Shown here piece after piece: positions 1-64,000 of a stretch of 64,000 nucleotides of DNA. A program made the translations under genes and the position numbers. Position 1 is the first letter of the stretch. Each line of letters starts with the position of its first letter. The notes beneath the pieces were generated by a model. That model saw nothing but the letters and a program-made list of their open reading frames with translations, searched no databases and was not told the DNA's origin. This DNA comes from a virus. The DNA lies in IMG/VR virus record IMGVR_UViG_3300027816_000052, positions 64,480 through 128,479 of that record. One strand, 5' to 3'.

Positions 1-1
1 A

Positions 2-655
2 AAAGATAAAAATGGTAAACATCCCCCATGCGGTAGAGGTGAAGCAAAAACATCTGCATATCCAAAATGTCGTGGATATGCTGCTGCTAGAAGAATGTCA
101 GATGAAGCAAAAAGAAAAGCTTGTTCTCAAAAAAGAAGAGCGGAAAAAAAAGAACCAAAAACTGGAAAAGGAAATAAACCAACAATGGTTTCACATAAAA
201 AGAAAGTTAAAATTAAGGAATCCGACCTTTATAATATTATAAAGCGAGTTCTTCTTGAGCAGGAGGAAGAAAAAAGAACTGTTACATTTCCTGCGGGAGC
301 ATTTAAATCTTTCATAACATCATCAAATGAAAAATTTGTTAAGATTCTTAATAACAAATATGATAGAGTTATTGTTAGTGGAGATTTGGATTTAGATGAG
401 ACAGATATTAAGATTTTACCAAATAATCTTGAAGTTAAGGGTATTCTCTTCTTAAGAGGGTCTTTGATTAAAGAATTACCAGAAAATCTTAAAGTTAATG
501 GACAAATAGATTTAAGAAGTACTAATATTAAATCTTTACCGAATAATCTTGTACATGAAAAAGGTTTTATTTGGATATTAGACACACCGTTAAATTACAA
601 TGAAGAATTAATAAATCATTATGTGGATAAAAATTACGGGTTTTATAGATATTAA
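2..655 (+). CDS. LRR-like repeat protein fused to an upstream basic Cys-containing domain (5' partial)
   Basis: The frame is open to the left edge, so the gene starts outside the window. The first ~60 visible residues are basic, with a CGRG ... YPKCRGYA motif and a KRR-rich stretch, like a small basic domain seen in other large phages. An internal ATG at 185 begins a second module: KIKESDLYNIIKRVLLEQ, a leader shared with the genes at 26660 and 51942, then about five degenerate repeats of the LPxNLxVxGxLxL type. The C-terminal part is clearly paralogous to those two genes. The two modules may be an in-frame fusion, or a polyprotein cut after LLE. Molecular function is unknown. It converges with the next gene and overlaps its end by 4 bases. 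Confidence 0.75.
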   Translation, partial: KDKNGKHPPCGRGEAKTSAYPKCRGYAAARRMSDEAKRKACSQKRRAEKKEPKTGKGNKPTMVSHKKKVKIKESDLYNIIKRVLLEQEEEKRTVTFPAGAFKSFITSSNEKFVKILNNKYDRVIVSGDLDLDETDIKILPNNLEVKGILFLRGSLIKELPENLKVNGQIDLRSTNIKSLPNNLVHEKGFIWILDTPLNYNEELINHYVDKNYGFYRY

Positions 656-1053
656 CCCAAAGACTCCAAAATTCTACTTAATGAGTGTTTAATATTTGAA
701 TTAATTTCCTTTTCCATTTGAAGTCTGCGTTTCTCAACTTCATTGTTAAACTCAGAAATAATTTTTTCATAATTTACGCCCTCCATAAAAATAGTATACG
801 AATATACGTGGTTGACAATTTTTACCGTACCATCATGAATTACAATAAAAATACCGAGAGAATCGTTTTTAATATATCTTTTTTCACTAATTGGTGTTAA
901 AAGGAGTGTAGTATCCTCTTTATGAATTAATTTCTCACAGATTTTAAAACATTTAAATTCATGTTGCTGTTTTTTTGTTAAAGCAACATTACCAAATCTT
1001 TTAAATTTAATATAATTTTTTTGAAAAAATCTTTTAATTTTATGTAATAGCAT
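652..1053 (-). CDS. Hypothetical protein, 133 aa
   Basis: I do not recognise a family. The N terminus is strongly basic (about eight Lys/Arg in the first 20 residues), the middle looks like alternating beta strands, and the last ~35 residues form a charged helix. It is longer than the competing plus-strand frame and its stop overlaps the convergent gene by 4 bases, the tight packing seen throughout the window. It faces the 1117 gene head to head across about 60 bases that contain an ATATTTAT motif for that gene. Confidence 0.6.
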   Translation of the reverse strand: MLLHKIKRFFQKNYIKFKRFGNVALTKKQQHEFKCFKICEKLIHKEDTTLLLTPISEKRYIKNDSLGIFIVIHDGTVKIVNHVYSYTIFMEGVNYEKIISEFNNEVEKRRLQMEKEINSNIKHSLSRILESLG

Positions 1054-1104
1054 GTTGGTTAATTAATTTAATGCAAAGATATGGAATGTTTTTCAAATTC
1101 CAAA

Positions 1105-1113
1105 ATATTTATG
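1105..1113 (+). promoter_or_regulatory. Candidate late promoter ATATTTATG
   Basis: ATATTTAT lies 4 bases before the ATG at 1117. The same arrangement precedes genes at 26660, 51942, 62833 and (minus strand) 10088. Because the motif sits inside the longer frame opened at 1081, it also argues for the 1117 start. Confidence 0.45.
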
Positions 1114-1116
1114 GAT

Positions 1117-2640
1117 ATGAAAAATATTTTAATAAATGATAATCAGTTAAAAAATTTGGTGGAATCAGTTAAACACATTTTAACTGAAGCCGATAAAAGA
1201 AATGTTATTATAGACAAAATTGGTTATTCAAAAGAATGGGCGGATGAGTTCCATAACTTAAGCGATAAATATTCTGTGTGGATTGCTGACTCTTATCTAA
1301 AAAAGAAAATGTCTGATAATAACCGAACCAAAGAAGAAGTTTTAAAAAAAATAAATGAAAAAGGACCGGATGCAACATACACTTGGTTTAATGGAATTCA
1401 AGCAACATATCAATATATTTTAGATTGGTTAAAGGTACCAAGAAGAGAAGAAATTGATTTACAAAATTTAACATATGATGATGCTTATTTAAAAGCGCGT
1501 GAATGGCATGAATCATTAAAGACCGGTGAAACAAAAAAATATGAAGAAACGGGCGAAATTATAATTGATTATCGGAATTCAAGAGGGGTTGGTTATTATT
1601 GGGTCAATCGAAAAACAAAGTATTGTAGCGAAGAACAAAAAAGAATGGGGCATTGTGGTAAAACAGATTTGGGTGATACATTATTTTCATTAAGAAATGT
1701 TAATGAATTTGGTGAAGGACAAAGTTTTATTACAATAGCCTATAAAAATGATGGTACCGTTTATGACTTCAAAGCATCGGGTAATCAAAAACCATCACCA
1801 AAATATCATAAATATATTATAGACATTTTAACTCAGGATAAATATCCAATTAATAATTTATCAAGTGCTGGTCATTCACCAGAAACAAATTTTAAAATTT
1901 CTGATTTAAAACCAGAACAAATTGAATATGTGTACTCGAAGAATAAAGCATTAAAATATAATATTAATGATAAATCATCGCATCCATATATTGTTAAAGA
2001 TATTTTAGACGGTAAACTAAATTTATCAAATTACTCAAAATCAGACCAAATTGATTTGATTAGAGCATCGAATGAGAATCCAAAATTAATGGAAATATTT
2101 AAAAACGAATTATCACATTTCAATAATTTATTATTGGGTAACACAAATAATATTAAGTTTATTGTTAAAAACTTTTTGGATGTATTTAAAGATTTATTAA
2201 TTGGTTATATTAATGAAAAAAATTATCCGCAGTTTAAACAAGCGTTGATTGTTATTAGTAGACTATTAAATGATTATAGGATAAATTTAATTGAACCATT
2301 TTGCGGAATTTTAGGAAAAGGTTTTACTAAATTTAAAAATAAGGAACTAGATATTATTAGTACCAGTGAAATTAACAGAGCAGTTTTAAGTTGCGCTAAA
2401 AAATATAAGTTAACCGATAAGTATGCTTATATATCTGATTTAAATAGACTTAATCACAGAATTGTAATTCCGGATGGTAAAGATAAAACGTTTGGTGTTA
2501 TAGATGAGAAAGGAAATATAATTATAGGTTTTAATTATGTTAGCTTAAGTCTTAATAAAGATGGTAATTATATTGGTAGAACATTAGGTAATGAAATTGA
2601 GGTATTGGACAAGACTGGAAATTTAATTATACCGCAATAA
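1117..2640 (+). CDS. Leader-bearing protein with a CxxExxxMGHCG-type domain and C-terminal WG-like repeats
   Basis: The frame is open from 1081, but ATG 1117 fits better because it directly follows a candidate promoter and yields a leader (ILINDNQL ... HILTE) like other proteins here. The central region, about residues 160-250, has YCSEEQKRMGHCG, then FSLRNVN and FITIAY with a KASGNQKP segment. This pattern occurs in a widespread but poorly characterised phage/plasmid domain with a conserved M-x-HC. The last ~60 residues (GVIDEKGNIIIGFNY ... LDKTGNLIIP) look like degenerate WG/KWG repeats. Predicted cleavage after LTE would remove the leader. The gene converges with the 2627 gene, overlapping by 14 bases. 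Function unknown. Confidence 0.7.
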   Translation: MKNILINDNQLKNLVESVKHILTEADKRNVIIDKIGYSKEWADEFHNLSDKYSVWIADSYLKKKMSDNNRTKEEVLKKINEKGPDATYTWFNGIQATYQYILDWLKVPRREEIDLQNLTYDDAYLKAREWHESLKTGETKKYEETGEIIIDYRNSRGVGYYWVNRKTKYCSEEQKRMGHCGKTDLGDTLFSLRNVNEFGEGQSFITIAYKNDGTVYDFKASGNQKPSPKYHKYIIDILTQDKYPINNLSSAGHSPETNFKISDLKPEQIEYVYSKNKALKYNINDKSSHPYIVKDILDGKLNLSNYSKSDQIDLIRASNENPKLMEIFKNELSHFNNLLLGNTNNIKFIVKNFLDVFKDLLIGYINEKNYPQFKQALIVISRLLNDYRINLIEPFCGILGKGFTKFKNKELDIISTSEINRAVLSCAKKYKLTDKYAYISDLNRLNHRIVIPDGKDKTFGVIDEKGNIIIGFNYVSLSLNKDGNYIGRTLGNEIEVLDKTGNLIIPQ

Positions 2641-3058
2641 TATCACCATCTTCTGTTACCATTATACCATCATCATATTTAAACGTTCCGTTATTACCCC
2701 TTATGTACCATTGATTTTTTTCTTGGTAAATACCAACATTTCTACAATTCAAAAATTTATTTAATCTATCTTTTGTTGTCGGTGTCCACCAACCTTTGGT
2801 ATCTAATTTTATAATATTTGTGGGGTCTATTTTAATGATATATGTGCTATGGTATCTAATACCAATTTCGTTAATATCTGTTTTACTTAATAAAGTATTG
2901 TGACCAATTTTCTTACTTTCTCTATTACCTAACTCTTCTTTTAATTTATCATAATTTAATGATGTGCATGATAGATTAACTCTTTCTTTTATTAATCGTT
3001 TGGTTGAGTTAATCAAAGTTTCAAGTTGTGATTCTGTTATTATTATATTCTTTTTCAT
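2627..3058 (-). CDS. Small leader-bearing hypothetical protein, 143 aa
   Basis: The N terminus NIIITESQLETLINSTKR followed by LIKE|R is one of the clearest copies of the shared [L/I]xE leader, preceding a mature part of about 120 residues. The rest is a mix of short strands with Trp-rich patches (KGWWTP, NQWYIRG) and is not a family I recognise. It lies just downstream of another leader-bearing gene on the same strand (3078-3938), separated by about 20 bases, so the two are probably cotranscribed. If the leader is a capsid-targeting peptide, this would be an internal head protein (inference). Confidence 0.65.
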   Translation of the reverse strand: MKKNIIITESQLETLINSTKRLIKERVNLSCTSLNYDKLKEELGNRESKKIGHNTLLSKTDINEIGIRYHSTYIIKIDPTNIIKLDTKGWWTPTTKDRLNKFLNCRNVGIYQEKNQWYIRGNNGTFKYDDGIMVTEDGDIIAV

Positions 3059-3077
3059 TTTGTTAATAATTTATTAT

Positions 3078-3938
3078 TTATTTATTTCTCCAACCACCAC
3101 CTTGTTTTTTATACCATTTTGCCGCCCAACCACTAGCATAAGCCGAAGGCCAAACTTTATATTTTGATTTTGCTAAAGATTTTGCTTTTGACCATAGTTT
3201 TTTATTTGTTGGTTCACGTTTTGTTTCCTCATCCAATGGTCCAACAACAAATTCATCGTCCTCTTCATTCATCATAAAATCAAAAACTTGATCCAAATTT
3301 TCTGTTGCGGTTGTAATGTGGTCATCCGCCCAATCATGTCCATTTTGAAGTATGTCTTCAATCATTTGCGGTTCTAATGATAATAGTTTATCAATCTGTC
3401 TTCGCATTTGCTTCAAGTTGCTAAAAAACATGTAATTACCTGTTTTTTGCTCTTGGATTTTTGCATTTATTAATTCTATTAACTGCGATTCTGTTAATTT
3501 AATTGTTTTTTTCATTGTTATATTTCTATTTTCTTTTATTCCATCTCTTTTCTTTATTAAATCCGAAACTTTACCATGTGGGGGAAATTCAATAAACTTA
3601 AATAATTCTAATGCCCAACTTTCAACATAAGGTACAATTTCTTTTCTCTCAACACCCATAGCTGATGTGATATTATCTACTAACATACTTCGCATTGAGA
3701 CCGAAGTTCTATCATGTTGTGTAGGTTCAAAACCTATTTCACTAAATTTTTGTTTTTCATTATAAAAAACTATTTCATTTTTAGCGTCACGTAATTCTTC
3801 TTCGGTATAGGATGGGTCAGCAAAAAGTTCAGGACCATAAGCTATTATCATAGCATTATAATATGTCATAACTAAACATTTAGATAATATAGCATCTAAA
3901 TAAACATAAACCCCCCTCTTTATTTTTTCCGGATTCAT
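3078..3938 (-). CDS. Two-part protein: unknown N-terminal domain fused in frame to a leader-bearing C-terminal module
   Basis: Residues 1-141 form an alpha-rich domain I cannot name. At residue 142 (ATG at 3515) a complete copy of the leader begins: MKKTIKLTESQLIELINAKIQEQ is split here as MKKTIKLTESQL then IELINAKIQE|Q. The following ~120 residues contain HDWADDHITTATENLDQVFDF and a basic tail with WPSAYASGWAAKWYKK, a short motif found at the ends of many large-phage proteins. There is no stop between the halves. Either the protein is cut at IQE by a prohead-type protease, or internal initiation at 3515 makes a separate product. The start overlaps the stop of the upstream virion gene by one base. 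Confidence 0.65.
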   Translation of the reverse strand: MNPEKIKRGVYVYLDAILSKCLVMTYYNAMIIAYGPELFADPSYTEEELRDAKNEIVFYNEKQKFSEIGFEPTQHDRTSVSMRSMLVDNITSAMGVERKEIVPYVESWALELFKFIEFPPHGKVSDLIKKRDGIKENRNITMKKTIKLTESQLIELINAKIQEQKTGNYMFFSNLKQMRRQIDKLLSLEPQMIEDILQNGHDWADDHITTATENLDQVFDFMMNEEDDEFVVGPLDEETKREPTNKKLWSKAKSLAKSKYKVWPSAYASGWAAKWYKKQGGGWRNK

Positions 3939-5524
3939 TATTTCTTATTAACAATTTGAAATTTAATGGCTCTCTTATAAGTATCCTTTTCTCCACTAGT
4001 ATTCACTTTTAAGTCAACAAAATATTCATTCGGGAGCTTATCTCTCATATCAAAAATAAAATAATATTCATTTGGTGTTCTATTAACTAATGTCCAATCT
4101 TGAACCTGAACTTCGGTTTGACCCTCTCTCACATAAACTCTATAATAAACCTCAACATCGGTTAAAAGTTGTTGTGTTGTATATGCTTTTTTAACAATAA
4201 CACCAATTTTTCTAACATCAGTATTTAATATTTTTTCATCCTGTTTAATTCCATAAAAATCAAATCCTAAAATCGCGGGTTCTTTTGATTCAGTACCAAT
4301 GTTAAAATAACTACCATAAGGTTTTATGATTAAATCATTTTCAACATTTGGTAATGGAATTCCATTGATTGCAATATTGCTCCAAACATCGGTATATTGA
4401 CAAGGTGTTGTAATTCCTGTTATAGAGGGAATCGTTACCTCATATATACCTTTTGTTATTAAGCACGTTGTTAACCCCATATAACCAGATATCGGGTCTC
4501 CATTGGTATCTAAAATTGATACAACTGGATTGTTATCAAAATTTACATAATCACCATTAACATATGCGTAAAGATAAAGTTTGTTTTGTCTGTACTGAAC
4601 AAAATTATTTCTATCATCTTGTATTAAATCATCATAAACCGTCTCAAGATATGGTTCATAAAATGTTTGTGTGTGTCTGGTAAAGAATCCAACGGAATAA
4701 TTTTCAGATAAGCCGGTTAAATTCTCAAGTTCAGGTTTAAATGCAATTCCCCAACCTGTAACACCCGTTAATGAACCATTTATAATTGAATTTATTTCAT
4801 TTGTCATATCAAATTCAATATCCTCATTTCCAAATTCAAAATGTTGGATATTGACAATGGTAATTGCGCTATAATTAATATTTCCGTTATTCTCATTGTT
4901 ATATATTCCCGGTTCAGACCAATAATCTAAAGTTGTTCTTTTTAACCAATTTGAGGGTCTCTGAGAGTATGACTTGTCTTCTGGTTCATAAAGTGGAACA
5001 GAAGCTCCCTGAGTCGAATTTAATGAGGTTGAGAAGTTATTATAATCATAACCAACACCTTCATCCCATAAAGCCAGTCCTTGGTCATAAATGCAAGTTG
5101 TTATTGCGGTTGGGTTTGGTATAATTGGGTCGCAAGGGTCAATTGGTGTTGGTATTGGATTTCCGCTAATTGTACATGCTGCAATTTGGGGAATTCTAAA
5201 TAAAATTAAATCAAAAGATGTTGCTCTTCTTCTACCGGAAGAATCTAATATATTTAATAGTTCTTTGTCAAAAGCGGATGTATTTGTCATACGTAACGTG
5301 TGGGTCATCGCTGTTGTACACCCAGTTGAAATTGTTGTTCCAGTTATCTTATCAATTAATGGTTCTAAGTCCAAATCAAAGATAAATCTTGTATAACCTT
5401 TTGGAGCGATAGAATTGGGGTTTGTACCAAAATACAACTCAGTTACCGGATTTTGTCCGGTGTTTGTGCAATTATTGTAAATAATGGTATTATTTCTGCT
5501 AAAATATGACCTGTGTATTGACAT
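3938..5524 (-). CDS. Putative virion structural protein, 528 aa
   Basis: A beta-rich, Asn/Thr/Gly-rich protein of the sort found in phage tails or baseplates. It has a long N-terminal region (FGTNPNS ... RFIFDLDLEPLID), a central segment with FFTRHTQTFYEPYLET, and a C-terminal part with Ig-like strand spacing (YYRVYVREGQTEV ... YFVDLKV). No enzyme motif is visible. It is next to baseplate-type genes and may be an appendage or adhesin, but I cannot assign it to a named T4 protein. Its ATG is preceded by an ATATTTAT motif on the minus strand. Confidence 0.6.
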   Translation of the reverse strand: MSIHRSYFSRNNTIIYNNCTNTGQNPVTELYFGTNPNSIAPKGYTRFIFDLDLEPLIDKITGTTISTGCTTAMTHTLRMTNTSAFDKELLNILDSSGRRRATSFDLILFRIPQIAACTISGNPIPTPIDPCDPIIPNPTAITTCIYDQGLALWDEGVGYDYNNFSTSLNSTQGASVPLYEPEDKSYSQRPSNWLKRTTLDYWSEPGIYNNENNGNINYSAITIVNIQHFEFGNEDIEFDMTNEINSIINGSLTGVTGWGIAFKPELENLTGLSENYSVGFFTRHTQTFYEPYLETVYDDLIQDDRNNFVQYRQNKLYLYAYVNGDYVNFDNNPVVSILDTNGDPISGYMGLTTCLITKGIYEVTIPSITGITTPCQYTDVWSNIAINGIPLPNVENDLIIKPYGSYFNIGTESKEPAILGFDFYGIKQDEKILNTDVRKIGVIVKKAYTTQQLLTDVEVYYRVYVREGQTEVQVQDWTLVNRTPNEYYFIFDMRDKLPNEYFVDLKVNTSGEKDTYKRAIKFQIVNKK

Positions 5525-5540
5525 TCAAATCTGTTTTCTA

Positions 5541-5548
5541 ATAAATAT
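5541..5548 (-). promoter_or_regulatory. Candidate late promoter ATATTTAT
   Basis: On the minus strand ATATTTAT lies 16 bases before the ATG of the 3938-5524 gene, in a divergent intergenic region. Confidence 0.4.
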
Positions 5549-5580
5549 TGGGTTTTTAATTAAAATTGATTTGTTTCAAG

Positions 5581-5589
5581 ATATTTATA
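5581..5589 (+). promoter_or_regulatory. Candidate late promoter ATATTTATA
   Basis: Exact ATATTTATA, 24 bases before ATG 5614, facing away from the minus-strand copy at 5541. Confidence 0.45.
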
Positions 5590-5613
5590 TAATACCAAAC
5601 CAACAACAACCAA

Positions 5614-6030
5614 ATGAAAAAATGTTTAATTTTTTTATTGTTTTTATTATTTGGTAATCTAGCTATATCTCAGGATAATAAAACTATGATGTATGTCAGA
5701 ATAGTTGATAGTAATTTATTAAATCCTGTGGAGTGCGAAGTTCAGATTTGGAAAGAAACTGAAGGAGGAAAATACACTAGAGGGTCGATAGTTTTTATTC
5801 AGCAAGCAAAAATTTCATTAAGTAAAGGTAAATATACTTTTTATTTTAAAATTAACGATAAAATTATACATAAAGACTATATTGAGGTTGGTCAGTATGA
5901 TAATAGTATTATATATAATTTATACGCTAACCCATTAAAATTATTGGATGCCGATTTTAATCAAATTTCAATAATTACACCGGAAGTTCATAGATTTTTA
6001 AATCATAGAACGGTTTATATTGAATTATAA
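5614..6030 (+). CDS. Secreted small protein with signal peptide, 138 aa
   Basis: The first 20 residues form a typical signal peptide: MKKC, a run of Leu/Phe/Ile, then NLAISQ before a polar stretch, consistent with signal peptidase I cleavage after Gln. There is no lipobox. The mature part is about 118 residues of probable beta structure (MYVRIVDSNLLNPVECEVQIW ...), reminiscent of small carboxypeptidase-regulatory-like beta sandwiches, though I would not assign it. It stands alone on the plus strand between two minus-strand virion genes. Export suggests a role at the host envelope, such as exclusion or surface modification (inference). Confidence 0.65.
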   Translation: MKKCLIFLLFLLFGNLAISQDNKTMMYVRIVDSNLLNPVECEVQIWKETEGGKYTRGSIVFIQQAKISLSKGKYTFYFKINDKIIHKDYIEVGQYDNSIIYNLYANPLKLLDADFNQISIITPEVHRFLNHRTVYIEL

Positions 6031-6031
6031 A

Positions 6032-7597
6032 TTAGTTAATTCTCACATTTTGATTTAAAATATTATCCGCAGCGTTTCTTATTTTATTTAGAATGTCTTG
6101 TGACTGTATTCCAGTTGTGCTAACAGGAACCGGAGGTAATCCCGGAAATGGATGTACGTGGGTTGTTAAAAACTGAACGATTAAATTTAATAAATCCATT
6201 AATTCCTCACCCCTTACCATTGAATTTGTCTTTGGTAATATTTCTGAATTCATTAGTTCTTGGGAAATTCCATATACCGTTCCATCAATATTTATCTTTC
6301 CTTTACTTGGTATTGTGGAATTATGTGATAATAAGACCAATTTATCTCCACCCATAATACCGACAGTTTGAGTTAATGGACTTACCGATTTTTCAACATA
6401 TTCCTCATTTGTAAATTGCAATGGTTTACCAAAACTATTTTTTGTATATAATACACCTGTACCAAATATTTTATCAGATGGTTGTAATTTTACATTAGAA
6501 TAAATATAACTAACATTATTAAATTGAACCGAATATTGAATTGGGTCTTCGGTTGATATCCATTTATATGTTATTTTATTTGGTCTAAATGCTAACGGAA
6601 ATACATTTGGTAATGTTATAGTTACACCTTGTGTTGTTGTAATTCTACCCTCATTATTTAATTTCTTTATTGTATCATTAATGAATTGAGTTGTTAATTC
6701 TTTTGTTAAAGAATTAAATTGAACTGAAGTAACTAGTGTTATATCGCTAGGATTTAATTGCGTATCAACAGTAAACTCAACATTTTTTAGATATTCTATA
6801 TTATCTTTTAATTGATATAAATCAATTGTTCCGGTAAAATTATTAGGTATTGTATTGTTTTCCGGATTAATAATTGACCATTCCAATAAGAATTTAACTT
6901 GTGGTGAACCAGTTGTTATTTTTGTAAGCTTTCTCGTACCAACACTGTTTTCAGTTGTTCTATATGCGGAAAGTTGTAAGAATGATCTTTTATCGTAATA
7001 TCTAGGAAGTTGATTGATTTTTTGTGGAATGTTTCTACCTGCTCTTAAAATAACATCATCATCTTTGACGATAATATCACAAGTTCCTCTACCAATAATT
7101 GCGTTGTCTCTTGGTTCAGGATAAACACCTTTACTGAAATTATTATAATATTCATCAGTTCCCGGTTTTTTAATGTCGGGTAATGGTTTAACTTGCGTAC
7201 CCTGTGAGGTGTATTTTCTGGAACTTAAATAACTTTCAAAACTTGATGCAACAGGTGAAGAAAATCCTCCCTGAACGTAATATTTATTTTGATATGGAAA
7301 TTCTTTATCAGCATAAAAAATATTTACAGATTCCTGAGTTTCAGGTTGTTGATTTATAAAAAATGGTAATAGTGGTAAACATAAAAACGGATCTCTAGTA
7401 GTCCACTTATATAATTCTGGAATATCTTCTTCAGTATCTTTTGTTGTTTTCTTTAATTCTAAAGCATCGCTCCATACAGCTTGAACAATTTGTACTTTAT
7501 TGTCTAATTGTGAGACAGCACGAATTCTTCCCAATAACAAAGGATCTTTATTATCAATGACAATTGCGGGAAAAATTATTTGATTTTTATTTTTCAT
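6032..7597 (-). CDS. 5: Baseplate central spike / hub protein, T4 gp5-like (no lysozyme domain seen)
   Basis: The N terminus (AIVIDNKDPLLLGRIRA) is the typical start of the gp5/VgrG OB-fold, with D-P-x-x-x-G-R-x-R. About 50 residues on is LYKWTTRDPFLCLPLLPF, then a phage-hub-type GxYPEPRDNAIIGRGTCDI segment and VILRAGR, repeated beta elements typical of the spike. The C terminus has THVHPFPGLPPVP, a His/Pro-rich motif common in these proteins. At 521 residues it is close to T4 gp5 (575), but I see no lysozyme catalytic domain. The spike pierces the outer membrane during tail contraction. Its start touches the end of the small coiled-coil gene upstream. Confidence 0.75.
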   Translation of the reverse strand: MKNKNQIIFPAIVIDNKDPLLLGRIRAVSQLDNKVQIVQAVWSDALELKKTTKDTEEDIPELYKWTTRDPFLCLPLLPFFINQQPETQESVNIFYADKEFPYQNKYYVQGGFSSPVASSFESYLSSRKYTSQGTQVKPLPDIKKPGTDEYYNNFSKGVYPEPRDNAIIGRGTCDIIVKDDDVILRAGRNIPQKINQLPRYYDKRSFLQLSAYRTTENSVGTRKLTKITTGSPQVKFLLEWSIINPENNTIPNNFTGTIDLYQLKDNIEYLKNVEFTVDTQLNPSDITLVTSVQFNSLTKELTTQFINDTIKKLNNEGRITTTQGVTITLPNVFPLAFRPNKITYKWISTEDPIQYSVQFNNVSYIYSNVKLQPSDKIFGTGVLYTKNSFGKPLQFTNEEYVEKSVSPLTQTVGIMGGDKLVLLSHNSTIPSKGKINIDGTVYGISQELMNSEILPKTNSMVRGEELMDLLNLIVQFLTTHVHPFPGLPPVPVSTTGIQSQDILNKIRNAADNILNQNVRIN

Positions 7598-7794
7598 TAT
7601 TTTACTCTAGAAGTATACTCTGTATGTATTTTATTATAAGTTTCTTCAATTAAATCTAAGTGTTTTGATAATTTAATAATTAAATTTTTTGTCTCTTCAA
7701 AATCATTATTTAATGAATCCATAGCCATCGTCAAGTCTTTATTTGACGAATTTTTATATTCACTAATTATTGAATTTAATTTTTCTTTATCCAT
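7597..7794 (-). CDS. Small coiled-coil protein, 65 aa
   Basis: Almost entirely helical and charged, with heptad-like spacing of hydrophobics (Leu/Ile at LIIKLSKHLDLIEETY). It sits between the spike gene and the 636 aa virion gene, overlapping the former by one base, so it is probably translated with them and may be a baseplate assembly factor (inference). No family recognised. Confidence 0.55.
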   Translation of the reverse strand: MDKEKLNSIISEYKNSSNKDLTMAMDSLNNDFEETKNLIIKLSKHLDLIEETYNKIHTEYTSRVK

Positions 7795-7799
7795 TTTAA

Positions 7800-9710
7800 T
7801 TATGCTTTAATTCCATACAATTTTATTGGTGCTGGTGCTGGTAATAAAACATTAACAACACCATTTTGAATGTCTTCGTTTTGCACTCCAGTGATTTCAG
7901 CAAATTTTGATGCTAACATTAAATTTGGACTACCATCTGGCATCGGTCCTGTTGGTAGTCCTAATCTTTGATATTCAGTGATAACATTTGTAAATGCTCT
8001 AGAATTGTCAAAGCCGGGTCTTAGTGGTGCCGCAGCTAAAAGAGGTGTTGGTATATAAAAAGGAGTACTTCTTGTTGCTAATGATAAAATTTGTAATATC
8101 TCATCAACAACACTCTTACATCTTCTATAATCAGAAACTAAATTTGCAACGACTAACGCTAATTCAATTAAAGATAAAATCATAGCATATCTTTTAGTAA
8201 TGGCATTTCTTGCTAAATCACCAATAATCGCTTGCACTAAAATTCTTAAATCTTTTACTATAATATCAAACAATTCTTTAACAAAAATTGCAAAAATTTT
8301 AGAGGTTAAATTAACCATTAATTTAATATTCTTTTTTATAAATTCGGTTAAATTGGTGAACTCATAAACAAATGTTTTACCTAATGCTAATGACATAACA
8401 ACAAAAGGAAAAAGAATTTTTGGTGTTAAAAGTGCTAAAACAACCGCTCTAGGTAATGATTTTAATATATCTGTATTAATACTAACTTCTAGTCCTGTCG
8501 GTAAAGTAATACCGCCCCATCCTTGGCTTTGTAATAAAGTCTGAGTTAATGAATCTGTTATATTATCTTCAGCATTTGGGTCCGAAACAAAGTTCATTTG
8601 ATTAATTAAATCAAATAAAGAATCGATATCCACAGGAAATTTAACATTATCACAATCAGTAAATTCAACAACACCTAACTGAATATCTGATATTCTAGCA
8701 TCAATAGTTCTTAAATCAATTTCCGTTAATTCAAAAAAACTTTGGTCAATTGCGTCAACTTCTGGTGTTTTTGCAATTCCGCTAACATCAATTTCACGAT
8801 TAAAATCAAAACATAACCCTAAAATTCTTTGCAAACGAAGTAAAAATTTACTTTGTTCCTCCATATCCGACATAAGTTTAATTGATATTGCGCCAGTCAA
8901 TATTTCAATAATTTGAGCTAAGATATTTTTCGACTCAATCACTTTTATTTTTCTAAAGTAGTCAGCAAAAAATTCGGATACTTTTGGGTTTGGTCTATTA
9001 CCCAATGTAACAATAAACGATTCGGTTTGATAATTAAATGGTGGTGGTAATGTTGCTGTTGGGTTAAAGGTAATATCAAATAATGATTGATTAGAGTAAC
9101 CTAAATAGGATGAACCAAAATTCTGATTAAAATAATTAGGGTTTGTGTTTTGTGTTGCATAATAAAAACTTCTATTTAAACTGAACGGTGATGTTCCAAT
9201 CGATGTACTATCCGATTTTTCATAAAAAAGTTTACCAGTTACTGAATTCGGTTCTTGTTTAAGTTGTTTAAATAAATCAATCGACCAAAGAGGTACTGTG
9301 ACCTGTATTCCCTGTTGATATTCTTCTTGCTCAGAACAACCAAGAGCATTTATCATCTCATCCTGTAAAAGTTTCATTATTTTTGGACTACTTCTATTTG
9401 CTGAAGCAATTAATGCTTTTTTAATATAGTTAAGTGTTGTTGAGTTACCCTGAGCACCTCTTCCGTTCGGATTAAATTTCGCAAAATCTAAAAGTCTATC
9501 AAATTGATTTTTTACCTCCTGTTCATATTTTTTAGTCACGTTACTTAACCCATCCGGTAAGCCTTTATTAACGAGCCTATCGGCCTGTGTTAAGTTATTA
9601 CCAGCGGACTTTTTTAAACTTTTAATATCGTCAGTGACTTGCTTATATGTTGCATAAGCCTTACTCTTCTCTTCAACTTCCCTATAAGAGCTTTCTAAAT
9701 CTGCCGCCAT
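7800..9710 (-). CDS. Putative virion (baseplate/hub-associated) structural protein, 636 aa
   Basis: The first ~100 residues are helical and charged. Residues ~130-250 are beta-rich with many Asn/Gln. The C-terminal third has strongly hydrophobic helices, about residues 420-460 (VVLALLTPKILFPFVVMSLAL) and 520-545 (MILSLIELALVVANLV), ending in a Pro/Ala-rich tail (LLPAPAPIKLYGIKA). The position directly upstream of the gp5-like spike suggests a baseplate component. The hydrophobic helices could insert in the host inner membrane, as hub or tape-measure proteins do. I cannot map it to a specific T4 protein. Confidence 0.55.
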   Translation of the reverse strand: MAADLESSYREVEEKSKAYATYKQVTDDIKSLKKSAGNNLTQADRLVNKGLPDGLSNVTKKYEQEVKNQFDRLLDFAKFNPNGRGAQGNSTTLNYIKKALIASANRSSPKIMKLLQDEMINALGCSEQEEYQQGIQVTVPLWSIDLFKQLKQEPNSVTGKLFYEKSDSTSIGTSPFSLNRSFYYATQNTNPNYFNQNFGSSYLGYSNQSLFDITFNPTATLPPPFNYQTESFIVTLGNRPNPKVSEFFADYFRKIKVIESKNILAQIIEILTGAISIKLMSDMEEQSKFLLRLQRILGLCFDFNREIDVSGIAKTPEVDAIDQSFFELTEIDLRTIDARISDIQLGVVEFTDCDNVKFPVDIDSLFDLINQMNFVSDPNAEDNITDSLTQTLLQSQGWGGITLPTGLEVSINTDILKSLPRAVVLALLTPKILFPFVVMSLALGKTFVYEFTNLTEFIKKNIKLMVNLTSKIFAIFVKELFDIIVKDLRILVQAIIGDLARNAITKRYAMILSLIELALVVANLVSDYRRCKSVVDEILQILSLATRSTPFYIPTPLLAAAPLRPGFDNSRAFTNVITEYQRLGLPTGPMPDGSPNLMLASKFAEITGVQNEDIQNGVVNVLLPAPAPIKLYGIKA

Positions 9711-9719
9711 AATAAATAA

Positions 9720-10088
9720 TTATTTTAACTTATATGACGTATTGTCAGAAATATTCTCAATATCTTTTTTCATTAAGTTTTCAATTAATGTTGGATCAAT
9801 GTCAGCTAAATTATAATCCTCTTGTTTTCCGGAGCTTTTTTCCCAAATGGACGCTTGTAATTTAGCTAAGGATAGTTTTTTTTCAACAACATCATTAATT
9901 ATTTTTTGTTGTTTTTCAATAACCGGCCCAATCGTTTGCATGTCCTCAGGATCCTTTAACATTACCAACATTTTATTTTGAATTCTAATAGCGGTATTTC
10001 TCTGCTCAACGAGTTCGTTGTAGATTTCCTGCATCATTGCAAGAATCGATTCCTTTGTTAGATTTATTTCTTTTTTCTTCCCTGACAT
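9720..10088 (-). CDS. Coiled-coil hypothetical protein, 122 aa
   Basis: A mostly helical, charged protein (KESILAMMQEIYNELVEQ, then a long amphipathic helix through RTAIRIQNKMLVML and KQQKIINDVVEKKLSLAKLQ). It follows the sigma-like gene and precedes virion genes on the same strand, 10 bases from the next start. Its ATG follows an exact ATATTTATA motif by 3 bases, as in the LRR-like genes. A baseplate or chaperone role is possible but unproven. Confidence 0.55.
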   Translation of the reverse strand: MSGKKKEINLTKESILAMMQEIYNELVEQRNTAIRIQNKMLVMLKDPEDMQTIGPVIEKQQKIINDVVEKKLSLAKLQASIWEKSSGKQEDYNLADIDPTLIENLMKKDIENISDNTSYKLK

Positions 10089-10091
10089 AAT

Positions 10092-10100
10092 TATAAATAT
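10092..10100 (-). promoter_or_regulatory. Candidate late promoter ATATTTATA
   Basis: Exact ATATTTATA followed by ATT and then the ATG of the 9720-10088 gene, overlapping the stop codon of the upstream sigma-like gene. The 3-base gap to the start would imply a nearly leaderless transcript if this is a -10 element. Confidence 0.45.
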
Positions 10101-10831
10101 TAGTCTAACATATTTTTTAAAGTACCATTATATAGTATTTTAAACTTCTTTATTGAAATTCGTATTTCTTTTGTTGATAAATTTGTTAGTTCTCTTAGTG
10201 TTAATAAAATTAAATTTTTATTAAATTTATTATTTCTTGTTTCATAAAATAAAGATTGATAATTTGAAAATAACTCTATTAGACCATATGCTAATTTTTT
10301 TTCATTCTCATTTAGATTTGAATTTTCCGCAAAATTGATTAAATCAGATAAATATGTTTTAACAATATCTTCTTCATCAATTTCATAATTCTCTATTAAA
10401 TAAGACATTTCATAATTATTCTCTAGACTACTACATACATCTTCATAAGAAATTTTTTTATTTTTTTCTTTCTGATCTTTAATGATTTGACCCATTAAAT
10501 AATTTTTACAAATTGTGCCAAAATAAGAATATGCTTTCTTTTCTCTTGACGGTTTGAATTTATCAACTTTAGTCATTAAAAAAGAATGTGTGTCTGTATG
10601 AATTTCTTTAAAATCCATATCTTTTCTATATAACTTATATCTTCTTATGATAGAAGATATCATTTTGTCAAGAGGGTGTCTTAAATACTCGTTGTATATC
10701 TTATTCTTTTCTTCAATTGTTGTTGCGGATAAGAACACTCTAACCGCGTGTTCTTGTTCCTCACCAAAATAATTTTCTTTTTCTATTTGTTCACCTCCTG
10801 TTTTAGTAACCTTTTTTGGTTTTACAGGCAT
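10100..10831 (-). CDS. 55: Late-transcription sigma factor, T4 gp55-like
   Basis: A 243-residue protein with a sigma region 2-like layout: a helix with DKMISSIIRRYKLYRK, then FKEIHTDTHSFLMTKVDKF, then KKAYSYFGTICKNYLMGQIIKDQKEK, which matches the A-Y-x-Y-F/I-x-x-x-C ... R/I-K-K-x-K pattern of T4 gp55 around its core-binding and -10-binding segment. No region 4 helix-turn-helix is obvious, as in gp55. Such factors direct host RNA polymerase to short TATA-like late promoters and depend on the sliding clamp (established for T4). The recurring ATATTTATA motif here is the natural candidate target. It overlaps the upstream glycosyltransferase by one base. Confidence 0.65.
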   Translation of the reverse strand: MPVKPKKVTKTGGEQIEKENYFGEEQEHAVRVFLSATTIEEKNKIYNEYLRHPLDKMISSIIRRYKLYRKDMDFKEIHTDTHSFLMTKVDKFKPSREKKAYSYFGTICKNYLMGQIIKDQKEKNKKISYEDVCSSLENNYEMSYLIENYEIDEEDIVKTYLSDLINFAENSNLNENEKKLAYGLIELFSNYQSLFYETRNNKFNKNLILLTLRELTNLSTKEIRISIKKFKILYNGTLKNMLD

Positions 10832-11637
10832 TAAACTTCTTGTTGTTCATATTTTATGCTTCTATCTTTTGTGAAGAAATATTCTTTTTTAGCAATATTC
10901 ACCCAGAATTTAACCTCGTCTTCAGTAAGGACATTTTCACCATTCTTATAATTCCAAAAAATAGAACCTTCTCTTAAATTAATGTGTTTATAACCAACTC
11001 TAGGTATAGTCATTATTTTTGCTGAGTTATATGTCATTCTTAACAAGAACTCATAAACGAAGGTTAATTTCATTGATGCTTTGAACATTCCAAATTCCAT
11101 TACTTTGTCACGTTTAATAACCATTCCAGATGTTTGGAAATTTTGATAATTTTGTAATGTTTCATTTGTTAAAATACCCATTTCCATTGCAAAGTTCGCA
11201 GCAAATGTTGCTTCATTCGTGAAACCCGCAAAAGTACCCTTCGAGTCAACATCAACAACAATTGGAAGAAATGCTTGAACATCTGGATAGATTTCAGCAT
11301 ATTTCTTAACATTTTTAAACCAAATGCTAGAGTATTCATCATCAAATTCAAAAAATGAAACCCATTCAGATGATGACGATTCAATACCTAAGTTAACTTG
11401 GGATGCAAAGTTTGGAGTTTCGTTATATTCAACAAGTTTAACATTTAACTCACCAAAATCAGTTTCTTTTAGTTTACCAACTAACTGTTCCTCAGTTGTA
11501 TGTACGATAATTAATTCGTTAATACCAACTTGTTGTGTCTGTAATGATTTAATTGCTTTTTCAAAATATTCATTAAAATCTTTTACCAAAGCTGATTTAA
11601 TTGGTAAAATGACGGATACGTTTAATTTGTTTTCCAT
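10831..11637 (-). CDS. Glycosyltransferase, GT2-like (GT-A fold)
   Basis: The N terminus NVSVILPIK ... YFEKAIKSLQTQ is the standard GT2 nucleotide-sugar-binding start. Then LIIVHTTEEQ, a segment NLGIESSSSEWVSFFEFDDEYS holding the metal-binding acidic motif (E/D-F-D-D), and downstream GMVIKRDKVMEFGMF, the usual acceptor-side element. It is cytosolic and soluble, with no membrane segment. Its start is one base from the GT-B gene 11639-12706, so the two are probably one transcription unit acting on the same glycan. Donor and acceptor cannot be told from sequence. Confidence 0.75.
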   Translation of the reverse strand: MENKLNVSVILPIKSALVKDFNEYFEKAIKSLQTQQVGINELIIVHTTEEQLVGKLKETDFGELNVKLVEYNETPNFASQVNLGIESSSSEWVSFFEFDDEYSSIWFKNVKKYAEIYPDVQAFLPIVVDVDSKGTFAGFTNEATFAANFAMEMGILTNETLQNYQNFQTSGMVIKRDKVMEFGMFKASMKLTFVYEFLLRMTYNSAKIMTIPRVGYKHINLREGSIFWNYKNGENVLTEDEVKFWVNIAKKEYFFTKDRSIKYEQQEV

Positions 11638-11638
11638 G

Positions 11639-12706
11639 TTATGCTTCGACTGTTTCGTTAAGTTTATTTAATTGTGAGACAAATGATTCCTTTCTTGAAT
11701 TTAAATAAGAATCAAAAAGTTCAATTACTTTATTATCAAACTTTTCAGCATCTGAGAATTGTGCTGCGGTTTTTTCAATTTCATCAAATAGTTCTGGTTT
11801 AATATTATCTTCAATCCAGTTTTGAACAAAATCAGCGGTAATATCAGCTAACTGTGTTGGGTTTTCCAACCAAATACCATTTTCTTCTTTCATCCAAGAA
11901 GGAACCAAATTTGGGACTTGTCCAATAACCGGAACACCAACCTTCATTGACTCCAATGGGAATGTACCAAAAGCACTTGTTGGGTCAATCCAAACGGAAA
12001 GGAAGCAATCTTTCAATCCATTTGCGAATTCTTTTTCAGTTAAACCTCTTAAATCTCTAAATGTGACCCATCTAAACTGGGGATATTTTAAGTAGAATGT
12101 TTTAATGAAATTTAAACCATCTCTTTGCTCTCTAGCATGTACAGCAACAATCGGTTTTGCGGGAAGAGTTGCTTTTTCAAAAGTGTCGGGAATATATGGT
12201 TCCAAAATATCAATTGAAGCGGTTTTCATTATTTTTGAAATGAAATCCTTTTGAGTTTCAGAAGTTGTAATACACTTAACAAAACCATATTGCATCCAAG
12301 TTGCACCCGGTTGTAGTGTTTCCATCATATGGTCATATGCTTGACAAAGAACAATTTTACCGCAAGGTAAGTTTTTAACTTGGTCCATAACGAAAGCAAA
12401 TATTTCCGGAATTACAAGATAATCTTCGGGTGAAATTTCTAAGCTAGTACCCTCAATAGATTTGTGTGGAAGTTCCTTCATATAATCATCACCCAACCAA
12501 TTTGCAACACCAACATAATCGGGTTTTTCATGAAGAATTATTGCATTATAACCCGCTCTTTTTAAGGTTAACGCCATTTGATAAATATATCTAATGGAAC
12601 CTTTAGCATTTCCTTTAGTATCTTGAACAAAGAAATAAATTTTAGAATTTTTTTGTTCTATATTTGAAATAGAATTTTTTAATTTTTCAACAACACTATT
12701 ATCCAT
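11639..12706 (-). CDS. Glycosyltransferase, GT-B fold
   Basis: The two-domain layout is visible: an N-terminal Rossmann part (KIYFFVQDTKGNAKGSIRYIYQMALTLKRAGY) and a C-terminal part with VSVWIDPTSAFGTFPLESMKVGVPVIGQ, the E-x(n)-G-x-P-V/I element that binds the nucleotide-sugar phosphates in GT4-type enzymes, followed by a C-terminal helix. Length (355) is normal for the fold. It lies in an unbroken minus-strand run with the GT2-like gene and two small genes upstream. The similar short GT-B gene at 25295-26544 suggests two enzymes of related architecture. Confidence 0.7.
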   Translation of the reverse strand: MDNSVVEKLKNSISNIEQKNSKIYFFVQDTKGNAKGSIRYIYQMALTLKRAGYNAIILHEKPDYVGVANWLGDDYMKELPHKSIEGTSLEISPEDYLVIPEIFAFVMDQVKNLPCGKIVLCQAYDHMMETLQPGATWMQYGFVKCITTSETQKDFISKIMKTASIDILEPYIPDTFEKATLPAKPIVAVHAREQRDGLNFIKTFYLKYPQFRWVTFRDLRGLTEKEFANGLKDCFLSVWIDPTSAFGTFPLESMKVGVPVIGQVPNLVPSWMKEENGIWLENPTQLADITADFVQNWIEDNIKPELFDEIEKTAAQFSDAEKFDNKVIELFDSYLNSRKESFVSQLNKLNETVEA

Positions 12707-12707
12707 A

Positions 12708-12968
12708 TTAAATTTTGTTAAGTATTTTATGTTTTATTAATGTATTAAAAGCTAGCTTAAAGGGAATAGAAATTGATTGTCCTTTTAAACCTAATGTTTC
12801 ATCAATTTGTTCTTCATTAGAAAGAATGACTTCAATCATCGCTTTAATAACTTCAAATTTAACCGCGCTTATACTGAGTTCAGTTCCACCAGATACGCTT
12901 GGTAATGCGACATATTCATCAAATTGGTCTATGTCAATGTAATATGCGTCTCCAAAAAGTTTAATCAT
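12708..12968 (-). CDS. Hypothetical protein, 86 aa
   Basis: A short alpha/beta protein (FGDAYYIDIDQFDEYV, then VKFEVIKAMIEVILSNEEQID). Its start overlaps the upstream HAD-like gene and its stop is 2 bases from the glycosyltransferase downstream, so it is cotranscribed. No family recognised and no catalytic motif. Confidence 0.55.
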   Translation of the reverse strand: MIKLFGDAYYIDIDQFDEYVALPSVSGGTELSISAVKFEVIKAMIEVILSNEEQIDETLGLKGQSISIPFKLAFNTLIKHKILNKI

Positions 12969-13629
12969 TTTTTAATGTTTTAATAATTCCTTCCAATTCC
13001 TTAATTTTATTTATTTCGTATTTTGAAGGAATATGTTTATTATATTCTTGATTGAATTTTATAACTGTTTTGTTGGATGGGTGATTTACGAGTAAGTCAG
13101 GGTTAGCTGTGATTAGAACATCAATTTCATCCCACATTGAATTGATTGTGGAATTACTGTAAAATCTTATGGTCTCAATTAAGCAACCAAACTTGGACAA
13201 AAAGAATAATGAAGCTGGTTTTGATTTACCGATTTCATCTGAAACAATAACCAAATCATGTTCATCTCGCAAATTTCGATAAATATCATTTAAATCATTA
13301 AATGAGAAGTATTCAATAGAGGGCGCATGACCAAATATTTGCATGGGAAATTCTTCGTACATAAATGAGTATAATTCATCATCATTTCTAAATGCGAAAT
13401 GTTCTTTAAGATTTAAAGACGTTATTGGTCTTTTTATTTCATAGGTAAAGTTATCTTCAGCACTTACTTCGGTAAATGTTGCTTCATCAGTATCTAAACT
13501 GGACTCACCTTCATGTTGTTTTAATGGTTGTTCTTCAACATCTTGCTCAAGATAGGTTTTTTCATAGATTTGAACAATCTTACCAAGAGTATCTCTTAAA
13601 ACACCATTTAATTCAATACCAATTCTCAT
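12961..13629 (-). CDS. HAD-like protein with an altered active-site motif
   Basis: The overall layout is that of small HAD phosphatases: a first strand IGIELNGVLRDT, an inserted cap of about 100 residues rich in Glu/Asp, then DLVIVSDEIGKSKPASLFFLSKF (motifs II/III with the conserved Lys) and IDVLITANPDLLV (motif IV region). In active enzymes motif I is D-x-D-G-x; here it reads E-L-N-G-V, so both aspartates, including the nucleophile, are changed. It is likely a non-catalytic relative, perhaps a scaffold or sensor (inference). It heads the 13629-10831 minus-strand unit. Confidence 0.6.
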   Translation of the reverse strand: MRIGIELNGVLRDTLGKIVQIYEKTYLEQDVEEQPLKQHEGESSLDTDEATFTEVSAEDNFTYEIKRPITSLNLKEHFAFRNDDELYSFMYEEFPMQIFGHAPSIEYFSFNDLNDIYRNLRDEHDLVIVSDEIGKSKPASLFFLSKFGCLIETIRFYSNSTINSMWDEIDVLITANPDLLVNHPSNKTVIKFNQEYNKHIPSKYEINKIKELEGIIKTLKND

Positions 13630-13662
13630 TAATACTTTTTATGAAAAATTAAAAAGTAATTT

Positions 13663-13682
13663 TAATAACTAAATAGTTATTA
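13663..13682. promoter_or_regulatory. Inverted repeat in a divergent intergenic region
   Basis: TAATAACT, a 4-base spacer AAAT, then AGTTATTA: an 8-base perfect inverted repeat between the divergent starts at 13629 and 13763. It has no T-run and could be an operator for either side. Confidence 0.3.
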
Positions 13683-13701
13683 TTTGTAAAACGATATTTT
13701 T

Positions 13702-13710
13702 CTATTTATA
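13702..13710 (+). promoter_or_regulatory. Candidate late promoter CTATTTATA
   Basis: TATTTATA about 52 bases before ATG 13763. A second, weaker near-match (AATTTATAATT) abuts the ATG itself. Confidence 0.3.
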
Positions 13711-13762
13711 TCTAAAATATAATTTTTATTTTATATTAAAAATAAACATATAATTTATAATT

Positions 13763-14056
13763 ATGGAAAAAATTGAACAGCATGAACTGTCTTTAAAAAT
13801 TAAAGCGATGTTTAATGATGAACGTAACAAGACAAAAAAAGAAGAAAGACCTGAATTCTTATTTTGTAATCACACAAAGGAAGTTAAACAAGTTTTAATT
13901 GATTCAGCGGATGTTATTTTTAATAAGTTACTTGATAGTTTATCTTATTGCGATGAGGGAACAATTAGAAATAACTTAAATTCATTTATAAATGATTTGG
14001 TTTTGTATGTAGAAAAAGAAGTTAATGCTATTCTTATTGAAGAAAAGAAAATTTAA
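13763..14056 (+). CDS. Hypothetical helical protein, 97 aa
   Basis: A charged, mainly helical protein with no motif I recognise; His and Cys are present (FLFCNHTKE) but no zinc pattern. It is a single-gene plus-strand unit framed by a candidate promoter and a strong convergent terminator at 14075-14109, which supports it as a real gene. Confidence 0.6.
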   Translation: MEKIEQHELSLKIKAMFNDERNKTKKEERPEFLFCNHTKEVKQVLIDSADVIFNKLLDSLSYCDEGTIRNNLNSFINDLVLYVEKEVNAILIEEKKI

Positions 14057-14074
14057 TAAAAAAGTTTAAAAACA

Positions 14075-14109
14075 AAAAATAAATCCCATAAATTGTGGGA
14101 TTTATTTTT
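14075..14109. terminator. Bidirectional intrinsic terminator
   Basis: A 14-base perfect stem (AAAAATAAATCCCA at 14075-14088, TGGGATTTATTTTT at 14096-14109) with a 7-base loop. A-tract on one side and T-tract on the other make it work for both the 13763 gene and the convergent PhoH gene. Confidence 0.85.
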
Positions 14110-14129
14110 TTAGAAAAACGAAGCAAAAA

Positions 14130-15950
14130 TTAAGATTGGTATCTTTTTAATATTTTGGATATTATAGGATTTCTGACAATATCTTCTTCGGTAAATTCAA
14201 ATAATCCGATTTCATCAATATTTTGTAATCTTTTCATTGCATCATATAAACCCGATTTTTCTAATTGTTTAAATTTATCAGATTGCTCAACATCACCAAT
14301 TATAAAGAATTTACTATTATGACCTATTCTTGTTAAAATAAGTTTCATTTCCGCAGGTGTACAGTTTTGACTTTCTTCAAGAAGTAAAATTGAATTTTCA
14401 ACCGAAATTCCGCGAATAAATGAAATTGACATAACTTCAATTATGTTAAAAAACTCTAATTTACCAGCAACACCTTCACCTAATATTTTATTTAATAAAT
14501 AAAATGATGCGTACATATATGGGTTCATTTTTTCTCGTTCATTTCCCGGAAGCGAACCTAACCTGCTTTCACCACCCTCTACGGCTGGTCGTATAATTAT
14601 AATTTTTTCATATGGTGTTGTGGGATCTAATATTAATTCTATTGCAGTTCTTAATGTGAGGTGTGAATTATGTGTAACTATAAAATTATCCGTTAAATAA
14701 AGACCTTTTTCTGAATTAACAGTAATACATTTAGCTTCTTTATTACCAATAAATTCAACATTTGTTATATATCGTTTTGGTAAATATCTACTTTTTGGTT
14801 TGACCAATTTTAATTTTCTTTTTAATCTAAAAGGAGTAATTTCGTTTGGTAAACAAATACATAATTCGTATGCTAATAATCCCATAATTTTTTCGCCTTC
14901 TTTATTTCTATAAAATGGTTGTTTTAACCATCTTTTAACAACACCACCTAAACTATTAACTAAAAAAACCATATCATCTGCTAATTTTTTAGATGTGGTT
15001 GTAAAAAATACTGAACCAGATTTTGAATCTACTGTACCGTCAGTATCCATTAGACCTTGTAATAGAGAAATTCTATTTTCAATCGAATTGAACATATATT
15101 CATAAGGTATAAATTTATTTTCACTTTTTTTATAAAGTAAATTTAATTGGTTTAGCTCATTCAAAAATTCGTTTTTCCCGTTCTCACCAATAATTGAATA
15201 TTTATATTTACCTTTTGGTTTGTTTAGGTGAATATTTTCTGGAATTAAAGCTTTTATGTTCTCAACAATTTCATTATCTGCACATGTAAACGTAATGTAT
15301 TGTGTTAATCCCCCATCACCAATAAGTACCCCCAATATATATGGGTCAATTAATAATTTTTGTTCATTAAATTGAACAGGTTTTGTAACTGGAATTGAAT
15401 GATTTTTATCACCTCTTTTTGTTGTTAATGTTTCTTTAATTTTTTTTAGTGTTTTAACACTATAATCTTTTGGTGAAGAAATTCTTTTATTTAATCTATT
15501 TTCACCGACTCGTTTTCTGGCATTTCTCTCATAATAAGTTTTTGTATACCATAAATGATCTTCACATGATTCGGTAAAAGTACCGTCATTAAATAATACT
15601 CTATAAATCGGCTTTTCCCCTTGTGGATGAACCGCAATAACCTCAACCGGGTTTCCATTTTCATCAATAACAAAATCTCCTACGACTATATCACCCATAT
15701 TAACCATTCCGGTGGGTGTAATTATTTTGGCATCAATTGGTTGTGCTTTTCCTGTACCAGCACTTCCTGAACAAATTGTAATTTCTTTTTCTTTTAAGAG
15801 TTGATAAAATTTTTTTTGGTTTTCGTTTAAAAATTTTTCTTTTGGTCTTTTTGTTATGATATTAGCAATTAAATCTTTCTTATTTATTTCCTTTGGTTCT
15901 TCAGGAACTTGATTTACCGTTTTTGGTTTTGCTTTTTGTTTTGCTGGCAT
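14130..15950 (-). CDS. phoH: PhoH-like ATPase interrupted by an intein
   Basis: The host protein is a PhoH-type P-loop ATPase. The Walker A GSAGTGK is at residues 62-68 and continues as SHLTLRTA after the intein at 429. Then come IIIIRPAVEGGESRLGSLPGNEREKMNPY (quoted as IIIIRPAVEGG and LGSLPG...NPY) and a Walker B SILLLEESQNCTPAEMK with FFIIGDVEQSD, all hallmarks of the family. The spliced protein would be 246 residues. PhoH proteins are common in phages and are proposed to act on RNA or in phosphate-stress metabolism, but the role is not settled. The gene has its own upstream motif at 15984 and ends at a strong terminator. Confidence 0.9.
   Translation of the reverse strand: MPAKQKAKPKTVNQVPEEPKEINKKDLIANIITKRPKEKFLNENQKKFYQLLKEKEITICSGSAGTGKAQPIDAKIITPTGMVNMGDIVVGDFVIDENGNPVEVIAVHPQGEKPIYRVLFNDGTFTESCEDHLWYTKTYYERNARKRVGENRLNKRISSPKDYSVKTLKKIKETLTTKRGDKNHSIPVTKPVQFNEQKLLIDPYILGVLIGDGGLTQYITFTCADNEIVENIKALIPENIHLNKPKGKYKYSIIGENGKNEFLNELNQLNLLYKKSENKFIPYEYMFNSIENRISLLQGLMDTDGTVDSKSGSVFFTTTSKKLADDMVFLVNSLGGVVKRWLKQPFYRNKEGEKIMGLLAYELCICLPNEITPFRLKRKLKLVKPKSRYLPKRYITNVEFIGNKEAKCITVNSEKGLYLTDNFIVTHNSHLTLRTAIELILDPTTPYEKIIIIRPAVEGGESRLGSLPGNEREKMNPYMYASFYLLNKILGEGVAGKLEFFNIIEVMSISFIRGISVENSILLLEESQNCTPAEMKLILTRIGHNSKFFIIGDVEQSDKFKQLEKSGLYDAMKRLQNIDEIGLFEFTEEDIVRNPIISKILKRYQS
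14667..15746 (-). other. Intein (class 2, Ala-1) with LAGLIDADG endonuclease
   Basis: A 360-residue in-frame insertion between K68 and S429 of the PhoH Walker A. It begins AQPIDAKIITPTG, an Ala at position 1 rather than Cys/Ser, and ends IVTHN followed by Ser as the +1 nucleophile, with the penultimate His and terminal Asn in place. The B block is CEDHLWYT-like (ESCEDHLWYT). Two dodecapeptides are visible, LGVLIGDGG and LQGLMDTDG, so the homing endonuclease is probably intact. Insertion at a nucleotide-binding loop is a typical site, since an empty allele cannot escape homing easily. Confidence 0.9.
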
Positions 15951-15983
15951 TAAATTTTTTGATTTTTTTAATTATTATTTATA

Positions 15984-15992
15984 TATAAATAT
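15984..15992 (-). promoter_or_regulatory. Candidate late promoter ATATTTATA
   Basis: Exact match on the minus strand, 33 bases before the PhoH ATG, in a very AT-rich 87-base gap between PhoH and the glycan island. Confidence 0.4.
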
Positions 15993-16037
15993 AAATCAAA
16001 ACTAAAGTAATAAAAATTATTACTAATGTTTTTTTAT

Positions 16038-16640
16038 TTAATTTTTAAACTTATATAAACATAAACCAACGGAATCAAATTTTAAATTATCAAAATTTGA
16101 ATTTTTTTTGTTTGCATGAAGTTGTTCTTGTAAAATCCATTTTTTAGATTTTTCCATGTAATCTTTTATGATTATGGATTTGGTTGAATAACCTTTATCA
16201 TACGGTCTATAATAATCCCAATCATGCATACAAAAATATGTTCCATCTTCTATATTTTGCTCTAATAATATGATATCATCATATGCTATATTTGGGTCTT
16301 CAGGTCCGTCAAACATTATAAAGTTGGGCTTAATATTTGATTCTAATAAATTGACGAGCATTTTTTGTGACTGCTCTTTAAAATACTTTACAAATGGAAA
16401 TTCATTAAAAAACTCTTCTGTTGGTTTTCTTATTGGATCACAAGTAAAAATTTTCGAATTTAAATTATTATTTTTTATTGATTGAGATATAAAATAAGTA
16501 GAACCTCCACCGTCACCAGTACCAACCTCAAAAATAATATTAGGTTTTATTTCCGAAATCCAATTATATAATTTATATCTTTCATATGGTAACATTTCAC
16601 CATTATATGTTATTTCTCTAAAATTTATTTTTTCATCCAT
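16038..16640 (-). CDS. Class I SAM-dependent methyltransferase
   Basis: Motif I is IIFEVGTGDGGGSTYF (E-V-G-x-G-x-G-G-S), followed by KIFTCDPIRK (acidic residue after strand 2) and NFIMFDGPED (strand 4), the Methyltransf_24-like arrangement of sugar or small-molecule O-methyltransferases. At 200 residues it is a single-domain enzyme. It is the last gene of an unbroken minus-strand run of nine sugar-modification genes (23148 to 16038), so it probably methylates a sugar in the same glycan. Confidence 0.7.
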   Translation of the reverse strand: MDEKINFREITYNGEMLPYERYKLYNWISEIKPNIIFEVGTGDGGGSTYFISQSIKNNNLNSKIFTCDPIRKPTEEFFNEFPFVKYFKEQSQKMLVNLLESNIKPNFIMFDGPEDPNIAYDDIILLEQNIEDGTYFCMHDWDYYRPYDKGYSTKSIIIKDYMEKSKKWILQEQLHANKKNSNFDNLKFDSVGLCLYKFKN

Positions 16641-16643
16641 ACT

Positions 16644-17273
16644 TTAATTTATTTGTAAATTATCAATAAAAAGGTAATCATGTACCACAAATTTATCTAT
16701 TTTAGAATAGTTGTTTTTTTTCATAAAATCAAAAATTTCATCTTTATGTGTCGCCTCTATTAAAATATACTTAGGTCTGTATTTTTTAATATTCATTCCC
16801 ATTAATACTTCTAACTCATGACCCTCAACATCCAATGAAAAAAAATCAATTTTTTCTACTTTTTTTTCGTCTAAAATTGTTTCTAGTTTTTTTGTTGTTA
16901 AACTTAAAACATTTTTTTTTAAACTTTGACAGCGTTCGCCTTCTATTATCCAATCATTATCAGCGTCTTCTGATTTTCTAGAATTTTTTATAAAAGACAT
17001 TAGATTAACATCATAAAAAATAATTTCTTCATTTTCTGTATTTGATAGACAACAATTATAACAATTTGAGTTTGGTCTATTTTTTTTCATTAATTCAAAT
17101 TTATGTGGTAATGCTTCTATTAAGATACCGCTCCAATTTTTATAGAATTCTAAATGCGCTGTATTTGATTGAAACATTCCATCATTTCCTCCAACTTCTA
17201 TATAAAACCCAAATTCAAAATTTAGGTACCTATCAATAATTTGTTTATCTATTTTTTCAACACCATAATACAT
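16644..17273 (-). CDS. FkbM-family methyltransferase
   Basis: FYIEVGGNDGMFQSNT is the family's motif I; GILIEALPHKFELMKKNRP follows, and near the C terminus is KIDFFSLDVEGHELEVLMGMN, the diagnostic D-V-E-G-x-E of FkbM enzymes. These methylate sugar hydroxyls in glycans and antibiotics. Only a few bases separate it from both neighbours, indicating cotranscription. A second FkbM domain is fused to a glycosyltransferase at 32581-35313. Confidence 0.8.
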   Translation of the reverse strand: MYYGVEKIDKQIIDRYLNFEFGFYIEVGGNDGMFQSNTAHLEFYKNWSGILIEALPHKFELMKKNRPNSNCYNCCLSNTENEEIIFYDVNLMSFIKNSRKSEDADNDWIIEGERCQSLKKNVLSLTTKKLETILDEKKVEKIDFFSLDVEGHELEVLMGMNIKKYRPKYILIEATHKDEIFDFMKKNNYSKIDKFVVHDYLFIDNLQIN

Positions 17274-17275
17274 AC

Positions 17276-18082
17276 TTATAATTCTTTAGATTTATTTTTT
17301 ATTAAATTTAACCAATAACTATATTTTAAACTTTCTCTGCTATTATTTTTTACTTTTTTTATTTCATTTTTTATAAAAACAAAATCTTTTAATTTTTCTT
17401 CATCGTTAATATAAACAACTGGTAAATTTTTATATATTTTTTCATATATTATTTTGTAATCATTAAATGGTCCTACAACTATTGGTATGCCTCCGAGATA
17501 AAGAGTTTCATATGTACGAATACATTCAATTCCATTTCCTCTTGGGGAGATTACACCAAGATATGATTTTACATAATTACTAAATTCTTTAAAAGAAATT
17601 TCATCATAAGAATCTACATAATCAAGTTCATTACAAATATTTTTTATTTTTTGTCTTAAATCATAATTTGTATTTACCCTAAAATTAGAAATCAATTTTT
17701 CTTTTATTATTGGCTGCGGAATCAAATGTGGGTTTAGTAAATATTCTTTTTTTTCAAAAATACCTTCATTTATTATACCATGACCTAATCTAATAGGTAA
17801 TATATCTATTTCAATACCCAACGGTATTGGAGTGACTTTATCACTATTACAATTTGTGTTAGTTGCAAAAATGTGATAAACATTTTCAGGACATAAAGAT
17901 AATCGTCTATCGTCAAAAGTTATGTCACCATTTGCTATTATTAGAACACACTTATTATTTTTATTTTTTAATCTTATAAATTCTTTTTCTATAAAATCTA
18001 TTTTACAAAAAACTATTTTTTCGTCATCATGTAAATCATTACAGAACCTAGTCATTTGAATTAACTCATGATTAATCATCAT
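17276..18082 (-). CDS. Exostosin-like glycosyltransferase
   Basis: The C-terminal half carries YLGVISPRGNGIECIRTYETLYLGGIPIVVGPF, here given as SPRGNGxExxRTYETLYLGGIPIV, the nucleotide-sugar motif of exostosin/RXYLT1-type enzymes; the N-terminal half has CVLIIANGDITFDDRRL. The frame extends up to ATG 18118, but that would overlap the acetyltransferase by 47 bases; I prefer the MM at 18082 (11-base overlap). Cytosolic, about 268 residues. The acceptor is unknown. Confidence 0.65.
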   Translation of the reverse strand: MMINHELIQMTRFCNDLHDDEKIVFCKIDFIEKEFIRLKNKNNKCVLIIANGDITFDDRRLSLCPENVYHIFATNTNCNSDKVTPIPLGIEIDILPIRLGHGIINEGIFEKKEYLLNPHLIPQPIIKEKLISNFRVNTNYDLRQKIKNICNELDYVDSYDEISFKEFSNYVKSYLGVISPRGNGIECIRTYETLYLGGIPIVVGPFNDYKIIYEKIYKNLPVVYINDEEKLKDFVFIKNEIKKVKNNSRESLKYSYWLNLIKNKSKEL

Positions 18083-18557
18083 TATTAATTTTTTTTTTAA
18101 TTTTAGCAGGGTTTCCAAAAACTAAACTATTATCTGGAACATCTTTTGTAACGACAGAACCAGCACCTATTAAACTATTTTCACCAATAACTATACCGCA
18201 AATTATAACACTATTAGCACCAATTGAACATCTTTTCTTAAATAAAGTTTTTCTAAACCTATCATTATTTTTCCAATCACCATCAACTTTTGGTCTATAA
18301 TCATTTGTTGTTACCGTATTTGGACCTAAAAATACGTTGTCCTCTAATGTAACACCCTCATAAATTAATGAATTATTTTGTATTTTACAATTATTACCAA
18401 TAATAACGTTTGGACCGATATAAACCCCTTCACCAATAGTACAATTTTTACCTATTTTTGCGTTTTTACAAACATGTGAAAATGCCCATATTTTAGTATT
18501 TTCACCAATATCTTCTGTCTCAACTATTGATGTTTCATGTAAAAAATAATTTTTCAT
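18072..18557 (-). CDS. Left-handed beta-helix acyltransferase, WlbB/QdtC-like sugar N-acetyltransferase
   Basis: Hexapeptide repeats run through most of the 161 residues (NAKIGKNCTIGEGVYIGPNV, IGNNCKI, LEDNVFLGPNTV, CSIGANSVII, IGENSLIGAGSVVTKDVP). The spacing and the FLGPNTVTTND and VFGNPAKI segments match UDP-amino-sugar N-acetyltransferases such as WlbB and QdtC. It would acetylate an amino sugar before transfer, which suggests that the phage glycan contains an N-acetylated amino sugar. I see no amino-transferase gene in the window, so the substrate may come from the host. Confidence 0.75.
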   Translation of the reverse strand: MKNYFLHETSIVETEDIGENTKIWAFSHVCKNAKIGKNCTIGEGVYIGPNVIIGNNCKIQNNSLIYEGVTLEDNVFLGPNTVTTNDYRPKVDGDWKNNDRFRKTLFKKRCSIGANSVIICGIVIGENSLIGAGSVVTKDVPDNSLVFGNPAKIKKKINNDD

Positions 18558-18559
18558 AA

Positions 18560-19348
18560 TTAGATAAATTTTGGAATATTAAAAAATAAATTATCTAAAT
18601 AAGTTTTATGATGATTATAAGGTCTACATGCATGACATTCTATAAAGAAATTAGAATTTAATTTTGATATATCATAAGATACTTCATTATGTCTATGACA
18701 ATCAATTCGTCTATTTAAAAAAGTTGACGCTAAACTCAAGCTTGAAATTCTTGATTTATCTTCAAACGAGGAAAGTATTTTACAACTATAAGCTTCATCC
18801 GTACCCCATTTATCTCCCCACATTGTTTTAAGATTTAAAGAATTTATTTTTTTTATTTCCAATTCAAATGATTCTTCAAATTTATAAATATCACAAAAAG
18901 TCTGTCCTTTTGCAATATGATATGCTGAAGGACTAAATCCTCCTTCATCCCATTTTTTGGGATATTTGTTTTCAAATTTATATTGGTCGTCAATTAACAT
19001 AATATAATTATTTTCGTCAATTAAGTTAATAGTTTCTTTAAAAAAATAAGTCCCTAATGGTATTTGATCAATACCCATTATAATACAAGTTTCACTTGGA
19101 TAAAATTTAGTAAAATAAAATAAAGCCCAAGTGTATTGCCATTCTGAGATATTAGATATTTTTTTCTCAATTAAAATTTCACCGTATTCAGTAGATAAAT
19201 TTGCATTTTTTAATTCATCTTCTTCACCAAAAAAGATTAAAGTTGGGGTTATGCCGAATTTTTCTTTATAAGTATATGATAAATTATTCCAAAAATCATA
19301 ATATAAAGGGTTATTATTAGTTACTAATATTACTCTATCTATTTTCAT
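18560..19348 (-). CDS. Putative glycosyltransferase-like protein, 262 aa
   Basis: The N terminus DRVILVTNNNPLYYDFW and the segment ETCIIMGIDQIPLGTYFF, with an acidic residue where GT-A enzymes place D-x-D, suggest a GT-A-like fold; later WGTDEAY and a His-rich tail (FIECHACRPYNHHKTY) could form a metal or acceptor site. The match is weak and the call rests partly on its place between an acetyltransferase and a GT15-like gene, with gaps of 2-6 bases. Confidence 0.5.
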   Translation of the reverse strand: MKIDRVILVTNNNPLYYDFWNNLSYTYKEKFGITPTLIFFGEEDELKNANLSTEYGEILIEKKISNISEWQYTWALFYFTKFYPSETCIIMGIDQIPLGTYFFKETINLIDENNYIMLIDDQYKFENKYPKKWDEGGFSPSAYHIAKGQTFCDIYKFEESFELEIKKINSLNLKTMWGDKWGTDEAYSCKILSSFEDKSRISSLSLASTFLNRRIDCHRHNEVSYDISKLNSNFFIECHACRPYNHHKTYLDNLFFNIPKFI

Positions 19349-19354
19349 TTGTTA

Positions 19355-20164
19355 TTAATTAATTTGTACATTATGACTTGCGTGATAATAAGAAATTGTT
19401 TTACATTCACTGTAATGTTTTTCGTTAATTAGCGTTGATAAAATCATACCCCAAATAGGTAAATCGCCCCATCTATTACTATATATTCCGTGAGATAAAT
19501 CAATTTTTTTTAAAATTTTATTCAAAATTTTATTATTTCTTAAAAAGTCAACATTAACAATCATAAAATTAGTATAAGGACATTTGATATTATTAAATGT
19601 TTTATGTGGCTGAATATTTGTTTCAATTAAAAATTCGTTTAATAATCTTTCAAGACCCACAATAACTCTACTATCATCTTGATCTTGAAATTTTGGGCTT
19701 ACAAAATAAATTTCTTTTTCATTCATCTCATTTAAAATATTATTATCAAATTTGGTAATAAAACAATCTTCATCAATTCTTATAATAAATTTATAATCCT
19801 TAAGGTATTCTAAAAAATCTATTGACCAAAAATGACACATATGTTTATAACCTAACGGAAAATGTGAGGATAAAAAATTAGGAGGACATAAATCATTATT
19901 AATTATATTTTTATTATTATCGAACGCTTTTTTATTTCCACATTCTTTAACATTTTTAAAAATTAAACTTTGTTTTGAATTATTGGAAATATATAATTGA
20001 TGATCTTCCGGAATATTTCCTTCATGAAATATTACCATATCAAAATCAAAATTAGATTTACTAATTATATTTTCATAAATTAATGTATTACGTTTAATTA
20101 ACGAATTATATTGTGATACATTTTCATAGCCTCTAGTTAAGACTGTTATCGCTATTTTGTTCAT
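19355..20164 (-). CDS. GT15-like glycosyltransferase (alpha-mannosyltransferase type)
   Basis: The segment PLGYKHMCHFWSIDFLEYL followed by DYKFIIRIDEDCFI matches the Y-x-H-M-C-x-F-x-S and (R-x-D/E-x-D) core of fungal KRE2/MNT1-type alpha-1,2-mannosyltransferases (GT15). Near the C terminus are SNRWGDLPIWGMILS and SYYHASHN, again GT15-like. These enzymes extend O- and N-linked mannans in fungi; relatives occur in giant viruses and large phages. No transmembrane anchor is visible, so it would act in the host cytosol. Donor specificity is not certain. Confidence 0.65.
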   Translation of the reverse strand: MNKIAITVLTRGYENVSQYNSLIKRNTLIYENIISKSNFDFDMVIFHEGNIPEDHQLYISNNSKQSLIFKNVKECGNKKAFDNNKNIINNDLCPPNFLSSHFPLGYKHMCHFWSIDFLEYLKDYKFIIRIDEDCFITKFDNNILNEMNEKEIYFVSPKFQDQDDSRVIVGLERLLNEFLIETNIQPHKTFNNIKCPYTNFMIVNVDFLRNNKILNKILKKIDLSHGIYSNRWGDLPIWGMILSTLINEKHYSECKTISYYHASHNVQIN

Positions 20165-20172
20165 ATCTTTAT

Positions 20173-20898
20173 TTAATTTTTATACATAAAGTTTAATATA
20201 TGTAAATCCTCGACATCACAAAAATCATATTGAGTCCTAATCCAATCACTTTCTTTTTTAGGGATACCGGTATCAGCTTGACTTCTAACACACCTATCTT
20301 TCCAATCATCAAATGTTTTATGGTGATAATGATTTAATTGTGCAATATCGTCAGTCCCATTTTCATTAAATGGTCCAGTAAAATAATTTTTAGCTGTATT
20401 CATAATTTTTACATTCGGATAATGAGGACTAACCATAATACTATCTGATTGTAAATTTAGTATTGTTTTAATATGTTTATCAACATCTTTTTGTCTTATA
20501 GTAAATTGTTTAATTAATGAATTACTATTTTCACTTCTTGTCAACCTACCACAAGCGCCGAAAAAAACCCAATTAATTCCAATACCATAAGGATTATTAA
20601 ACTCGTTTATAAAATCTTTAATATTTTGATGTTTTTTTAAAACTAAAAATTCATCAACATCAAAGAAAGCTACCCAATCATATTTAGTTTTATATTTTTT
20701 AATAAAATCATTATACGCGGATATCTGTCTAGCAATACCATCATATTTTATTTTTTTAATAAAATCGTGTTCTAAATTACAAATCCAATCATTTTCATAA
20801 ATGATTATATCATCAAAACCTAATTTTTTATGATACAATACCCATTCTTTTATATAGAAATCTTCCATTTTAGCTATACAAACTAATGCAACTCTCAT
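20173..20898 (-). CDS. GT92-like glycosyltransferase
   Basis: It opens MRVALVCIAKMEDFYIKEWV then LYHKKLGFDDIIIYEND, the signature start of GT92/Glyco_tranf_2_4 enzymes, and has WVAFFDVDEFLVLKK carrying the D-x-D metal site at about residue 78. The C-terminal LNHYHHKTFDDWKDR supplies the conserved histidines. 241 residues is the usual catalytic core. Two bases separate it from the upstream gene. Confidence 0.75.
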   Translation of the reverse strand: MRVALVCIAKMEDFYIKEWVLYHKKLGFDDIIIYENDWICNLEHDFIKKIKYDGIARQISAYNDFIKKYKTKYDWVAFFDVDEFLVLKKHQNIKDFINEFNNPYGIGINWVFFGACGRLTRSENSNSLIKQFTIRQKDVDKHIKTILNLQSDSIMVSPHYPNVKIMNTAKNYFTGPFNENGTDDIAQLNHYHHKTFDDWKDRCVRSQADTGIPKKESDWIRTQYDFCDVEDLHILNFMYKN

Positions 20899-20899
20899 A

Positions 20900-21640
20900 T
20901 TATAACAATTTATTATAATTATTTATAAACTTTTGTTCACCAATTCCTTGTGTTTGATGACTATCAAATTGAAAATGTGTAATTGTATTATTTAGTATTT
21001 TATATGGTATTTGATTTAACAAATAAAAAACACTAATACTTCTTTCAATCTCATGTCCGGAAAAAATTGATTTTTTAATATCGTTAACTAAAATATCAAC
21101 CCATTCCATGTATTCATTAAACCTATCAAGTTTAAACGTATGATTAGATGTCATACTGCAAATAGTATTTTTAGGTAAAGACTCAATAAAATCAATTATA
21201 TTAATATTATAGTTTTTAATCAAAGAAGTAATTAAATTTTGACTCCAAGGTGTATGACGTAAATATTCATATGAATGAACGTTATGTGGTATATAGCCAA
21301 AAATATCAAATTTTTTAGTTTCTATAACTTCATTTAAAATCTCCTCTAAATTAGATATTGTATTTATATCATATTCAAATAAGTTTATATACTTACCTTT
21401 AAGTAAATTATTTTTCCATAAAGCATACCAACCGGTATATGATGTTAATTTAGGATATTCTTCAATATTATTTTCTAAATTTCTTGCTATAATCACATTA
21501 TCTAAATTTTCTAATTTAGATATATCGTTTTTACCTAAAAAAACATACGTTAAATTACTAAAATTATTAAATTTTTTATGTCTAATAAAATCTAAAATAA
21601 TATCTTGATTATGAACAAATATAAATGTTTGAAACGTCAT
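20900..21640 (-). CDS. Hypothetical protein of the glycan island, 246 aa
   Basis: Probably GT-A-like: a Rossmann-like start (TFQTFIFVHNQDIILDFI), TSYTGWYALWKNNLLKGKYINLFEYDINTI, where E-x-D may play the metal-binding part, and DIFGYIPHNVHSYEYL. I could not match it to a family. The close spacing to neighbours implies a role in the same pathway. Confidence 0.45.
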   Translation of the reverse strand: MTFQTFIFVHNQDIILDFIRHKKFNNFSNLTYVFLGKNDISKLENLDNVIIARNLENNIEEYPKLTSYTGWYALWKNNLLKGKYINLFEYDINTISNLEEILNEVIETKKFDIFGYIPHNVHSYEYLRHTPWSQNLITSLIKNYNINIIDFIESLPKNTICSMTSNHTFKLDRFNEYMEWVDILVNDIKKSIFSGHEIERSISVFYLLNQIPYKILNNTITHFQFDSHQTQGIGEQKFINNYNKLL

Positions 21641-21648
21641 GAATAAAC

Positions 21649-23148
21649 TTAATTAGTTATGAAAAACTTATTTAATTTTCTCATATTATCAATAACAAAT
21701 GGTGCTAAATTTTTGTTATAGTCGTTATTCATTAAATAAGAATCCTCATCATTTTCTTTTCTAGTCTGAGACTCATAATGATAAGAAACTAAATTACCAT
21801 CCAAATAATTTTCAAAACCTAAAGTAAGGTAATTAAGATTTAATTCGACATCTTCAAAACATGATTGATATGTTTCATTAAACATACCACATTTTTCAAA
21901 TAAAGTCTTTTTAGTCATCATTAATCCGCCCGTATTACCAATTACTTTTTTAAGTGACGTTGAATGATTATAGTATGATTTAAATCCAACGTGTCCAAGA
22001 ACAAATTTTTTATTCTTATCGAATCCTGCAAAGATTCCATCATGCTGAACCGTATTATCTCCGAAATGTAATCTACATCCAACAGTTCCAGCTTTATTAT
22101 TTTCTTTAAAAACTTTTAACATACCATAAATAACATTATTTAATAACTTAATATCGTTATTGCAAAATAATAAAAATTCATAATCATTTGTAACATGATT
22201 TTTTACAACATCGTTATTAATTTTAGCAAAATTATAATAATCATATTCAATTAATTTAATATCACCGAGTGGTAAGATATTATCTTTAATCCATTCTTTT
22301 TCATCCGCCGATGAACCAGTATCTGCAATAAAAATATCAAATAAGTTTGGATTGCAATGGTCATAAAAAGATTTAACACAATCAAATAACATTTGAACCT
22401 TACCTTTAGTTGGGATTATTACCGCAACTTTACTGAAACCTTTTATTGACTTTTCTTTTATCTCAGGAACGAATATTTTTTCTGGTTTTAAATCTAATGG
22501 TAATTTACTTCCCCATTTTTCCAAGAATTTATTTTTGCTCTCCCAAAACTCTTGGTTTGGTTGTCCAATTGATTGATGTGTGATTTCAAAAGAAGATGTA
22601 ACACCAATTTTAACTCCATCTAAATAATTAGGTACGCAAAATAAATGATCATAAAAATGGAATTTACCTATTGTTTCATCGAATCTATGTTTGATTTTAT
22701 TTTTATCAAATGCAATAAACAATCCATCAATTGTTACAACGGGAATTAAAAATGGAAATTTTGGTGAATATTTACTTAACCATTTCTTTTGACCCTCAGG
22801 GTGATGATAAACTTGACCAACCATTGTTTGTTGCATTCTTTCCCAATAAACACCTGATTCCGGAAAATAACAAGAACCAGCTTTACCAATTATACCAAAA
22901 TCAGGATTTTCATTAAAATCTTTTGATAACTTTACTCCCCAGTTGGTTTCTAATTTTATATCATCATGAATCAAAACAACAATATCATTGTTTGATTCTG
23001 AAATAATTTCATTATAAACAGTTGATAATGATTTAATTCCGGGATTAACTTTCTCAATAACTTGAACGTTTTTTAAACCACAAGTATCGATGATGTATTT
23101 AGTAAAGTTTGGTTTACTAGATTTTGTACTATATCCGATTGTAATCAT
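21649..23148 (-). CDS. Two-domain glycosyltransferase (StrF-like N-terminal part, GT2 C-terminal part)
   Basis: Residues 1-230 (MITIGYSTKSSK ... NDIVVLIHDDIKLETNWG ... DFGIIGKAGSCYFP) resemble the GT2-like domain often annotated with StrF; residues 245-499 form a second GT2 domain with KVAVIIPTKGKVQMLFDCVKSFYDHC, DTGSSADEKEW, FLLFCNNDIKLL (the D-x-D-like site) and GNTGGLMMTKKTLFEKCGMFNE. Such double enzymes often make the first two linkages of a polysaccharide. It is the first gene of the 23148-16038 unit, and a 16-base palindrome lies 25 bases upstream. Confidence 0.75.
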   Translation of the reverse strand: MITIGYSTKSSKPNFTKYIIDTCGLKNVQVIEKVNPGIKSLSTVYNEIISESNNDIVVLIHDDIKLETNWGVKLSKDFNENPDFGIIGKAGSCYFPESGVYWERMQQTMVGQVYHHPEGQKKWLSKYSPKFPFLIPVVTIDGLFIAFDKNKIKHRFDETIGKFHFYDHLFCVPNYLDGVKIGVTSSFEITHQSIGQPNQEFWESKNKFLEKWGSKLPLDLKPEKIFVPEIKEKSIKGFSKVAVIIPTKGKVQMLFDCVKSFYDHCNPNLFDIFIADTGSSADEKEWIKDNILPLGDIKLIEYDYYNFAKINNDVVKNHVTNDYEFLLFCNNDIKLLNNVIYGMLKVFKENNKAGTVGCRLHFGDNTVQHDGIFAGFDKNKKFVLGHVGFKSYYNHSTSLKKVIGNTGGLMMTKKTLFEKCGMFNETYQSCFEDVELNLNYLTLGFENYLDGNLVSYHYESQTRKENDEDSYLMNNDYNKNLAPFVIDNMRKLNKFFITN

Positions 23149-23172
23149 TAAAATTTATTAAAAATATAAAAA

Positions 23173-23188
23173 ATTTTCTTAAGAAAAT
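23173..23188. promoter_or_regulatory. 16-base perfect palindrome, candidate operator
   Basis: ATTTTCTTAAGAAAAT with no spacer, in the 88-base gap between divergent genes starting at 23148 (glycan island) and 23237. A site for a dimeric repressor is the simplest reading. Confidence 0.35.
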
Positions 23189-23207
23189 CAATCTTTTTTT
23201 TTTGGAT

Positions 23208-23216
23208 ATATTTATA
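23208..23216 (+). promoter_or_regulatory. Candidate late promoter ATATTTATA
   Basis: Exact match, 20 bases before ATG 23237. Confidence 0.45.
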
Positions 23217-23236
23217 ATGTATAAAACATTATAAAA

Positions 23237-23521
23237 ATGAGAACAAAAAATAAAAAACCAACAAGAATAACTGAAAAACAGTTAGTAGCAATACTTAAAA
23301 AAGTAATTAATGAGCAAGATTCTTCAGAATATGATGATAATGAAGATGAAAAAGAAGAACATATTAAATTTATTGAAGATGCGGTATATGATTCGGCAAT
23401 GAGTATTATAGGAAATTTAATAGCGGTTATTGATGACAACTATGAAGAAGGTATTGTTTTTGCTTTAGAGGAATTGGATTCTATTAAAAAAATTATAATG
23501 GATGTAAAAACAAGTTATTAA
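23237..23521 (+). CDS. Small acidic leader-bearing protein, 94 aa
   Basis: The leader PTRITEKQLVAILKKVINE|Q matches the shared pattern, with the [L/I]-x-E site at residues 24-26. After it comes a very acidic stretch (SSEYDDNEDEKEEH) and a helical C-terminal part. Cleavage would leave a ~68-residue acidic peptide. It is one base-pair gap from the next leader-bearing gene and probably cotranscribed with it. Confidence 0.65.
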   Translation: MRTKNKKPTRITEKQLVAILKKVINEQDSSEYDDNEDEKEEHIKFIEDAVYDSAMSIIGNLIAVIDDNYEEGIVFALEELDSIKKIIMDVKTSY

Positions 23522-23522
23522 T

Positions 23523-23936
23523 ATGAAAAATTTATTAAAAATTACAGAAGACGAAAAAAAGCATATTTTAACTATGCACAAAACCAAAATTAATGAAAGT
23601 GATTTTGGTAGAATTGCTGGCGCTATTGCGGCAACAGGAGCAATAATGACACTAATATTGGCGCAAAGAGCGGTCGATATTTATGATTCAGAAGGAAATT
23701 CTGTTGAGGCTAATGTTGGTGATACATATACTGGTATTGTAACTGAAATGGTAGCAAAACCAAAAATGGGATTTGTTGTTAAAATGGAAACAGATGATGG
23801 TCATACTTTAGATTTCATGACATATTACAATAATTTTGTAACAGGTGATAAAATTAAGGTTGTTATTGGACGAGAATTTAATTCAGGTGGAATGATGGTG
23901 TTTCCTGATGTAACACACACAGAAAAAGTTAAATAA
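23523..23936 (+). CDS. Leader-bearing small protein, 137 aa
   Basis: The first 25 residues (LLKITEDEKKHILTMHKTKINE|S) match the shared leader with I-N-E as the putative cut site. Next is a short hydrophobic helix (IAGAIAATGAIMTLILAQ, about residues 32-49), then a beta-rich domain (VGDTYTGIVTEMV, FVVKMETDDGHTLDFMTYY). The hydrophobic segment could be membrane-active. Ends 22 bases before a strong terminator. Confidence 0.65.
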   Translation: MKNLLKITEDEKKHILTMHKTKINESDFGRIAGAIAATGAIMTLILAQRAVDIYDSEGNSVEANVGDTYTGIVTEMVAKPKMGFVVKMETDDGHTLDFMTYYNNFVTGDKIKVVIGREFNSGGMMVFPDVTHTEKVK

Positions 23937-23957
23937 TAAGTTTTATATTTTTAATAA

Positions 23958-23995
23958 AAATTCCCCCACTAGTTTTTAGCTAATTGGGGGAATTT
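23958..23995. terminator. Bidirectional intrinsic terminator
   Basis: An 11-base stem, AAATTCCCCCA at 23958-23968 with TGGGGGAATTT at 23985-23995, between the convergent 23523 gene and dUTPase. Confidence 0.8.
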
Positions 23996-24008
23996 ACTAT
24001 TAAAAAAT

Positions 24009-24590
24009 TTAAATTCCAGTCGATCCAAACCCGTTTGAACCTCTTGTTTTTTCGTTTATTACGTCAACCTCAGAAACTGAAACATAACCACCACAGATTG
24101 CAGGTGATAAAACACCTTGTCCAACCTTCATTCCCTTTTTAATAACAATATCATGACCATTGGTGTTAAACAATATAACTTTTACCTCTGAAGTGTATCC
24201 ATTATCTATTGTCGCAGGAGAATTTAATACCATTAATCCCTGATTAATCGCTAGACCGCTTTTACTTCTAATTTGTAACTCATGTCCAGCGGGTAAATCA
24301 AAAGCTAATCCAGTCGGAATTAAAGCCCTTCCAAACGGTCCAATTGTTACCTCTTCAGTCGAATGAAAATCAAATCCCGAATCACCATCATAATTATATT
24401 TTGGTAAAACAGCATCGGGATGAAGTTTCTTAACGTTTAATTCAATTTTTGGTTGCGCCATGCTAAATAATGTTGTAAATTCATCAAGTTCAGAATCAAT
24501 TTCATCACCAATAGTTTCTTGCCAATTAGGTGATTGCATTTTCTGTTTAAGTTGTTCTAATTTTTCTCTAAGTTCATCAAGACTATCCAT
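24009..24590 (-). CDS. dut: dUTP diphosphatase with an N-terminal helical extension
   Basis: All five trimeric dUTPase motifs are visible: I GDSGFDFHS, II IRSKSGLA, III ATIDNGYTSEV (uracil-site Tyr kept), IV GQGVLSPA, V RGSNGFGSTG. It hydrolyses dUTP to dUMP, keeping uracil out of phage DNA and feeding thymidylate synthesis by the ThyX encoded at 60576. At 193 residues it is longer than the usual ~150 because of about 50 N-terminal helical residues (a Glu/Leu-rich coiled-coil-like segment). Motif II has Lys between Ser-Gly residues where P-R-S-G is usual, but the key Arg and Ser remain. Confidence 0.92.
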   Translation of the reverse strand: MDSLDELREKLEQLKQKMQSPNWQETIGDEIDSELDEFTTLFSMAQPKIELNVKKLHPDAVLPKYNYDGDSGFDFHSTEEVTIGPFGRALIPTGLAFDLPAGHELQIRSKSGLAINQGLMVLNSPATIDNGYTSEVKVILFNTNGHDIVIKKGMKVGQGVLSPAICGGYVSVSEVDVINEKTRGSNGFGSTGI

Positions 24591-24591
24591 G

Positions 24592-25290
24592 TTAATTTAA
24601 TTTTTCAAGTTTAGATACGACCATCATTAATACCTCGACATCTTTCTCACAATATTCAGCAATTTCTTTAGTCCCCTTGCTCCAATAATGTTCATGTACT
24701 TTACTTCCATTTACTTCACCAGTTTTAGATGAGTCAACACCAAGAGAAGCACACATTAATTCGAGAGTTGCGATTGAGAAATTATTACCATATTGCCAAA
24801 AATCTTTTGTATCAATTGCTTTAACCTCCCAAGGTTTTGTATCAAATGCGGGAAGAATAGCTGGTGGTTTTATTCCATTAATAATCATTCGTTTACATAG
24901 CATTGGGATATCGAATAATTTAATATTATGACCACACAAACTAAAATCCATTTTTGCAACTTTATTAAGCAAAGCCTTAACTTCACTTAATAATGTTTTT
25001 TCATCCTCATTTGAAAACGTTTGAATTTTAATTTCTCCATCAGGAGTTATAAAACCAAAGCTAGCAACAATTATTTTACCAAATTCAGGTAATAAAGCCG
25101 ATTTACTTAAATAAAGTTCGTCAATTGTTAAATCTTTATCTTCAGGATATCGTTTTCTAAACCAGTCTTGGTATTTCTCAAACTGAATCGCTAAACTTGG
25201 ATGATTTTCCTTTAAGGTTGTGAAGTCTTTTTCAAGCCCAACCGTTTCCAAATCAAAAAAAAGGATTTTACTAATAGGTTTATTAAACAT
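24592..25290 (-). CDS. DEDDy 3'-5' exonuclease (DnaQ/PolB-exo-like)
   Basis: Exo I is ILFFDLETVGL (residues ~9-19), Exo II is LCGHNIKLFDIPML (~120), and Exo III is IAEYCEKDVEVL with Y-x3-D (~210), so the DEDDy set is complete. This is a free-standing RNase H-fold exonuclease, distinct from the proofreading domain of the polymerase at 44162. Roles could be proofreading in trans, degradation of host DNA or RNA processing. It shares a transcription unit with dUTPase, 2 bases apart. Confidence 0.8.
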   Translation of the reverse strand: MFNKPISKILFFDLETVGLEKDFTTLKENHPSLAIQFEKYQDWFRKRYPEDKDLTIDELYLSKSALLPEFGKIIVASFGFITPDGEIKIQTFSNEDEKTLLSEVKALLNKVAKMDFSLCGHNIKLFDIPMLCKRMIINGIKPPAILPAFDTKPWEVKAIDTKDFWQYGNNFSIATLELMCASLGVDSSKTGEVNGSKVHEHYWSKGTKEIAEYCEKDVEVLMMVVSKLEKLN

Positions 25291-25294
25291 TTTT

Positions 25295-26544
25295 TTAAAT
25301 TATTGATTTATAAAATTCCGCTCTGTTTTTAGTAACAATTGATAATTCATATTTATCTTTGACTGTTTCATAAAGTCTTTCACCAAGGTCTTTAGCCCAA
25401 TTTGGATTTTGAATAAGTTTCTTCATGTACTTTGCCCAATCACCATGATTTCTATTTTCATTTACCAAAAGTGCATTACCATCAACAAATTTACCATTTT
25501 CCAATGCATGGGTCAAGTCAATGGTATATGGACCAACATCTGAAGCTATAATTGCTTTCTTATAGAAACCCGCTTCAATAACTTTAAGCTGCGATTTCAT
25601 TCGATTAAACATATGATTCATAATTGGTGCTAAGGATACATCAAATTTTGTATAATTCTTTGCATATGATGTTATTGGTCGGGTCCAAACTCTTTCATAT
25701 GGTTCATTCTTAAATTTAGTTGTATCAAATTCAACAAATTTATCCAATTCTTTTTTATATTCCGGTGAAACCAAATTGTATTTATTTGTAAAAATTTCTT
25801 CATATTTAACCCACACCGTTTCATGTGGTTTAATTGGTCTTTTCTTTTGTTCACCAGTTTGCTGATTAATTTCAGTTATTTCACCTCTAGTATCAAAACC
25901 ACAAAGGAAAACTTTCATTTTATCTTTTTCTGATGAAAGTGCGTTAAATGTACCATCCAACAATTTTAAATCATGTAAGTGAGATGAACCACCTAACCAA
26001 CCAAAACGAAGTCTCTCATCTTCTTCTGTAACACCTTTAAATTGTTCTGTTTTTGTATCAATTGCATTTGGAAATACAACAACATCATTATGGAATTTTC
26101 TTATTTGGTCAGCAAAAATTTCTGTTGTTGTTGTAATATATTTTGCATATCTAAGACTTTCAATAATCTTCTCATTAATTTTATGTTGTACAATTACCGA
26201 ATGCAAAGGATGTTCTTTTGTGGGTAACCAATAATCATCGATATCTGCAATCGTGATAATACCCATATTGTTAAGCATTTTAACAATTTCTGGAGACCTA
26301 TCATAATCTCTACCAATACTTCGATGGTAGTGAACAATTTGATATTGCTTCCAATAATTTAAATTATCAACTTGTGGGTCGTAATCGATATCCACATGAA
26401 AATCATCCGGATACATGTTTTGTAACATTATGTGGGGGTCTACTGATCTGTAGGAACCTAACCAACCCCCGAACGGTCAGATGGGAGTACTAAGACTCGA
26501 ATCTTTTCACGACCGTTAAGGGGCGAAATTTGTGTGTTTGTCAT
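25295..26544 (-). pseudogene. Glycosyltransferase (GT-B type) with a frameshift near its N terminus
   Basis: The long frame (ATG 26428) starts mid-domain at LQNMYPDDFHVDIDYD. Upstream, another frame starting at ATG 26544 reads MTNTQISPLNGREKIRVLVLPSDRSG, the expected N terminus of this family, and runs into TAG. The frame holding GSYRSVDPHI continues directly into the long frame. The two are joined by a -1 shift, or by adding one G, at the five-G run (26466-26470), giving SGGWLGSYRSVDPHI. The C-terminal part has LRFGWLGGSSHLHDLKLL and KVIEAGFYKKAIIASDVGP. It could be a real mutation, an assembly error in the homopolymer, or programmed frameshifting. Confidence 0.75.
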
Positions 26545-26647
26545 CTTTATCTATAAGATATAGTAATAATTTATTGTTTTTATAAATTATAATCAAAATT
26601 TTTGATTAGTTCAAGTTTTTTATAATTTATTTTTTTAAACCAATAGA

Positions 26648-26656
26648 ATATTTATA
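26648..26656 (+). promoter_or_regulatory. Candidate late promoter ATATTTATA
   Basis: Exact match 3 bases before ATG 26660. The surrounding ~70 bases, including the first codons, are nearly identical to those at 51930. Confidence 0.45.
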
Positions 26657-26659
26657 ATT

Positions 26660-27421
26660 ATGAAAAAGATAAAATTAACAGAATCAGATTTATATAGAAT
26701 TGTTAGAAAGGTTCTTCTTGAGCAAGAGGAAGAAAAGAGAAGTTTTACATTTTCTCCGGGAACATTTGCGTCTTTTATAACATCATCATCAGGTGAAAGA
26801 TTTGTTAAACATCTTAATAACAAATATGATGAGGTTATTATTAATGGTGATTTGGATTTAGATGGAACACCAATTCAATCCTTACCTGATAATCTTCATG
26901 TTGGTGGGGATTTGAATTTATATGGAACACCAATTCAATCCTTACCGGATAATCTTTATGTTGGGAGAAATTTGGATTTAAGAGGAACACCAATTCAATC
27001 CTTACCGGATAATCTTTATGTTGGGAGAAATTTGGATTTACAAGGAACACCAATTCAATACTTACCGGATAATCTTCATGTTGGGGGAAGTTTGTGGTTA
27101 AATGGAACACCAATTCAATACTTACCGGATAATCTTCATGTTGAGGGAAGTTTGGATTTAAGAGGAACACCAATTCAATCCTTACCGGATAATCTTTATG
27201 TTGGGGGATATTTGAATTTACATGAAACACAAATTCAATCCTTACCGGATAATCTTTATGTTGGGGGATATTTGAATTTACATGAAACACAAATTCAATC
27301 CTTACCGGATAATCTTTATGTTGGGGGGACAATTTATATTAATGGAATACCTTTAAATGATAATGATAAGTTGGTTGCAAAATATAAAGAAAAATATAGA
27401 ATTGATAGAGCACTTATTTAA
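26660..27421 (+). CDS. LRR-like 20-residue repeat protein with shared leader, 253 aa
   Basis: Leader KKIKLTESDLYRIVRKVLLE|Q, then a conserved domain (FTFSPGTFASFITSSSGERF, about residues 30-65), then eight repeats of the form TPIQSLPDNLxVGGxLxLxG, then a capping segment. The repeat is 20 residues, exactly 60 bases, and resembles the leucine-rich-like repeats found in several large phages. The stacking LxLxxT ... LPxNL pattern predicts a solenoid that binds another protein or polymer. The gene stands alone behind its own promoter and converges with the virion block (8-base overlap). Two paralogues are in the window, at 2-655 and 51942. Partner unknown. Confidence 0.75.
   Translation: MKKIKLTESDLYRIVRKVLLEQEEEKRSFTFSPGTFASFITSSSGERFVKHLNNKYDEVIINGDLDLDGTPIQSLPDNLHVGGDLNLYGTPIQSLPDNLYVGRNLDLRGTPIQSLPDNLYVGRNLDLQGTPIQYLPDNLHVGGSLWLNGTPIQYLPDNLHVEGSLDLRGTPIQSLPDNLYVGGYLNLHETQIQSLPDNLYVGGYLNLHETQIQSLPDNLYVGGTIYINGIPLNDNDKLVAKYKEKYRIDRALI
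26864..27340 (+). repeat. Tandem 60-base repeats inside the LRR-like gene
   Basis: About eight copies in exact 60-base register, each coding for one 20-residue unit. Copies differ mainly at the codons for variable solenoid positions. Positions 27078-27196 (119 bases) are identical to 52840-52958. Confidence 0.85.
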
Positions 27422-28001
27422 CCTTCTTAGCCTTTGTAATTTTACCCTCAAAAATTGTTTTACCAACTTTGAACTGGATAGTTTCATTTACTTTTGATGT
27501 ATTTTCAATCAATAACCCATTTTCCTCTAAAAGTTCTTCAAATACTTCGCGCATCATTGACTTTAATTCATTTTTATTCGGTAATGATGTAATTTGTTTT
27601 GATTGAACATTAGACGGAGTTTCTTGTCGTTTTGTACCCATCAATCTGCTAGCTTTCTCAACTAATTCATCAGATAGTGCTGTTGTTGGTGGTTGCGGTT
27701 GCTGAATGGGGTGTTCAATCATTAATTTCTTAATTTCATCTGGAAGTCTTGAATTTAAAATTCTATCCTTAACAGGAACCGCTGAATTAATTGGTTTTGG
27801 TTTTACTTGCTGTTCTGAAAGATATTCCTGTGGGATATTATATTTAACATCGGGAACTTCAAAATCGTCAACCTGAGGTCTTTCTACATTTATTCTAGTA
27901 TTTTCACTTATTCCTATATCACTAGTCTGACCTCTAGGAATTTTATTGTGTTTATCCATTATTTTTTTGGATATCATTAGTTTTTCAATAAGTGCGTCCA
28001 T
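27414..28001 (-). CDS. Putative virion-associated protein, 195 aa
   Basis: A Pro/Gln/Lys-rich, largely disordered protein with a helical N terminus (MDALIEKLMISKKIMDKH), a helix near residue 150 (LKSMMREVFEELLEENG) and a short beta C terminus (ETIQFKVGKTIFEGKI). No enzyme motif. It lies in a tight minus-strand block of five genes (30399-27414) with conserved spacing, typical of phage head or neck genes; I cannot name it. Confidence 0.55.
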   Translation of the reverse strand: MDALIEKLMISKKIMDKHNKIPRGQTSDIGISENTRINVERPQVDDFEVPDVKYNIPQEYLSEQQVKPKPINSAVPVKDRILNSRLPDEIKKLMIEHPIQQPQPPTTALSDELVEKASRLMGTKRQETPSNVQSKQITSLPNKNELKSMMREVFEELLEENGLLIENTSKVNETIQFKVGKTIFEGKITKAKKVK

Positions 28002-28006
28002 AGTTT

Positions 28007-28810
28007 TTAGAATTTAGCATTAATAATAAGACGATTCATGGATTTGTCACCAGTTCTGTTATAATTTGGTCTAACTTCATTAAATTTTTCATCGGTAGGG
28101 ATGTAAGTCATGATTTTATCAACCCTAAATAAACGCCAACCCGGAAGTGGTTGTGTACCCAAAAAATCTGTGTGTGATGCACCCAAAAAGTCCCAAGCTC
28201 TTAATACTTGATTACCAGCTTTTGAGTAACCAAAAGCAACAGGTTCAATTTCTCTATTACCTTTACCTCCGGGTTCATCACCATCATAATACATGACCGT
28301 AATTCGTTTATTTTTTATCGAATCCATAATCGAATCAATTTTATTTCCAGTTTTTGGAACATCAGTTGGTATTTCTGGTTCATATTCGTCTGGTCTAAAA
28401 TTCTTGATTATAAGTTTAATCGCATCATCGGTATAACCAGCAGATTTTAAATCACCAACTAAATCTTCAGATGGTTCATATTTTCTTTTGAATGTTGTTG
28501 TATTAATTAATTCTTTTGCAACAGCATCCATAAGATTTTTATCCATACCCGTATTTTTAAGTATGGATGCGGTAATTTTACCAAACTCTTGAACAGTAAT
28601 TCGCCCTTCTTTTATTGCGTCAATAAGTTCTTGACCTGTTTTAGCGACAACTGGATTACCTTCAGAATCTACGTAGGTAATACGTTTAAATCTTGAAACA
28701 GAATCTAATGCATTTTTGACAATATCATCGCTAACCCCCGCAAAAACATCTTCTCTTGCAGGAATTAATTGTTCAATAATTAAACCGGTTAGCGATTCAA
28801 GTAATCTCAT
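28007..28810 (-). CDS. Leader-bearing protein with a WYL-like C-terminal domain, 267 aa
   Basis: The N terminus LLESLTGLIIE|Q fits the shared [L/I]-x-E leader. Residues ~25-165 are helical. The C-terminal ~110 residues (KRITVMYYDGDE ... REIEPVAFGYSKAGNQVLRAWDFLG ... GWRLFRVDKI) show the pattern of a WYL-like domain: G-x-R-x-I-E-P ... L-R-A ... W-x-x-F-x-x-D-K-I. WYL domains usually bind ligands or nucleic acid in transcription regulators; versions also occur in phage virion-type proteins without a DNA-binding head, and none is seen here. It overlaps its upstream neighbour by 4 bases. Confidence 0.6.
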   Translation of the reverse strand: MRLLESLTGLIIEQLIPAREDVFAGVSDDIVKNALDSVSRFKRITYVDSEGNPVVAKTGQELIDAIKEGRITVQEFGKITASILKNTGMDKNLMDAVAKELINTTTFKRKYEPSEDLVGDLKSAGYTDDAIKLIIKNFRPDEYEPEIPTDVPKTGNKIDSIMDSIKNKRITVMYYDGDEPGGKGNREIEPVAFGYSKAGNQVLRAWDFLGASHTDFLGTQPLPGWRLFRVDKIMTYIPTDEKFNEVRPNYNRTGDKSMNRLIINAKF

Positions 28811-29103
28811 TGTCCAAAATCAGGATATGGCTTATTGTTGCTGTATTTATTAAATTTTAAATCACCAATTCTTTCGACATTATCTGTTAAATTACCTGCG
28901 GCTGTGTTATAAACATCTAAATCACCACCGGTACCTTTACCTTTTTCATCTCCGTCAGCAAGAGCATTTGGATTAACATCCGAATATTCGTTCGTTTTCT
29001 TATAGTCGTTCTTTGGGAACAATTTTGCCCTTTCAGCTTCAGCTATCTTTGAAAGGTTATTATTTTCTATTTGATTTGTATCAATTGGTTCTAAGTTTGC
29101 CAT
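28807..29103 (-). CDS. Hypothetical protein of the virion-type block, 98 aa
   Basis: A polar, Asn/Lys/Gly-rich, probably disordered protein (SDVNPNALADGDEKGKGTGGDL). It overlaps both neighbours by 1-4 bases (ATGA-type coupling), so it is translated with them. No motif recognised. Confidence 0.55.
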   Translation of the reverse strand: MANLEPIDTNQIENNNLSKIAEAERAKLFPKNDYKKTNEYSDVNPNALADGDEKGKGTGGDLDVYNTAAGNLTDNVERIGDLKFNKYSNNKPYPDFGQ

Positions 29104-29564
29104 TATAGTAATTTTTTCATTAAATCATTTATTCTTTTTAGACTTTCAGTAACCTGATTATCAAATTTTTGAATCATTTTACTGTTATTTGCATCGACTT
29201 TTGCAATGTTAGGAACAATGTCGATAAATTCACTATTATCAACAGTATATTCTTTTTTTCTATCTTGTGTTGTTTTTAGAGATTCTCTTGACGAACCTAA
29301 TGTTTGTTCAATCCAATTTTTAACTTTGTCTCCACCATTTAATACATAGGGAACATCTTCTTTTCTTCCTTGGTATTTATCGAACCAATTTTTCATTCTT
29401 TTCAATTGCTGATACGTAATTGAATTAGTATTTTGTAGTTCTTGGTTTCTTCTATAACCTTCAATATTAGAATCTGCATCAGGACAAAGACGGAAGCACA
29501 CTTTTAAATGTTGTCGAAGATAGTCAGGAAATGGATATTTTTTACCATATAAATTACTGTTCAT
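29103..29564 (-). CDS. Conserved large-phage protein, 153 aa
   Basis: The N-terminal ~85 residues (YPFPDYLRQHLKVCF ... EGYRRNQELQN ... ITYQQLKRMKNWFDKY ... YVLNGGDKVKNWI) form a helical domain whose pattern, E-G-x-x-R ... S/T-Y-x-x-x-K-R-x-K-N-x-F-D ... L-N-G-G, I associate with proteins beside head genes in other large phages, though I cannot give its function. The C terminus is a coiled-coil-like helix. Confidence 0.55.
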   Translation of the reverse strand: MNSNLYGKKYPFPDYLRQHLKVCFRLCPDADSNIEGYRRNQELQNTNSITYQQLKRMKNWFDKYQGRKEDVPYVLNGGDKVKNWIEQTLGSSRESLKTTQDRKKEYTVDNSEFIDIVPNIAKVDANNSKMIQKFDNQVTESLKRINDLMKKLL

Positions 29565-30399
29565 TTTTAAGTAAATTAAGTAACTCTTTTATTGATAAAC
29601 CCTCTCTATTAGCCATTTTCTTTAAAGACTTCATATTCTTCATAAGAATTTTGCTAGCAGTTTTTTGTTCTTTAGGTCTTACATCATAATCATCAACATA
29701 TTTTTTAGTTAAGATGTCTTCAACCATTTTAACCATTTTTTCTTTTTGTTTTTCAGAAAGTGTCATTCTATCCACAAAACCTTCTTTATTTTTTATGCTA
29801 TTAGGAGCTTTTTTTGTTTTATTACCCGAAGGGTCTTTACCAAATTGTTTTGTTCTTTTTTTAGCTTCATCTGATTCTAAACCCATTTTTTCTAAATGTT
29901 TTTTAGTTTGTTTACCACTCATATTTTTTGTTTCATCATATCCGAAAGCATCTGAAAAATCGGTTTCCGTTATTTCGCCCTCATTATAATATGTTCTAAA
30001 TCCTCGAAGAAGTGGATCATTTGTTTGTCTTGTTGCTGGAATTGTCTGATCAGTTGTTTTTCTTGGATGTTGTGTTAAATCCAAAATAGGAATTTTTGAA
30101 GAAGATAATGTCCCATCCGCATTTATAAATTCTTCAAGCTCATGTTTATCTTTTATTTTAATTAATTCAAATTTTTTCTTAATGTCGTCTTTTGAATATT
30201 TTTTCTTTGATTTAGCGATTTCATATATTAATGATTTAATTTTTGGTAAATCTGAGGTTGGAAAATCGATTTTTACATCATTTTTTCTAGCCTCACTTAT
30301 TGTCGTCTCAACAGAAAAATATAAAGAAATTCTTTCTTTATTCTCTTTTAAGAAGAAATAATAAGGTTTTATAAAATATTCTTTGTTTGTATGAATCAT
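29554..30399 (-). CDS. Basic hypothetical protein, 281 aa
   Basis: Very Lys-rich and mostly helical, with a disordered middle (KTKKAPNSIKNKEGFVDRM) and a helical C terminus. The charge suggests nucleic-acid binding or a scaffold-type role, but there is no motif. It is the first gene of the minus-strand block, with an ATATTTAT motif 15 bases upstream. Confidence 0.5.
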   Translation of the reverse strand: MIHTNKEYFIKPYYFFLKENKERISLYFSVETTISEARKNDVKIDFPTSDLPKIKSLIYEIAKSKKKYSKDDIKKKFELIKIKDKHELEEFINADGTLSSSKIPILDLTQHPRKTTDQTIPATRQTNDPLLRGFRTYYNEGEITETDFSDAFGYDETKNMSGKQTKKHLEKMGLESDEAKKRTKQFGKDPSGNKTKKAPNSIKNKEGFVDRMTLSEKQKEKMVKMVEDILTKKYVDDYDVRPKEQKTASKILMKNMKSLKKMANREGLSIKELLNLLKNEQ

Positions 30400-30414
30400 T
30401 TTTCTTTTTAATTA

Positions 30415-30422
30415 ATAAATAT
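30415..30422 (-). promoter_or_regulatory. Candidate late promoter ATATTTAT
   Basis: Minus-strand match 15 bases before the ATG at 30399; divergent partner of the site at 30433. Confidence 0.4.
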
Positions 30423-30432
30423 CATTCACTTT

Positions 30433-30440
30433 ATATTTAT
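30433..30440 (+). promoter_or_regulatory. Candidate late promoter ATATTTAT
   Basis: Plus-strand match 27 bases before ATG 30468. The 68-base gap thus holds two outward-facing copies. Confidence 0.4.
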
Positions 30441-30467
30441 CTATAAATACAAGAAAAAACACTAAAT

Positions 30468-32333
30468 ATGGCACAACAAAATATAAATCAACACGTTTTT
30501 GATAAATTTTATTTATCGCCAATTAATGGAAATATGGATTTAAGTTTAGCGACAAATAATAATTATAATGAAGAGATTATATTTTCAAATGAAGTAATTG
30601 CATATCTTGATGGTAATAGACTTCCATTACAATTCGATATTAATGATTTGGATTCTAACCCAGAATATACATTAATTTATAAACAATATAATCCAAATAA
30701 TGTGTTATTATCAACAAATTATTGGAATCCAAATAATTTGGTTTTAACTTGTTCTACCATGTTTAACTTATGTGATATTGGTTTAACTGGAACAGATAAT
30801 GGTTTGGTTGACCAAATGACCGGAGAAACAATAACCGTAACAAATGGTTTATTGCCGGATGTTGATAAATTTAATAGGTTAATGTTTGACAGAAGAATGA
30901 AATTGTTTCAGGTAACAGGATATACTAGTTCACGAAATGAAAGATTTTCTGGCTATTCTGCGACAACATTATATGAGGTGGTTTCAAAGACAGGTACAAC
31001 TGAAGGAGTTTATCATGAGCTTTATGGTGGTTTCTATCAAGGATTTTATAAACTATTTGGTTATGATTATCAAACAATGCCAACTAGAATGCCTAAAGGA
31101 TGGACGGTTGAGTTGATGTTAAAACCTCGACTATACCCCGAATATTTTCCATCTAGTGGGGAAACAACTCTCAATGGGTATTATCCTGAAAATAGTAATA
31201 TGTTTTTTTATATGGGGACTAGAGCAGAAAATAAATATTATCATTATGCGGATGGTTCTCCTGTGTCAGATTCCGGGTATACTAGAGCAACATCTGGTTT
31301 AACTTGTTTAAAAACCTGTGCTTGCTCAAATACTGCGGTAACAAATTCTGATTGTATTGAAGTTTATCCACCATCAGCGGTAACTGTTGACCATTCTTAT
31401 GGTGGTTGTGGTTACTATAATGAAGTTGTTTTAGAACCGGAATTAGACCCCGCATGGGATAGTATATCAAATGCAATTTCGCTGAAGTTTTGTGGCAATT
31501 TATCAAATCCTAAACTCGGTGTTAAGGTATTAAGGTTCGTTGGGGATTGTGTTGTTACCGGAAGTTGTGAAACTACTGGTACTACATATACAACAGGATA
31601 CACCGTTACAGAATATTGTTCCCCAAATGGAATTTATGATATTTGTCCATCGGGTAGTTCTTTTGTACAGGTAGAACATTGGGTACAAATTGATGTTGTC
31701 TTTGAAAGGAATGCTTGGATGGATGAATGTGATTTAATTTATAAAGGAGGATTGGGTTCAATAACAAAATTTGAATATTTAGATTCACTTTTAGATAATT
31801 CTGTAGCGTTGGTTTCACCACCTATAACTCATCAACAAACAACCCCAGAACAAATAGAAATTGTAAAGTTAAATGAAGAATGGTTGCTTGAGAAGAAGTA
31901 TAGAATGGGAACCTTAAAGTTTTATGTAAATGGTAAATTATTCTACACAATAGAAGATTTTGAAGAAATAATCCCAAGAGGTGAAAATACTAGGAAAGAA
32001 AGACAAATCGGTGTACCGTTTAATATATCGGTTGGGGGCGGCACTCAAGGATTACACGAAGCATTAATTTTTACTGGGTGTGTAACTGGTTTAACAACAA
32101 CATATAAACAAGACCCAGAATTAGTACCTAACCAAATTTTAAGTGCGACAACATTATCTGGGTTATCAACAAATATTTTAATTGAACCCAATTTTGCGGG
32201 TAATTTTGAAGGAGCAATTGCTCAATTTAGAATGTATATAGAACCATTAAGTGCTGCACAAATCCAACATAATTTTAGAATTTTAAAAGATAAGTTTTTA
32301 CTATTCGATTATTTTTGCGATACTTGTAATTGA
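30468..32333 (+). CDS. Putative virion surface/tail protein with a LamG-like domain, 621 aa
   Basis: Asn/Thr/Gly-rich and beta-rich. Residues ~210-560 look like a concanavalin A/LamG-type beta sandwich: PKGWTVELMLKPR near its start, WVQIDVVFERNAW, MGTLKFYVNGKLFYTIEDF (the typical strand-turn-strand before the ligand edge) and FEGAIAQFRMYIEPLSAAQI at its end, with a Cys-rich insertion (TCLKTCACSNTAV). Such domains bind glycans, so it may be a receptor-binding or decoration protein. It begins the plus-strand block that ends at the fibre genes. Confidence 0.6.
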   Translation: MAQQNINQHVFDKFYLSPINGNMDLSLATNNNYNEEIIFSNEVIAYLDGNRLPLQFDINDLDSNPEYTLIYKQYNPNNVLLSTNYWNPNNLVLTCSTMFNLCDIGLTGTDNGLVDQMTGETITVTNGLLPDVDKFNRLMFDRRMKLFQVTGYTSSRNERFSGYSATTLYEVVSKTGTTEGVYHELYGGFYQGFYKLFGYDYQTMPTRMPKGWTVELMLKPRLYPEYFPSSGETTLNGYYPENSNMFFYMGTRAENKYYHYADGSPVSDSGYTRATSGLTCLKTCACSNTAVTNSDCIEVYPPSAVTVDHSYGGCGYYNEVVLEPELDPAWDSISNAISLKFCGNLSNPKLGVKVLRFVGDCVVTGSCETTGTTYTTGYTVTEYCSPNGIYDICPSGSSFVQVEHWVQIDVVFERNAWMDECDLIYKGGLGSITKFEYLDSLLDNSVALVSPPITHQQTTPEQIEIVKLNEEWLLEKKYRMGTLKFYVNGKLFYTIEDFEEIIPRGENTRKERQIGVPFNISVGGGTQGLHEALIFTGCVTGLTTTYKQDPELVPNQILSATTLSGLSTNILIEPNFAGNFEGAIAQFRMYIEPLSAAQIQHNFRILKDKFLLFDYFCDTCN

Positions 32334-32346
32334 TATCATTATTAAA

Positions 32347-32529
32347 ATGAGTTTTAACAAAAAAATTATTACTAAAGAAAAATTAATTGAAGCTCTTAAT
32401 AGTGAGATTTCATTAGAGAAATTTTTTTCTGCGGATTCAATAGTTTTTAAAGATGATTTATCTCATTATGCTTTTGGGTTATTTAAAGAAGGATTCTCAA
32501 AAGAAGAAATTTTTAAAAAAATCTTGTAA
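32347..32529 (+). CDS. Hypothetical protein, 60 aa
   Basis: A short helical protein (ITKEKLIEALNSEISLEKFF ...) 13 bases after the preceding stop. The N-terminal KIITKEKLIEALNSEISLE is loosely like the shared leader (TKEKL ... L-E), but the match is too weak to count. No family recognised. Confidence 0.45.
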   Translation: MSFNKKIITKEKLIEALNSEISLEKFFSADSIVFKDDLSHYAFGLFKEGFSKEEIFKKIL

Positions 32530-32546
32530 ATAGTTGATTACTACGT

Positions 32547-32576
32547 ATTATGAGTTAGTTTTAAATAACTCATAAT
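32547..32576 (+). other. Perfect 11-base hairpin just before a start codon
   Basis: ATTATGAGTTA (32547-32557), 8-base loop, TAACTCATAAT (32566-32576); the stem ends 4 bases before ATG 32581. There is no T-run, so it is not a standard terminator. It could hide the start codon or bind a regulator. Confidence 0.4.
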
Positions 32577-32580
32577 TCAC

Positions 32581-35313
32581 ATGGAAAAAAAACTAAATAT
32601 TTTAGCACACGCCTCTTTTATTGGTAAAACCGGTTATGCTAATCATGCTAAATCATTTTTTTGCGCGTTAAATAAGTATGCTAATGTTAAAGTTAGAAAT
32701 CTGACAGTAGGTGATAGTTGGTGTGGATTATCGGAAAAACCTCATGATAAAGAAGAGTATTTTACCGATGAAATGCGTAATATGCTTATACTGCAAACAT
32801 TATACGAACAAGATAATACAAGAAAAGATTATCCAATATACGGTTACGATGGGTCTTTCATTCCTGATATTCATATCGTTTTAAATGATGTTAATAACCC
32901 ATATTTTTATGATAACTATGATGGATATCGCATAGCTTATAATGTTTGGGAATCAACGGAATACCCAAAAGATTTTTTTGAAAGATTATTTTATTTTCAT
33001 GAGGTTTGGGTACCATCTAAATGGCAAAAAGATAATTTAATTAAACAAGGTTACCCAAAGGAAAGAATTTCGGTTGTTCCAGAAGGTGTTGACCCTGAAG
33101 TTTTTAAACCAACAAATGAAATTGATTTATCAGAAAAGTTTACATTTTTACTTTTTGGTAGGTGGGAATATAGAAAATCAACAAGTGAAATAATTAGAGC
33201 GTTTAATGAAGAATTTAAAAATGAGGATGTTAACTTAGTTGTTTGTGCAAATAATCCATTTGCTAATGATGGGTTTAAAACAACTGAAGAAAGAATAATT
33301 GCAAATGGTTTGGAAAATAAAAATCTTAAAATAGTTAATTTTCCAACTAGAGAAGAATATATTAATTATTTAAAAAATGGTCATGTTTTTATTTCATGTG
33401 CTAGAAGTGAGGGGTGGAATCTACCTTTAATAGAAGCAATGGCTTGTGGTACGCCATCAATTTATTCAAACTGGGGAGCACAACTTGAATTTGCTGATGG
33501 ATTAGGAATTCCTGTTAAAGTTACTGATTTTGTTTCAGCTAAAAACCAAGATAATTCATTTGTTGGCGATTATATAGAACCAGATTTTAACGATTTGAAA
33601 TTAAAAATGAGAATGGTCTATAATGATTATAAATCATTTAAAGAAAATGCTTTATTAGAATCTGAAACAATTCACAGAAATTTTAATTGGGATTTGGTGG
33701 CTAAAAATGCTAATAATATTTTACAAAAAAAGGTAAATGACTTTGTTTTTGTTACTACCGGTAACGAAAATTATATGCCTCTTATTGAATGTTTAGTTAA
33801 GTCTTTAAATGAGTTTTCAAAATTTAAAATTATTGTTTATGGGATAAATTGTGATGTACCATTTGATTATCCAAATTTAATAAAAAGAAGATTAAATATT
33901 GAAGAATACTCAGAACATGATAGGTGGTTTTGGAAGCAATACGCATGTATTGAGTCAATTAACGAATCATTTGAAAATTTTGTTTGGGTTGATGGGGACG
34001 TTGTTGCAAATTTTAATATTGATAATATAATCAATTATTTCCCTTATGTTGGGAATTATCCGCTATCTGACATACACAGACAAAAAGAATTCTATGGATT
34101 TTTTTATGAAAATGGTGTTAAATATGAGCAACTATTTAATGAAAATCTTAGTAAATACTTAAATGTTACACCACATTTACCATTTATGCACGTTTGTCTT
34201 TTCATTTACAATAAAACCTGCAAATGGTTTTTTGATGAGATTATAAACCTCTATAAATCAACAGATTTAAATAAATATAGGCATTTATTCTTATGGAATG
34301 ATGAAGGTGCTGATAATGCAATTAGATCGAAGTTTAATTTAAAAAACCATTTACCGTTATCTAATTTTGATGTTTCATCATATGATGGCGAATCATATGA
34401 GTTTATTAATAACCAACTATCTGATTTTTATACATTTTGGGAGAAAGATGGTCCATATAATTTTAATAAAATTTATGGACTTCAATATATTCCTGAAAAT
34501 AAAAAAGATATTATCTACTTCCACGGTAACAAAAATGTTGACGCAGCAAATAAAATGATTGATTTTATTAAAATAAAAAGAGACAATTCTTTTTACGAAT
34601 CAAATAATTTTTATACTTCAAAAAATGTAATAACAGATTTTAGTGATATAAAAAATATTGAGGGCGGAACTATTTGGGTTGCTGAAAATTACGGTTGGTC
34701 ACACGCAATATATCATGAAATTTATAACTTACAGGATTACTATTTAAGTAGAAAAAAACAAATAAATGATGGGGATATTGTTGTTGATTTAGGAGGTAAT
34801 ATTGGTATCTTCAATAGATGGGCTTATTCACAAGGAGCGTCTAAAGTTATCTCATTTGAACCAGATAGAAGATATTTTGAATTATTGAAGAAAAACACAA
34901 GTCCTAATTCAATTCTTTTTAATGCGGCGATGTCTGATAGGATTGGGGAGTTGAGTCTATTTGAGAGCGACCATTTGGGTGGTTCAAATATATTTGGTGT
35001 GCCTAGTAACACAAAAAATTACAAGGTCCGGACTTATACATTAGATTTTTTATTTGATACAGATTTAATTACTCACATTGACTTTTTAAAGGTTGACGTT
35101 GAGGGTGCAGAACATCTAATTTTTAAAGGAATTAGCGATAACAATTTATCTAAAGTTAAAACTATTTCAATGGAATATCATCACTCACATTTTAATTTTG
35201 ATGAAAAATTACGTGATGATTTTATTAATAGATTTGTTAGTCTTGGCTTCAATTCTTATCTTTTATTTATGGGGACAAATAATGCATTACAAATGATATA
35301 TTTTTATAGATAA
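32581..35313 (+). CDS. Three-domain protein: GT4 glycosyltransferase, GT-A-like transferase, FkbM methyltransferase
   Basis: Residues 1-385 are a GT-B/GT4 enzyme: SFIGKTGYANHAKSF at the start, VWVPSKWQKDNLIKQGY, and EGWNLPLIEAMACGTPSI at about 277-294 with the E-x7-E. Residues ~390-650 look like a GT-A domain (FVFVTTGNENYMPLIECLVKSL; FVWVDGDVV at ~467 with the acidic metal site). Residues ~690-910 are FkbM-type, with DIVVDLGGNIGIF at ~730 and FLKVDVEGAEHLIF near 840. One chain could add two sugars and methylate the product. The next gene overlaps by one base. A perfect hairpin lies 4 bases upstream of the start. Confidence 0.8.
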   Translation: MEKKLNILAHASFIGKTGYANHAKSFFCALNKYANVKVRNLTVGDSWCGLSEKPHDKEEYFTDEMRNMLILQTLYEQDNTRKDYPIYGYDGSFIPDIHIVLNDVNNPYFYDNYDGYRIAYNVWESTEYPKDFFERLFYFHEVWVPSKWQKDNLIKQGYPKERISVVPEGVDPEVFKPTNEIDLSEKFTFLLFGRWEYRKSTSEIIRAFNEEFKNEDVNLVVCANNPFANDGFKTTEERIIANGLENKNLKIVNFPTREEYINYLKNGHVFISCARSEGWNLPLIEAMACGTPSIYSNWGAQLEFADGLGIPVKVTDFVSAKNQDNSFVGDYIEPDFNDLKLKMRMVYNDYKSFKENALLESETIHRNFNWDLVAKNANNILQKKVNDFVFVTTGNENYMPLIECLVKSLNEFSKFKIIVYGINCDVPFDYPNLIKRRLNIEEYSEHDRWFWKQYACIESINESFENFVWVDGDVVANFNIDNIINYFPYVGNYPLSDIHRQKEFYGFFYENGVKYEQLFNENLSKYLNVTPHLPFMHVCLFIYNKTCKWFFDEIINLYKSTDLNKYRHLFLWNDEGADNAIRSKFNLKNHLPLSNFDVSSYDGESYEFINNQLSDFYTFWEKDGPYNFNKIYGLQYIPENKKDIIYFHGNKNVDAANKMIDFIKIKRDNSFYESNNFYTSKNVITDFSDIKNIEGGTIWVAENYGWSHAIYHEIYNLQDYYLSRKKQINDGDIVVDLGGNIGIFNRWAYSQGASKVISFEPDRRYFELLKKNTSPNSILFNAAMSDRIGELSLFESDHLGGSNIFGVPSNTKNYKVRTYTLDFLFDTDLITHIDFLKVDVEGAEHLIFKGISDNNLSKVKTISMEYHHSHFNFDEKLRDDFINRFVSLGFNSYLLFMGTNNALQMIYFYR

Positions 35314-38048
35314 TGGCGCACGTAGAACAAAGAAATTTTTGCATTAAAGTAAAAGAAAAGTTTCCTGATTTTTTTAAAAATAAAAAAGTCTTGGATATTG
35401 GTTCATTAGACATAAATGGTAGTAATCGAGATTTATTTGAGGATTGTGATTATATAGGATTAGACGTTGGTGAAGGTAGGAATGTCGATGTGGTATCTGT
35501 TGGTCATTTATATGATGCTCCAGATAGTTTTTTCGATACGATTATTTCTACTGAAGTCTTTGAACACGATATGTTCTATGAGGAAACCGTTAAAAACATA
35601 ATGAGAATGTTAAAACCCGGTGGCTTATTTGTATTTACCTGTGCCGCACCGGGAAGACCGGAGCATGGAACTAGACGATGTGGTGAAGAGTGCGCTCCAT
35701 TATTGATACAAATTTCAGAAGAATGGGCTGACTATTATAAAAATTTAGATAGCCATGATTTTAAAATTATACCAAGTTTTAATGAAACATTTCCCGATGG
35801 TTATTTTGAATTAAATAATTTATATCTAGAAATACCATCTGATTTGTATTTTTATGGTATAAAAGGTGGTGAGAAATATTACATAAATAATATTGTTACA
35901 GAATACAATAAACCAGAATTTAATGAACATATTTTTGTTATTGATTCTTGGCCTGACGATGAAAAAAAAGAAAATGATTTAGTTAATTTAATTAAAAAAT
36001 TAAAATCATTTAATATTCAAATTTTACTAGCCGGACATTATCCGATTAAAGAAGAAATACAAAAAATGGTGGATTATTATATTTTTGATAAAAATAATCC
36101 ATTATTACTTTCTAGTGAATTTAATTCGTTTGATGTTGGTAGTGGAAGATGGGCAGAAACTTCAGAATATAGAATAGATATGTCAATGGTCTTTCATCAT
36201 GATTATGCAATATGGGAAACAATGAGAACGGCATTTAATTTTTGTAAATTTTTAAATAAAAAATACATTCATTTCTTAGAATATGATAATAATCCAAATG
36301 TTTTCCAATATAAACAATGTTTTATTGAACAAATAATTAATCATGATGCAATCATATACGAATATAGTTTAGATTCAGCAAAAAATTTAAATCCATATTG
36401 TGCCACTTTTATTTTTTCAATAAAAACAGATATCGCATTAAAATTAATTTCACAAATAAATTCAAAAACGGAATATTTTACTAACAAACCTAAAGGTTGG
36501 CAGTTAGAGCGAGTTTTTTTAGAAAAATTAACTAATGTTACAAATAACATAAAACTTTCAGAATATATTGCAAATGAAAATGAATTAAATACTCAAGCAG
36601 TTTGGAATAGAGATGGTATAGTTAAAAATGGTGCAATATTTCAATCCTACTTAGCTGTTGATTATAAAAATCATTTATATTTAGAACTAATATCTGGTTT
36701 TGATAGTAAAAAAGCTGATAAAGATTATATTATAGAGATTGAGTATCTTTCAACAAGAAAGTTTATAACATTAAAAAAAGATAACATGATGATTGTTCCG
36801 TTAGGGGAATATCACGTTGGAGGTTATGTTAAATTATATTATGAGGGGGTTTTAATTTTTAATGAATTTCTATATAAATCAGCAAAAAAATTTAGAGAAG
36901 TGAGTTCAATTATTTTAAAAAATGAGTCACTACCTGAACCCAAAATTAATATTAATTTTATTGATGGGGCGTTTGTTGAAATATTAGATGATATTGATTC
37001 TAAATATGATGTTGAATTTATAGATAAGCAAACAAATCGTGTAATTTTTGGAACAACAATAAAAAATAATTGTTGGGCTAAATGTAATAAAAAATATTTT
37101 ATTGATTGGAAAATCAAAATTAAATCACAATACGGTAAAGAATATACATATGACTTAGATTTAAAAAATCAAAATGTTTTGATTTCATTTGAGTCTAAAT
37201 CCTTAGGGGATACTTTAGCGTGGATGTCATATGTTGAGGCTTTCGGTATCAAACACGGATGTAATGTTATCTGCTCAACATTCCACAATGATTTATTTGT
37301 AAACCAATATAAAAATATTAAATTCGTTAAACCGGGAAATACAGCTAGTAATATAATTGCTCTTTATAGATTAGGTGTTTTTTATAATGGAAATAATTTT
37401 AATGAGGAATATCATTTAATGGACCCAAAAAAGGAACCACTATTAAAAATAGCTTCCGACATATTGGGATTAGAATATAAAGAATTAAAACCAAGTCTTC
37501 CCGTTTTATCAATAAAAAAAGAAAAACGAGTTTGTATAGCAACACATTCAACCGCACAATGCAAGTATTGGAATAACCCAACTGGTTGGCAAGAAGTTGT
37601 TGATTTCTTGATAGAAAATGGATATGAAGTTAGATTGTTGTCAATTGAAGAAGATGGATATATGGGTAATAAAAATCCTATCGGTGTTACACAACAACCA
37701 AAAGGTGAAATAACAGATGTCCTTAAAACATTACAGGAATCGGAATTTTTTATTGGTATTAGTAGCGGACTAAGCTGGTTAGCTTGGGCATCTGGAATTA
37801 AAACAATACTAATATCCGGTTTTACTGATAAATATTTAGAACCATTAAATGATATTTATCGGGTAATAAATAAAGAAGTATGTCATGGGTGTTGGCACAC
37901 ACATAAATTTGACGCTGGCGACTGGAATTGGTGTCCAATACACAAAGGAACATCTAGAGAATTTGAATGCTCTAAATCAATAACCGCAGACCAAGTTATT
38001 AATTTAATTAAAAATGAAAATTTATGTTCAAATTGCGTCATATCGTGA
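35313..38048 (+). CDS. SAM methyltransferase fused to a TibC-like (BAHT) protein O-heptosyltransferase domain
   Basis: Residues ~20-170 are a class I methyltransferase (KVLDIGSLDINGS, FFDTIISTEVFEHDMFYEE, MLKPGGLFVFTC). Residues ~200-480 are unassigned, possibly GT-A-like (HFLEYDNN). From ~545 a beta domain precedes the GT9-like fold typical of bacterial autotransporter heptosyltransferases: SKSLGDTLAWMSYVEAF (~628), FIGISSGLSWLAWA, and a C-terminal CHGCW ... WNWCP ... FECS, the four-Cys pattern that forms the iron finger in TibC-type enzymes. TibC relatives heptosylate Ser on autotransporter repeats. The presence of this domain beside a Ser/Thr repeat fibre suggests virion protein glycosylation (inference). 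Confidence 0.75.
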   Translation: MAHVEQRNFCIKVKEKFPDFFKNKKVLDIGSLDINGSNRDLFEDCDYIGLDVGEGRNVDVVSVGHLYDAPDSFFDTIISTEVFEHDMFYEETVKNIMRMLKPGGLFVFTCAAPGRPEHGTRRCGEECAPLLIQISEEWADYYKNLDSHDFKIIPSFNETFPDGYFELNNLYLEIPSDLYFYGIKGGEKYYINNIVTEYNKPEFNEHIFVIDSWPDDEKKENDLVNLIKKLKSFNIQILLAGHYPIKEEIQKMVDYYIFDKNNPLLLSSEFNSFDVGSGRWAETSEYRIDMSMVFHHDYAIWETMRTAFNFCKFLNKKYIHFLEYDNNPNVFQYKQCFIEQIINHDAIIYEYSLDSAKNLNPYCATFIFSIKTDIALKLISQINSKTEYFTNKPKGWQLERVFLEKLTNVTNNIKLSEYIANENELNTQAVWNRDGIVKNGAIFQSYLAVDYKNHLYLELISGFDSKKADKDYIIEIEYLSTRKFITLKKDNMMIVPLGEYHVGGYVKLYYEGVLIFNEFLYKSAKKFREVSSIILKNESLPEPKININFIDGAFVEILDDIDSKYDVEFIDKQTNRVIFGTTIKNNCWAKCNKKYFIDWKIKIKSQYGKEYTYDLDLKNQNVLISFESKSLGDTLAWMSYVEAFGIKHGCNVICSTFHNDLFVNQYKNIKFVKPGNTASNIIALYRLGVFYNGNNFNEEYHLMDPKKEPLLKIASDILGLEYKELKPSLPVLSIKKEKRVCIATHSTAQCKYWNNPTGWQEVVDFLIENGYEVRLLSIEEDGYMGNKNPIGVTQQPKGEITDVLKTLQESEFFIGISSGLSWLAWASGIKTILISGFTDKYLEPLNDIYRVINKEVCHGCWHTHKFDAGDWNWCPIHKGTSREFECSKSITADQVINLIKNENLCSNCVIS

Positions 38049-39261
38049 CCCGCAATTAATTCCGACAATTAAAAATTTATTAGAAAATTCAAAAAATCCA
38101 GAAAATTTAAGGATTGGTATTGCTAGACAATATCATCCAGAAGATAAATTTGATGATTTGTCTGAGTATGATAACGATGAACGATTTAGAATTTTAAATA
38201 TTCCATATGAAGAATCTTTAGGTGTTTGTTGGGCTAGACATTTGATTCAACAACTTTATGATAATGAGGAATATACCCTTCAGATAGATTCTCACATGAG
38301 ATTTGAAAAAGATTGGGATGAAACATTAATTAATATGCTTGAAGGATTAAAAAAAGATGGTTATAGAAAGCCACTATTAACAGCATATGTACCATCATTT
38401 AATCCTGAAAATGACCCTAATGATAGAGTCAAGGTTCCTTGGCGGATGGTTTTTGATAAGTTTACACCAGAAGGTGTTGTATTTTTTCTTCCTGAGGTTA
38501 TCCAAAATTGGAAACAATTAGATAAACCAATTCCTGCTAGATTTTACTCTGCACATTTTTGTTTTACAATTGGACAATTTGCGTTAGAGGCGCAACATGA
38601 CCCCGAATATTATTTTCATGGTGAAGAGATTTCTATCGCAGCAAGAGCATATACACATGGATATGATTTATTTCATCCGCATAAGGTCATTCTTTGGCAT
38701 GAATATACTAGAAAGGGTAGAACAAAGCATTGGGACGATATACAAAATTGGTCAGCTTTAAACAAAGAATCACACAGAAGAAATAGAGTATTATTTGGTA
38801 TGGATAATGAAATTCAAAACATTGATTTTGGTAGATTTGGTTTTGGTAAATTAAGAACTTTAAGAGATTATGAAAAATATGTTGGTTTATTATTTGAAAA
38901 ACGTGCTATACAGCAATACACGTTAGATAAAAAATATGCACCAAATCCATATACATTTAATGATGAAAATGAGTGGAAAAATAGTTTTGCATCAAAGTTT
39001 AAATATGATATAAAAGTTCCAAAAATTAATTTACAAGAAAAAGATTATGAGTTTTTTGCTATTGCTTTTCACGACAAAAAAGATGAAACGTTATACAGAA
39101 AAGATGCAGACAAGATTGAAATTTTTAATTCTTTTAAGACAGTTGATGACTTTATAACAATTAGGAGAGAATTTAATAATGAACAAATTCCGGCGTATTG
39201 GGTTGTTTGGCCTTATAGTAAAACAAAAGGATGGTGCGATAGATTGGTAGGTGAAATTTAA
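38014..39261 (+). CDS. GT60-like polypeptide GlcNAc transferase
   Basis: The start YVQIASYRDPQLIPTIKNLL, then GVCWARHLIQQLY, EYTLQIDSHMRFEKDWDE (D-S-H in the metal site), RFYSAHFCFTIGQF and YFHGEEISIAARAYTHGYDLFHPH, matches the GlcNAc-transferase family (GT60) that adds GlcNAc to hydroxyproline of Skp1 in Dictyostelium and has many bacterial and phage members. The C-terminal ~120 residues are an extra domain ending in YWVVWPYSKTKGW. It overlaps the preceding gene by 35 bases, so the two are probably coupled. The acceptor is unknown; phage fibre Ser/Thr is a candidate. Confidence 0.78.
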   Translation: MKIYVQIASYRDPQLIPTIKNLLENSKNPENLRIGIARQYHPEDKFDDLSEYDNDERFRILNIPYEESLGVCWARHLIQQLYDNEEYTLQIDSHMRFEKDWDETLINMLEGLKKDGYRKPLLTAYVPSFNPENDPNDRVKVPWRMVFDKFTPEGVVFFLPEVIQNWKQLDKPIPARFYSAHFCFTIGQFALEAQHDPEYYFHGEEISIAARAYTHGYDLFHPHKVILWHEYTRKGRTKHWDDIQNWSALNKESHRRNRVLFGMDNEIQNIDFGRFGFGKLRTLRDYEKYVGLLFEKRAIQQYTLDKKYAPNPYTFNDENEWKNSFASKFKYDIKVPKINLQEKDYEFFAIAFHDKKDETLYRKDADKIEIFNSFKTVDDFITIRREFNNEQIPAYWVVWPYSKTKGWCDRLVGEI

Positions 39262-39270
39262 TTATTTGAT

Positions 39271-39278
39271 ATATTTAT
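39271..39278 (+). promoter_or_regulatory. Candidate late promoter ATATTTAT
   Basis: 15 bases before ATG 39294, between the GT60-like gene and the fibre-region genes, so the latter may have their own transcript. Confidence 0.4.
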
Positions 39279-39293
39279 TATTAAAAATAATAA

Positions 39294-39659
39294 ATGGAAT
39301 TCTTTATTAAAAAAAACGCAACACTTCCTGTTTTAAAAATGCAAGTTTTAAATAATGGTAGGCATGAATATAAAACATTTATGAATTTACTTGAAACTGC
39401 GACAATTTCATTTACAATGATTAATGAAGCTACTGGAATACCAAAAATAGCAAATGCTCCAGCATATATAACAGATAAAATTTTTGAAAATCCTAATGCT
39501 GATAGGGAATATTATGTTTATTATCTTTTTTCACAGAAAGACACTAATAAGGTAGGACGTTATCAGGGTCAATTTGTACTAGCCTTGAATAACGGGACAT
39601 TAATTTGTCCAATCAGAGAGGATTTATACATAAATATAACGGATAGTACAATTTCATAA
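39294..39659 (+). CDS. Putative fibre/tail accessory protein, 121 aa (paralogue A)
   Basis: Begins EFFIKKNATLPVLKM and has strands FMNLLETATISFTM and VGRYQGQFVLAL, a small beta domain resembling N-terminal baseplate-binding domains of fibre proteins. It is a tandem paralogue of the following gene, with the same FFIKKNATLP start and the same GRYxxxF core. Probably a virion component; not identified by name. Confidence 0.6.
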   Translation: MEFFIKKNATLPVLKMQVLNNGRHEYKTFMNLLETATISFTMINEATGIPKIANAPAYITDKIFENPNADREYYVYYLFSQKDTNKVGRYQGQFVLALNNGTLICPIREDLYINITDSTIS

Positions 39660-39661
39660 AA

Positions 39662-40162
39662 ATGAATTTTTTTATAAAAAAAAATGCAACACTACCATTT
39701 TTGGTATTAAAAATAATTAAAGGTGAGGTAGATGATTTCTATGAATATTTTGATTCATTATCTTCAACCACAATTAATTTCTCAATGAGAGATACTGAAA
39801 CAAAAAAATTAAAAATAGTTAATGATTCATGTAACATAGAAAAAAATGAAAATGAAGAAAGAGATGAATATTTAATTTATTATCAATTTAAAAATCACCA
39901 TACCAAATTAATAGGTCGCTACGAAGCGGAATTTAATATTCAAGAAAATCAAAAAAAAATAGGTTTACCATTAAAAAATAAACTCTATATTAATGTTGTT
40001 GATAGTTTTGCGGCAAATAATCTTTCATATAGTTCTACTACAGCAACAATAGTAAGTAATAATTGTTGTGTAACATCTATAACACAAGAAACTTTCTTCT
40101 TATTAACAGAAGATAATATAATACTTGCAACTGAAGATGGTGAAAATATTCTATGGATATAA
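39662..40162 (+). CDS. Putative fibre/tail accessory protein, 166 aa (paralogue B)
   Basis: Shares NFFIKKNATLPFLVL, TINFSMRDT and IGRYEAEFNI with the preceding gene, from which it arose by duplication. It has an added C-terminal tail (SSTTATIVSNNCCV, ending LTEDNIILATEDGENILWI) with the short I/L-x-T-E-D/N repeats often found at the ends of fibre-type proteins. The next gene starts 22 bases on, behind another candidate promoter. Confidence 0.6.
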   Translation: MNFFIKKNATLPFLVLKIIKGEVDDFYEYFDSLSSTTINFSMRDTETKKLKIVNDSCNIEKNENEERDEYLIYYQFKNHHTKLIGRYEAEFNIQENQKKIGLPLKNKLYINVVDSFAANNLSYSSTTATIVSNNCCVTSITQETFFLLTEDNIILATEDGENILWI

Positions 40163-40170
40163 TATTTATA
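40162..40170 (+). promoter_or_regulatory. Candidate late promoter ATATTTATA
   Basis: Exact match, 14 bases before ATG 40184 and overlapping the preceding stop. Confidence 0.45.
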
Positions 40171-40183
40171 TTTAAAAAAGATT

Positions 40184-41452
40184 ATGGCTAATAAAAAAAT
40201 TAGTAACTTACCTGAGTATAACACACCACAACCAAATGATGTGTTACCAATTGTTAATGTTGCTAATAGCGTAACACAAAAAGTACTATTTTCAGCAATT
40301 AGTCAAACAATAACATCAGGATTAGTTGATGTTTTTGTGACTGGTGGTACTTATTCAGCTGGAACAGCAACATTTATAAATAATACTGGCGGAACGTTTA
40401 GTGTTAGTGGCTTTACCGATAGTCAAGCAGGTTCCTCAGGAACATCAGGGACAAGTGGCTCATCTGGCTCTAGCGGAACATCAGGGATAAGCGGCTCTTC
40501 AGGAAGTTCTGGAACATCTGGTACAAGTGGTTCATCAGGAAGTTCTGGTACAAGTGGTTCATCTGGTAGTTCAGGAACATCTGGAACAAGTGGTTCATCA
40601 GGAAGTTCTGGTACAAGTGGTTCGTCAGGTTCTTCAGGAACAAGTGGTTCATCTGGTAGTTCAGGAACATCTGGAACAAGTGGTTCATCAGGAAGTTCTG
40701 GTACAAGTGGTTCGTCAGGAAGTTCTGGTACAAGTGGTTCGTCAGGTTCTTCAGGAACAAGTGGTTCATCAGGAAGTTCTGGTTCTTCAGGTACAAGTGG
40801 AATAAATGGTTCTTCTGGAACATCAGGAACAAGTGGTTCATCTGGTAGTTCAGGAACATCTGGAACAAGTGGTTCATCAGGAAGTTCTGGTACAAGTGGT
40901 TCATCAGGAAATTCTGGTTCTTCAGGAACAAGTGGTTCATCTGGTAGTTCAGGAACATCAGGAACAAGTGGTTCATCAGGAAGTTCTGGCACAAGTGGTT
41001 CGTCAGGTTCTTCAGGAACAAGTGGTTCATCTGGTAGTTCAGGAACATCTGGAACAAGTGGTTCATCAGGAAGTTCTGGTACAAGTGGTTCGTCAGGTTC
41101 TTCTGGTACAAGTGGTTCATCAGGAAGTTCTGGTTCTTCAGGTACAAGTGGAATAAATGGTTCTTCTGGAACATCTGGTACAAGTGGTTCTTCAGGAAGT
41201 TCTGGTACAAGTGGTTCATCAGGTTCTAGCGGAACATCTGGCACAAGTGGTTCTTCAGGAAGTTCAAGTGTTACTAATTTTCCGGTAACTTTTAATAATT
41301 CTGGAAGTGGAAATGCATCTGGGGTTAATTTTGATGGTTCTGTTGCACGAACTGTTAGTTTTAATACAATAGGTGCAAATAAAGTAATAACCTCTGGTAC
41401 CGCTGCTCCGACCGGAGGTAATGATGGAGACATCTATTTACAATTTACATAA
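40184..41452 (+). CDS. Gly-Ser-Thr repeat fibre protein, 422 aa
   Basis: A short N-terminal domain (KISNLPEYNTPQPNDVLPIVN, common at the start of phage structural proteins) is followed from residue ~85 to ~360 by an almost pure array of GTSGSSGSS-like units in nonapeptide register, and a C-terminal domain with FPVTFNNSGSGNASG and a GTAAPTGGNDGDIYLQF end, a phage-fibre tail motif. Unlike classical collagen-like fibres it has no Pro, but every third residue is Gly (GxS/GTS), so a triple helix or a polyglycine-II-type bundle is possible. Nearly every non-Gly residue is Ser or Thr, an ideal O-glycosylation substrate for the upstream enzymes (inference). Confidence 0.8.
   Translation: MANKKISNLPEYNTPQPNDVLPIVNVANSVTQKVLFSAISQTITSGLVDVFVTGGTYSAGTATFINNTGGTFSVSGFTDSQAGSSGTSGTSGSSGSSGTSGISGSSGSSGTSGTSGSSGSSGTSGSSGSSGTSGTSGSSGSSGTSGSSGSSGTSGSSGSSGTSGTSGSSGSSGTSGSSGSSGTSGSSGSSGTSGSSGSSGSSGTSGINGSSGTSGTSGSSGSSGTSGTSGSSGSSGTSGSSGNSGSSGTSGSSGSSGTSGTSGSSGSSGTSGSSGSSGTSGSSGSSGTSGTSGSSGSSGTSGSSGSSGTSGSSGSSGSSGTSGINGSSGTSGTSGSSGSSGTSGSSGSSGTSGTSGSSGSSSVTNFPVTFNNSGSGNASGVNFDGSVARTVSFNTIGANKVITSGTAAPTGGNDGDIYLQFT
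40430..41268 (+). repeat. Degenerate 27-base repeats coding for Gly-Ser-Thr units
   Basis: Repeats of ggttcatcaggaagttctgg-like units in register with nonapeptides. Blocks of several units recur, including two blocks around GGIN (GTSGINGSSGTS) near 40795 and 41152, showing duplication of a ~350-base segment. Confidence 0.85.
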
Positions 41453-41461
41453 TCGCTCAAT

Positions 41462-41641
41462 ATGATTAAAATAGAAAAAAATACAGAAGTAGAATCAAAC
41501 ATAAACTACATAACTTGTGAAAGTGGGGAATTTAACGATACCGATTTAGTTAAGTGTAGACTTAAAACCAAACTTTCAGAAAACACCGTTATGTTTCTAG
41601 TATCACAAATAAAAAACACAACCAATGAAAGTAGCATTTGA
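41462..41641 (+). CDS. Small hypothetical protein, 59 aa
   Basis: Starts ATG 41462 (MIKIEKNTEVESNINYITCE ...) and ends at TGA 41639-41641, overlapping the next start by 17 bases. It fills the gap between fibre genes and has ordinary composition for the region. No family recognised. Confidence 0.45.
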   Translation: MIKIEKNTEVESNINYITCESGEFNDTDLVKCRLKTKLSENTVMFLVSQIKNTTNESSI

Positions 41642-43766
41642 ACAGATATTTAATGGGTCGCTAGACCAAGTTGCAATAGGTGGTGCTTATGACGCAACAA
41701 AAATAAACAGAGGTAAGCATACAGGACAATTCAATCTTGGAGCAAACGCGATTGATAAATTCGTAGGTCCAGCACCTGTTGGTGTTGCTAACTTCGGTCA
41801 ATCATCATTAGCTATACCCTCTCAGTTTGTTCATCCAGTCAAAATAACAGACGATTTATTTTGGATTTTTGGTGCGGATGTTGCTAGTGCAGGAGCTACA
41901 CGTAGAGTCCAATTATGGACTTTTGTCCCTTCTACCAATACGTACACTTTTATAGGCGCAATTACTTGTACATTTCCTACCGCTACTGCTCATACAGTAA
42001 GAGGCATTCGTGTTATTCTTGAAAACTACACAACAGGTACAGTAGGTGTAAGCGGTACGGCAGTAACAGGTTCGGGAACCACTTGGAATACAGACAGACT
42101 TTCTGTAGGTTCACGCATAGGGTTTGGTTCTACCAATCCTAATAATATTACACAGTGGTTTCAAATATCTGCTATTGGTTCTGATACAACAATCACGTTG
42201 ACAACTTCAGCAGGAACAGTAGCATCAGGGACACCTTATGTCATTCAGGATTTAATGATTGTGCAAGCTACAACCAACGCAACTGTTACTAATGGTGGAT
42301 TGTTTGTGACAAAAGGGTTACAATATGGCGATTTCCAAAATCCAGCAATAGTCATTCCTGCTGCTACTACCGTTGATAGGATAAAGGCGGTGTATTGGTT
42401 GAAAGATGCGGCCACTATAACGAATGACGTTATTGGTGGATGTGCCTTAGGAGATAGAGATAGTTGGACTCAACAATACATCTATTCTACTGAAGGTGCA
42501 TCAACTACATTAGCGATTTACCGATATAACATTAGAGCGGCTCTTACTCCAAGTGCGGGTGCATTTACACTTACTGGGACAGATATTGTTATTACGGGAA
42601 ACCAAGCAGTAACGGGTAACATTTCTCAGTTTAACAATGGTAGAGTGGCTACATTGCAACACGGAGCGGGCAGTGGTGTTCCTTCTTTATACCTATTCAC
42701 TACTACTCGTATTATTCGTGTTCCTATTTCAAACATAACAGCAGGTAACACTTCCTTTGTTGCAGATACTATGAGCGAAGTCGTTCCGGGCGGTACTGAA
42801 ACAAATGTTGCTATTGGCACATTTGCTACATTTGATGTTGCTCAATCAATGGATAAACTTGTTATCGCTGGGGGGGCAGGCACAGTATCATTGTACATCA
42901 CCGATTATTACACAGGGGGTCAGCAAATGGATAGGAGATCAAATATCATATCAACACAAATGGTTTCATCACTGCGTGACGTTGACAGTCCAATTTATGT
43001 TCACCAAATTCCAAGCCAAGCGCCTTCTGTTTGGGTTGAAGATGGATGGTTATTTTGGATGTATGGTACGACCACAACAACTAATACAAATGCTTTAAGT
43101 GTATATCCACTTGCAGCAGATTTGGATTTTCAAGCTGAAGTAAACAACAGGATAATACTACCTAAAATAACATTGGGTGCTACACCCGCAAAATTATACA
43201 GAGTTGCTACCACCAGTATGGGAAATGTAGGCGATGTTACAATGGGCGTATCGCCTGATTTTTACAGAATTCAGGTTCGCACATCAGGTATTGATAACAA
43301 TAGTGGAGGATGGACTGATATATCACAAGACGGTGATTTATCAGGACTTGGCACACCTTCAACTATCCAATTTGCTTTGCAGTTTAGAACTGCGGGTGTA
43401 ATTATGTTACCTGCAAGGGTTTTAAGTTTGGCTTTATTGTACGAAACTGACGATGCTCTACCTTCTCAATATCGTTGGAATTACGCCGATTTCAACACTT
43501 CTAACGGAACATTTGCGTGGGTTCAAGCAATTCTTTTTGGAACGACGATTGGAACACACACCATCAACATTTATCGTGCCGATACGGATGCCTTGGTGCT
43601 TACACAAGCAAGCACATCAACTACCAATGGTACATTCGAGAATTGGGATGGTAGTGCGTGGGTAGCTGGTTTAGGTGCCGATACTGTAGGAAGAAGGAGA
43701 AGGTTTGTTCCTTCAGGTTCATTACCCGGATCAGTTGATTTATATGCTAAAATAACAATTGCTTAA
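41625..43766 (+). CDS. Putative tail/fibre structural protein, 713 aa
   Basis: Beta-rich with many Thr/Ala/Gly (SGTAVTGSGTTWNTDRLSVGSRIGFG; GGAGTVSLYITDYYTGG), lacking enzyme motifs. The layout of repeating strand-loop units suggests a beta-propeller or beta-solenoid adhesin. By eye it has a higher G+C content and different codon preference than its neighbours, which suggests recent acquisition of the receptor-binding part. The last residues overlap the next gene by one base. I cannot name the receptor. Confidence 0.55.
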   Translation: MKVAFEQIFNGSLDQVAIGGAYDATKINRGKHTGQFNLGANAIDKFVGPAPVGVANFGQSSLAIPSQFVHPVKITDDLFWIFGADVASAGATRRVQLWTFVPSTNTYTFIGAITCTFPTATAHTVRGIRVILENYTTGTVGVSGTAVTGSGTTWNTDRLSVGSRIGFGSTNPNNITQWFQISAIGSDTTITLTTSAGTVASGTPYVIQDLMIVQATTNATVTNGGLFVTKGLQYGDFQNPAIVIPAATTVDRIKAVYWLKDAATITNDVIGGCALGDRDSWTQQYIYSTEGASTTLAIYRYNIRAALTPSAGAFTLTGTDIVITGNQAVTGNISQFNNGRVATLQHGAGSGVPSLYLFTTTRIIRVPISNITAGNTSFVADTMSEVVPGGTETNVAIGTFATFDVAQSMDKLVIAGGAGTVSLYITDYYTGGQQMDRRSNIISTQMVSSLRDVDSPIYVHQIPSQAPSVWVEDGWLFWMYGTTTTTNTNALSVYPLAADLDFQAEVNNRIILPKITLGATPAKLYRVATTSMGNVGDVTMGVSPDFYRIQVRTSGIDNNSGGWTDISQDGDLSGLGTPSTIQFALQFRTAGVIMLPARVLSLALLYETDDALPSQYRWNYADFNTSNGTFAWVQAILFGTTIGTHTINIYRADTDALVLTQASTSTTNGTFENWDGSAWVAGLGADTVGRRRRFVPSGSLPGSVDLYAKITIA

Positions 43767-44068
43767 TGAGTTTACAATTAACATTCGGTGGAGCAGAGAC
43801 TGTTCTGGTACGAGATACCGGAACAGCTAATGCTGTGCAAGGATTTGTTAGTGAAGAAATTGTTGTTTCTAAGAACGTAACTGCACTACCTACCAACTTT
43901 TTATTCCAATTATATGAATACATTCAGGCTCCACTAGTATCAATAACGGGTACAGTTGCTTGGATAAAAGTAAGTGGAGTTTGGAAGCAAGCCATAGTAT
44001 GGTTAAAGGTAGGTGGTGTTTGGAAGATAACAACCCCGTTTATTAAAGTAAGTGGAGTTTGGAAGTGA
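43766..44068 (+). CDS. Fibre-tip type protein with KVxGVWK repeats, 100 aa
   Basis: The C-terminal ~40 residues contain three units of [W/F]-[I/L]-K-V-x-G-V-W-K (WIKVSGVWK, WLKVGGVWK, FIKVSGVWK), a repeat found at the distal ends of other phage fibre proteins. The first 60 residues are beta-rich. It overlaps the preceding 713 aa gene by one base and probably forms a tip or chaperone for it. Confidence 0.55.
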   Translation: MSLQLTFGGAETVLVRDTGTANAVQGFVSEEIVVSKNVTALPTNFLFQLYEYIQAPLVSITGTVAWIKVSGVWKQAIVWLKVGGVWKITTPFIKVSGVWK

Positions 44069-44090
44069 TTATTGACAATACTAATCATAA

Positions 44091-44106
44091 TTCTTATTTT
44101 TAAGAA
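44091..44106 (+). terminator. Weak hairpin after the fibre block
   Basis: TTCTTA, loop TTTT, TAAGAA; a 6-base stem of only A/T and one C/G pair, without a good T-run. It may mark the end of the fibre transcript before polymerase. Confidence 0.25.
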
Positions 44107-44161
44107 AAAGGTAAATGTCATTATGTATGACAGCAAATAAACCACTTAAATTTATAAACTT

Positions 44162-47035
44162 ATGATTAGTCAAGAAGAAATTAAGTCCTTTTTGGAAGGA
44201 AGTGACCCAGAAGAGTTTATTGTATCCGTAGAGTTCGATTACGTATCAAATTCGATTTTTAAAGTCAAAGAATTACCTAATGGAGATAAAAAAATACTCC
44301 AAGATAGATTTACCCCATTTGCGTGGGTTGGTGATTTAAAAGGTTTAAATTTTTATGAGAACTCAAAACAAAAACAAAAAGAAGCAATAAATAAACATGG
44401 TATTGTTATTGAGAAATTAAGAACTGATAGTAACCAGAGGCTTGAAAATGGTTTAAATTTTATTGTTAAATCATTAAAAGGTTACAGACAGTTAAAACAA
44501 TTTTTTAGTGAAGGTGGTTTAGATATTTGGGGTTCAGCTAAAGATAAGGTTCTTATGTTATCTCCAGTAGAACAATACTTAATCTCAAAAGAAAAAAGAC
44601 TATTTAAAGGGTTTGATGAATATAATGATATTACTAGACTAGTATTTGACTTAGAAACAACATCACTCGAACCAAAAGACGGTAGAATCTTTATGATTGG
44701 TATAAAGACCAATAAAGGTTTTCATAAGGTTATTGAGTGTTCTGATGATGACGCGGAGAGAAAAGCTATTTTAGAATTTTTTAAAACAATTGACGATATA
44801 AAACCAACAATTATTGCTGGATATAACTCAGCAAACTTCGATTGGAACTGGATATTTGAGCGTTGCAAGATTTTAGGAATAGATATTAAGCAATATTGTA
44901 AGACCTTACATACTAAAGTTAGTATTACAAAAAATGAACAAGTTTTAAAGCTTGGAAATGAAGTTGAGCGTTACAGTCAGGTAACAATGTGGGGTTATAA
45001 TGTTATTGATATTATTCACTCTGTTAGACGAGCACAAGCAATTAATTCAGGTATTAAATCTGCGGGTCTTAAATATATAACAAAATATATTCAAGCAGAA
45101 GCAAAAGACCGTGTTTATATCGACCATGACAAAATTGGACCAATGTATAAAAATAATGAAGAATATTGGTTAAATATAACAAATGGTCGGTATAGAAAAG
45201 CGGACAATCCTGAATTTAGTGATTTGGATAAGAAATTTCCGGATGTTTATATAAAGACAAATGGTGTTGATATTGTTGAGCGGTATCTAGATGATGACTT
45301 GGAAGAAACCCTTAAGGTTGACGATGAATTTAATCAAGGTTCATTTTTGCTAGCATCATTGGTACCGACCACTTATGAAAGAATTTCTACAATGGGTACA
45401 GCTTCCTTATGGAAAATGATTATGCTTGCGTGGTCATATAAACATAAATTAGCAATACCTCAAAAAAATAGTAAACAAGATTTTGTTGGTGGTCTATCGA
45501 GACTACTTACGGTAGGCTACTCAAATGATGTGTTAAAACTAGACTATTCTTCGCTTTATCCATCAATTCAGTTGACGCATGATATTTTTCCTGATTGTGA
45601 TATTACAGGTGTTATGAAAGGTCTTCTATCTTATTTTAGAGATGCTAGAATTCTATATAAGAATTTAGCTAGCGAACTAGCAGAAACAGACCCAAAAAAA
45701 TCAAAATCTTATGATAGAAAACAACTCCCAATTAAGATATTCATCAACTCAATGTTTGGCGCATTAAGTGCTCCGCAAGTGTTCCAATGGGGTGATATGG
45801 ACAAAGGAGAACAGATTACTTGTACCGGTAGACAATACTTGCGACAAATGATAAAATTCTTCACAAAAAGAGGATATAAAATTCTAGTATTGGATACTGA
45901 CGGTTGCAATTTTAGTTTACCTGAAGGTGTTGAATCAAAAAAATATGTTGGGAAAGGTCTAAACTGGAAAGTTAAAAAGGACAAAGAATATGTCGGCTAT
46001 GATGCTGATGTTGCTGAATTTAATGACACTTTTATGTCAGGTCCAATGGCTTTAGATTGTGATGGTACATGGGTTTCTTGTATAAACTTATCAAGAAAGA
46101 ACTACGCTACTTTGGATGGTAAGGGAAAAATTAAATTGACCGGAAATACAATTAAAAGTAAAAAACTTCCCCTATATATTGAAGGATTCTTGGATATCGG
46201 AATTAAATTACTCTTAGAAGGTAAGGGACAAGAATTTGTTGAGTATTATTATGAATATTTAGGAAAAATCTATAACAAAGAAATCCCACTTTCTAAAATT
46301 GCGCAACGAGCTAAAGTAAAATTATCGATTGAGGAATATATTGAACGTTCCAAAAAGAAGACAAAATCAGGTGGGGCGATGAGTAGAATGGCACACATGG
46401 AATTAGCAATAAAGCATGGTTTAAATGTTAATTTAGGTGATGTTATTTATTATGTTAATAATGGGGTTAAAGCATCCGATGGTGATGTTCAAAAAGTCTC
46501 TAAAACCGGAATTAAAGAGAATCCGACAAAGGATGATATGAAAAAATATATATCTAAGAATGGTTGGACTGAAGGTCATGGTACGGATAATTGGTTACCG
46601 CCCGGAAATAATAATGATTGGTCTTCTGTTAGTTTAGAAGAGGTGTATGAAACAGCAATTAAAACGGATGTTAAAATAAATTGTTATTTATTAGACCCAA
46701 AAACATTAGAGCAAAACGAGAATTTAACCGGTGAATACAACGCAGCTAGAGCAATAACAACATTTAACAAACGAATCGAACCTCTATTGATTGTTTTTGA
46801 TGATGAAGTTAGAAATAATCTATTGGTTGATAATCCGGAAAAACGTGGATTATTCACTAGAGCACAATGTGAGTTAATTAATGGTAAACCTTTTGAAGAA
46901 GGGGACCAAGATACTATCGAGGAGTTGTTGACAATAAGTGATGGGGAAATTAAATTCTGGAATAAAGTTAATATGGACCCGAATTATATCTATAAATTAG
47001 CTCAACCGGGGTGGGAAGAAAAAATATCAACTTAA
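44162..47035 (+). CDS. 43: DNA polymerase, family B (T4 gp43-like)
   Basis: 957 residues (T4 gp43 has 898). Exo I is LVFDLETTS with D163 and E165, Exo II is GYNSANFDWNWI (~225), Exo III is in ERYLDDDLEE. The polymerase motifs are KLDYSSLYPSIQ (motif A, ~459), a B-motif region QLPIKIFINSMFGAL (~527) and VLDTDGCNFS (motif C, ~577, D-T-D). All key residues are present, so it should be an active replicative enzyme with proofreading. It replicates the phage genome with clamp and helicase encoded elsewhere. Its start is preceded by AAATTTATAAACTT, a weak promoter-like stretch. Confidence 0.95.
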   Translation: MISQEEIKSFLEGSDPEEFIVSVEFDYVSNSIFKVKELPNGDKKILQDRFTPFAWVGDLKGLNFYENSKQKQKEAINKHGIVIEKLRTDSNQRLENGLNFIVKSLKGYRQLKQFFSEGGLDIWGSAKDKVLMLSPVEQYLISKEKRLFKGFDEYNDITRLVFDLETTSLEPKDGRIFMIGIKTNKGFHKVIECSDDDAERKAILEFFKTIDDIKPTIIAGYNSANFDWNWIFERCKILGIDIKQYCKTLHTKVSITKNEQVLKLGNEVERYSQVTMWGYNVIDIIHSVRRAQAINSGIKSAGLKYITKYIQAEAKDRVYIDHDKIGPMYKNNEEYWLNITNGRYRKADNPEFSDLDKKFPDVYIKTNGVDIVERYLDDDLEETLKVDDEFNQGSFLLASLVPTTYERISTMGTASLWKMIMLAWSYKHKLAIPQKNSKQDFVGGLSRLLTVGYSNDVLKLDYSSLYPSIQLTHDIFPDCDITGVMKGLLSYFRDARILYKNLASELAETDPKKSKSYDRKQLPIKIFINSMFGALSAPQVFQWGDMDKGEQITCTGRQYLRQMIKFFTKRGYKILVLDTDGCNFSLPEGVESKKYVGKGLNWKVKKDKEYVGYDADVAEFNDTFMSGPMALDCDGTWVSCINLSRKNYATLDGKGKIKLTGNTIKSKKLPLYIEGFLDIGIKLLLEGKGQEFVEYYYEYLGKIYNKEIPLSKIAQRAKVKLSIEEYIERSKKKTKSGGAMSRMAHMELAIKHGLNVNLGDVIYYVNNGVKASDGDVQKVSKTGIKENPTKDDMKKYISKNGWTEGHGTDNWLPPGNNNDWSSVSLEEVYETAIKTDVKINCYLLDPKTLEQNENLTGEYNAARAITTFNKRIEPLLIVFDDEVRNNLLVDNPEKRGLFTRAQCELINGKPFEEGDQDTIEELLTISDGEIKFWNKVNMDPNYIYKLAQPGWEEKIST

Positions 47036-47362
47036 TTTTAAACCATCGGATGACATAATATACCAGTTATTCATCACTAATCTAAATTCAACACAAGCAC
47101 CCTTTTCAATATTAATTTCATCATATTCCTCATCTATGGAATTATTATCTGGTATAATTATCACGCTAGTTAGTGCTTTAATTGTTATGTGTTCAGTTGT
47201 TTTTGAATCTAATTTTATTTTACACAAAGGAACATCTTTAACAACAATAAATGATTCACCATGCGTATTATATTGATTTTCAGATATAATAGCAGTTTCT
47301 GATACGGTCATAACCGTATTATGTATAACTTTATTTACAGGTATACTTTTGAATATTGACAT
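47027..47362 (-). CDS. Hypothetical beta-rich protein, 111 aa
   Basis: Alternating strands (VMTVSETAIISENQY; HITIKALTSVIIIPDNN; CVEFRLVMNNWYIM), suggesting a small beta sandwich such as a decoration or assembly protein. It is the last gene of the minus-strand neck/SOD run and overlaps the polymerase end by 9 bases. No family recognised. Confidence 0.5.
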   Translation of the reverse strand: MSIFKSIPVNKVIHNTVMTVSETAIISENQYNTHGESFIVVKDVPLCKIKLDSKTTEHITIKALTSVIIIPDNNSIDEEYDEINIEKGACVEFRLVMNNWYIMSSDGLKLS

Positions 47363-47373
47363 ATTAAAATATA

Positions 47374-48489
47374 TTAAATACTTAAAATAGGTACAGGGAA
47401 TGCGCGGAATTTTAATTCTTTATTCAAATTCTCCGCTACCTGTGCTGCTTTTTCCATCACTTTTTCGGGTCTTAATCTTTCCAATCTTAATTTAAGCTCT
47501 TCCTCTAATTTAGATTTTTCATCTTTAGCTTCAGTTAATAAACTCTGATAATCCATTGTTAATTCACTGTCTGGGGTCTTTAAATTACCACTAAATTTAC
47601 CTCTAACTCTACCACCTAAAACTTCTTTACAGTAAGCAACAAACCACCGTCTAACCCATTGTTGTGCTGGATTATTTAAATCACCCCAAGACAATTCCTC
47701 TAACGGAACATCTGAAGGTAATTTTACAATATCTGGATTAGCTTTTAAACAAGCGTCTCTATCAGCACCTTCGACTTCGTAATACCAATACCAAACTCTG
47801 AATCTATTAACCGTGGAATTACCAAAATCAAATCTACCGCCCGGAGTATTATATAAGTGAACTAATCTTTTACCGTCAGGCGCTGCGGTAATCCTATATG
47901 TTAAATCACCTTGGAAAAGTCTATTTTTAATGTTAATATCTTGTAGTCTCATTAGGATGTCAAATCCCGGAGTCATGAAGTAATTACCTACAGCCCCTAA
48001 TTGAGCATAACCACCGGGACCACCAAGACCGGGACCGCCCATAAATCCAAATGACCAAGGATCAAATAGAACGTTATTCATTTCTGCGGTAGTAAACCAA
48101 AGCAATTCATTTATTTCTCTACCAGCAGGAATTTCATAAATTTGTTGATTTTTAACCAAATCGAAATAGTCTTTCTTTAAAACACTATCACCACCAGCTT
48201 GTAATCCAACAATTTTAGAATATGCATAAGTATATTGCGTTTCATAATTCATGCTTCTGGTAATCAAAGCCTTAGCAACAGACTGTTGGTCCATATTTAA
48301 ACCAGCAAGAGTGGTCCACTGTGACTCAATCAACCAATCTTGTACATACTGAGAATAATCATTTATTGAGAATTCTAAAAAAGAATCCATCATTTCATCT
48401 TCTAATTCAACAGCACGAATTGGTGCTCCTAAAAGATGTCTAATTTTAGTATATAAACTACTTCTTTCTGGTTCTTGTATTATTGCCAT
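47374..48489 (-). CDS. 13: Neck protein, T4 gp13-like
   Basis: The N-terminal helix-strand LLGAPIRAVELEDEMMDSFLEF matches the LGAPI..VEL element of T4 gp13, and the C terminus WVRRWFVAYCKEVLGGRVRGKF ... LLTEAKDEKSKLEEEL matches gp13's W-V-x-x-Y-x-x-A-x-x-K/E-L-x-G ... EA-x-x-EK-x-x-L-x-E-E-L pattern (quoted in parts). gp13 seals the filled head and docks the tail. The frame is open to a TTG at 48510, but ATG 48489 is preferred because an ATATTTAT motif overlaps the TTG. 371 residues, longer than gp13's 309 because of a Gly-rich middle (GFMGGPGLGGPGG). Confidence 0.72.
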   Translation of the reverse strand: MAIIQEPERSSLYTKIRHLLGAPIRAVELEDEMMDSFLEFSINDYSQYVQDWLIESQWTTLAGLNMDQQSVAKALITRSMNYETQYTYAYSKIVGLQAGGDSVLKKDYFDLVKNQQIYEIPAGREINELLWFTTAEMNNVLFDPWSFGFMGGPGLGGPGGYAQLGAVGNYFMTPGFDILMRLQDINIKNRLFQGDLTYRITAAPDGKRLVHLYNTPGGRFDFGNSTVNRFRVWYWYYEVEGADRDACLKANPDIVKLPSDVPLEELSWGDLNNPAQQWVRRWFVAYCKEVLGGRVRGKFSGNLKTPDSELTMDYQSLLTEAKDEKSKLEEELKLRLERLRPEKVMEKAAQVAENLNKELKFRAFPVPILSI

Positions 48490-48509
48490 CTTAATTGGTA
48501 TTTCTACCA

Positions 48510-48517
48510 ATAAATAT
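48510..48517 (-). promoter_or_regulatory. Candidate late promoter ATATTTAT
   Basis: Minus-strand motif about 20 bases before ATG 48489. It lies over an alternative TTG start, which argues against that start. Confidence 0.4.
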
Positions 48518-48530
48518 CATAATAAAAGAA

Positions 48531-50060
48531 TTAATCTAAAATAAATAATAAGTCCTTATCTTTAAAGATACAAACGCCCTCATCAATTATTGTGTTAGCG
48601 TTTGAAAATACATATGTTTTTTTGTTTTTTTCAAAAATTAACCAATCGGTTTTGTATTTTTTTATTGAAGATGACGGTACTATTTTAATGGTATTATTTT
48701 CGGTTACAATTTCTTTAGCTGGTTTTATTTGCGCATTTGCCACCAATCCATTAAGCTTAACTTGCACATCAATTCCTCCGCGCATATCATCACTATTACC
48801 GTAACCAGAAATTTTTGCAACATTGTTTTCACCAAATCGTTTAATTAAAGCATCCACCACTAAATTTTCAATCGAATCCCCCTTTTTTGTTGTCTCTGAA
48901 AGAGCGGTAATTAATTTTTTAAATGTTTTGGACTCCTTACTAAAAATTCTATACTTAAATAAATCAATATGTTCCATTAAAGTGGAAATCTGTTTTTTTA
49001 ATTCTTCCTTATTTTGAGAATTATTAAGGAAATCAATAGAATCTTTACCATTGATTTCTAAGACTTTATTAATGTCTTCAGTCAAAATCTTTAATCCTAA
49101 AATGTTTGTGTTTAATTTATTAAGGACAGACCATCCCTTTTTCTCAACATCATAAACACCGTGTATATCATTTATTATTCTAAAATTTTCATTAAAAACT
49201 TCAGAGAGAACATTACCAATGAAAACTTTATAACCTTCAAATAATTCCTTATTTTTTTTATAAACTTCTAAGTAACTTCCGAAGTTTTCTCTACCATAAG
49301 ATTCTTCTAATATTTCAGAACTATTATTCATACTCTCTTTAATATTTTCATTTTGTTGATTTTCTAGTCGTTCATTAATATATTCCCAATTAACGACTCT
49401 CCAGAAATTTTCAATATACTTATCTTTCTGGTTTCTATAAGTAAGATAGTAAGCATGTTCCCATAAATCAAGTCCTAATAGGGGAAAACCGCCATTATCA
49501 ACAATACCCATCAACGGGTTGTCTTGATTAGGTGTGTTCATTATTTTTAATGTACCTCTTTTTGTTAAAACCAACCAAACCCATCCGGAACCAAAACGTT
49601 CTTTTGCGGAAGCTTCAAATTTTTTTCTAAATTCTTTTATTCCACCAAAATTTTTTTGAATTATTTTAAGAATTGGACCGCTAGCTTCTTGTTGTTTTGG
49701 AGATAACATCTTCCAAAAAATTGCATGATTATATGCTCCACCGGCATTATTTCTAATATCGGTGTTATATTGACTAATTGTTTTGACAATATGTTCTAAA
49801 TCATCCTCTTTTTTTCCGCTTTTTGTTAAAGCATCATTTAATTTATTAACATAACCAATATAATGTTTGTTATAATGGTAACTCATAGTTTCCGGGTCAA
49901 TAAATTTTTTTAGCGAGTCAAACTTATACGGTAACTTTTCAATTGGAATTTTACCTTTTACGTTTTTAACCTTTTTTTCTTCTCGAAGGTAACCCTTTTT
50001 CATTTCTACTCTGTAGATTTCTTCCTCCAATCTGTCAATTCTATTAATTAAATTTTTCAT
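48531..50060 (-). CDS. Fe/Mn superoxide dismutase fused to a nuclease-like C-terminal domain
   Basis: Residues ~40-225 are a Fe/Mn SOD with all four metal ligands: H62 (YHYNKH), H112 (AYNHAIFW), D198 and H202 (LDLWEHAYY), plus the usual GSGWVWLV. After a helical linker (~225-375), residues ~380-509 have GDSIENLVVDALIKRFG, GGIDVQVKLNGLVANAQIKPA and DWLIF, a PD-(D/E)xK-like layout with D ... Q-x-K. ATG 50060 is preferred over an upstream TTG. SOD domains occur in some large phages, but fusion to a possible nuclease is unusual. Located in a run with the neck gene. Confidence 0.8.
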   Translation of the reverse strand: MKNLINRIDRLEEEIYRVEMKKGYLREEKKVKNVKGKIPIEKLPYKFDSLKKFIDPETMSYHYNKHYIGYVNKLNDALTKSGKKEDDLEHIVKTISQYNTDIRNNAGGAYNHAIFWKMLSPKQQEASGPILKIIQKNFGGIKEFRKKFEASAKERFGSGWVWLVLTKRGTLKIMNTPNQDNPLMGIVDNGGFPLLGLDLWEHAYYLTYRNQKDKYIENFWRVVNWEYINERLENQQNENIKESMNNSSEILEESYGRENFGSYLEVYKKNKELFEGYKVFIGNVLSEVFNENFRIINDIHGVYDVEKKGWSVLNKLNTNILGLKILTEDINKVLEINGKDSIDFLNNSQNKEELKKQISTLMEHIDLFKYRIFSKESKTFKKLITALSETTKKGDSIENLVVDALIKRFGENNVAKISGYGNSDDMRGGIDVQVKLNGLVANAQIKPAKEIVTENNTIKIVPSSSIKKYKTDWLIFEKNKKTYVFSNANTIIDEGVCIFKDKDLLFILD

Positions 50061-50102
50061 GACCAAAATAATTGTTACCTTTATTATGTGAAAGTCAACA
50101 AT

Positions 50103-50110
50103 TATAAATA
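50103..50110 (-). promoter_or_regulatory. Candidate late promoter TATTTATA
   Basis: Minus-strand match 43 bases before ATG 50060 and just downstream of the helicase stop. Confidence 0.35.
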
Positions 50111-50116
50111 GTTTGA

Positions 50117-51892
50117 TTATCTAGAATTATTAATGAAAGAAAGAATTTCTTCAACTGAATCAACTTCATTCATTCCATCTCCCATAACAGTTCTCACTAT
50201 TTGCTTTTTTCTATTTAGAATATCATAAATTTTACCTTCAATTGTATTTTCAAAAATTGGATAGTATACCAAAACTTTATTTTTCTGACCAAATCTATAC
50301 GCCCTATCTTCTGCTTGAGCATGATCTGCTGGGACAAAGGATAAATCGTTCATTACAACAACTTCCGCTGATGTTAACGTTAGTCCCACACCAGCAGCAA
50401 TAATCTGTCCAACAAAAATCATTGTTTTTTCATCGTTTTGAAACTTATCAACAGACTCTTGTTTTTGTTTCGAATTCATACTACCATCTAACTTAACCGC
50501 TTTATCACCAAAATGCTCATAAATTTTATTTAATGGTTCAATAAAGTTGGTAAATATTATTATTTTTTTTCCTTGTTCAAGGATATCTTCACAAAAATCA
50601 ATTGTTGACTGTATTTTTTCCAATGAAATTAATTTTCTAACTTTCATTAATTTTGTAAACTGTACGGTCAAAGACGATGATTCTTCTTTTTTATTATCAT
50701 ACCAATCATAATATTCACCCATAAAATTTTCATATTCTTTAGATTTTAATCTAAGATAGATTGGTGTAATAATTTTTTCAGGTAAATCTAAAATATCTTC
50801 TTTATGTCTACGTAAAATGTATTTTGAAGTCCTTTCTCTTAATTCATCTAAATTACTAGCGCCACTAACATTCCATATTTTTCTTTTTCCGGCTTTAAAT
50901 TGGAATCCATTACAGTATCGTTTAACATATGCCATCCAATTATTTGCAACAGGACAATCTATCAATTTTAATAAATTAAAATAATTAATCGGTCTAGACG
51001 TAATTGGGGTACCGGAAAGCAACCAAATTTTTTTTATTTTACCTGAAATAGCTAAAATAATTTTAGTTCGTATTGTTTGTGAATTTGCAATTTTATGCGC
51101 TTCATCAATAATACATAAATCAAAATTTGAAATTATTAATTCGGAATTTTCAGGATTATCCGAATCATAGAAATTCTTTAGAATATCATAATTTATTATT
51201 GTATACGTGACATCATCTTCAATCCAAATTTTACCATCAATTATTGCCACTTTATCATTAGTATATAATTCAATCTCTCGTTTCCAATTTATTTTTAATG
51301 ATGCTGGACAAATTATTAAAATTTTTTTTGCTTTAGACTCTAATGAAGCAATTATTGCTGATGTCGTTTTTCCAACACCCATCGAATCTGCTAAAATAAA
51401 TTTATCATTCTTTAATAACGTCTCAATTGCAATTTTTTGGTGCTCTAACGGTGGACGATGTGCATATTTTTCATAATCAACTTCAACCTTTACGTTACTT
51501 GTTTTTAAAATCGCTACTTTAGGTAACCAAATATCTGTAAGCTCTTCATTTTCAAAAAATTTACCCCAAATATGATAAGATGTATCTTTTTCAACCAAAA
51601 GTTTTTCAACATATATTTTTTCAGGAATTTGAATATACGCTTTATCATTTGCAAATTTTTTTGCAAAATATATATCCAAATCAACCCATTTTTTTGCAAC
51701 TTTTGGAACAATAGTTTCATAAGTAATAATATAATCTGCTTGAGTTCTGGTTGGATAAAATTTTTTATTTTTAAGGTATTTTTCCTTTAATTTTAAAATA
51801 AAATTATTCACCCCACGATATTCATCAAGGATTTTTAACGCTTTTTGTTCTGGTATGTTGTTTATATCAATCAAACAAGTAATAATAATCAA
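50117..51892 (-). CDS. SNF2-type DNA translocase/helicase
   Basis: Motif I LADSMGVGKTTSAI (~190), Ia ILIICPASLKINWKRE, II LCIIDEAHKI (DEAH), III WLLSGTPIT, V GLTLTSAEVVVMND and VI AQAEDRAYRFGQKNKV, the SNF2 family's signature Q-A-x-x-R-x-x-R-x-G-Q. It is closest to SMARCAL1/HARP-like single-domain enzymes, which anneal or remodel forked DNA; it could fill the role of T4 UvsW. The frame has no ATG near its start, only TTG at 51892 directly after a stop codon (or TTG 51874), so a TTG start is likely. Confidence 0.85.
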   Translation of the reverse strand: MIIITCLIDINNIPEQKALKILDEYRGVNNFILKLKEKYLKNKKFYPTRTQADYIITYETIVPKVAKKWVDLDIYFAKKFANDKAYIQIPEKIYVEKLLVEKDTSYHIWGKFFENEELTDIWLPKVAILKTSNVKVEVDYEKYAHRPPLEHQKIAIETLLKNDKFILADSMGVGKTTSAIIASLESKAKKILIICPASLKINWKREIELYTNDKVAIIDGKIWIEDDVTYTIINYDILKNFYDSDNPENSELIISNFDLCIIDEAHKIANSQTIRTKIILAISGKIKKIWLLSGTPITSRPINYFNLLKLIDCPVANNWMAYVKRYCNGFQFKAGKRKIWNVSGASNLDELRERTSKYILRRHKEDILDLPEKIITPIYLRLKSKEYENFMGEYYDWYDNKKEESSSLTVQFTKLMKVRKLISLEKIQSTIDFCEDILEQGKKIIIFTNFIEPLNKIYEHFGDKAVKLDGSMNSKQKQESVDKFQNDEKTMIFVGQIIAAGVGLTLTSAEVVVMNDLSFVPADHAQAEDRAYRFGQKNKVLVYYPIFENTIEGKIYDILNRKKQIVRTVMGDGMNEVDSVEEILSFINNSR

Positions 51893-51929
51893 TTAAAAAT
51901 AATTAATCAATATTTTTTAAATCAATAGA

Positions 51930-51938
51930 ATATTTATA
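51930..51938 (+). promoter_or_regulatory. Candidate late promoter ATATTTATA
   Basis: Exact match 3 bases before ATG 51942; sequence around it is nearly identical to that at 26648. Confidence 0.45.
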
Positions 51939-51941
51939 ATT

Positions 51942-53060
51942 ATGAAAAAGATAAAATTAACAGAATCAGATTTATATAGGATAATTAAACAAGTTCTTTT
52001 TGAACAGGAGGAAGAAAAGAGAAGTTTTACATTTTCTCCGGGAGCATTTGCATCTTTTATAACATCATCATCAGGTGAAAGATTTGTTAAACATCTTAAT
52101 AACAAATATGATGAGATTGTTGTTAATGGGGGTTTGGATTTACAAGGAACACCAATTCAATCCTTACCGGATAATCTTAAAGTTGGGGGATGGTTGGATT
52201 TACGAGGAACACCAATTCAATCCTTACCGGATAATCTTCATGTTGGGGGAAATTTGGAGTTAGATGAAACACAAATTCAATCCTTACCGGATAATCTTTA
52301 TGTTGGGGGAAATTTGGAGTTAGATGGAATACCAATTCAATACTTAGGGAATAATATTCATGTTAAGGGAAATTTGGAGTTAGATGGAATACCAATTCAA
52401 TACTTAGGGAATAATATTCATGTTGGGGGAAATTTGTATTTATATGGAACACAAATTCAATCCTTAGGGGATAATCTTCATGTTGGGGGAAATTTGGATT
52501 TATATGGAACACCAATTCAATCCTTACCGGATAATCTTCGTGTTGGGGGATGGTTGGATTTAAAAAGAGCACCAATTCAATCCTTACCGGATAATCTTCA
52601 TGTTGGGGGAGATTTGTTTTTAAGTAAAACACCAATTCAATCCTTACCGAATAATCTTCATGTTGGGGGAAGTTTGTATTTACAAGGAACACCAATTCAA
52701 TCCTTACCGGATAATCTTTATGTTGGGAGAAATTTGGATTTAAGAGGAACACCAATTCAATCCTTACCGGATAATCTTCGTGTTGGGGGAGATTTGTGGT
52801 TAAATGGAACACCAATTAAATCCTTAGGGGATAATCTTTATGTTGGGGGAAGTTTGTGGTTAAATGGAACACCAATTCAATACTTACCGGATAATCTTCA
52901 TGTTGAGGGAAGTTTGGATTTAAGAGGAACACCAATTCAATCCTTACCGGATAATCTTCATGTTCCAAAAATTATTTTAATTAAAACCACGCCATTAAGT
53001 GATAATTATGAATTGGTTCAGACATATAGTGAAAAATATAAAATTAATAGTACTTTTTAA
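51942..53060 (+). CDS. LRR-like 20-residue repeat protein with shared leader, 372 aa
   Basis: Same plan as the 26660 gene: leader KKIKLTESDLYRIIKQVLFE|Q, the FTFSPGAFASFITSSSGERF domain, then fourteen 20-residue repeats instead of eight, and a closely similar cap. Repeats 4-6 and 12 have LGNN or LGDN in place of LPDN, showing local divergence. Part of the array (52840-52958) is identical to 27078-27196. It may be an internal head protein if the leader is a capsid-targeting peptide. It precedes the gp14- and gp15-like genes by 9 bases and could share their transcript. Confidence 0.75.
   Translation: MKKIKLTESDLYRIIKQVLFEQEEEKRSFTFSPGAFASFITSSSGERFVKHLNNKYDEIVVNGGLDLQGTPIQSLPDNLKVGGWLDLRGTPIQSLPDNLHVGGNLELDETQIQSLPDNLYVGGNLELDGIPIQYLGNNIHVKGNLELDGIPIQYLGNNIHVGGNLYLYGTQIQSLGDNLHVGGNLDLYGTPIQSLPDNLRVGGWLDLKRAPIQSLPDNLHVGGDLFLSKTPIQSLPNNLHVGGSLYLQGTPIQSLPDNLYVGRNLDLRGTPIQSLPDNLRVGGDLWLNGTPIKSLGDNLYVGGSLWLNGTPIQYLPDNLHVEGSLDLRGTPIQSLPDNLHVPKIILIKTTPLSDNYELVQTYSEKYKINSTF
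52130..52965 (+). repeat. Tandem 60-base repeats inside the second LRR-like gene
   Basis: Fourteen units in exact 60-base register. 119 bases (52840-52958) are identical to the array at 27078-27196, 25 kb away, whereas flanking units differ. Confidence 0.85.
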
Positions 53061-53069
53061 TTATAAAAA

Positions 53070-53582
53070 ATGGAAAAAAAAGTTCCAATAACTAGAATAG
53101 GAAAATTTTTTGGAGGTGAAGATTTCGCTTTAGATATTTCTATGGGTGAAGAATGGTTAGTAGGTGATATGAATTTTAAGTTAATTCTTTATAGAATAGA
53201 TAAATATAAAACAAAAAATGATGATGTTTATGGTGAAGCGGTAAAAGATGGAATAAAATTTTTACCGCCAATTGAATTTAATGCGTATGTTAAAGTTGTT
53301 CAGCCAGAAAATAAATTTCTTGGTCAGTCGATGGTATCACAAACCGAACCGGGTAATATGACGTTTTCTGTTTATCAAAAAACACTAGATGAACTTGGAA
53401 TTGAAATTAATTTTGGTGATTATATTGGTTATTATGAAACCGAAACCAGAGTTAGATACTATACAGTTAATAATGATGGTCGTATTGTATCTGATAATAA
53501 ACATACATATGGTGGATATAAGCCGTTTTATAGGACTTATGTTGCGTCACCAGTAACAAATAATGAATTTAGAGGACTATAA
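53070..53582 (+). CDS. 14: Neck protein, T4 gp14-like
   Basis: Pattern of T4 gp14: a segment with VYGEAVKDGIKFLPPIEFNAYV, then FGDYIGYYETETRVRYYTV corresponding to gp14's G-D-x-I-x-Y/F ... region, and a Pro/Tyr-rich end (GGYKPFYRTYVASP). 170 residues compared with 256 in T4. Together with gp13 and gp15 homologues nearby, the order 14-15-18 agrees with T4. gp14 and gp13 form the neck that joins head and tail. It shares one base with the next gene. Similarity is by pattern, so the name is provisional. Confidence 0.6.
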   Translation: MEKKVPITRIGKFFGGEDFALDISMGEEWLVGDMNFKLILYRIDKYKTKNDDVYGEAVKDGIKFLPPIEFNAYVKVVQPENKFLGQSMVSQTEPGNMTFSVYQKTLDELGIEINFGDYIGYYETETRVRYYTVNNDGRIVSDNKHTYGGYKPFYRTYVASPVTNNEFRGL

Positions 53583-54628
53583 TGGGTTTACCAAAAAAAA
53601 TAAAAAAAGATTTAAACCTTACGCCAGAAAAAATTCTTCTTGAGAGAAGAGAAGAGTTATTGGAATATATTAATGAGGATGGAACTTATTTACCAAAATC
53701 AATTTTACATGCTGATTTAGATAGAGGGTTTTTAGATTTTGTTAAAGATAAACTCAGAACCGTTGTTGAGGGAAAAGAAGTTCCAATGATTGATGTTATC
53801 ATTACAACACAAAATTGGGCGCAGTTTACCGAAACTTGGAAATTCCAAAATATGGATGATAATCCGGAACCTCCGTTCATTACTGTTGTTAGAAAAAAGG
53901 AAACAAAATTTGGAACAAATCCCGCATTAAAATATAACATACCAAATAGAAGACAATATTTTTACGCTGCGGTACCAACATGGACTGGAACAAGAAAGGG
54001 GGTTGATATATACACAATACCCCAACCAATTCCCGTCGATATTAATTACAGCATAAAAATAGTTTGTAATAGGATGAGGGAATTAAATGAATTTAATAAA
54101 AATGTTTTAAGAGAGTTTGCATCCAGACAAGCATATACAACAGTTAAAGGTCATTATATCCCAATTATAATGGATAATATTAGTGATGAATCGGTTAATG
54201 AATTAGAGAAAAGAAGATATTATATGCAAAATTATGATTTTACTTTATTGGGTTTCTTAATAGATGAAGATGAATTTGAGGTAAAACCAGCAATTTCTAG
54301 ATCACTTGCTCTAATTGAAACGGATAGTTCGTTACCCAAAAAATCTAATGGTAAAATAAATCAAAGACTTGATTATGGTAATCAAATGATTTTTAATAGT
54401 GGTGTTACTGAATTAACACAAGTTTTCTATTCTCAAACTAATATATCATTACAACAAACATCAAATGTTGATTCATATGATGTTTATATAAATAATGATT
54501 TATATGGTAGTGATATTCAAAAATTATTATTAAATAGTGGTGATGTTTTAAGAATTGTCATCACAAAAACAGACAACGGACAAAAAGGAATAATTAATTT
54601 TCAAACTGAAATTAACTATTCACCGTAA
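53582..54628 (+). CDS. 15: Tail terminator / sheath stabiliser, T4 gp15-like
   Basis: The middle reads IPQPIPVDINYSIKIVCNRMREL, then a helical part, then YIPIIMDNISDESVNELEKRRYYMQNYDFTLLGFLI (cited in parts), which follows T4 gp15's Y-x-L-S-I ... D-I-x-I-V-L-x-x ... R-R-x-x-x-x-x-F-x-x-N-G-W pattern. gp15 caps the finished tail and binds the head neck. The gene is between the gp14-like and sheath genes, as in T4. At 348 residues it is longer than gp15 (272). It ends with a 13-base overlap of a small minus-strand gene. Confidence 0.55.
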   Translation: MGLPKKIKKDLNLTPEKILLERREELLEYINEDGTYLPKSILHADLDRGFLDFVKDKLRTVVEGKEVPMIDVIITTQNWAQFTETWKFQNMDDNPEPPFITVVRKKETKFGTNPALKYNIPNRRQYFYAAVPTWTGTRKGVDIYTIPQPIPVDINYSIKIVCNRMRELNEFNKNVLREFASRQAYTTVKGHYIPIIMDNISDESVNELEKRRYYMQNYDFTLLGFLIDEDEFEVKPAISRSLALIETDSSLPKKSNGKINQRLDYGNQMIFNSGVTELTQVFYSQTNISLQQTSNVDSYDVYINNDLYGSDIQKLLLNSGDVLRIVITKTDNGQKGIINFQTEINYSP

Positions 54629-54774
54629 ACATCTTTTTTTTCTTTACACTTTTCAATAATTAAAGATTCCAAAAATTTATAAATTTTGTAACCTTTTTTA
54701 TCGCAATATCTTTTTAAGATATCGTGTACTTCTGGGTCAATTTTTAAGTTTTTAATTTTTTTGTTATTTGGCAT
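54616..54774 (-). CDS. Ribbon-helix-helix (Arc/MetJ-type) small DNA-binding protein, 52 aa
   Basis: Read on the minus strand from ATG 54774 to TAG 54616: MPNNKKIKNLKIDPEVHDIL, then KRYCDKKGYKIYKFLESLII. The first part is a basic arm plus strand (KIKNLKIDPEVH), then a helix, turn (KGYK) and a second helix ending in charged residues, the RHH plan. Such proteins repress their own promoters. A promoter motif and a hairpin lie directly upstream. It overlaps the gp15-like gene's end by 13 bases. Confidence 0.65.
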   Translation of the reverse strand: MPNNKKIKNLKIDPEVHDILKRYCDKKGYKIYKFLESLIIEKCKEKKDVYGE

Positions 54775-54785
54775 GGTAGAAAAAA

Positions 54786-54803
54786 GGAAGAATTTTTTCT
54801 TCC
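54786..54803 (-). promoter_or_regulatory. Hairpin with T-run in the leader of the RHH gene
   Basis: GGAAGAA, loop of 4, TTCTTCC; on the minus strand the stem is followed by TTTTTT and then the ATG of the RHH gene, so it looks like an attenuator or an operator. There is no upstream minus-strand gene that it could be terminating. Confidence 0.45.
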
Positions 54804-54808
54804 CATAT

Positions 54809-54817
54809 TATAAATAT
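54809..54817 (-). promoter_or_regulatory. Candidate late promoter ATATTTATA
   Basis: Minus-strand exact match placed 6 bases upstream of the hairpin and 35 bases before the RHH start. Confidence 0.45.
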
Positions 54818-54851
54818 ATTGACTTTTTGCTGATTTTTAATAAAAACGTAG

Positions 54852-54859
54852 ATATTTAT
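54852..54859 (+). promoter_or_regulatory. Candidate late promoter ATATTTAT
   Basis: 33 bases before the tail sheath ATG (54892). A sheath gene is expected to be late, so this is among the better-supported sites. Confidence 0.5.
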
Positions 54860-54891
54860 TGAAAAATAAATTAAAAAGAAAATTTTAAAAA

Positions 54892-57800
54892 ATGGCAACA
54901 TCCAATAAAGTCTTTGTATCTCCGGGGGTTTACACTTCAGAGCGAGACTTAAGTTTTGTGGCACAAAGTGTAGGTGTCACAACCTTAGGTATTGCTGGTG
55001 AAACTCAAAAAGGTCCGGCTTTCGAACCTATATTCATCACAAGTTACGATGAATTTGAAACTTATTTTGGTGGAACATCACCAGAAAAGTTTATAAACAC
55101 ACAAATTCCAAAATATGAAGCTGCTTACATAGCAAAATCTTATTTACAGCAATCAAACCAATTGTTTGTATCAAGAATTCTTGGTCTTTCTGGTTATGAT
55201 GCTGGTCCTTCATGGTCAATTAAGATTAATGCTAATATGAATCCAGCAACGGTTTCATTATCTAGCTGCACAACTTATTGCTCCGCTGGTGAATATTTAA
55301 CAAGCGGTTGCACCGTAGAAGCACCAATTACATTTACAATTAATTTTACAGGTAATACTTGTTCACTTAGCAGTATTGTAATTAGTGGTGATTCAAATTA
55401 CAACAGCATTATTGGTCAATATGCTACAAGTGAATATGAGCAGTTTAATGGAAGTATTTCAACATTAGAAGAAGATTTAAAAGAGCAAATCTTTGGTGTT
55501 ATGAGTTCAACCGGTACAAGCGGAAGCTCAGTTTATTACTTCGGTTCTATTCCCGCTTCAGCAACAACTGTATCACCCTTAAGTGCTTACACAGCATCAA
55601 CAAATGCGGTTAACGTATTTAGTGTAGCTGACCCGGTTAGCTTGAATCAATTAACATCAAGATTAAACGATTCTTGGTACTTTGCAACATTCAATCAATT
55701 TGCACCTAATGTAACGGTACTACCTAACGGTGAATCGGTAACACCTAACTACTCAGGTATTTCATTCTATAGTGTTGTTAATAGTTTAGTGTTCTCAGGT
55801 CAGGTATGTACAACAGCATCTACGTCAACTACAACATCGACAACAACAGATCCTTGCGCTGCTCCAGTACCCTCACAAACACCTGTTGCTCCGGTGGTTA
55901 CATGCTGCAATTACTTTACAGGAACATTAACGGGTACAATTTACACATTATTTGGTAAACAATTTAATGATTACCAAGATTTGGTTGTTGCAACTCTAAG
56001 ATCTAGAGGTGTTGTTGATTATGTGTCAAGTAATGGACCTGTTTATGAAATCTCAACATTAAATTATGTTGGTCTCGATTGTACCACAGATTCTTATGAA
56101 TTAGTACAAAAAAATCCTTTTATGTCATTTGCAATTACTGGTTTTACAGATGCGGGTCAATACTTTAACTTCAAAACCTCAATGAGTAACACCGATAAGA
56201 ACTTCATTGATAGAGTTCTTGGTTCGGGTAACTTTAGCAAACCAAAAACCGAAGTTCCTTTATTTGTTGAAGAAAATTATTCAAACTTATTAACTTATGG
56301 TTGGAATAAGGGTTATGTAAGAGGTTTACAATGTAACTTATTGGCTTTAGATAGTGCGAGAAGTAATGATGGAAATTCTATCGGTTGGTATCTTGATAGA
56401 TATCAAACACCAATTACTCCGTTTATTGTGTCTGAATTAAGAGGTAATAAAGTATTTAAGCTCTTTAAATTCCATAGTATTTCAGATGGTACAAATGCAA
56501 ATACTGAAATTAAGATTTCAATCGCTAATATTTCATTTGCAAATGGAACATTTGATATCTTGGTAAGAGATTATAATGATACTGATCAAAATCCGGTTGT
56601 AATTGAGAAGTTCTCAAACTGTAGCATGAATCCTTCTCTTAATAACTTCGTTGCTAAGAGAATTGGTACTGTTGATGGGGAATATGAACTTAAGTCAAAG
56701 TATGTTATGGTTGAATTAAGTGATGAATATCCTACTGATGCATTACCTTGCGGTTTCGAGGGTTACTTAATGAGAGAATATGATAATGAAACATCTCCGT
56801 TCGTTGTCTACAAAACAAAATATGATTTTCCGGGTGAAGTTATCTACAATCCTCCATTTGGTACATTAGCTGGTGCTGAAGATTCAATCACAAGTAGCGG
56901 CGATAGAGTAAGAAATACTTACTTAGGTATTTCTTCAGAAATTCCGGTTGATTCAGATTTCTTCTACTACAAAGGTAAGAAAAATGTTTCATCAGTTGAG
57001 CTTTGCACAAGTGAAACATCAGATTCTTGGTTGTATTTAACAAAAGGTTTCCACATGGATTCTGGTGCTAGCGTTGTAAAGATTTCTTCTGATTATGTAA
57101 CATCAGGTAAACCTGCGTTTGATGTTGGTGTAACTTCATTCAGGAGTGAACCCACATCAGCAAATAATCCTTACTACAAATTACAATCTCGTAAGTTTAC
57201 TCTCTACTTACAAAATGGTTTCGACGGTTGGGACATTTATACAGAATCAAGAACAAATACTGATAGATTCCAATTAGGTGGTTCCGGTTACCAAAATGGT
57301 GCTTGTCCTTCAGTTAGATATCCTGATGCAACCGGTGTTGGATTGTTAAAACAAATCTCTGTAAATGACACATTTACCGATTATGCTAACACTGACTTCT
57401 ACGCTTACTTGTATGGTATCAGACAATTTGCAAATCCTGAAGCAACAACAATTAACGTTCTTGTAACTCCGGGTATTGATTTTGTAAATAACTTACAATT
57501 AATTGAGGATACAATTACAATGGTTGAACAAGAAAGAGCGGATTCACTTTATGTCATGACAACTCCTGACATGAATATGTTTGTTCCAACAGCTTCAGAT
57601 CCTGCTGATTTCTACACACCAACAGATATTGTTGATCAGTTAGAAGCTGCAAATATTGACACAAACTACACAGCAACTTACTATCCTTGGATTCTTGTTA
57701 AGGACACGGTAAATAATACTCAGGTATATATTCCTTCTACGGGTGAAGTTTGCAGAAACTTCGCACTAACCGATAACATTGCATTCCCTTGGTTCGCAAC

Positions 57801-58281
57801 CGCTGGTTACACAAGAGGTATCGTAAATTCTGTTAAAGCAAGAAAGAAGCTCACTCAAGAGGATAGAGACACCTTGTATCAGGGTAGAATTAACCCGATT
57901 GCAACCTTCAGCGATGTTGGTACTGTAATTTGGGGTAATAAGACTCTACAAGTTGCTGAATCCGCTCTTGATAGAATCAACGTTAGAAGATTGTTGTTAC
58001 AAACAAGAAAGTTAATTTCTGCTGTAGCTGTTAGATTGTTATTCGAACAAAATGATAGTAAGGTAAGACAAGACTTCTTGGATGCTGTTAATCCGATACT
58101 TGATTCGATTAGAAGAGATAGGGGTCTATACGACTTCAGAGTAACGCTCTCATCAAGTCCTGAGGATTTAGATAGAAATCAATTAGTTGGTAAAATTTAC
58201 ATTAAACCAACAAAGTCGCTTGAGATAATTGATTTGGAATTCTTAATTACACCTACTGGTGCAAGTTTCGAAAATATCTAA
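54892..58281 (+). CDS. 18: Contractile tail sheath protein, T4 gp18-like
   Basis: The start VFVSPGVYTSERDLSF and GITTLGIAGETQKGPAF-like segment (VGVTTLGIAGETQKGPAF) are the sheath family's N terminus. Near the C terminus are FPWFATAGYTRG, VIWGNKTLQ, INVRRLLL and GLYDFRVTLSSSPEDLDRNQLVGKIYIKP (quoted in parts), the conserved sheath core that contracts around the tube. 1129 residues is much longer than gp18 (659); the extra length is two central insertions with Cys pairs and a Thr/Ser-rich tract (STSTTTSTTTDPCAAPVPSQ, about residues 307-330). It is followed by a strong terminator. Confidence 0.93.
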   Translation: MATSNKVFVSPGVYTSERDLSFVAQSVGVTTLGIAGETQKGPAFEPIFITSYDEFETYFGGTSPEKFINTQIPKYEAAYIAKSYLQQSNQLFVSRILGLSGYDAGPSWSIKINANMNPATVSLSSCTTYCSAGEYLTSGCTVEAPITFTINFTGNTCSLSSIVISGDSNYNSIIGQYATSEYEQFNGSISTLEEDLKEQIFGVMSSTGTSGSSVYYFGSIPASATTVSPLSAYTASTNAVNVFSVADPVSLNQLTSRLNDSWYFATFNQFAPNVTVLPNGESVTPNYSGISFYSVVNSLVFSGQVCTTASTSTTTSTTTDPCAAPVPSQTPVAPVVTCCNYFTGTLTGTIYTLFGKQFNDYQDLVVATLRSRGVVDYVSSNGPVYEISTLNYVGLDCTTDSYELVQKNPFMSFAITGFTDAGQYFNFKTSMSNTDKNFIDRVLGSGNFSKPKTEVPLFVEENYSNLLTYGWNKGYVRGLQCNLLALDSARSNDGNSIGWYLDRYQTPITPFIVSELRGNKVFKLFKFHSISDGTNANTEIKISIANISFANGTFDILVRDYNDTDQNPVVIEKFSNCSMNPSLNNFVAKRIGTVDGEYELKSKYVMVELSDEYPTDALPCGFEGYLMREYDNETSPFVVYKTKYDFPGEVIYNPPFGTLAGAEDSITSSGDRVRNTYLGISSEIPVDSDFFYYKGKKNVSSVELCTSETSDSWLYLTKGFHMDSGASVVKISSDYVTSGKPAFDVGVTSFRSEPTSANNPYYKLQSRKFTLYLQNGFDGWDIYTESRTNTDRFQLGGSGYQNGACPSVRYPDATGVGLLKQISVNDTFTDYANTDFYAYLYGIRQFANPEATTINVLVTPGIDFVNNLQLIEDTITMVEQERADSLYVMTTPDMNMFVPTASDPADFYTPTDIVDQLEAANIDTNYTATYYPWILVKDTVNNTQVYIPSTGEVCRNFALTDNIAFPWFATAGYTRGIVNSVKARKKLTQEDRDTLYQGRINPIATFSDVGTVIWGNKTLQVAESALDRINVRRLLLQTRKLISAVAVRLLFEQNDSKVRQDFLDAVNPILDSIRRDRGLYDFRVTLSSSPEDLDRNQLVGKIYIKPTKSLEIIDLEFLITPTGASFENI

Positions 58282-58296
58282 AATAAAATAACTAAG

Positions 58297-58331
58297 AAAA
58301 AACCCCCTTCAGAAATGAGTGGGGGTTTTTT
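58297..58331. terminator. Bidirectional intrinsic terminator after the sheath gene
   Basis: AAAAAACCCCC (58297-58307) pairs with GGGGGTTTTTT (58321-58331), 13-base loop; U-runs on both strands, so it also ends the minus-strand cassette from 62769. Confidence 0.9.
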
Positions 58332-58335
58332 ATTT

Positions 58336-58566
58336 TCATATCTTTAACTTAAAAATATGTCTATAATCAACATCGCAAAATAGTGTAAATTTAATCCAAA
58401 TTAAATTAAGTGAAATATACCAATACCAAGGTTGAATACCACTTGTTGTTTTGATATATGTACCCTTTTTAAACTCTAAACCAAGTTGTTTTGGTAATAG
58501 TCTAATAGTTATATCAGACCAAACTGATTTGACTCTAAATTTTAAATCAATATTAAAAATTTTCAT
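58336..58566 (-). CDS. Trp/Phe-rich small protein, 76 aa
   Basis: An aromatic-rich, beta-type protein (VKSVWSDITIRLLPKQLG ... QPWYWYISLNLIWIKFTLF). Similar in size and composition to the proteins at 61294 and 62209, so these may be distant paralogues within the cassette. Last gene of the minus-strand unit, directly before a terminator. No known family. Confidence 0.5.
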   Translation of the reverse strand: MKIFNIDLKFRVKSVWSDITIRLLPKQLGLEFKKGTYIKTTSGIQPWYWYISLNLIWIKFTLFCDVDYRHIFKLKI

Positions 58567-58802
58567 TAACTAATAATTTTAACCTCACTTTCAGTTTCAA
58601 TTACAACCCTAGCACCACAACTTAATAAAGGTTTAGCATCACAACCATGACCACCATAAATTATTTTGCTTGGACCAAGAATTTCAACTTCGTTACAATA
58701 TGTATTTTTTTTACCTTGTTTAACTGTTATAACAGGTAAATCAGTCCCATTTGTTTTATTGGAACGAATATTGTGTTGGTTAACGTGAATTTTGGTTTTC
58801 AT
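58566..58802 (-). CDS. Small conserved phage protein, 78 aa
   Basis: KIHVNQHNIRSNKTNGTDLPVITVK, GKKNTYCNEVEILGPSKIIY and PLLSCGARVVIETESEV together form a pattern (HVNQH ... N ... G ... P-V-I-T-V-K ... C-G-A-R-V-x-I-E-T) I associate with a small conserved phage protein of unknown function. It overlaps the upstream gene by 4 bases and the downstream one by 1 base. Confidence 0.6.
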   Translation of the reverse strand: MKTKIHVNQHNIRSNKTNGTDLPVITVKQGKKNTYCNEVEILGPSKIIYGGHGCDAKPLLSCGARVVIETESEVKIIS

Positions 58803-58987
58803 TCAATATCTTTTTGATAAAGTACCTCAACTTTTTCTATGGTTTCATCCAATAAATCAAAACAAGGTTCAGAAATAAGATTTTTTAGTATATTATCGTC
58901 ATCTTTTAAATAACTACGTATAACTTCTAAATTATTCATTACATCCCACAATGGATGATTAATATCGTGTTTTTTTATATTATTCAT
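58799..58987 (-). CDS. Hypothetical protein, 62 aa
   Basis: A short helical, charged protein (MNNIKKHDINHPLWDV ...). ATG 58987 is preferred to a TTG 12 bases upstream that lies in the preceding gene. No motif. Confidence 0.5.
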   Translation of the reverse strand: MNNIKKHDINHPLWDVMNNLEVIRSYLKDDDNILKNLISEPCFDLLDETIEKVEVLYQKDIE

Positions 58988-59252
58988 CTTCTTCAGCAAG
59001 ATTATTAAATTTTAATATTGTACCATCATTAAAATGAAGTTCTTTCGTACCTCTAAATGAATCATCAGTCCAAATAAAAGCTTTCATCGCAGAATTTGGA
59101 TATTCACCATTTATTTTTTTATGTTGTTTTTTTAACTGAGTTATTTTAATCATTAAATCAGTGAAATCAATCATTAGATTTGAAAAATTTTCAGGGTTGA
59201 TAATATCAACAAACTCCTCAATTGTTGATATTGTATATTGTTTTTCTTCCAT
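58980..59252 (-). CDS. Hypothetical acidic protein, 90 aa
   Basis: Helical first half (ISTIEEFVDIINPENFSNLM ...), then a short beta part with FRGTKELHFNDGTILKF and an acidic end. It overlaps its neighbour by 8 bases in a tightly coupled unit. No family recognised. Confidence 0.5.
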   Translation of the reverse strand: MEEKQYTISTIEEFVDIINPENFSNLMIDFTDLMIKITQLKKQHKKINGEYPNSAMKAFIWTDDSFRGTKELHFNDGTILKFNNLAEEDE

Positions 59253-59265
59253 CTTTTATAATTTA

Positions 59266-59739
59266 TTAAATTTTTGTTACCGATTCAATATAATACATAA
59301 TTCCATTTATACCACCACCGGTTCTCGCATCAAATTTCATAAAATCAGAACATATAATTACATTATATTTTTCACCAGTATTTTCATCATATTTAACTAA
59401 AATATCTTTAATTTTTTCATCACCTTCGGAACTAGCACCAAGTGATGAGTATGAACCAATATATACGGTATCACCAATAGTTAAATCTTTTAAATCTTTC
59501 ATTTTTTCTTCTCTTTTTATATATTCCTCTTCTATTTTTTCATTAAGAGATGTGTATCGGTCAAGAATATATTCAGTTTCTAAATTTTTATAAAATTTCT
59601 CCCAAGCTAATTGAATTTGTTGTATTTTTCTACCACAAACACCACAACAATCACCTTCAGATTCCAAATCCATAAAATCTGAAATATATTGACATTCCTC
59701 GCAATCCCATTTTGGTGAATCTAATTTATTTGTATTCAT
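59266..59739 (-). CDS. Zinc-ribbon-like protein, 157 aa
   Basis: Near the N terminus are two Cys pairs: CEEC (about residue 13) and CCGVCGRK (about 32), a C-x2-C ... C-x2-C arrangement that would bind zinc. The remainder is a helical segment and a beta-rich part with TIGDTVYIGSYSSLGASSEGDEK, an SH3-like pattern. ATG 59739 follows a TTG 6 bases upstream in the same frame. Zinc-ribbon proteins of this size often contact nucleic acid or RNA polymerase; no further assignment is possible. Confidence 0.55.
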   Translation of the reverse strand: MNTNKLDSPKWDCEECQYISDFMDLESEGDCCGVCGRKIQQIQLAWEKFYKNLETEYILDRYTSLNEKIEEEYIKREEKMKDLKDLTIGDTVYIGSYSSLGASSEGDEKIKDILVKYDENTGEKYNVIICSDFMKFDARTGGGINGIMYYIESVTKI

Positions 59740-59923
59740 TTTCAATTCTTATTTCGTTTATCGCTAAATTAAGATAAAAATGCGACTTTTCCAAACATTC
59801 TGTTAAAGTTTCAGATGAACCACCATATAATTCACCATAATTAGCATCTGGTTGACATATTGACCAGTACCATCTAAATCCATTTGATGGGTGTGGTTTA
59901 TCTATTATTGTTTCTAATAACAT
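59726..59923 (-). CDS. Hypothetical protein, 65 aa
   Basis: Trp/Tyr/Gly-rich start (NGFRWYWSICQPDANYGELYGG) and a helical end. It overlaps both neighbours by a few bases, so it is coupled to them. No family recognised. Confidence 0.5.
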   Translation of the reverse strand: MLLETIIDKPHPSNGFRWYWSICQPDANYGELYGGSSETLTECLEKSHFYLNLAINEIRIENEYK

Positions 59924-60258
59924 TATTGTATTATGTTAATTGGGTCATATAAAATAACTTTTTCATAATTCACACCAACATATAACATATCTTCTGATAT
60001 TTTTTTATTATCAGCCCCATACCTATATGTATATTTACACACATAACCTAAATTTTTGTGATTATGTATTTTTGTTTTTGGTTGTGTTATTTCAACTATA
60101 AGTTTACTGCGCTCTTGAAGTTTATTATCAAACTGTATAGATAGGTGTTCTAATTGTTTTTCAATAAATCTATCAAACCACCGTTCTTCCACGGTGTATC
60201 GTAAATTAACATAACCATCAATATAATCGGGTTCATAAATAACATAAATATATTTCAT
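59923..60258 (-). CDS. Hypothetical protein, 111 aa
   Basis: A probable alpha/beta small protein (YIYVIYEPDYIDGYVNLRYTVEERWF ...), rich in Tyr/Lys. One-base overlap with the downstream gene. No motif recognised. Confidence 0.5.
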   Translation of the reverse strand: MKYIYVIYEPDYIDGYVNLRYTVEERWFDRFIEKQLEHLSIQFDNKLQERSKLIVEITQPKTKIHNHKNLGYVCKYTYRYGADNKKISEDMLYVGVNYEKVILYDPINIIQ

Positions 60259-60271
60259 TTTTTTTAATTAA

Positions 60272-60574
60272 TTAAAAAGGTAAATCTTCATCAAATTCAT
60301 TCGGTACACTACTATTCTTATAACCCATTTCTTCCATCCTTTTAAAATCTTCATCAATAAAATCTTTCCAAGGTTGGTTAAGTTCAGTTAATAATTTTAA
60401 TATCATTTCTAAATCATATTCACTTAAAAAACCGCCTCTTCTTGGTGCATCATAATAAAAGAAACCATCCTCAAGCATCTGAAACTCACCAACATAGGCG
60501 CTTTCATTAAAATAAATCTTATAGTGAGTTGGTTCTTCCTCCTTATTCGGTATTAGTTTAAATTTTTCTTTCAT
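60272..60574 (-). CDS. Hypothetical acidic protein, 100 aa
   Basis: Starts at ATG 60574, directly after the thyX stop; a TTG further upstream would overlap thyX by 20 bases and is less likely. The protein is Glu/Asp-rich with Tyr (YKIYFNESAYVGEF) and a C-terminal acidic motif (DEDLPF). No family recognised. Confidence 0.5.
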   Translation of the reverse strand: MKEKFKLIPNKEEEPTHYKIYFNESAYVGEFQMLEDGFFYYDAPRRGGFLSEYDLEMILKLLTELNQPWKDFIDEDFKRMEEMGYKNSSVPNEFDEDLPF

Positions 60575-60575
60575 T

Positions 60576-61256
60576 TTAATATCCAAATGCTTCAATTGTA
60601 TGTTTAAATGGATTACCTTCGATATTTTTAACTAAGTCCAGCATTTCTTGTGTAAGTTCTCTTACTTCAACCTGAGCATGTTCGCTATTGCGTAGTTGTT
60701 GGAAGTGTGCAAAACTTCTCCAGTTAAACATAATATCCATTGTGATTTGTGAATTGAATGTTTTAAAGAATCTAGCAGACTCTTTTGCTCTTTTTCTACC
60801 TAAGATGGGTGTTAAATCAGACAAACATTCGTGATAGAGAGCGTTACCTAAATCAGTATAAGATTTTAATGCTTCAAACCAACTATTGATATTACCATCG
60901 TTATCATAAAAAAACTCATTGGCGTGACCCTGAGAAATTTCAATTCCTTTCCAATCTTTAGGTAGATACGTCTTATCTTCCTTCAACTCTTTATAACGAG
61001 CACTTTCACCATTAACACTTACACCTATTCGGTGCTTCAATACATGAATATGTGTTGCTTGATCGACTGTAACTAGAAAATGTAAGCTAGATTTTTCAAA
61101 AGGAGTGTGATGACCTTCTTTTGCTAACATTGTTAATAATTTAGGTACACGTTCTAATTTTTCAGGTGTCAATTCACGCGAGGTAGATGTCCACGCTGAA
61201 CAAGCGTGTGTTAAATCATCACCATAGTAACCAAGTAATTCTACTTTATTGTTCAT
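60576..61256 (-). CDS. thyX: FAD-dependent thymidylate synthase ThyX
   Basis: The ThyX motif R-H-R-x7-S-x-R-Y appears as HRIGVSVNGESARY at about residues 80-93, preceded by Lys where the first Arg is usual. Other conserved elements are FEKSSLHFLV, ARFFKTFNSQITMDIMFNWRSFAHFQQLR and AQVEVRELTQEM (quoted in parts), matching the flavin- and dUMP-binding helices. It makes dTMP from dUMP with folate and FAD; together with the dUTPase at 24009 it gives the phage its own thymidylate supply. 226 residues is the usual length. Confidence 0.92.
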   Translation of the reverse strand: MNNKVELLGYYGDDLTHACSAWTSTSRELTPEKLERVPKLLTMLAKEGHHTPFEKSSLHFLVTVDQATHIHVLKHRIGVSVNGESARYKELKEDKTYLPKDWKGIEISQGHANEFFYDNDGNINSWFEALKSYTDLGNALYHECLSDLTPILGRKRAKESARFFKTFNSQITMDIMFNWRSFAHFQQLRNSEHAQVEVRELTQEMLDLVKNIEGNPFKHTIEAFGY

Positions 61257-61293
61257 TTCTTATTAATAATTAATGTATTCATATACGCCCATT

Positions 61294-61524
61294 TTAAGAG
61301 TGAATTATAAAATGATTATATATGTTTAAAATTGTAAATTGCATTTCAAATTTTGGGCATGGTTTCATTTTCCACAAATCTAAGGAAAATTTTAGATTAA
61401 AAAAAGTTATACCATCAGAAAATGAACGATTTTTTGCTAATAGCTGCAAATCAATATATTTTCTTTTAAAGAATGAAATTTTTCCGTATATACATAAACC
61501 GTTTATTATTCTTGTTTTAATCAT
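61294..61524 (-). CDS. Hypothetical protein, 76 aa (strand not certain)
   Basis: The ATG at 61524 immediately follows the upstream stop codon (61525) in the minus-strand cassette, which supports this strand. The protein is Phe/Lys-rich, beta-type (LKFSLDLWKMKPCPKFEMQF), like the 58336 protein. A 68-residue plus-strand frame (61322-61528) covers the same bases and is the alternative. Confidence 0.4.
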   Translation of the reverse strand: MIKTRIINGLCIYGKISFFKRKYIDLQLLAKNRSFSDGITFFNLKFSLDLWKMKPCPKFEMQFTILNIYNHFIIHS

Positions 61525-61749
61525 TTAATCGATATATTCAAATTCAGATTCAAGTAATTTAATTCTACTCCCATCATCAAGTTCTACCCATTTAAATCTA
61601 GAATCAAGATAATAATAACCTAACATACCATTATAATTTTTATGATTGTTAGTAATCTTAATTCGCTTTCTAAATGTATAAATTGGTTTATGATAAACTG
61701 ATGTAATTTCCCACCCGTCTGGTGTTTTATCTCCAATTTTATAATCCAT
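61525..61749 (-). CDS. Hypothetical protein, 74 aa
   Basis: Small beta-rich protein (IGDKTPDGWEITSVYHKPIYTF ... GYYYLDSRFKWVELDDG), reminiscent of SH3-type folds. Part of the tight minus-strand cassette. No assigned family. Confidence 0.5.
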   Translation of the reverse strand: MDYKIGDKTPDGWEITSVYHKPIYTFRKRIKITNNHKNYNGMLGYYYLDSRFKWVELDDGSRIKLLESEFEYID

Positions 61750-61766
61750 ATTATTTAATTTTAAGT

Positions 61767-62207
61767 TTAGTAGGTTCCATGTTCAATTCTACCAATTTCG
61801 TTTATAATTTCTTCAGGTTTCATATCAATGACCCGACCACCATTTGCTTTAGAATACGGTGTCGTACTTAATAACCATTCATTAAGTTCTTTTTTATTAC
61901 CGAATGTATCAATACCCATCTCAAGAATTTTTGGGTTTTGTTCTAAAAATACAGATGTTTCACTCATATCAAAATAACGTTTAATTTTTTTTATATCATT
62001 AGGATTAATAATCATTGAATCAAAATCACCATATCTTGATTTATATCCAAAAATATATTTTATTGCAACACCAATTCGTTTAAAAAAGTTACGATGTTGT
62101 TGTAAGTGCGGCATAAAATGAACATCATTAAATTCTTCATCATACCAAAATGCGTATGTATGTTCAAGTGAACCACATTCACAAATAAAAATTTCTGTTT
62201 TTTCCAT
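61767..62207 (-). CDS. Phage protein with a C-terminal ParS/MbcA-like (DUF2384-type) antitoxin domain, 146 aa
   Basis: Residues 1-75 (IFICECGSLEHTYAFWYDEE ... GVAIKYIFGYKSRYGDFDSMII) are a domain I have seen only in phage proteins. Residues ~100-146 read DTFGNKKELNEWLLSTTPYS, NGGRVIDMKPEEI and GRIEHGTY, closely following the C-terminal toxin-binding domain of Xre/MbcA/ParS antitoxins (F-G-x-x-E-x-A-x-x-W-L-x-x-P-N ... G-G-x-x-P-x-x-L ... L-G-R-I-E-H-G-V-Y). I see no toxin gene beside it. It could neutralise a host toxin, but this is inference. Confidence 0.6.
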   Translation of the reverse strand: MEKTEIFICECGSLEHTYAFWYDEEFNDVHFMPHLQQHRNFFKRIGVAIKYIFGYKSRYGDFDSMIINPNDIKKIKRYFDMSETSVFLEQNPKILEMGIDTFGNKKELNEWLLSTTPYSKANGGRVIDMKPEEIINEIGRIEHGTY

Positions 62208-62208
62208 A

Positions 62209-62346
62209 TTATTTAATTTTATAACTTAAAAAGGACCAAAATCCCCATTCAATAACAACATACTCAAAGGTATCATTTTTTTCAAAAAAACCAATGGGTA
62301 ACCAATAAAAAGGTCCACCTTCAAAAAAACATTCAATTTTAATCAT
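62209..62346 (-). CDS. Aromatic-rich small protein, 45 aa
   Basis: Minus strand ATG 62346 to TAA 62209, MIKIECFFEGGPFYWLPIGF ... VIEWGFWSFLSYKIK. Rich in Phe/Trp, and similar in type to the 58336 and 61294 proteins. It overlaps the upstream gene by 8 bases and ends 2 bases before the next start, so it is well placed in the operon despite its size. Confidence 0.5.
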   Translation of the reverse strand: MIKIECFFEGGPFYWLPIGFFEKNDTFEYVVIEWGFWSFLSYKIK

Positions 62347-62584
62347 TATGTGGGTCGGGTTTAAAAGTTATTCCTTCAATTAATTCATAATCACTTGTAT
62401 CAACAACATCTTGTTTTGTTGCATCCTCATGTTTTCCCATCCATTCTTCATGATATACATTTAGACCAACGGTGATTTCTTTAATTCCGGTACAATAGTT
62501 ATAACCACCTTCATATCCTTTAATAAAAACATGAAGTTCTGGATTAACTTTTGATAGTATTTCTATGAGTTCTTTTATTTTCAT
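62339..62584 (-). CDS. Conserved small phage protein, 81 aa
   Basis: The first ~35 residues (KIKELIEILSKVNPELHVFIKGYEGGYN) are the common start of a small phage protein family (K-E-L-I-E-x-L-x-x-x-x-P-x-x-x-V ... G-Y-E-G-G-Y); the rest is acidic with His/Trp. Function unknown. It is preceded by a short membrane-protein gene. Confidence 0.55.
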   Translation of the reverse strand: MKIKELIEILSKVNPELHVFIKGYEGGYNYCTGIKEITVGLNVYHEEWMGKHEDATKQDVVDTSDYELIEGITFKPDPHND

Positions 62585-62586
62585 GT

Positions 62587-62769
62587 TTATATAAAATTAT
62601 TAATTAATAAATACAATAACACCATCATACTAATAAAAAATGCAATTATAACATATGATGAAAAAATATAGTATTTTTTGTTTTGAATGTCAAATTTTGT
62701 TGGTAACCAAGCAATTAAAGTAAATAAAACAAACAAAAAAATTGTTATAATTGAAAATATTTGTATCAT
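62587..62769 (-). CDS. Small membrane protein, 60 aa
   Basis: Two hydrophobic helices, about residues 2-22 (IQIFSIITIFLFVLFTLIAW) and 37-58 (SYVIIAFFISMMVLLYLLI), joined by a short polar loop with Lys. It would sit in the inner membrane as a hairpin and is the first gene of the minus-strand cassette. Small hydrophobic phage proteins often act in lysis control or exclusion, but no specific assignment is possible. Confidence 0.55.
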   Translation of the reverse strand: MIQIFSIITIFLFVLFTLIAWLPTKFDIQNKKYYIFSSYVIIAFFISMMVLLYLLINNFI

Positions 62770-62820
62770 TGTATTAAATTTGATTACCGCAAAGCTAAAA
62801 CTAAAATATCAAATTTCAAA

Positions 62821-62829
62821 ATATTTATA
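62821..62829 (+). promoter_or_regulatory. Candidate late promoter ATATTTATA
   Basis: Exact match 3 bases before ATG 62833, preceded by CAAATTTCAAA, very similar to the sequence upstream of the site at 1105. Confidence 0.45.
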
Positions 62830-62832
62830 GAT

Positions 62833-63651
62833 ATGAAACAAAAACTTTTTAAGTTAACCGAGCAAATGTCTGAGTTGGGTTCACCAATTTTAAAGTATTA
62901 TGCTTTTGATTGGGATGATAACATCGTTAAAATGCCAACCAGAATTTATCTTATGGATAATAATGGAAATGAGGTTGGAATGACCACAGATGATTATGCA
63001 AAATATAGGTCAATGATTGGTAAAGAAGAATTTGAATACGGAGGAAAAACAATCGTTGGATTCGCTGATGATGCATTTAAGAATTTTAAAACATCTGGTG
63101 ATAAAAATTTCTTAATTGATGCGATGCTTGCAAAACCCGGACCATCTTGGAATGATTTCGTTGAAAGCATAAATGGGGGATCAATATTTGCGATTATTAC
63201 AGCGAGGGGACATTCACCTGAAATTTTAAAGCAGGGTGTTTATAATTATATTATTTCCGATTTCAACGGAATAGATAGAAAAGAATTGGTTAAAAATTTA
63301 AGAAAATATAGAAATATTTCAGATGAAAAAGATTTAAATGATATCGAACTAATAAGAGAGTATTTAAATCTATGTCGTTTTTATCCGGTAACTTATGGAA
63401 ACGAAAATGAACTTAATCCTGAAAATGCTAAAGTTGTTGCATTAAAAGAATTTTCAAATTATGTGAAAGAAATGTCTGCGCAACTAAACCAAAAAGCATA
63501 CTTAAAAAATGATGTTAAAAACTATTTTATTCCTGTAATTGGTTTTTCAGATGATGATTTAAAGAACATTTCAACAATAAAATCACATTTTAAAAACGAA
63601 CCTGATATAAAAACTTATTATACTGGTACAGGTAAGAAAGAAAAATATTAA
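62833..63651 (+). CDS. Leader-bearing HAD-type phosphatase, 272 aa
   Basis: Starts at ATG 62833 (not the longer frame from 62761) because a promoter motif precedes it. After the short leader (KQKLFKLTE|Q) comes YYAFDWDDNIVKMPTRIYL, with the HAD motif I D-W-D-D; IFAIITARGHSPEI is motif II, a Lys lies in the AYLKND region, and PVIGFSDDDLKN carries the motif IV acidic pair. All key residues are present, unlike the HAD-like protein at 12961. Substrate unknown; nucleotides are plausible. It precedes the tail tube gene. Confidence 0.7.
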   Translation: MKQKLFKLTEQMSELGSPILKYYAFDWDDNIVKMPTRIYLMDNNGNEVGMTTDDYAKYRSMIGKEEFEYGGKTIVGFADDAFKNFKTSGDKNFLIDAMLAKPGPSWNDFVESINGGSIFAIITARGHSPEILKQGVYNYIISDFNGIDRKELVKNLRKYRNISDEKDLNDIELIREYLNLCRFYPVTYGNENELNPENAKVVALKEFSNYVKEMSAQLNQKAYLKNDVKNYFIPVIGFSDDDLKNISTIKSHFKNEPDIKTYYTGTGKKEKY

Positions 63652-63657
63652 TATAAT

Positions 63658-63666
63658 ATATTTATA
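63658..63666 (+). promoter_or_regulatory. Candidate late promoter ATATTTATA
   Basis: Exact match just downstream of the HAD gene, about 115 bases before the tail tube start. Confidence 0.35.
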
Positions 63667-63736
63667 TAATAGAACTTCTATAGAGAGAATAATTTTTAAA
63701 AAACAAAAGTAAATAGAAAATTTTTTAAAAGTTATA

Positions 63737-63745
63737 GTATTTATA
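63737..63745 (+). promoter_or_regulatory. Candidate late promoter GTATTTATA
   Basis: TATTTATA 35 bases before the tail tube ATG 63781, at a spacing similar to the sheath promoter (33 bases). Confidence 0.45.
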
Positions 63746-63780
63746 GATAAGAAATAAAAAAATTAAAAATTATAGAACAT

Positions 63781-64000
63781 GGCAGACTTACTTATGAAAA
63801 TGCCCTTACCTTATGAACCTAAAAGGAAGAATAGATTTATTTTACGTTTTCCATCTTCATTAGGTATTAATGAATGGTACGTTGAGTCAACAAAAAGACC
63901 TTCAATTAAAATTAATGCTGTTACTATTCCTTTTTTAAATACCGAAACTTATGTTGCTGGTAAATTCAATTGGGATACAATTAACGTAACATTTAGAGAT
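63781..64000 (+). CDS. 19: Tail tube protein, T4 gp19-like (3' partial)
   Basis: The 73 visible codons start MADLLMKMPLPYEPKRKNRF and continue ILRFPSSLGINEWYVESTKR then PSIKINAVTIPFLN, matching the tail tube N terminus: P-x-x-P-K-R-x-N-R-F/W-x-x-x-F-P, then W-x-V-x-x-x-x-R-P-x-x, then a strand with (I)-P-F/Y-x-N. The end lies outside the window. The tube forms the channel inside the sheath; it follows the sheath gene in T4, but here a ~5.5 kb cassette separates them. Confidence 0.88.

Follow-up and report, generated by a model that had tools for sequence, protein, structure and literature searches.

A large aquatic bacteriophage encodes a superoxide dismutase (SOD) and a nuclease-fold domain in one long protein. 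The gene is located in a virus record of 256,029 bases that also encodes a gp23-type capsid protein and a gp21-type prohead protease; the stretch of this record analysed here, 64,000 nucleotides in length, is referred to as the window. Each of the two domains is preceded by a conserved (I/L)-x-E sequence, the cut motif of T4-type prohead proteases, and we treat both as candidate cleavage sites. On balance, we favour the reading that the protein is a precursor made of a head-targeting peptide, a SOD and a nuclease, which would be loaded into the prohead and cleaved there, both enzymes then being injected. The single chain with two activities is probably not the final form.

Results

A SOD and a PD-(D/E)xK fold in one open reading frame

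The open reading frame occupies positions 48531-50060, where an earlier note on this DNA had placed it, and is read from the minus strand (Table 1). A SOD and a nuclease fold had been proposed for this one ORF, and both are supported, the former by Pfam and the latter by a structure model.

Pfam places Sod_Fe_N at residues 41-120 (E 3.7e-21) and Sod_Fe_C at residues 127-231 (E 1.2e-37), the two SOD domains scoring 128.5 and 75.8 bits, over the Pfam cut-offs. The earlier note had described a full SOD with H62, H112, D198 and H202; this numbering is right, and the four metal ligands do not vary in any of the 22 full-length representatives or, in a wider set (n = 53), in any of the 43 representatives with letters in the SOD. 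The nearest solved structure to this half is 6gsc (E 2.5e-59), and its TPNQDNPL stretch is presumably of the Mn type. SOD matches were found in 29 phage records, all inside query residues 22-245 and none extending past residue 245. Likewise, two SOD-based patterns searched against genome contigs retrieved 21 bacterial SODs, none of them matching past residue 245.

The C-terminal part is not recognized by sequence comparison: residues 375-509 have no Pfam match at E<=1, and the module has no convincing PHROG match and no match among PDB chain sequences at E<=10, results that leave membership of the PD-(D/E)xK superfamily possible. Weak mid-region Pfam matches to DUF2400 and Strumpellin fell below the cut-offs and were attributed to chance, as was a PADLOC match of one relative (E 3.8e-4, 18.5 bits), PADLOC returning nothing for the window protein itself. 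General Pfam and NCBIfam searches of the window protein gave no ArdC-N, DarA-N or DdrB-like ParB among their matches.

Residues 240-509 were modelled by AlphaFold2 with 22 aligned relatives (mean pLDDT 84.9, pTM 0.70). The top Foldseek match in the PDB was the PD-(D/E)xK homing endonuclease I-Ssp6803I (E 1.1e-3, prob 1.00), followed by Hjc resolvases, with no PDB match at E<=0.001. In the VIA comparison, about residues 390-509 aligned with A. fulgidus Hjc (Z 8.4, rmsd 3.5, 102 aligned) and I-Ssp6803I (Z 7.9, rmsd 2.9, 99 aligned), scores that are borderline alone, while many PD-(D/E)xK rows agree and the top rows belong to one superfamily. SPARDA chains (Z 8.1) and TSEN are also among the VIA matches. 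E398, D431, Q444, K446 and P447 are invariant in all 50 representatives with a letter at these positions, and are included in the 28 invariant columns of the 248 in the module alignment. As modelled, the last ~120 residues adopt a PD-(D/E)xK nuclease fold, and nuclease activity may be expected of them. The region with D...Q-x-K previously read as PD-(D/E)xK-like is thus borne out by a model of the tail whose top Foldseek and VIA matches are families of this superfamily; neither a tail without nuclease fold nor relatives without the acidic or Lys residues were seen, and the Gln is kept as well. In SPARDA, a QxK set (D41, Q60, K62) is catalytic in the DREN nuclease, which its authors liken to I-Ssp6803I (PMC12205087).

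Table 1. Position of the fusion gene, its parts and its two neighbours in the window.
Feature	Position in window	Strand	Basis or content
Complete ORF, 509 aa + stop	48531..50060	(-)	peptide, SOD, linker, nuclease-fold module
Residues 1-27: predicted helix, candidate capsid-targeting propeptide, ending in L25-R-E27	49980..50060	(-)	
L25-R26-E27: candidate first prohead-protease site	49980..49988	(-)	alignment and motif conservation
Residues 37-232: Fe/Mn superoxide dismutase; ligands H62, H112, D198, H202	49365..49952	(-)	
Residues 233-257: linker, mostly predicted disorder	49290..49364	(-)	pLDDT
I250-L251-E252: candidate second prohead-protease site, SOD/nuclease boundary	49305..49313	(-)	alignment and conservation
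Residues 258-509: nuclease module, helical part followed by PD-(D/E)xK core	48534..49289	(-)	
Residues 390-509: PD-(D/E)xK core with E398, D431, Q444-x-K446	48534..48893	(-)	
SNF2-type helicase, upstream neighbour, defines the gene slot	50117..51892	(-)	Pfam SNF2-rel_dom, E 1.5e-26
Head-tail-adaptor-like protein, downstream neighbour	47374..48489 (ATG start; TTG-start form to 48510)	(-)	phrog_211, E 1.1e-10

Two conserved motifs lie in the two low-confidence segments

Residues 2-28 form a helix in the full-length model. In this model pLDDT falls below 50 in only two segments of at least three residues, 21-35 and 237-257, which contain the two motifs; in the tail model it does so at positions 1-15, corresponding to residues 240-254. 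At site 1, [IL]xE is present in 34 of 36 representatives (shuffle mean 11.5, maximum 21 in 2,000 trials), and at site 2 in 37 of 40 anchored representatives (shuffle mean 12.1, maximum 23 in 2,000 trials). The shuffles rearranged the letters of representatives less than 90% identical, relatedness being ignored. From the 53 representatives at 90%, 17 were dropped at site 1 for want of the KLPY anchor and 13 at site 2 for want of the Cys anchor; the window protein is among these 13, having Tyr255 at the anchor position, yet it has I250-L-E252. The two misses at site 1 are the window protein itself, in which a 7-residue insert shifts the motif upstream, and L152, whose GTG-started frame has LTE. 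The misses at site 2 are L020, a fusion without this site, L167 and L168.

The residues following the putative cuts are M, A, E, S, G and Q, whereas the T4 prohead cut is followed by a tighter set, A, G or S. The N-terminal peptide of the fusion is also unlike the ITESxL-type N-termini of the same phage. T4 has internal proteins with N-terminal targeting peptides that are removed by gp21 (PMC9958956) and the protein Alt, cut by gp21 at ITE-6 and LTE-619 (PMC5694885). The protease of a distant giant phage cleaves after AxE (PMC10052503).

A prohead protease and a modest genome-wide motif signal

The phage encodes a prohead protease of PF03420 (78.8 bits), a family also found in 7 of the 12 relatives' records searched, which are mostly fragments. 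In its gp23-type capsid protein, L-I-N-E precedes AAST about 60 residues from the N-terminus, and by this sequence the protein would be cut at I-N-E. Across predicted proteins of at least 100 residues, [IL]xE[AQGS] is 1.8-fold commoner in the first 40 residues than later (36 of 8,440 against 137 of 57,445 positions; P 0.003 after paralogue collapse), while six control motifs gave 0.76-1.12 times in the same test. This genome-wide N-terminal enrichment is modest.

Ten predicted proteins of the phage share the N-terminal sequence MKKIKLTESDL..I...LLEQ (window 26660-27421 (+), window 51942-53060 (+) and eight ORFs in L052-L060), followed in several of them by repeats of the DLxGTPIQSLPDNLxVGG type. 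These proteins are candidates for a head-packaged family.

Other features of the phage and its relatives were noted by eye or by position. A P-loop protein at window 14130-15950 (-) is PhoH-like by eye, its GxGKS region apparently interrupted by an intein-like insert. The 1,046-aa protein at L054:12559-15699, directly upstream of the head genes, is portal-like by position and has an intein-like stretch, seen by eye, beginning ACIDLNTRIPLLDGR. At window 40184-41452 (+), a protein made mostly of GTSGSSG repeats has a collagen-like look.

One gene slot with both enzymes or either one

A single-sequence scan of IMG/VR viral contigs returned 47 whole-protein relatives: 39 full-length fusions, four with SOD only, one split and three ended by a contig edge. 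The full-length relatives are 43-48% identical to the window protein, except L002, which is identical. An assembly artefact or a chance fusion is ruled out by the full frame in 39 of the 47. A helicase homologue lies upstream in all 47 and an adaptor homologue downstream in 42, the five remaining contigs stopping before it.

A profile scan with the module found at least 316 relatives, of which 80 loci were retained for analysis, 53 with SOD and 27 without. The same helicase and adaptor flank all 15 SOD-less loci examined among the 27. In 13 of the 27, a 294-aa form runs from a fusion-like N-terminal helix-like stretch directly into LSE-S and then the nuclease; two hold a 298-aa form, and in the adaptor tree one of these, L177, adjoins the fusion L174. 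When starts are taken at the first ATG only, helix and motif are both missing from the 271-aa forms (3 of 27) and from one of the 278-aa forms (4 of 27); the other 278-aa form (5 of 27) carries LTE without a clear helix. A clear helix is thus seen in none of the twelve 271/278-aa forms, and the motif is also absent from seven of them. SOD-only forms occur in L043, L044, L045 and L050. One gene slot of related phages is therefore occupied by SOD and nuclease, by nuclease alone, or by SOD alone.

The distribution of these states on an adaptor tree requires at least six state changes (shuffled mean 15.9), gain and loss being indistinguishable because the root is arbitrary. The tree has 74 distinct rows, drawn from those 114 of the 126 loci whose match was long enough, L048 being excluded; where they occur in it, L038 and L040, which are cut by contig ends, and the split L041 count as fusions. 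Either half is repeatedly missing at the slot, so neither depends on the other.

Some loci showed further variation. The fusion at L041:5001-6538 is split into frames of 340 and 177 aa overlapping by a few codons, which may be a frame break, a sequencing error or a real split. A 218-aa ORF, HNH-like by eye (HIDHIIPLS), lies between helicase and fusion gene at L008:4130-4786. An extra ORF of 360-380 aa with no Pfam match separates module gene and adaptor at L007:6529-7671 and L199:3865-4947; that of L007 starts MKIIITEEQY, resembling the other ITE-type N-termini of the phage.

Beyond this slot, single-sequence and profile searches of the window's own record for a second module copy gave only the self match at E<=10. 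The module was absent at E<=0.001 from 395 Bacteroidota genomes and one Sphingobacterium genome, a weak negative made without a known-positive bacterial control. In tblastn against 50,697 phage records the tail gave nothing at E<=1, and the adaptor had no match among phage records. A SOD-less relative used as query matched only one 735-kb uncultured phage (two records), which carries a distant solo nuclease module with D...QCK (L250, LR756501.1, 3186-4115) but no clear targeting peptide and no obvious motif. In BFVD, the best match (E 1.7e-22) was a 501-aa uncultured-phage protein bearing no name beyond superoxide dismutase, and the next was an uncharacterised protein of 1,113 aa from a marine phage; the fusion is thus apparently already public under a SOD name, its tail undescribed there.

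The module on other carriers

Near the fusion, on the opposite strand, a protein of ~500 aa joins an L5-gp82-type domain (PF25735, E 3.5e-29) to the module. Such a carrier is found close to the slot in five loci (L013, L020, L021, L024 and L039). All 11 distinct readable linkers of gp82-type carriers hold [IL]xE, with S as the next residue in eight, A in two and N in one; this is a raw count from the 13 distinct sequences of 18 loci (L067-L084). Tailless gp82 forms of 177-182 aa, seen among the 22 loci examined of the 33 in L067-L099, stop just before the linker. Judged from sequence, a carrier unrelated to the SOD fusion thus has the same module after an (I/L)xE motif.

The 582-aa protein at L084:2950-4698 reads peptide-LTE-nuclease-ITE-zinc ribbon-HEIRH, and its gene adjoins that of a ClpB/ClpA-type AAA protein. 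By its motif, and with no Pfam match, HEIRH may mark a possible metalloprotease. The zinc ribbon, CDKCGWSW, occurs on many different phage proteins (carriers L085-L137). In 28 of 32 distinct segments, [IL]xE precedes the first Cys of the ribbon by exactly 11 residues (shuffle mean 12.5, maximum 22), a fixed spacing that could also belong to the zinc-ribbon fold.

Discussion

Sequence data and models support the SOD, the nuclease fold with its invariant E-D-QxK, the two motifs, the protease gene and the presence or absence of each half. In the packaged precursor that we favour, the ~27 N-terminal residues would form a helix that directs the chain into the core of the prohead. After completion of the head shell, the gp21-type prohead protease would cleave after L25-R-E27 and I250-L-E252, and these two cuts would remove the peptide and free the Fe/Mn superoxide dismutase from the PD-(D/E)xK nuclease. 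Both enzymes would enter the host with the phage DNA, where the SOD may lower superoxide as infection starts and the nuclease may process DNA or attack nucleic acid of the host or of competitors. Several observations argue against this reading: the upstream neighbour is a helicase and not a head gene; some short nuclease-only forms lack the peptide, seven of them lacking the motif as well; the copy in the 735-kb phage has no evident peptide or motif; the fusion L020 is without site 2; the N-terminal peptide is unlike the other N-termini of the phage; the residues after the putative cuts are looser than in T4; and the genome-wide motif enrichment is modest.

The earlier note had suggested that a single chain might link protection against oxidative burst with DNA processing or defence. 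Both domains are indeed on one ORF, but the proposed link is weakened by the cut-type motif in the low-confidence boundary and by the occurrence of each half singly. Because the boundary motif lies in a very-low-confidence segment and each half is found alone at the slot, the two enzymes are more likely delivered together than mechanistically coupled.

An uncut bifunctional enzyme acting in the infected cell, in which the SOD would keep superoxide away from a DNA-processing complex, one formed with the adjacent helicase for example, during the action of the nuclease, would agree with the intact frame in 39 of 47 relatives and with the SNF2 helicase upstream in all of them. We regard it as rather unlikely, given the conserved [IL]xE in the very-low-confidence linker, the repeated loss of either half at the slot along the adaptor tree and the presence of the same module on an unrelated carrier. 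The enzymes could also be ordinary post-infection accessory proteins; [IL]xE would then have nothing to do with head assembly and represent helix caps or features of the linker. This fits the short nuclease-only forms that have neither peptide nor motif, and also the SODs of Pseudomonas phage MIJ3 and Vibrio phage 2.275.O, which are single-domain annotated genes with no adjoining annotated head genes in the stretches seen. However, [IL]xE is conserved in specific columns amid variable surroundings, at two sites and on a second carrier, and the tailless gp82 forms stop right before the linker, so that we consider this explanation unlikely.

It is improbable, in our view, that the module, while retaining its nuclease fold, has RNA as its substrate or serves chiefly to inhibit or bind restriction proteins of the host, in the manner of the injected T4 proteins Ip2 and Ip3. 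In favour of such a role, PD-(D/E)xK folds include tRNA-splicing enzymes, TSEN being among the VIA rows, and type IV restriction enzymes are inhibited by injected T4 proteins (PMC12373910). Against it stands the E-D-Q-K set: it is invariant in all 50 representatives with letters there, which is what one expects of a catalyst and not of a protein that only binds.

The packaged precursor resembles the T4 internal head proteins and Alt in its short N-terminal peptide ending in (I/L)xE and in the gp21-type protease of the same genome, but differs from them in having two enzymes in one chain with a motif between, and in that its packaging is something we infer. T4 is not known to have a SOD or nuclease of such sort. 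The second motif is paralleled by the second cut of Alt, LTE-619 (PMC5694885). The polyvalent proteins of phages and conjugative elements likewise bring several effector domains in one packaged or injected chain, some of them proteolytically processed (PMC5512222); the word superoxide is absent from the main text of that study, and the boundaries here hold no autoprotease domain but prohead-protease-type motifs. The chlorovirus PBCV-1 packages a SOD in its virion that enters with the particle and is thought to lower early superoxide (PMC7019647); this enzyme is of the Cu/Zn type, belongs to a eukaryotic virus and has no nuclease partner. The two provide precedents for multi-domain injected proteins and for a packaged viral SOD. 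The stand-alone Fe/Mn SODs of MIJ3 and 2.275.O are of the same family and from large phages, but are single-domain. I-Ssp6803I, the SPARDA DREN and Hjc share the PD-(D/E)xK fold, and DREN also D...QxK; they differ in having other partners and no known phage-head delivery, and none was matched among PDB sequences at the threshold above.

In titles and abstracts of the open-licence literature searched on phage and viral SOD and on capsid-targeting sequences, no description of a phage SOD-nuclease fusion was found. Phage SODs, packaged or injected phage effectors and prohead processing are already known, and the fusion is present unremarked in public data; what is new, relative to the literature searched, is a SOD-nuclease architecture that is conserved, has protease-type separators and is gained and lost at one slot. 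More tentatively, and with somewhat less confidence than we give to the fusion as a packaged precursor, this phage group may build injectable multi-enzyme precursors in which prohead-protease sites serve as separators and modules are gained or lost at them, the modules being SOD, nuclease, the L5-gp82-type domain, the zinc ribbon and a possible HExxH protease.

If the packaged-precursor reading is true, one targeting peptide would load several unlinked enzymes into the phage head, and the SOD would act in the first seconds of phage infection, as proposed for a chlorovirus. The natural series found at the slot, with both enzymes, nuclease only or SOD only, lets the contribution of each be probed, and (I/L)xE would be a simple motif for spotting other injected proteins in uncultivated phages.
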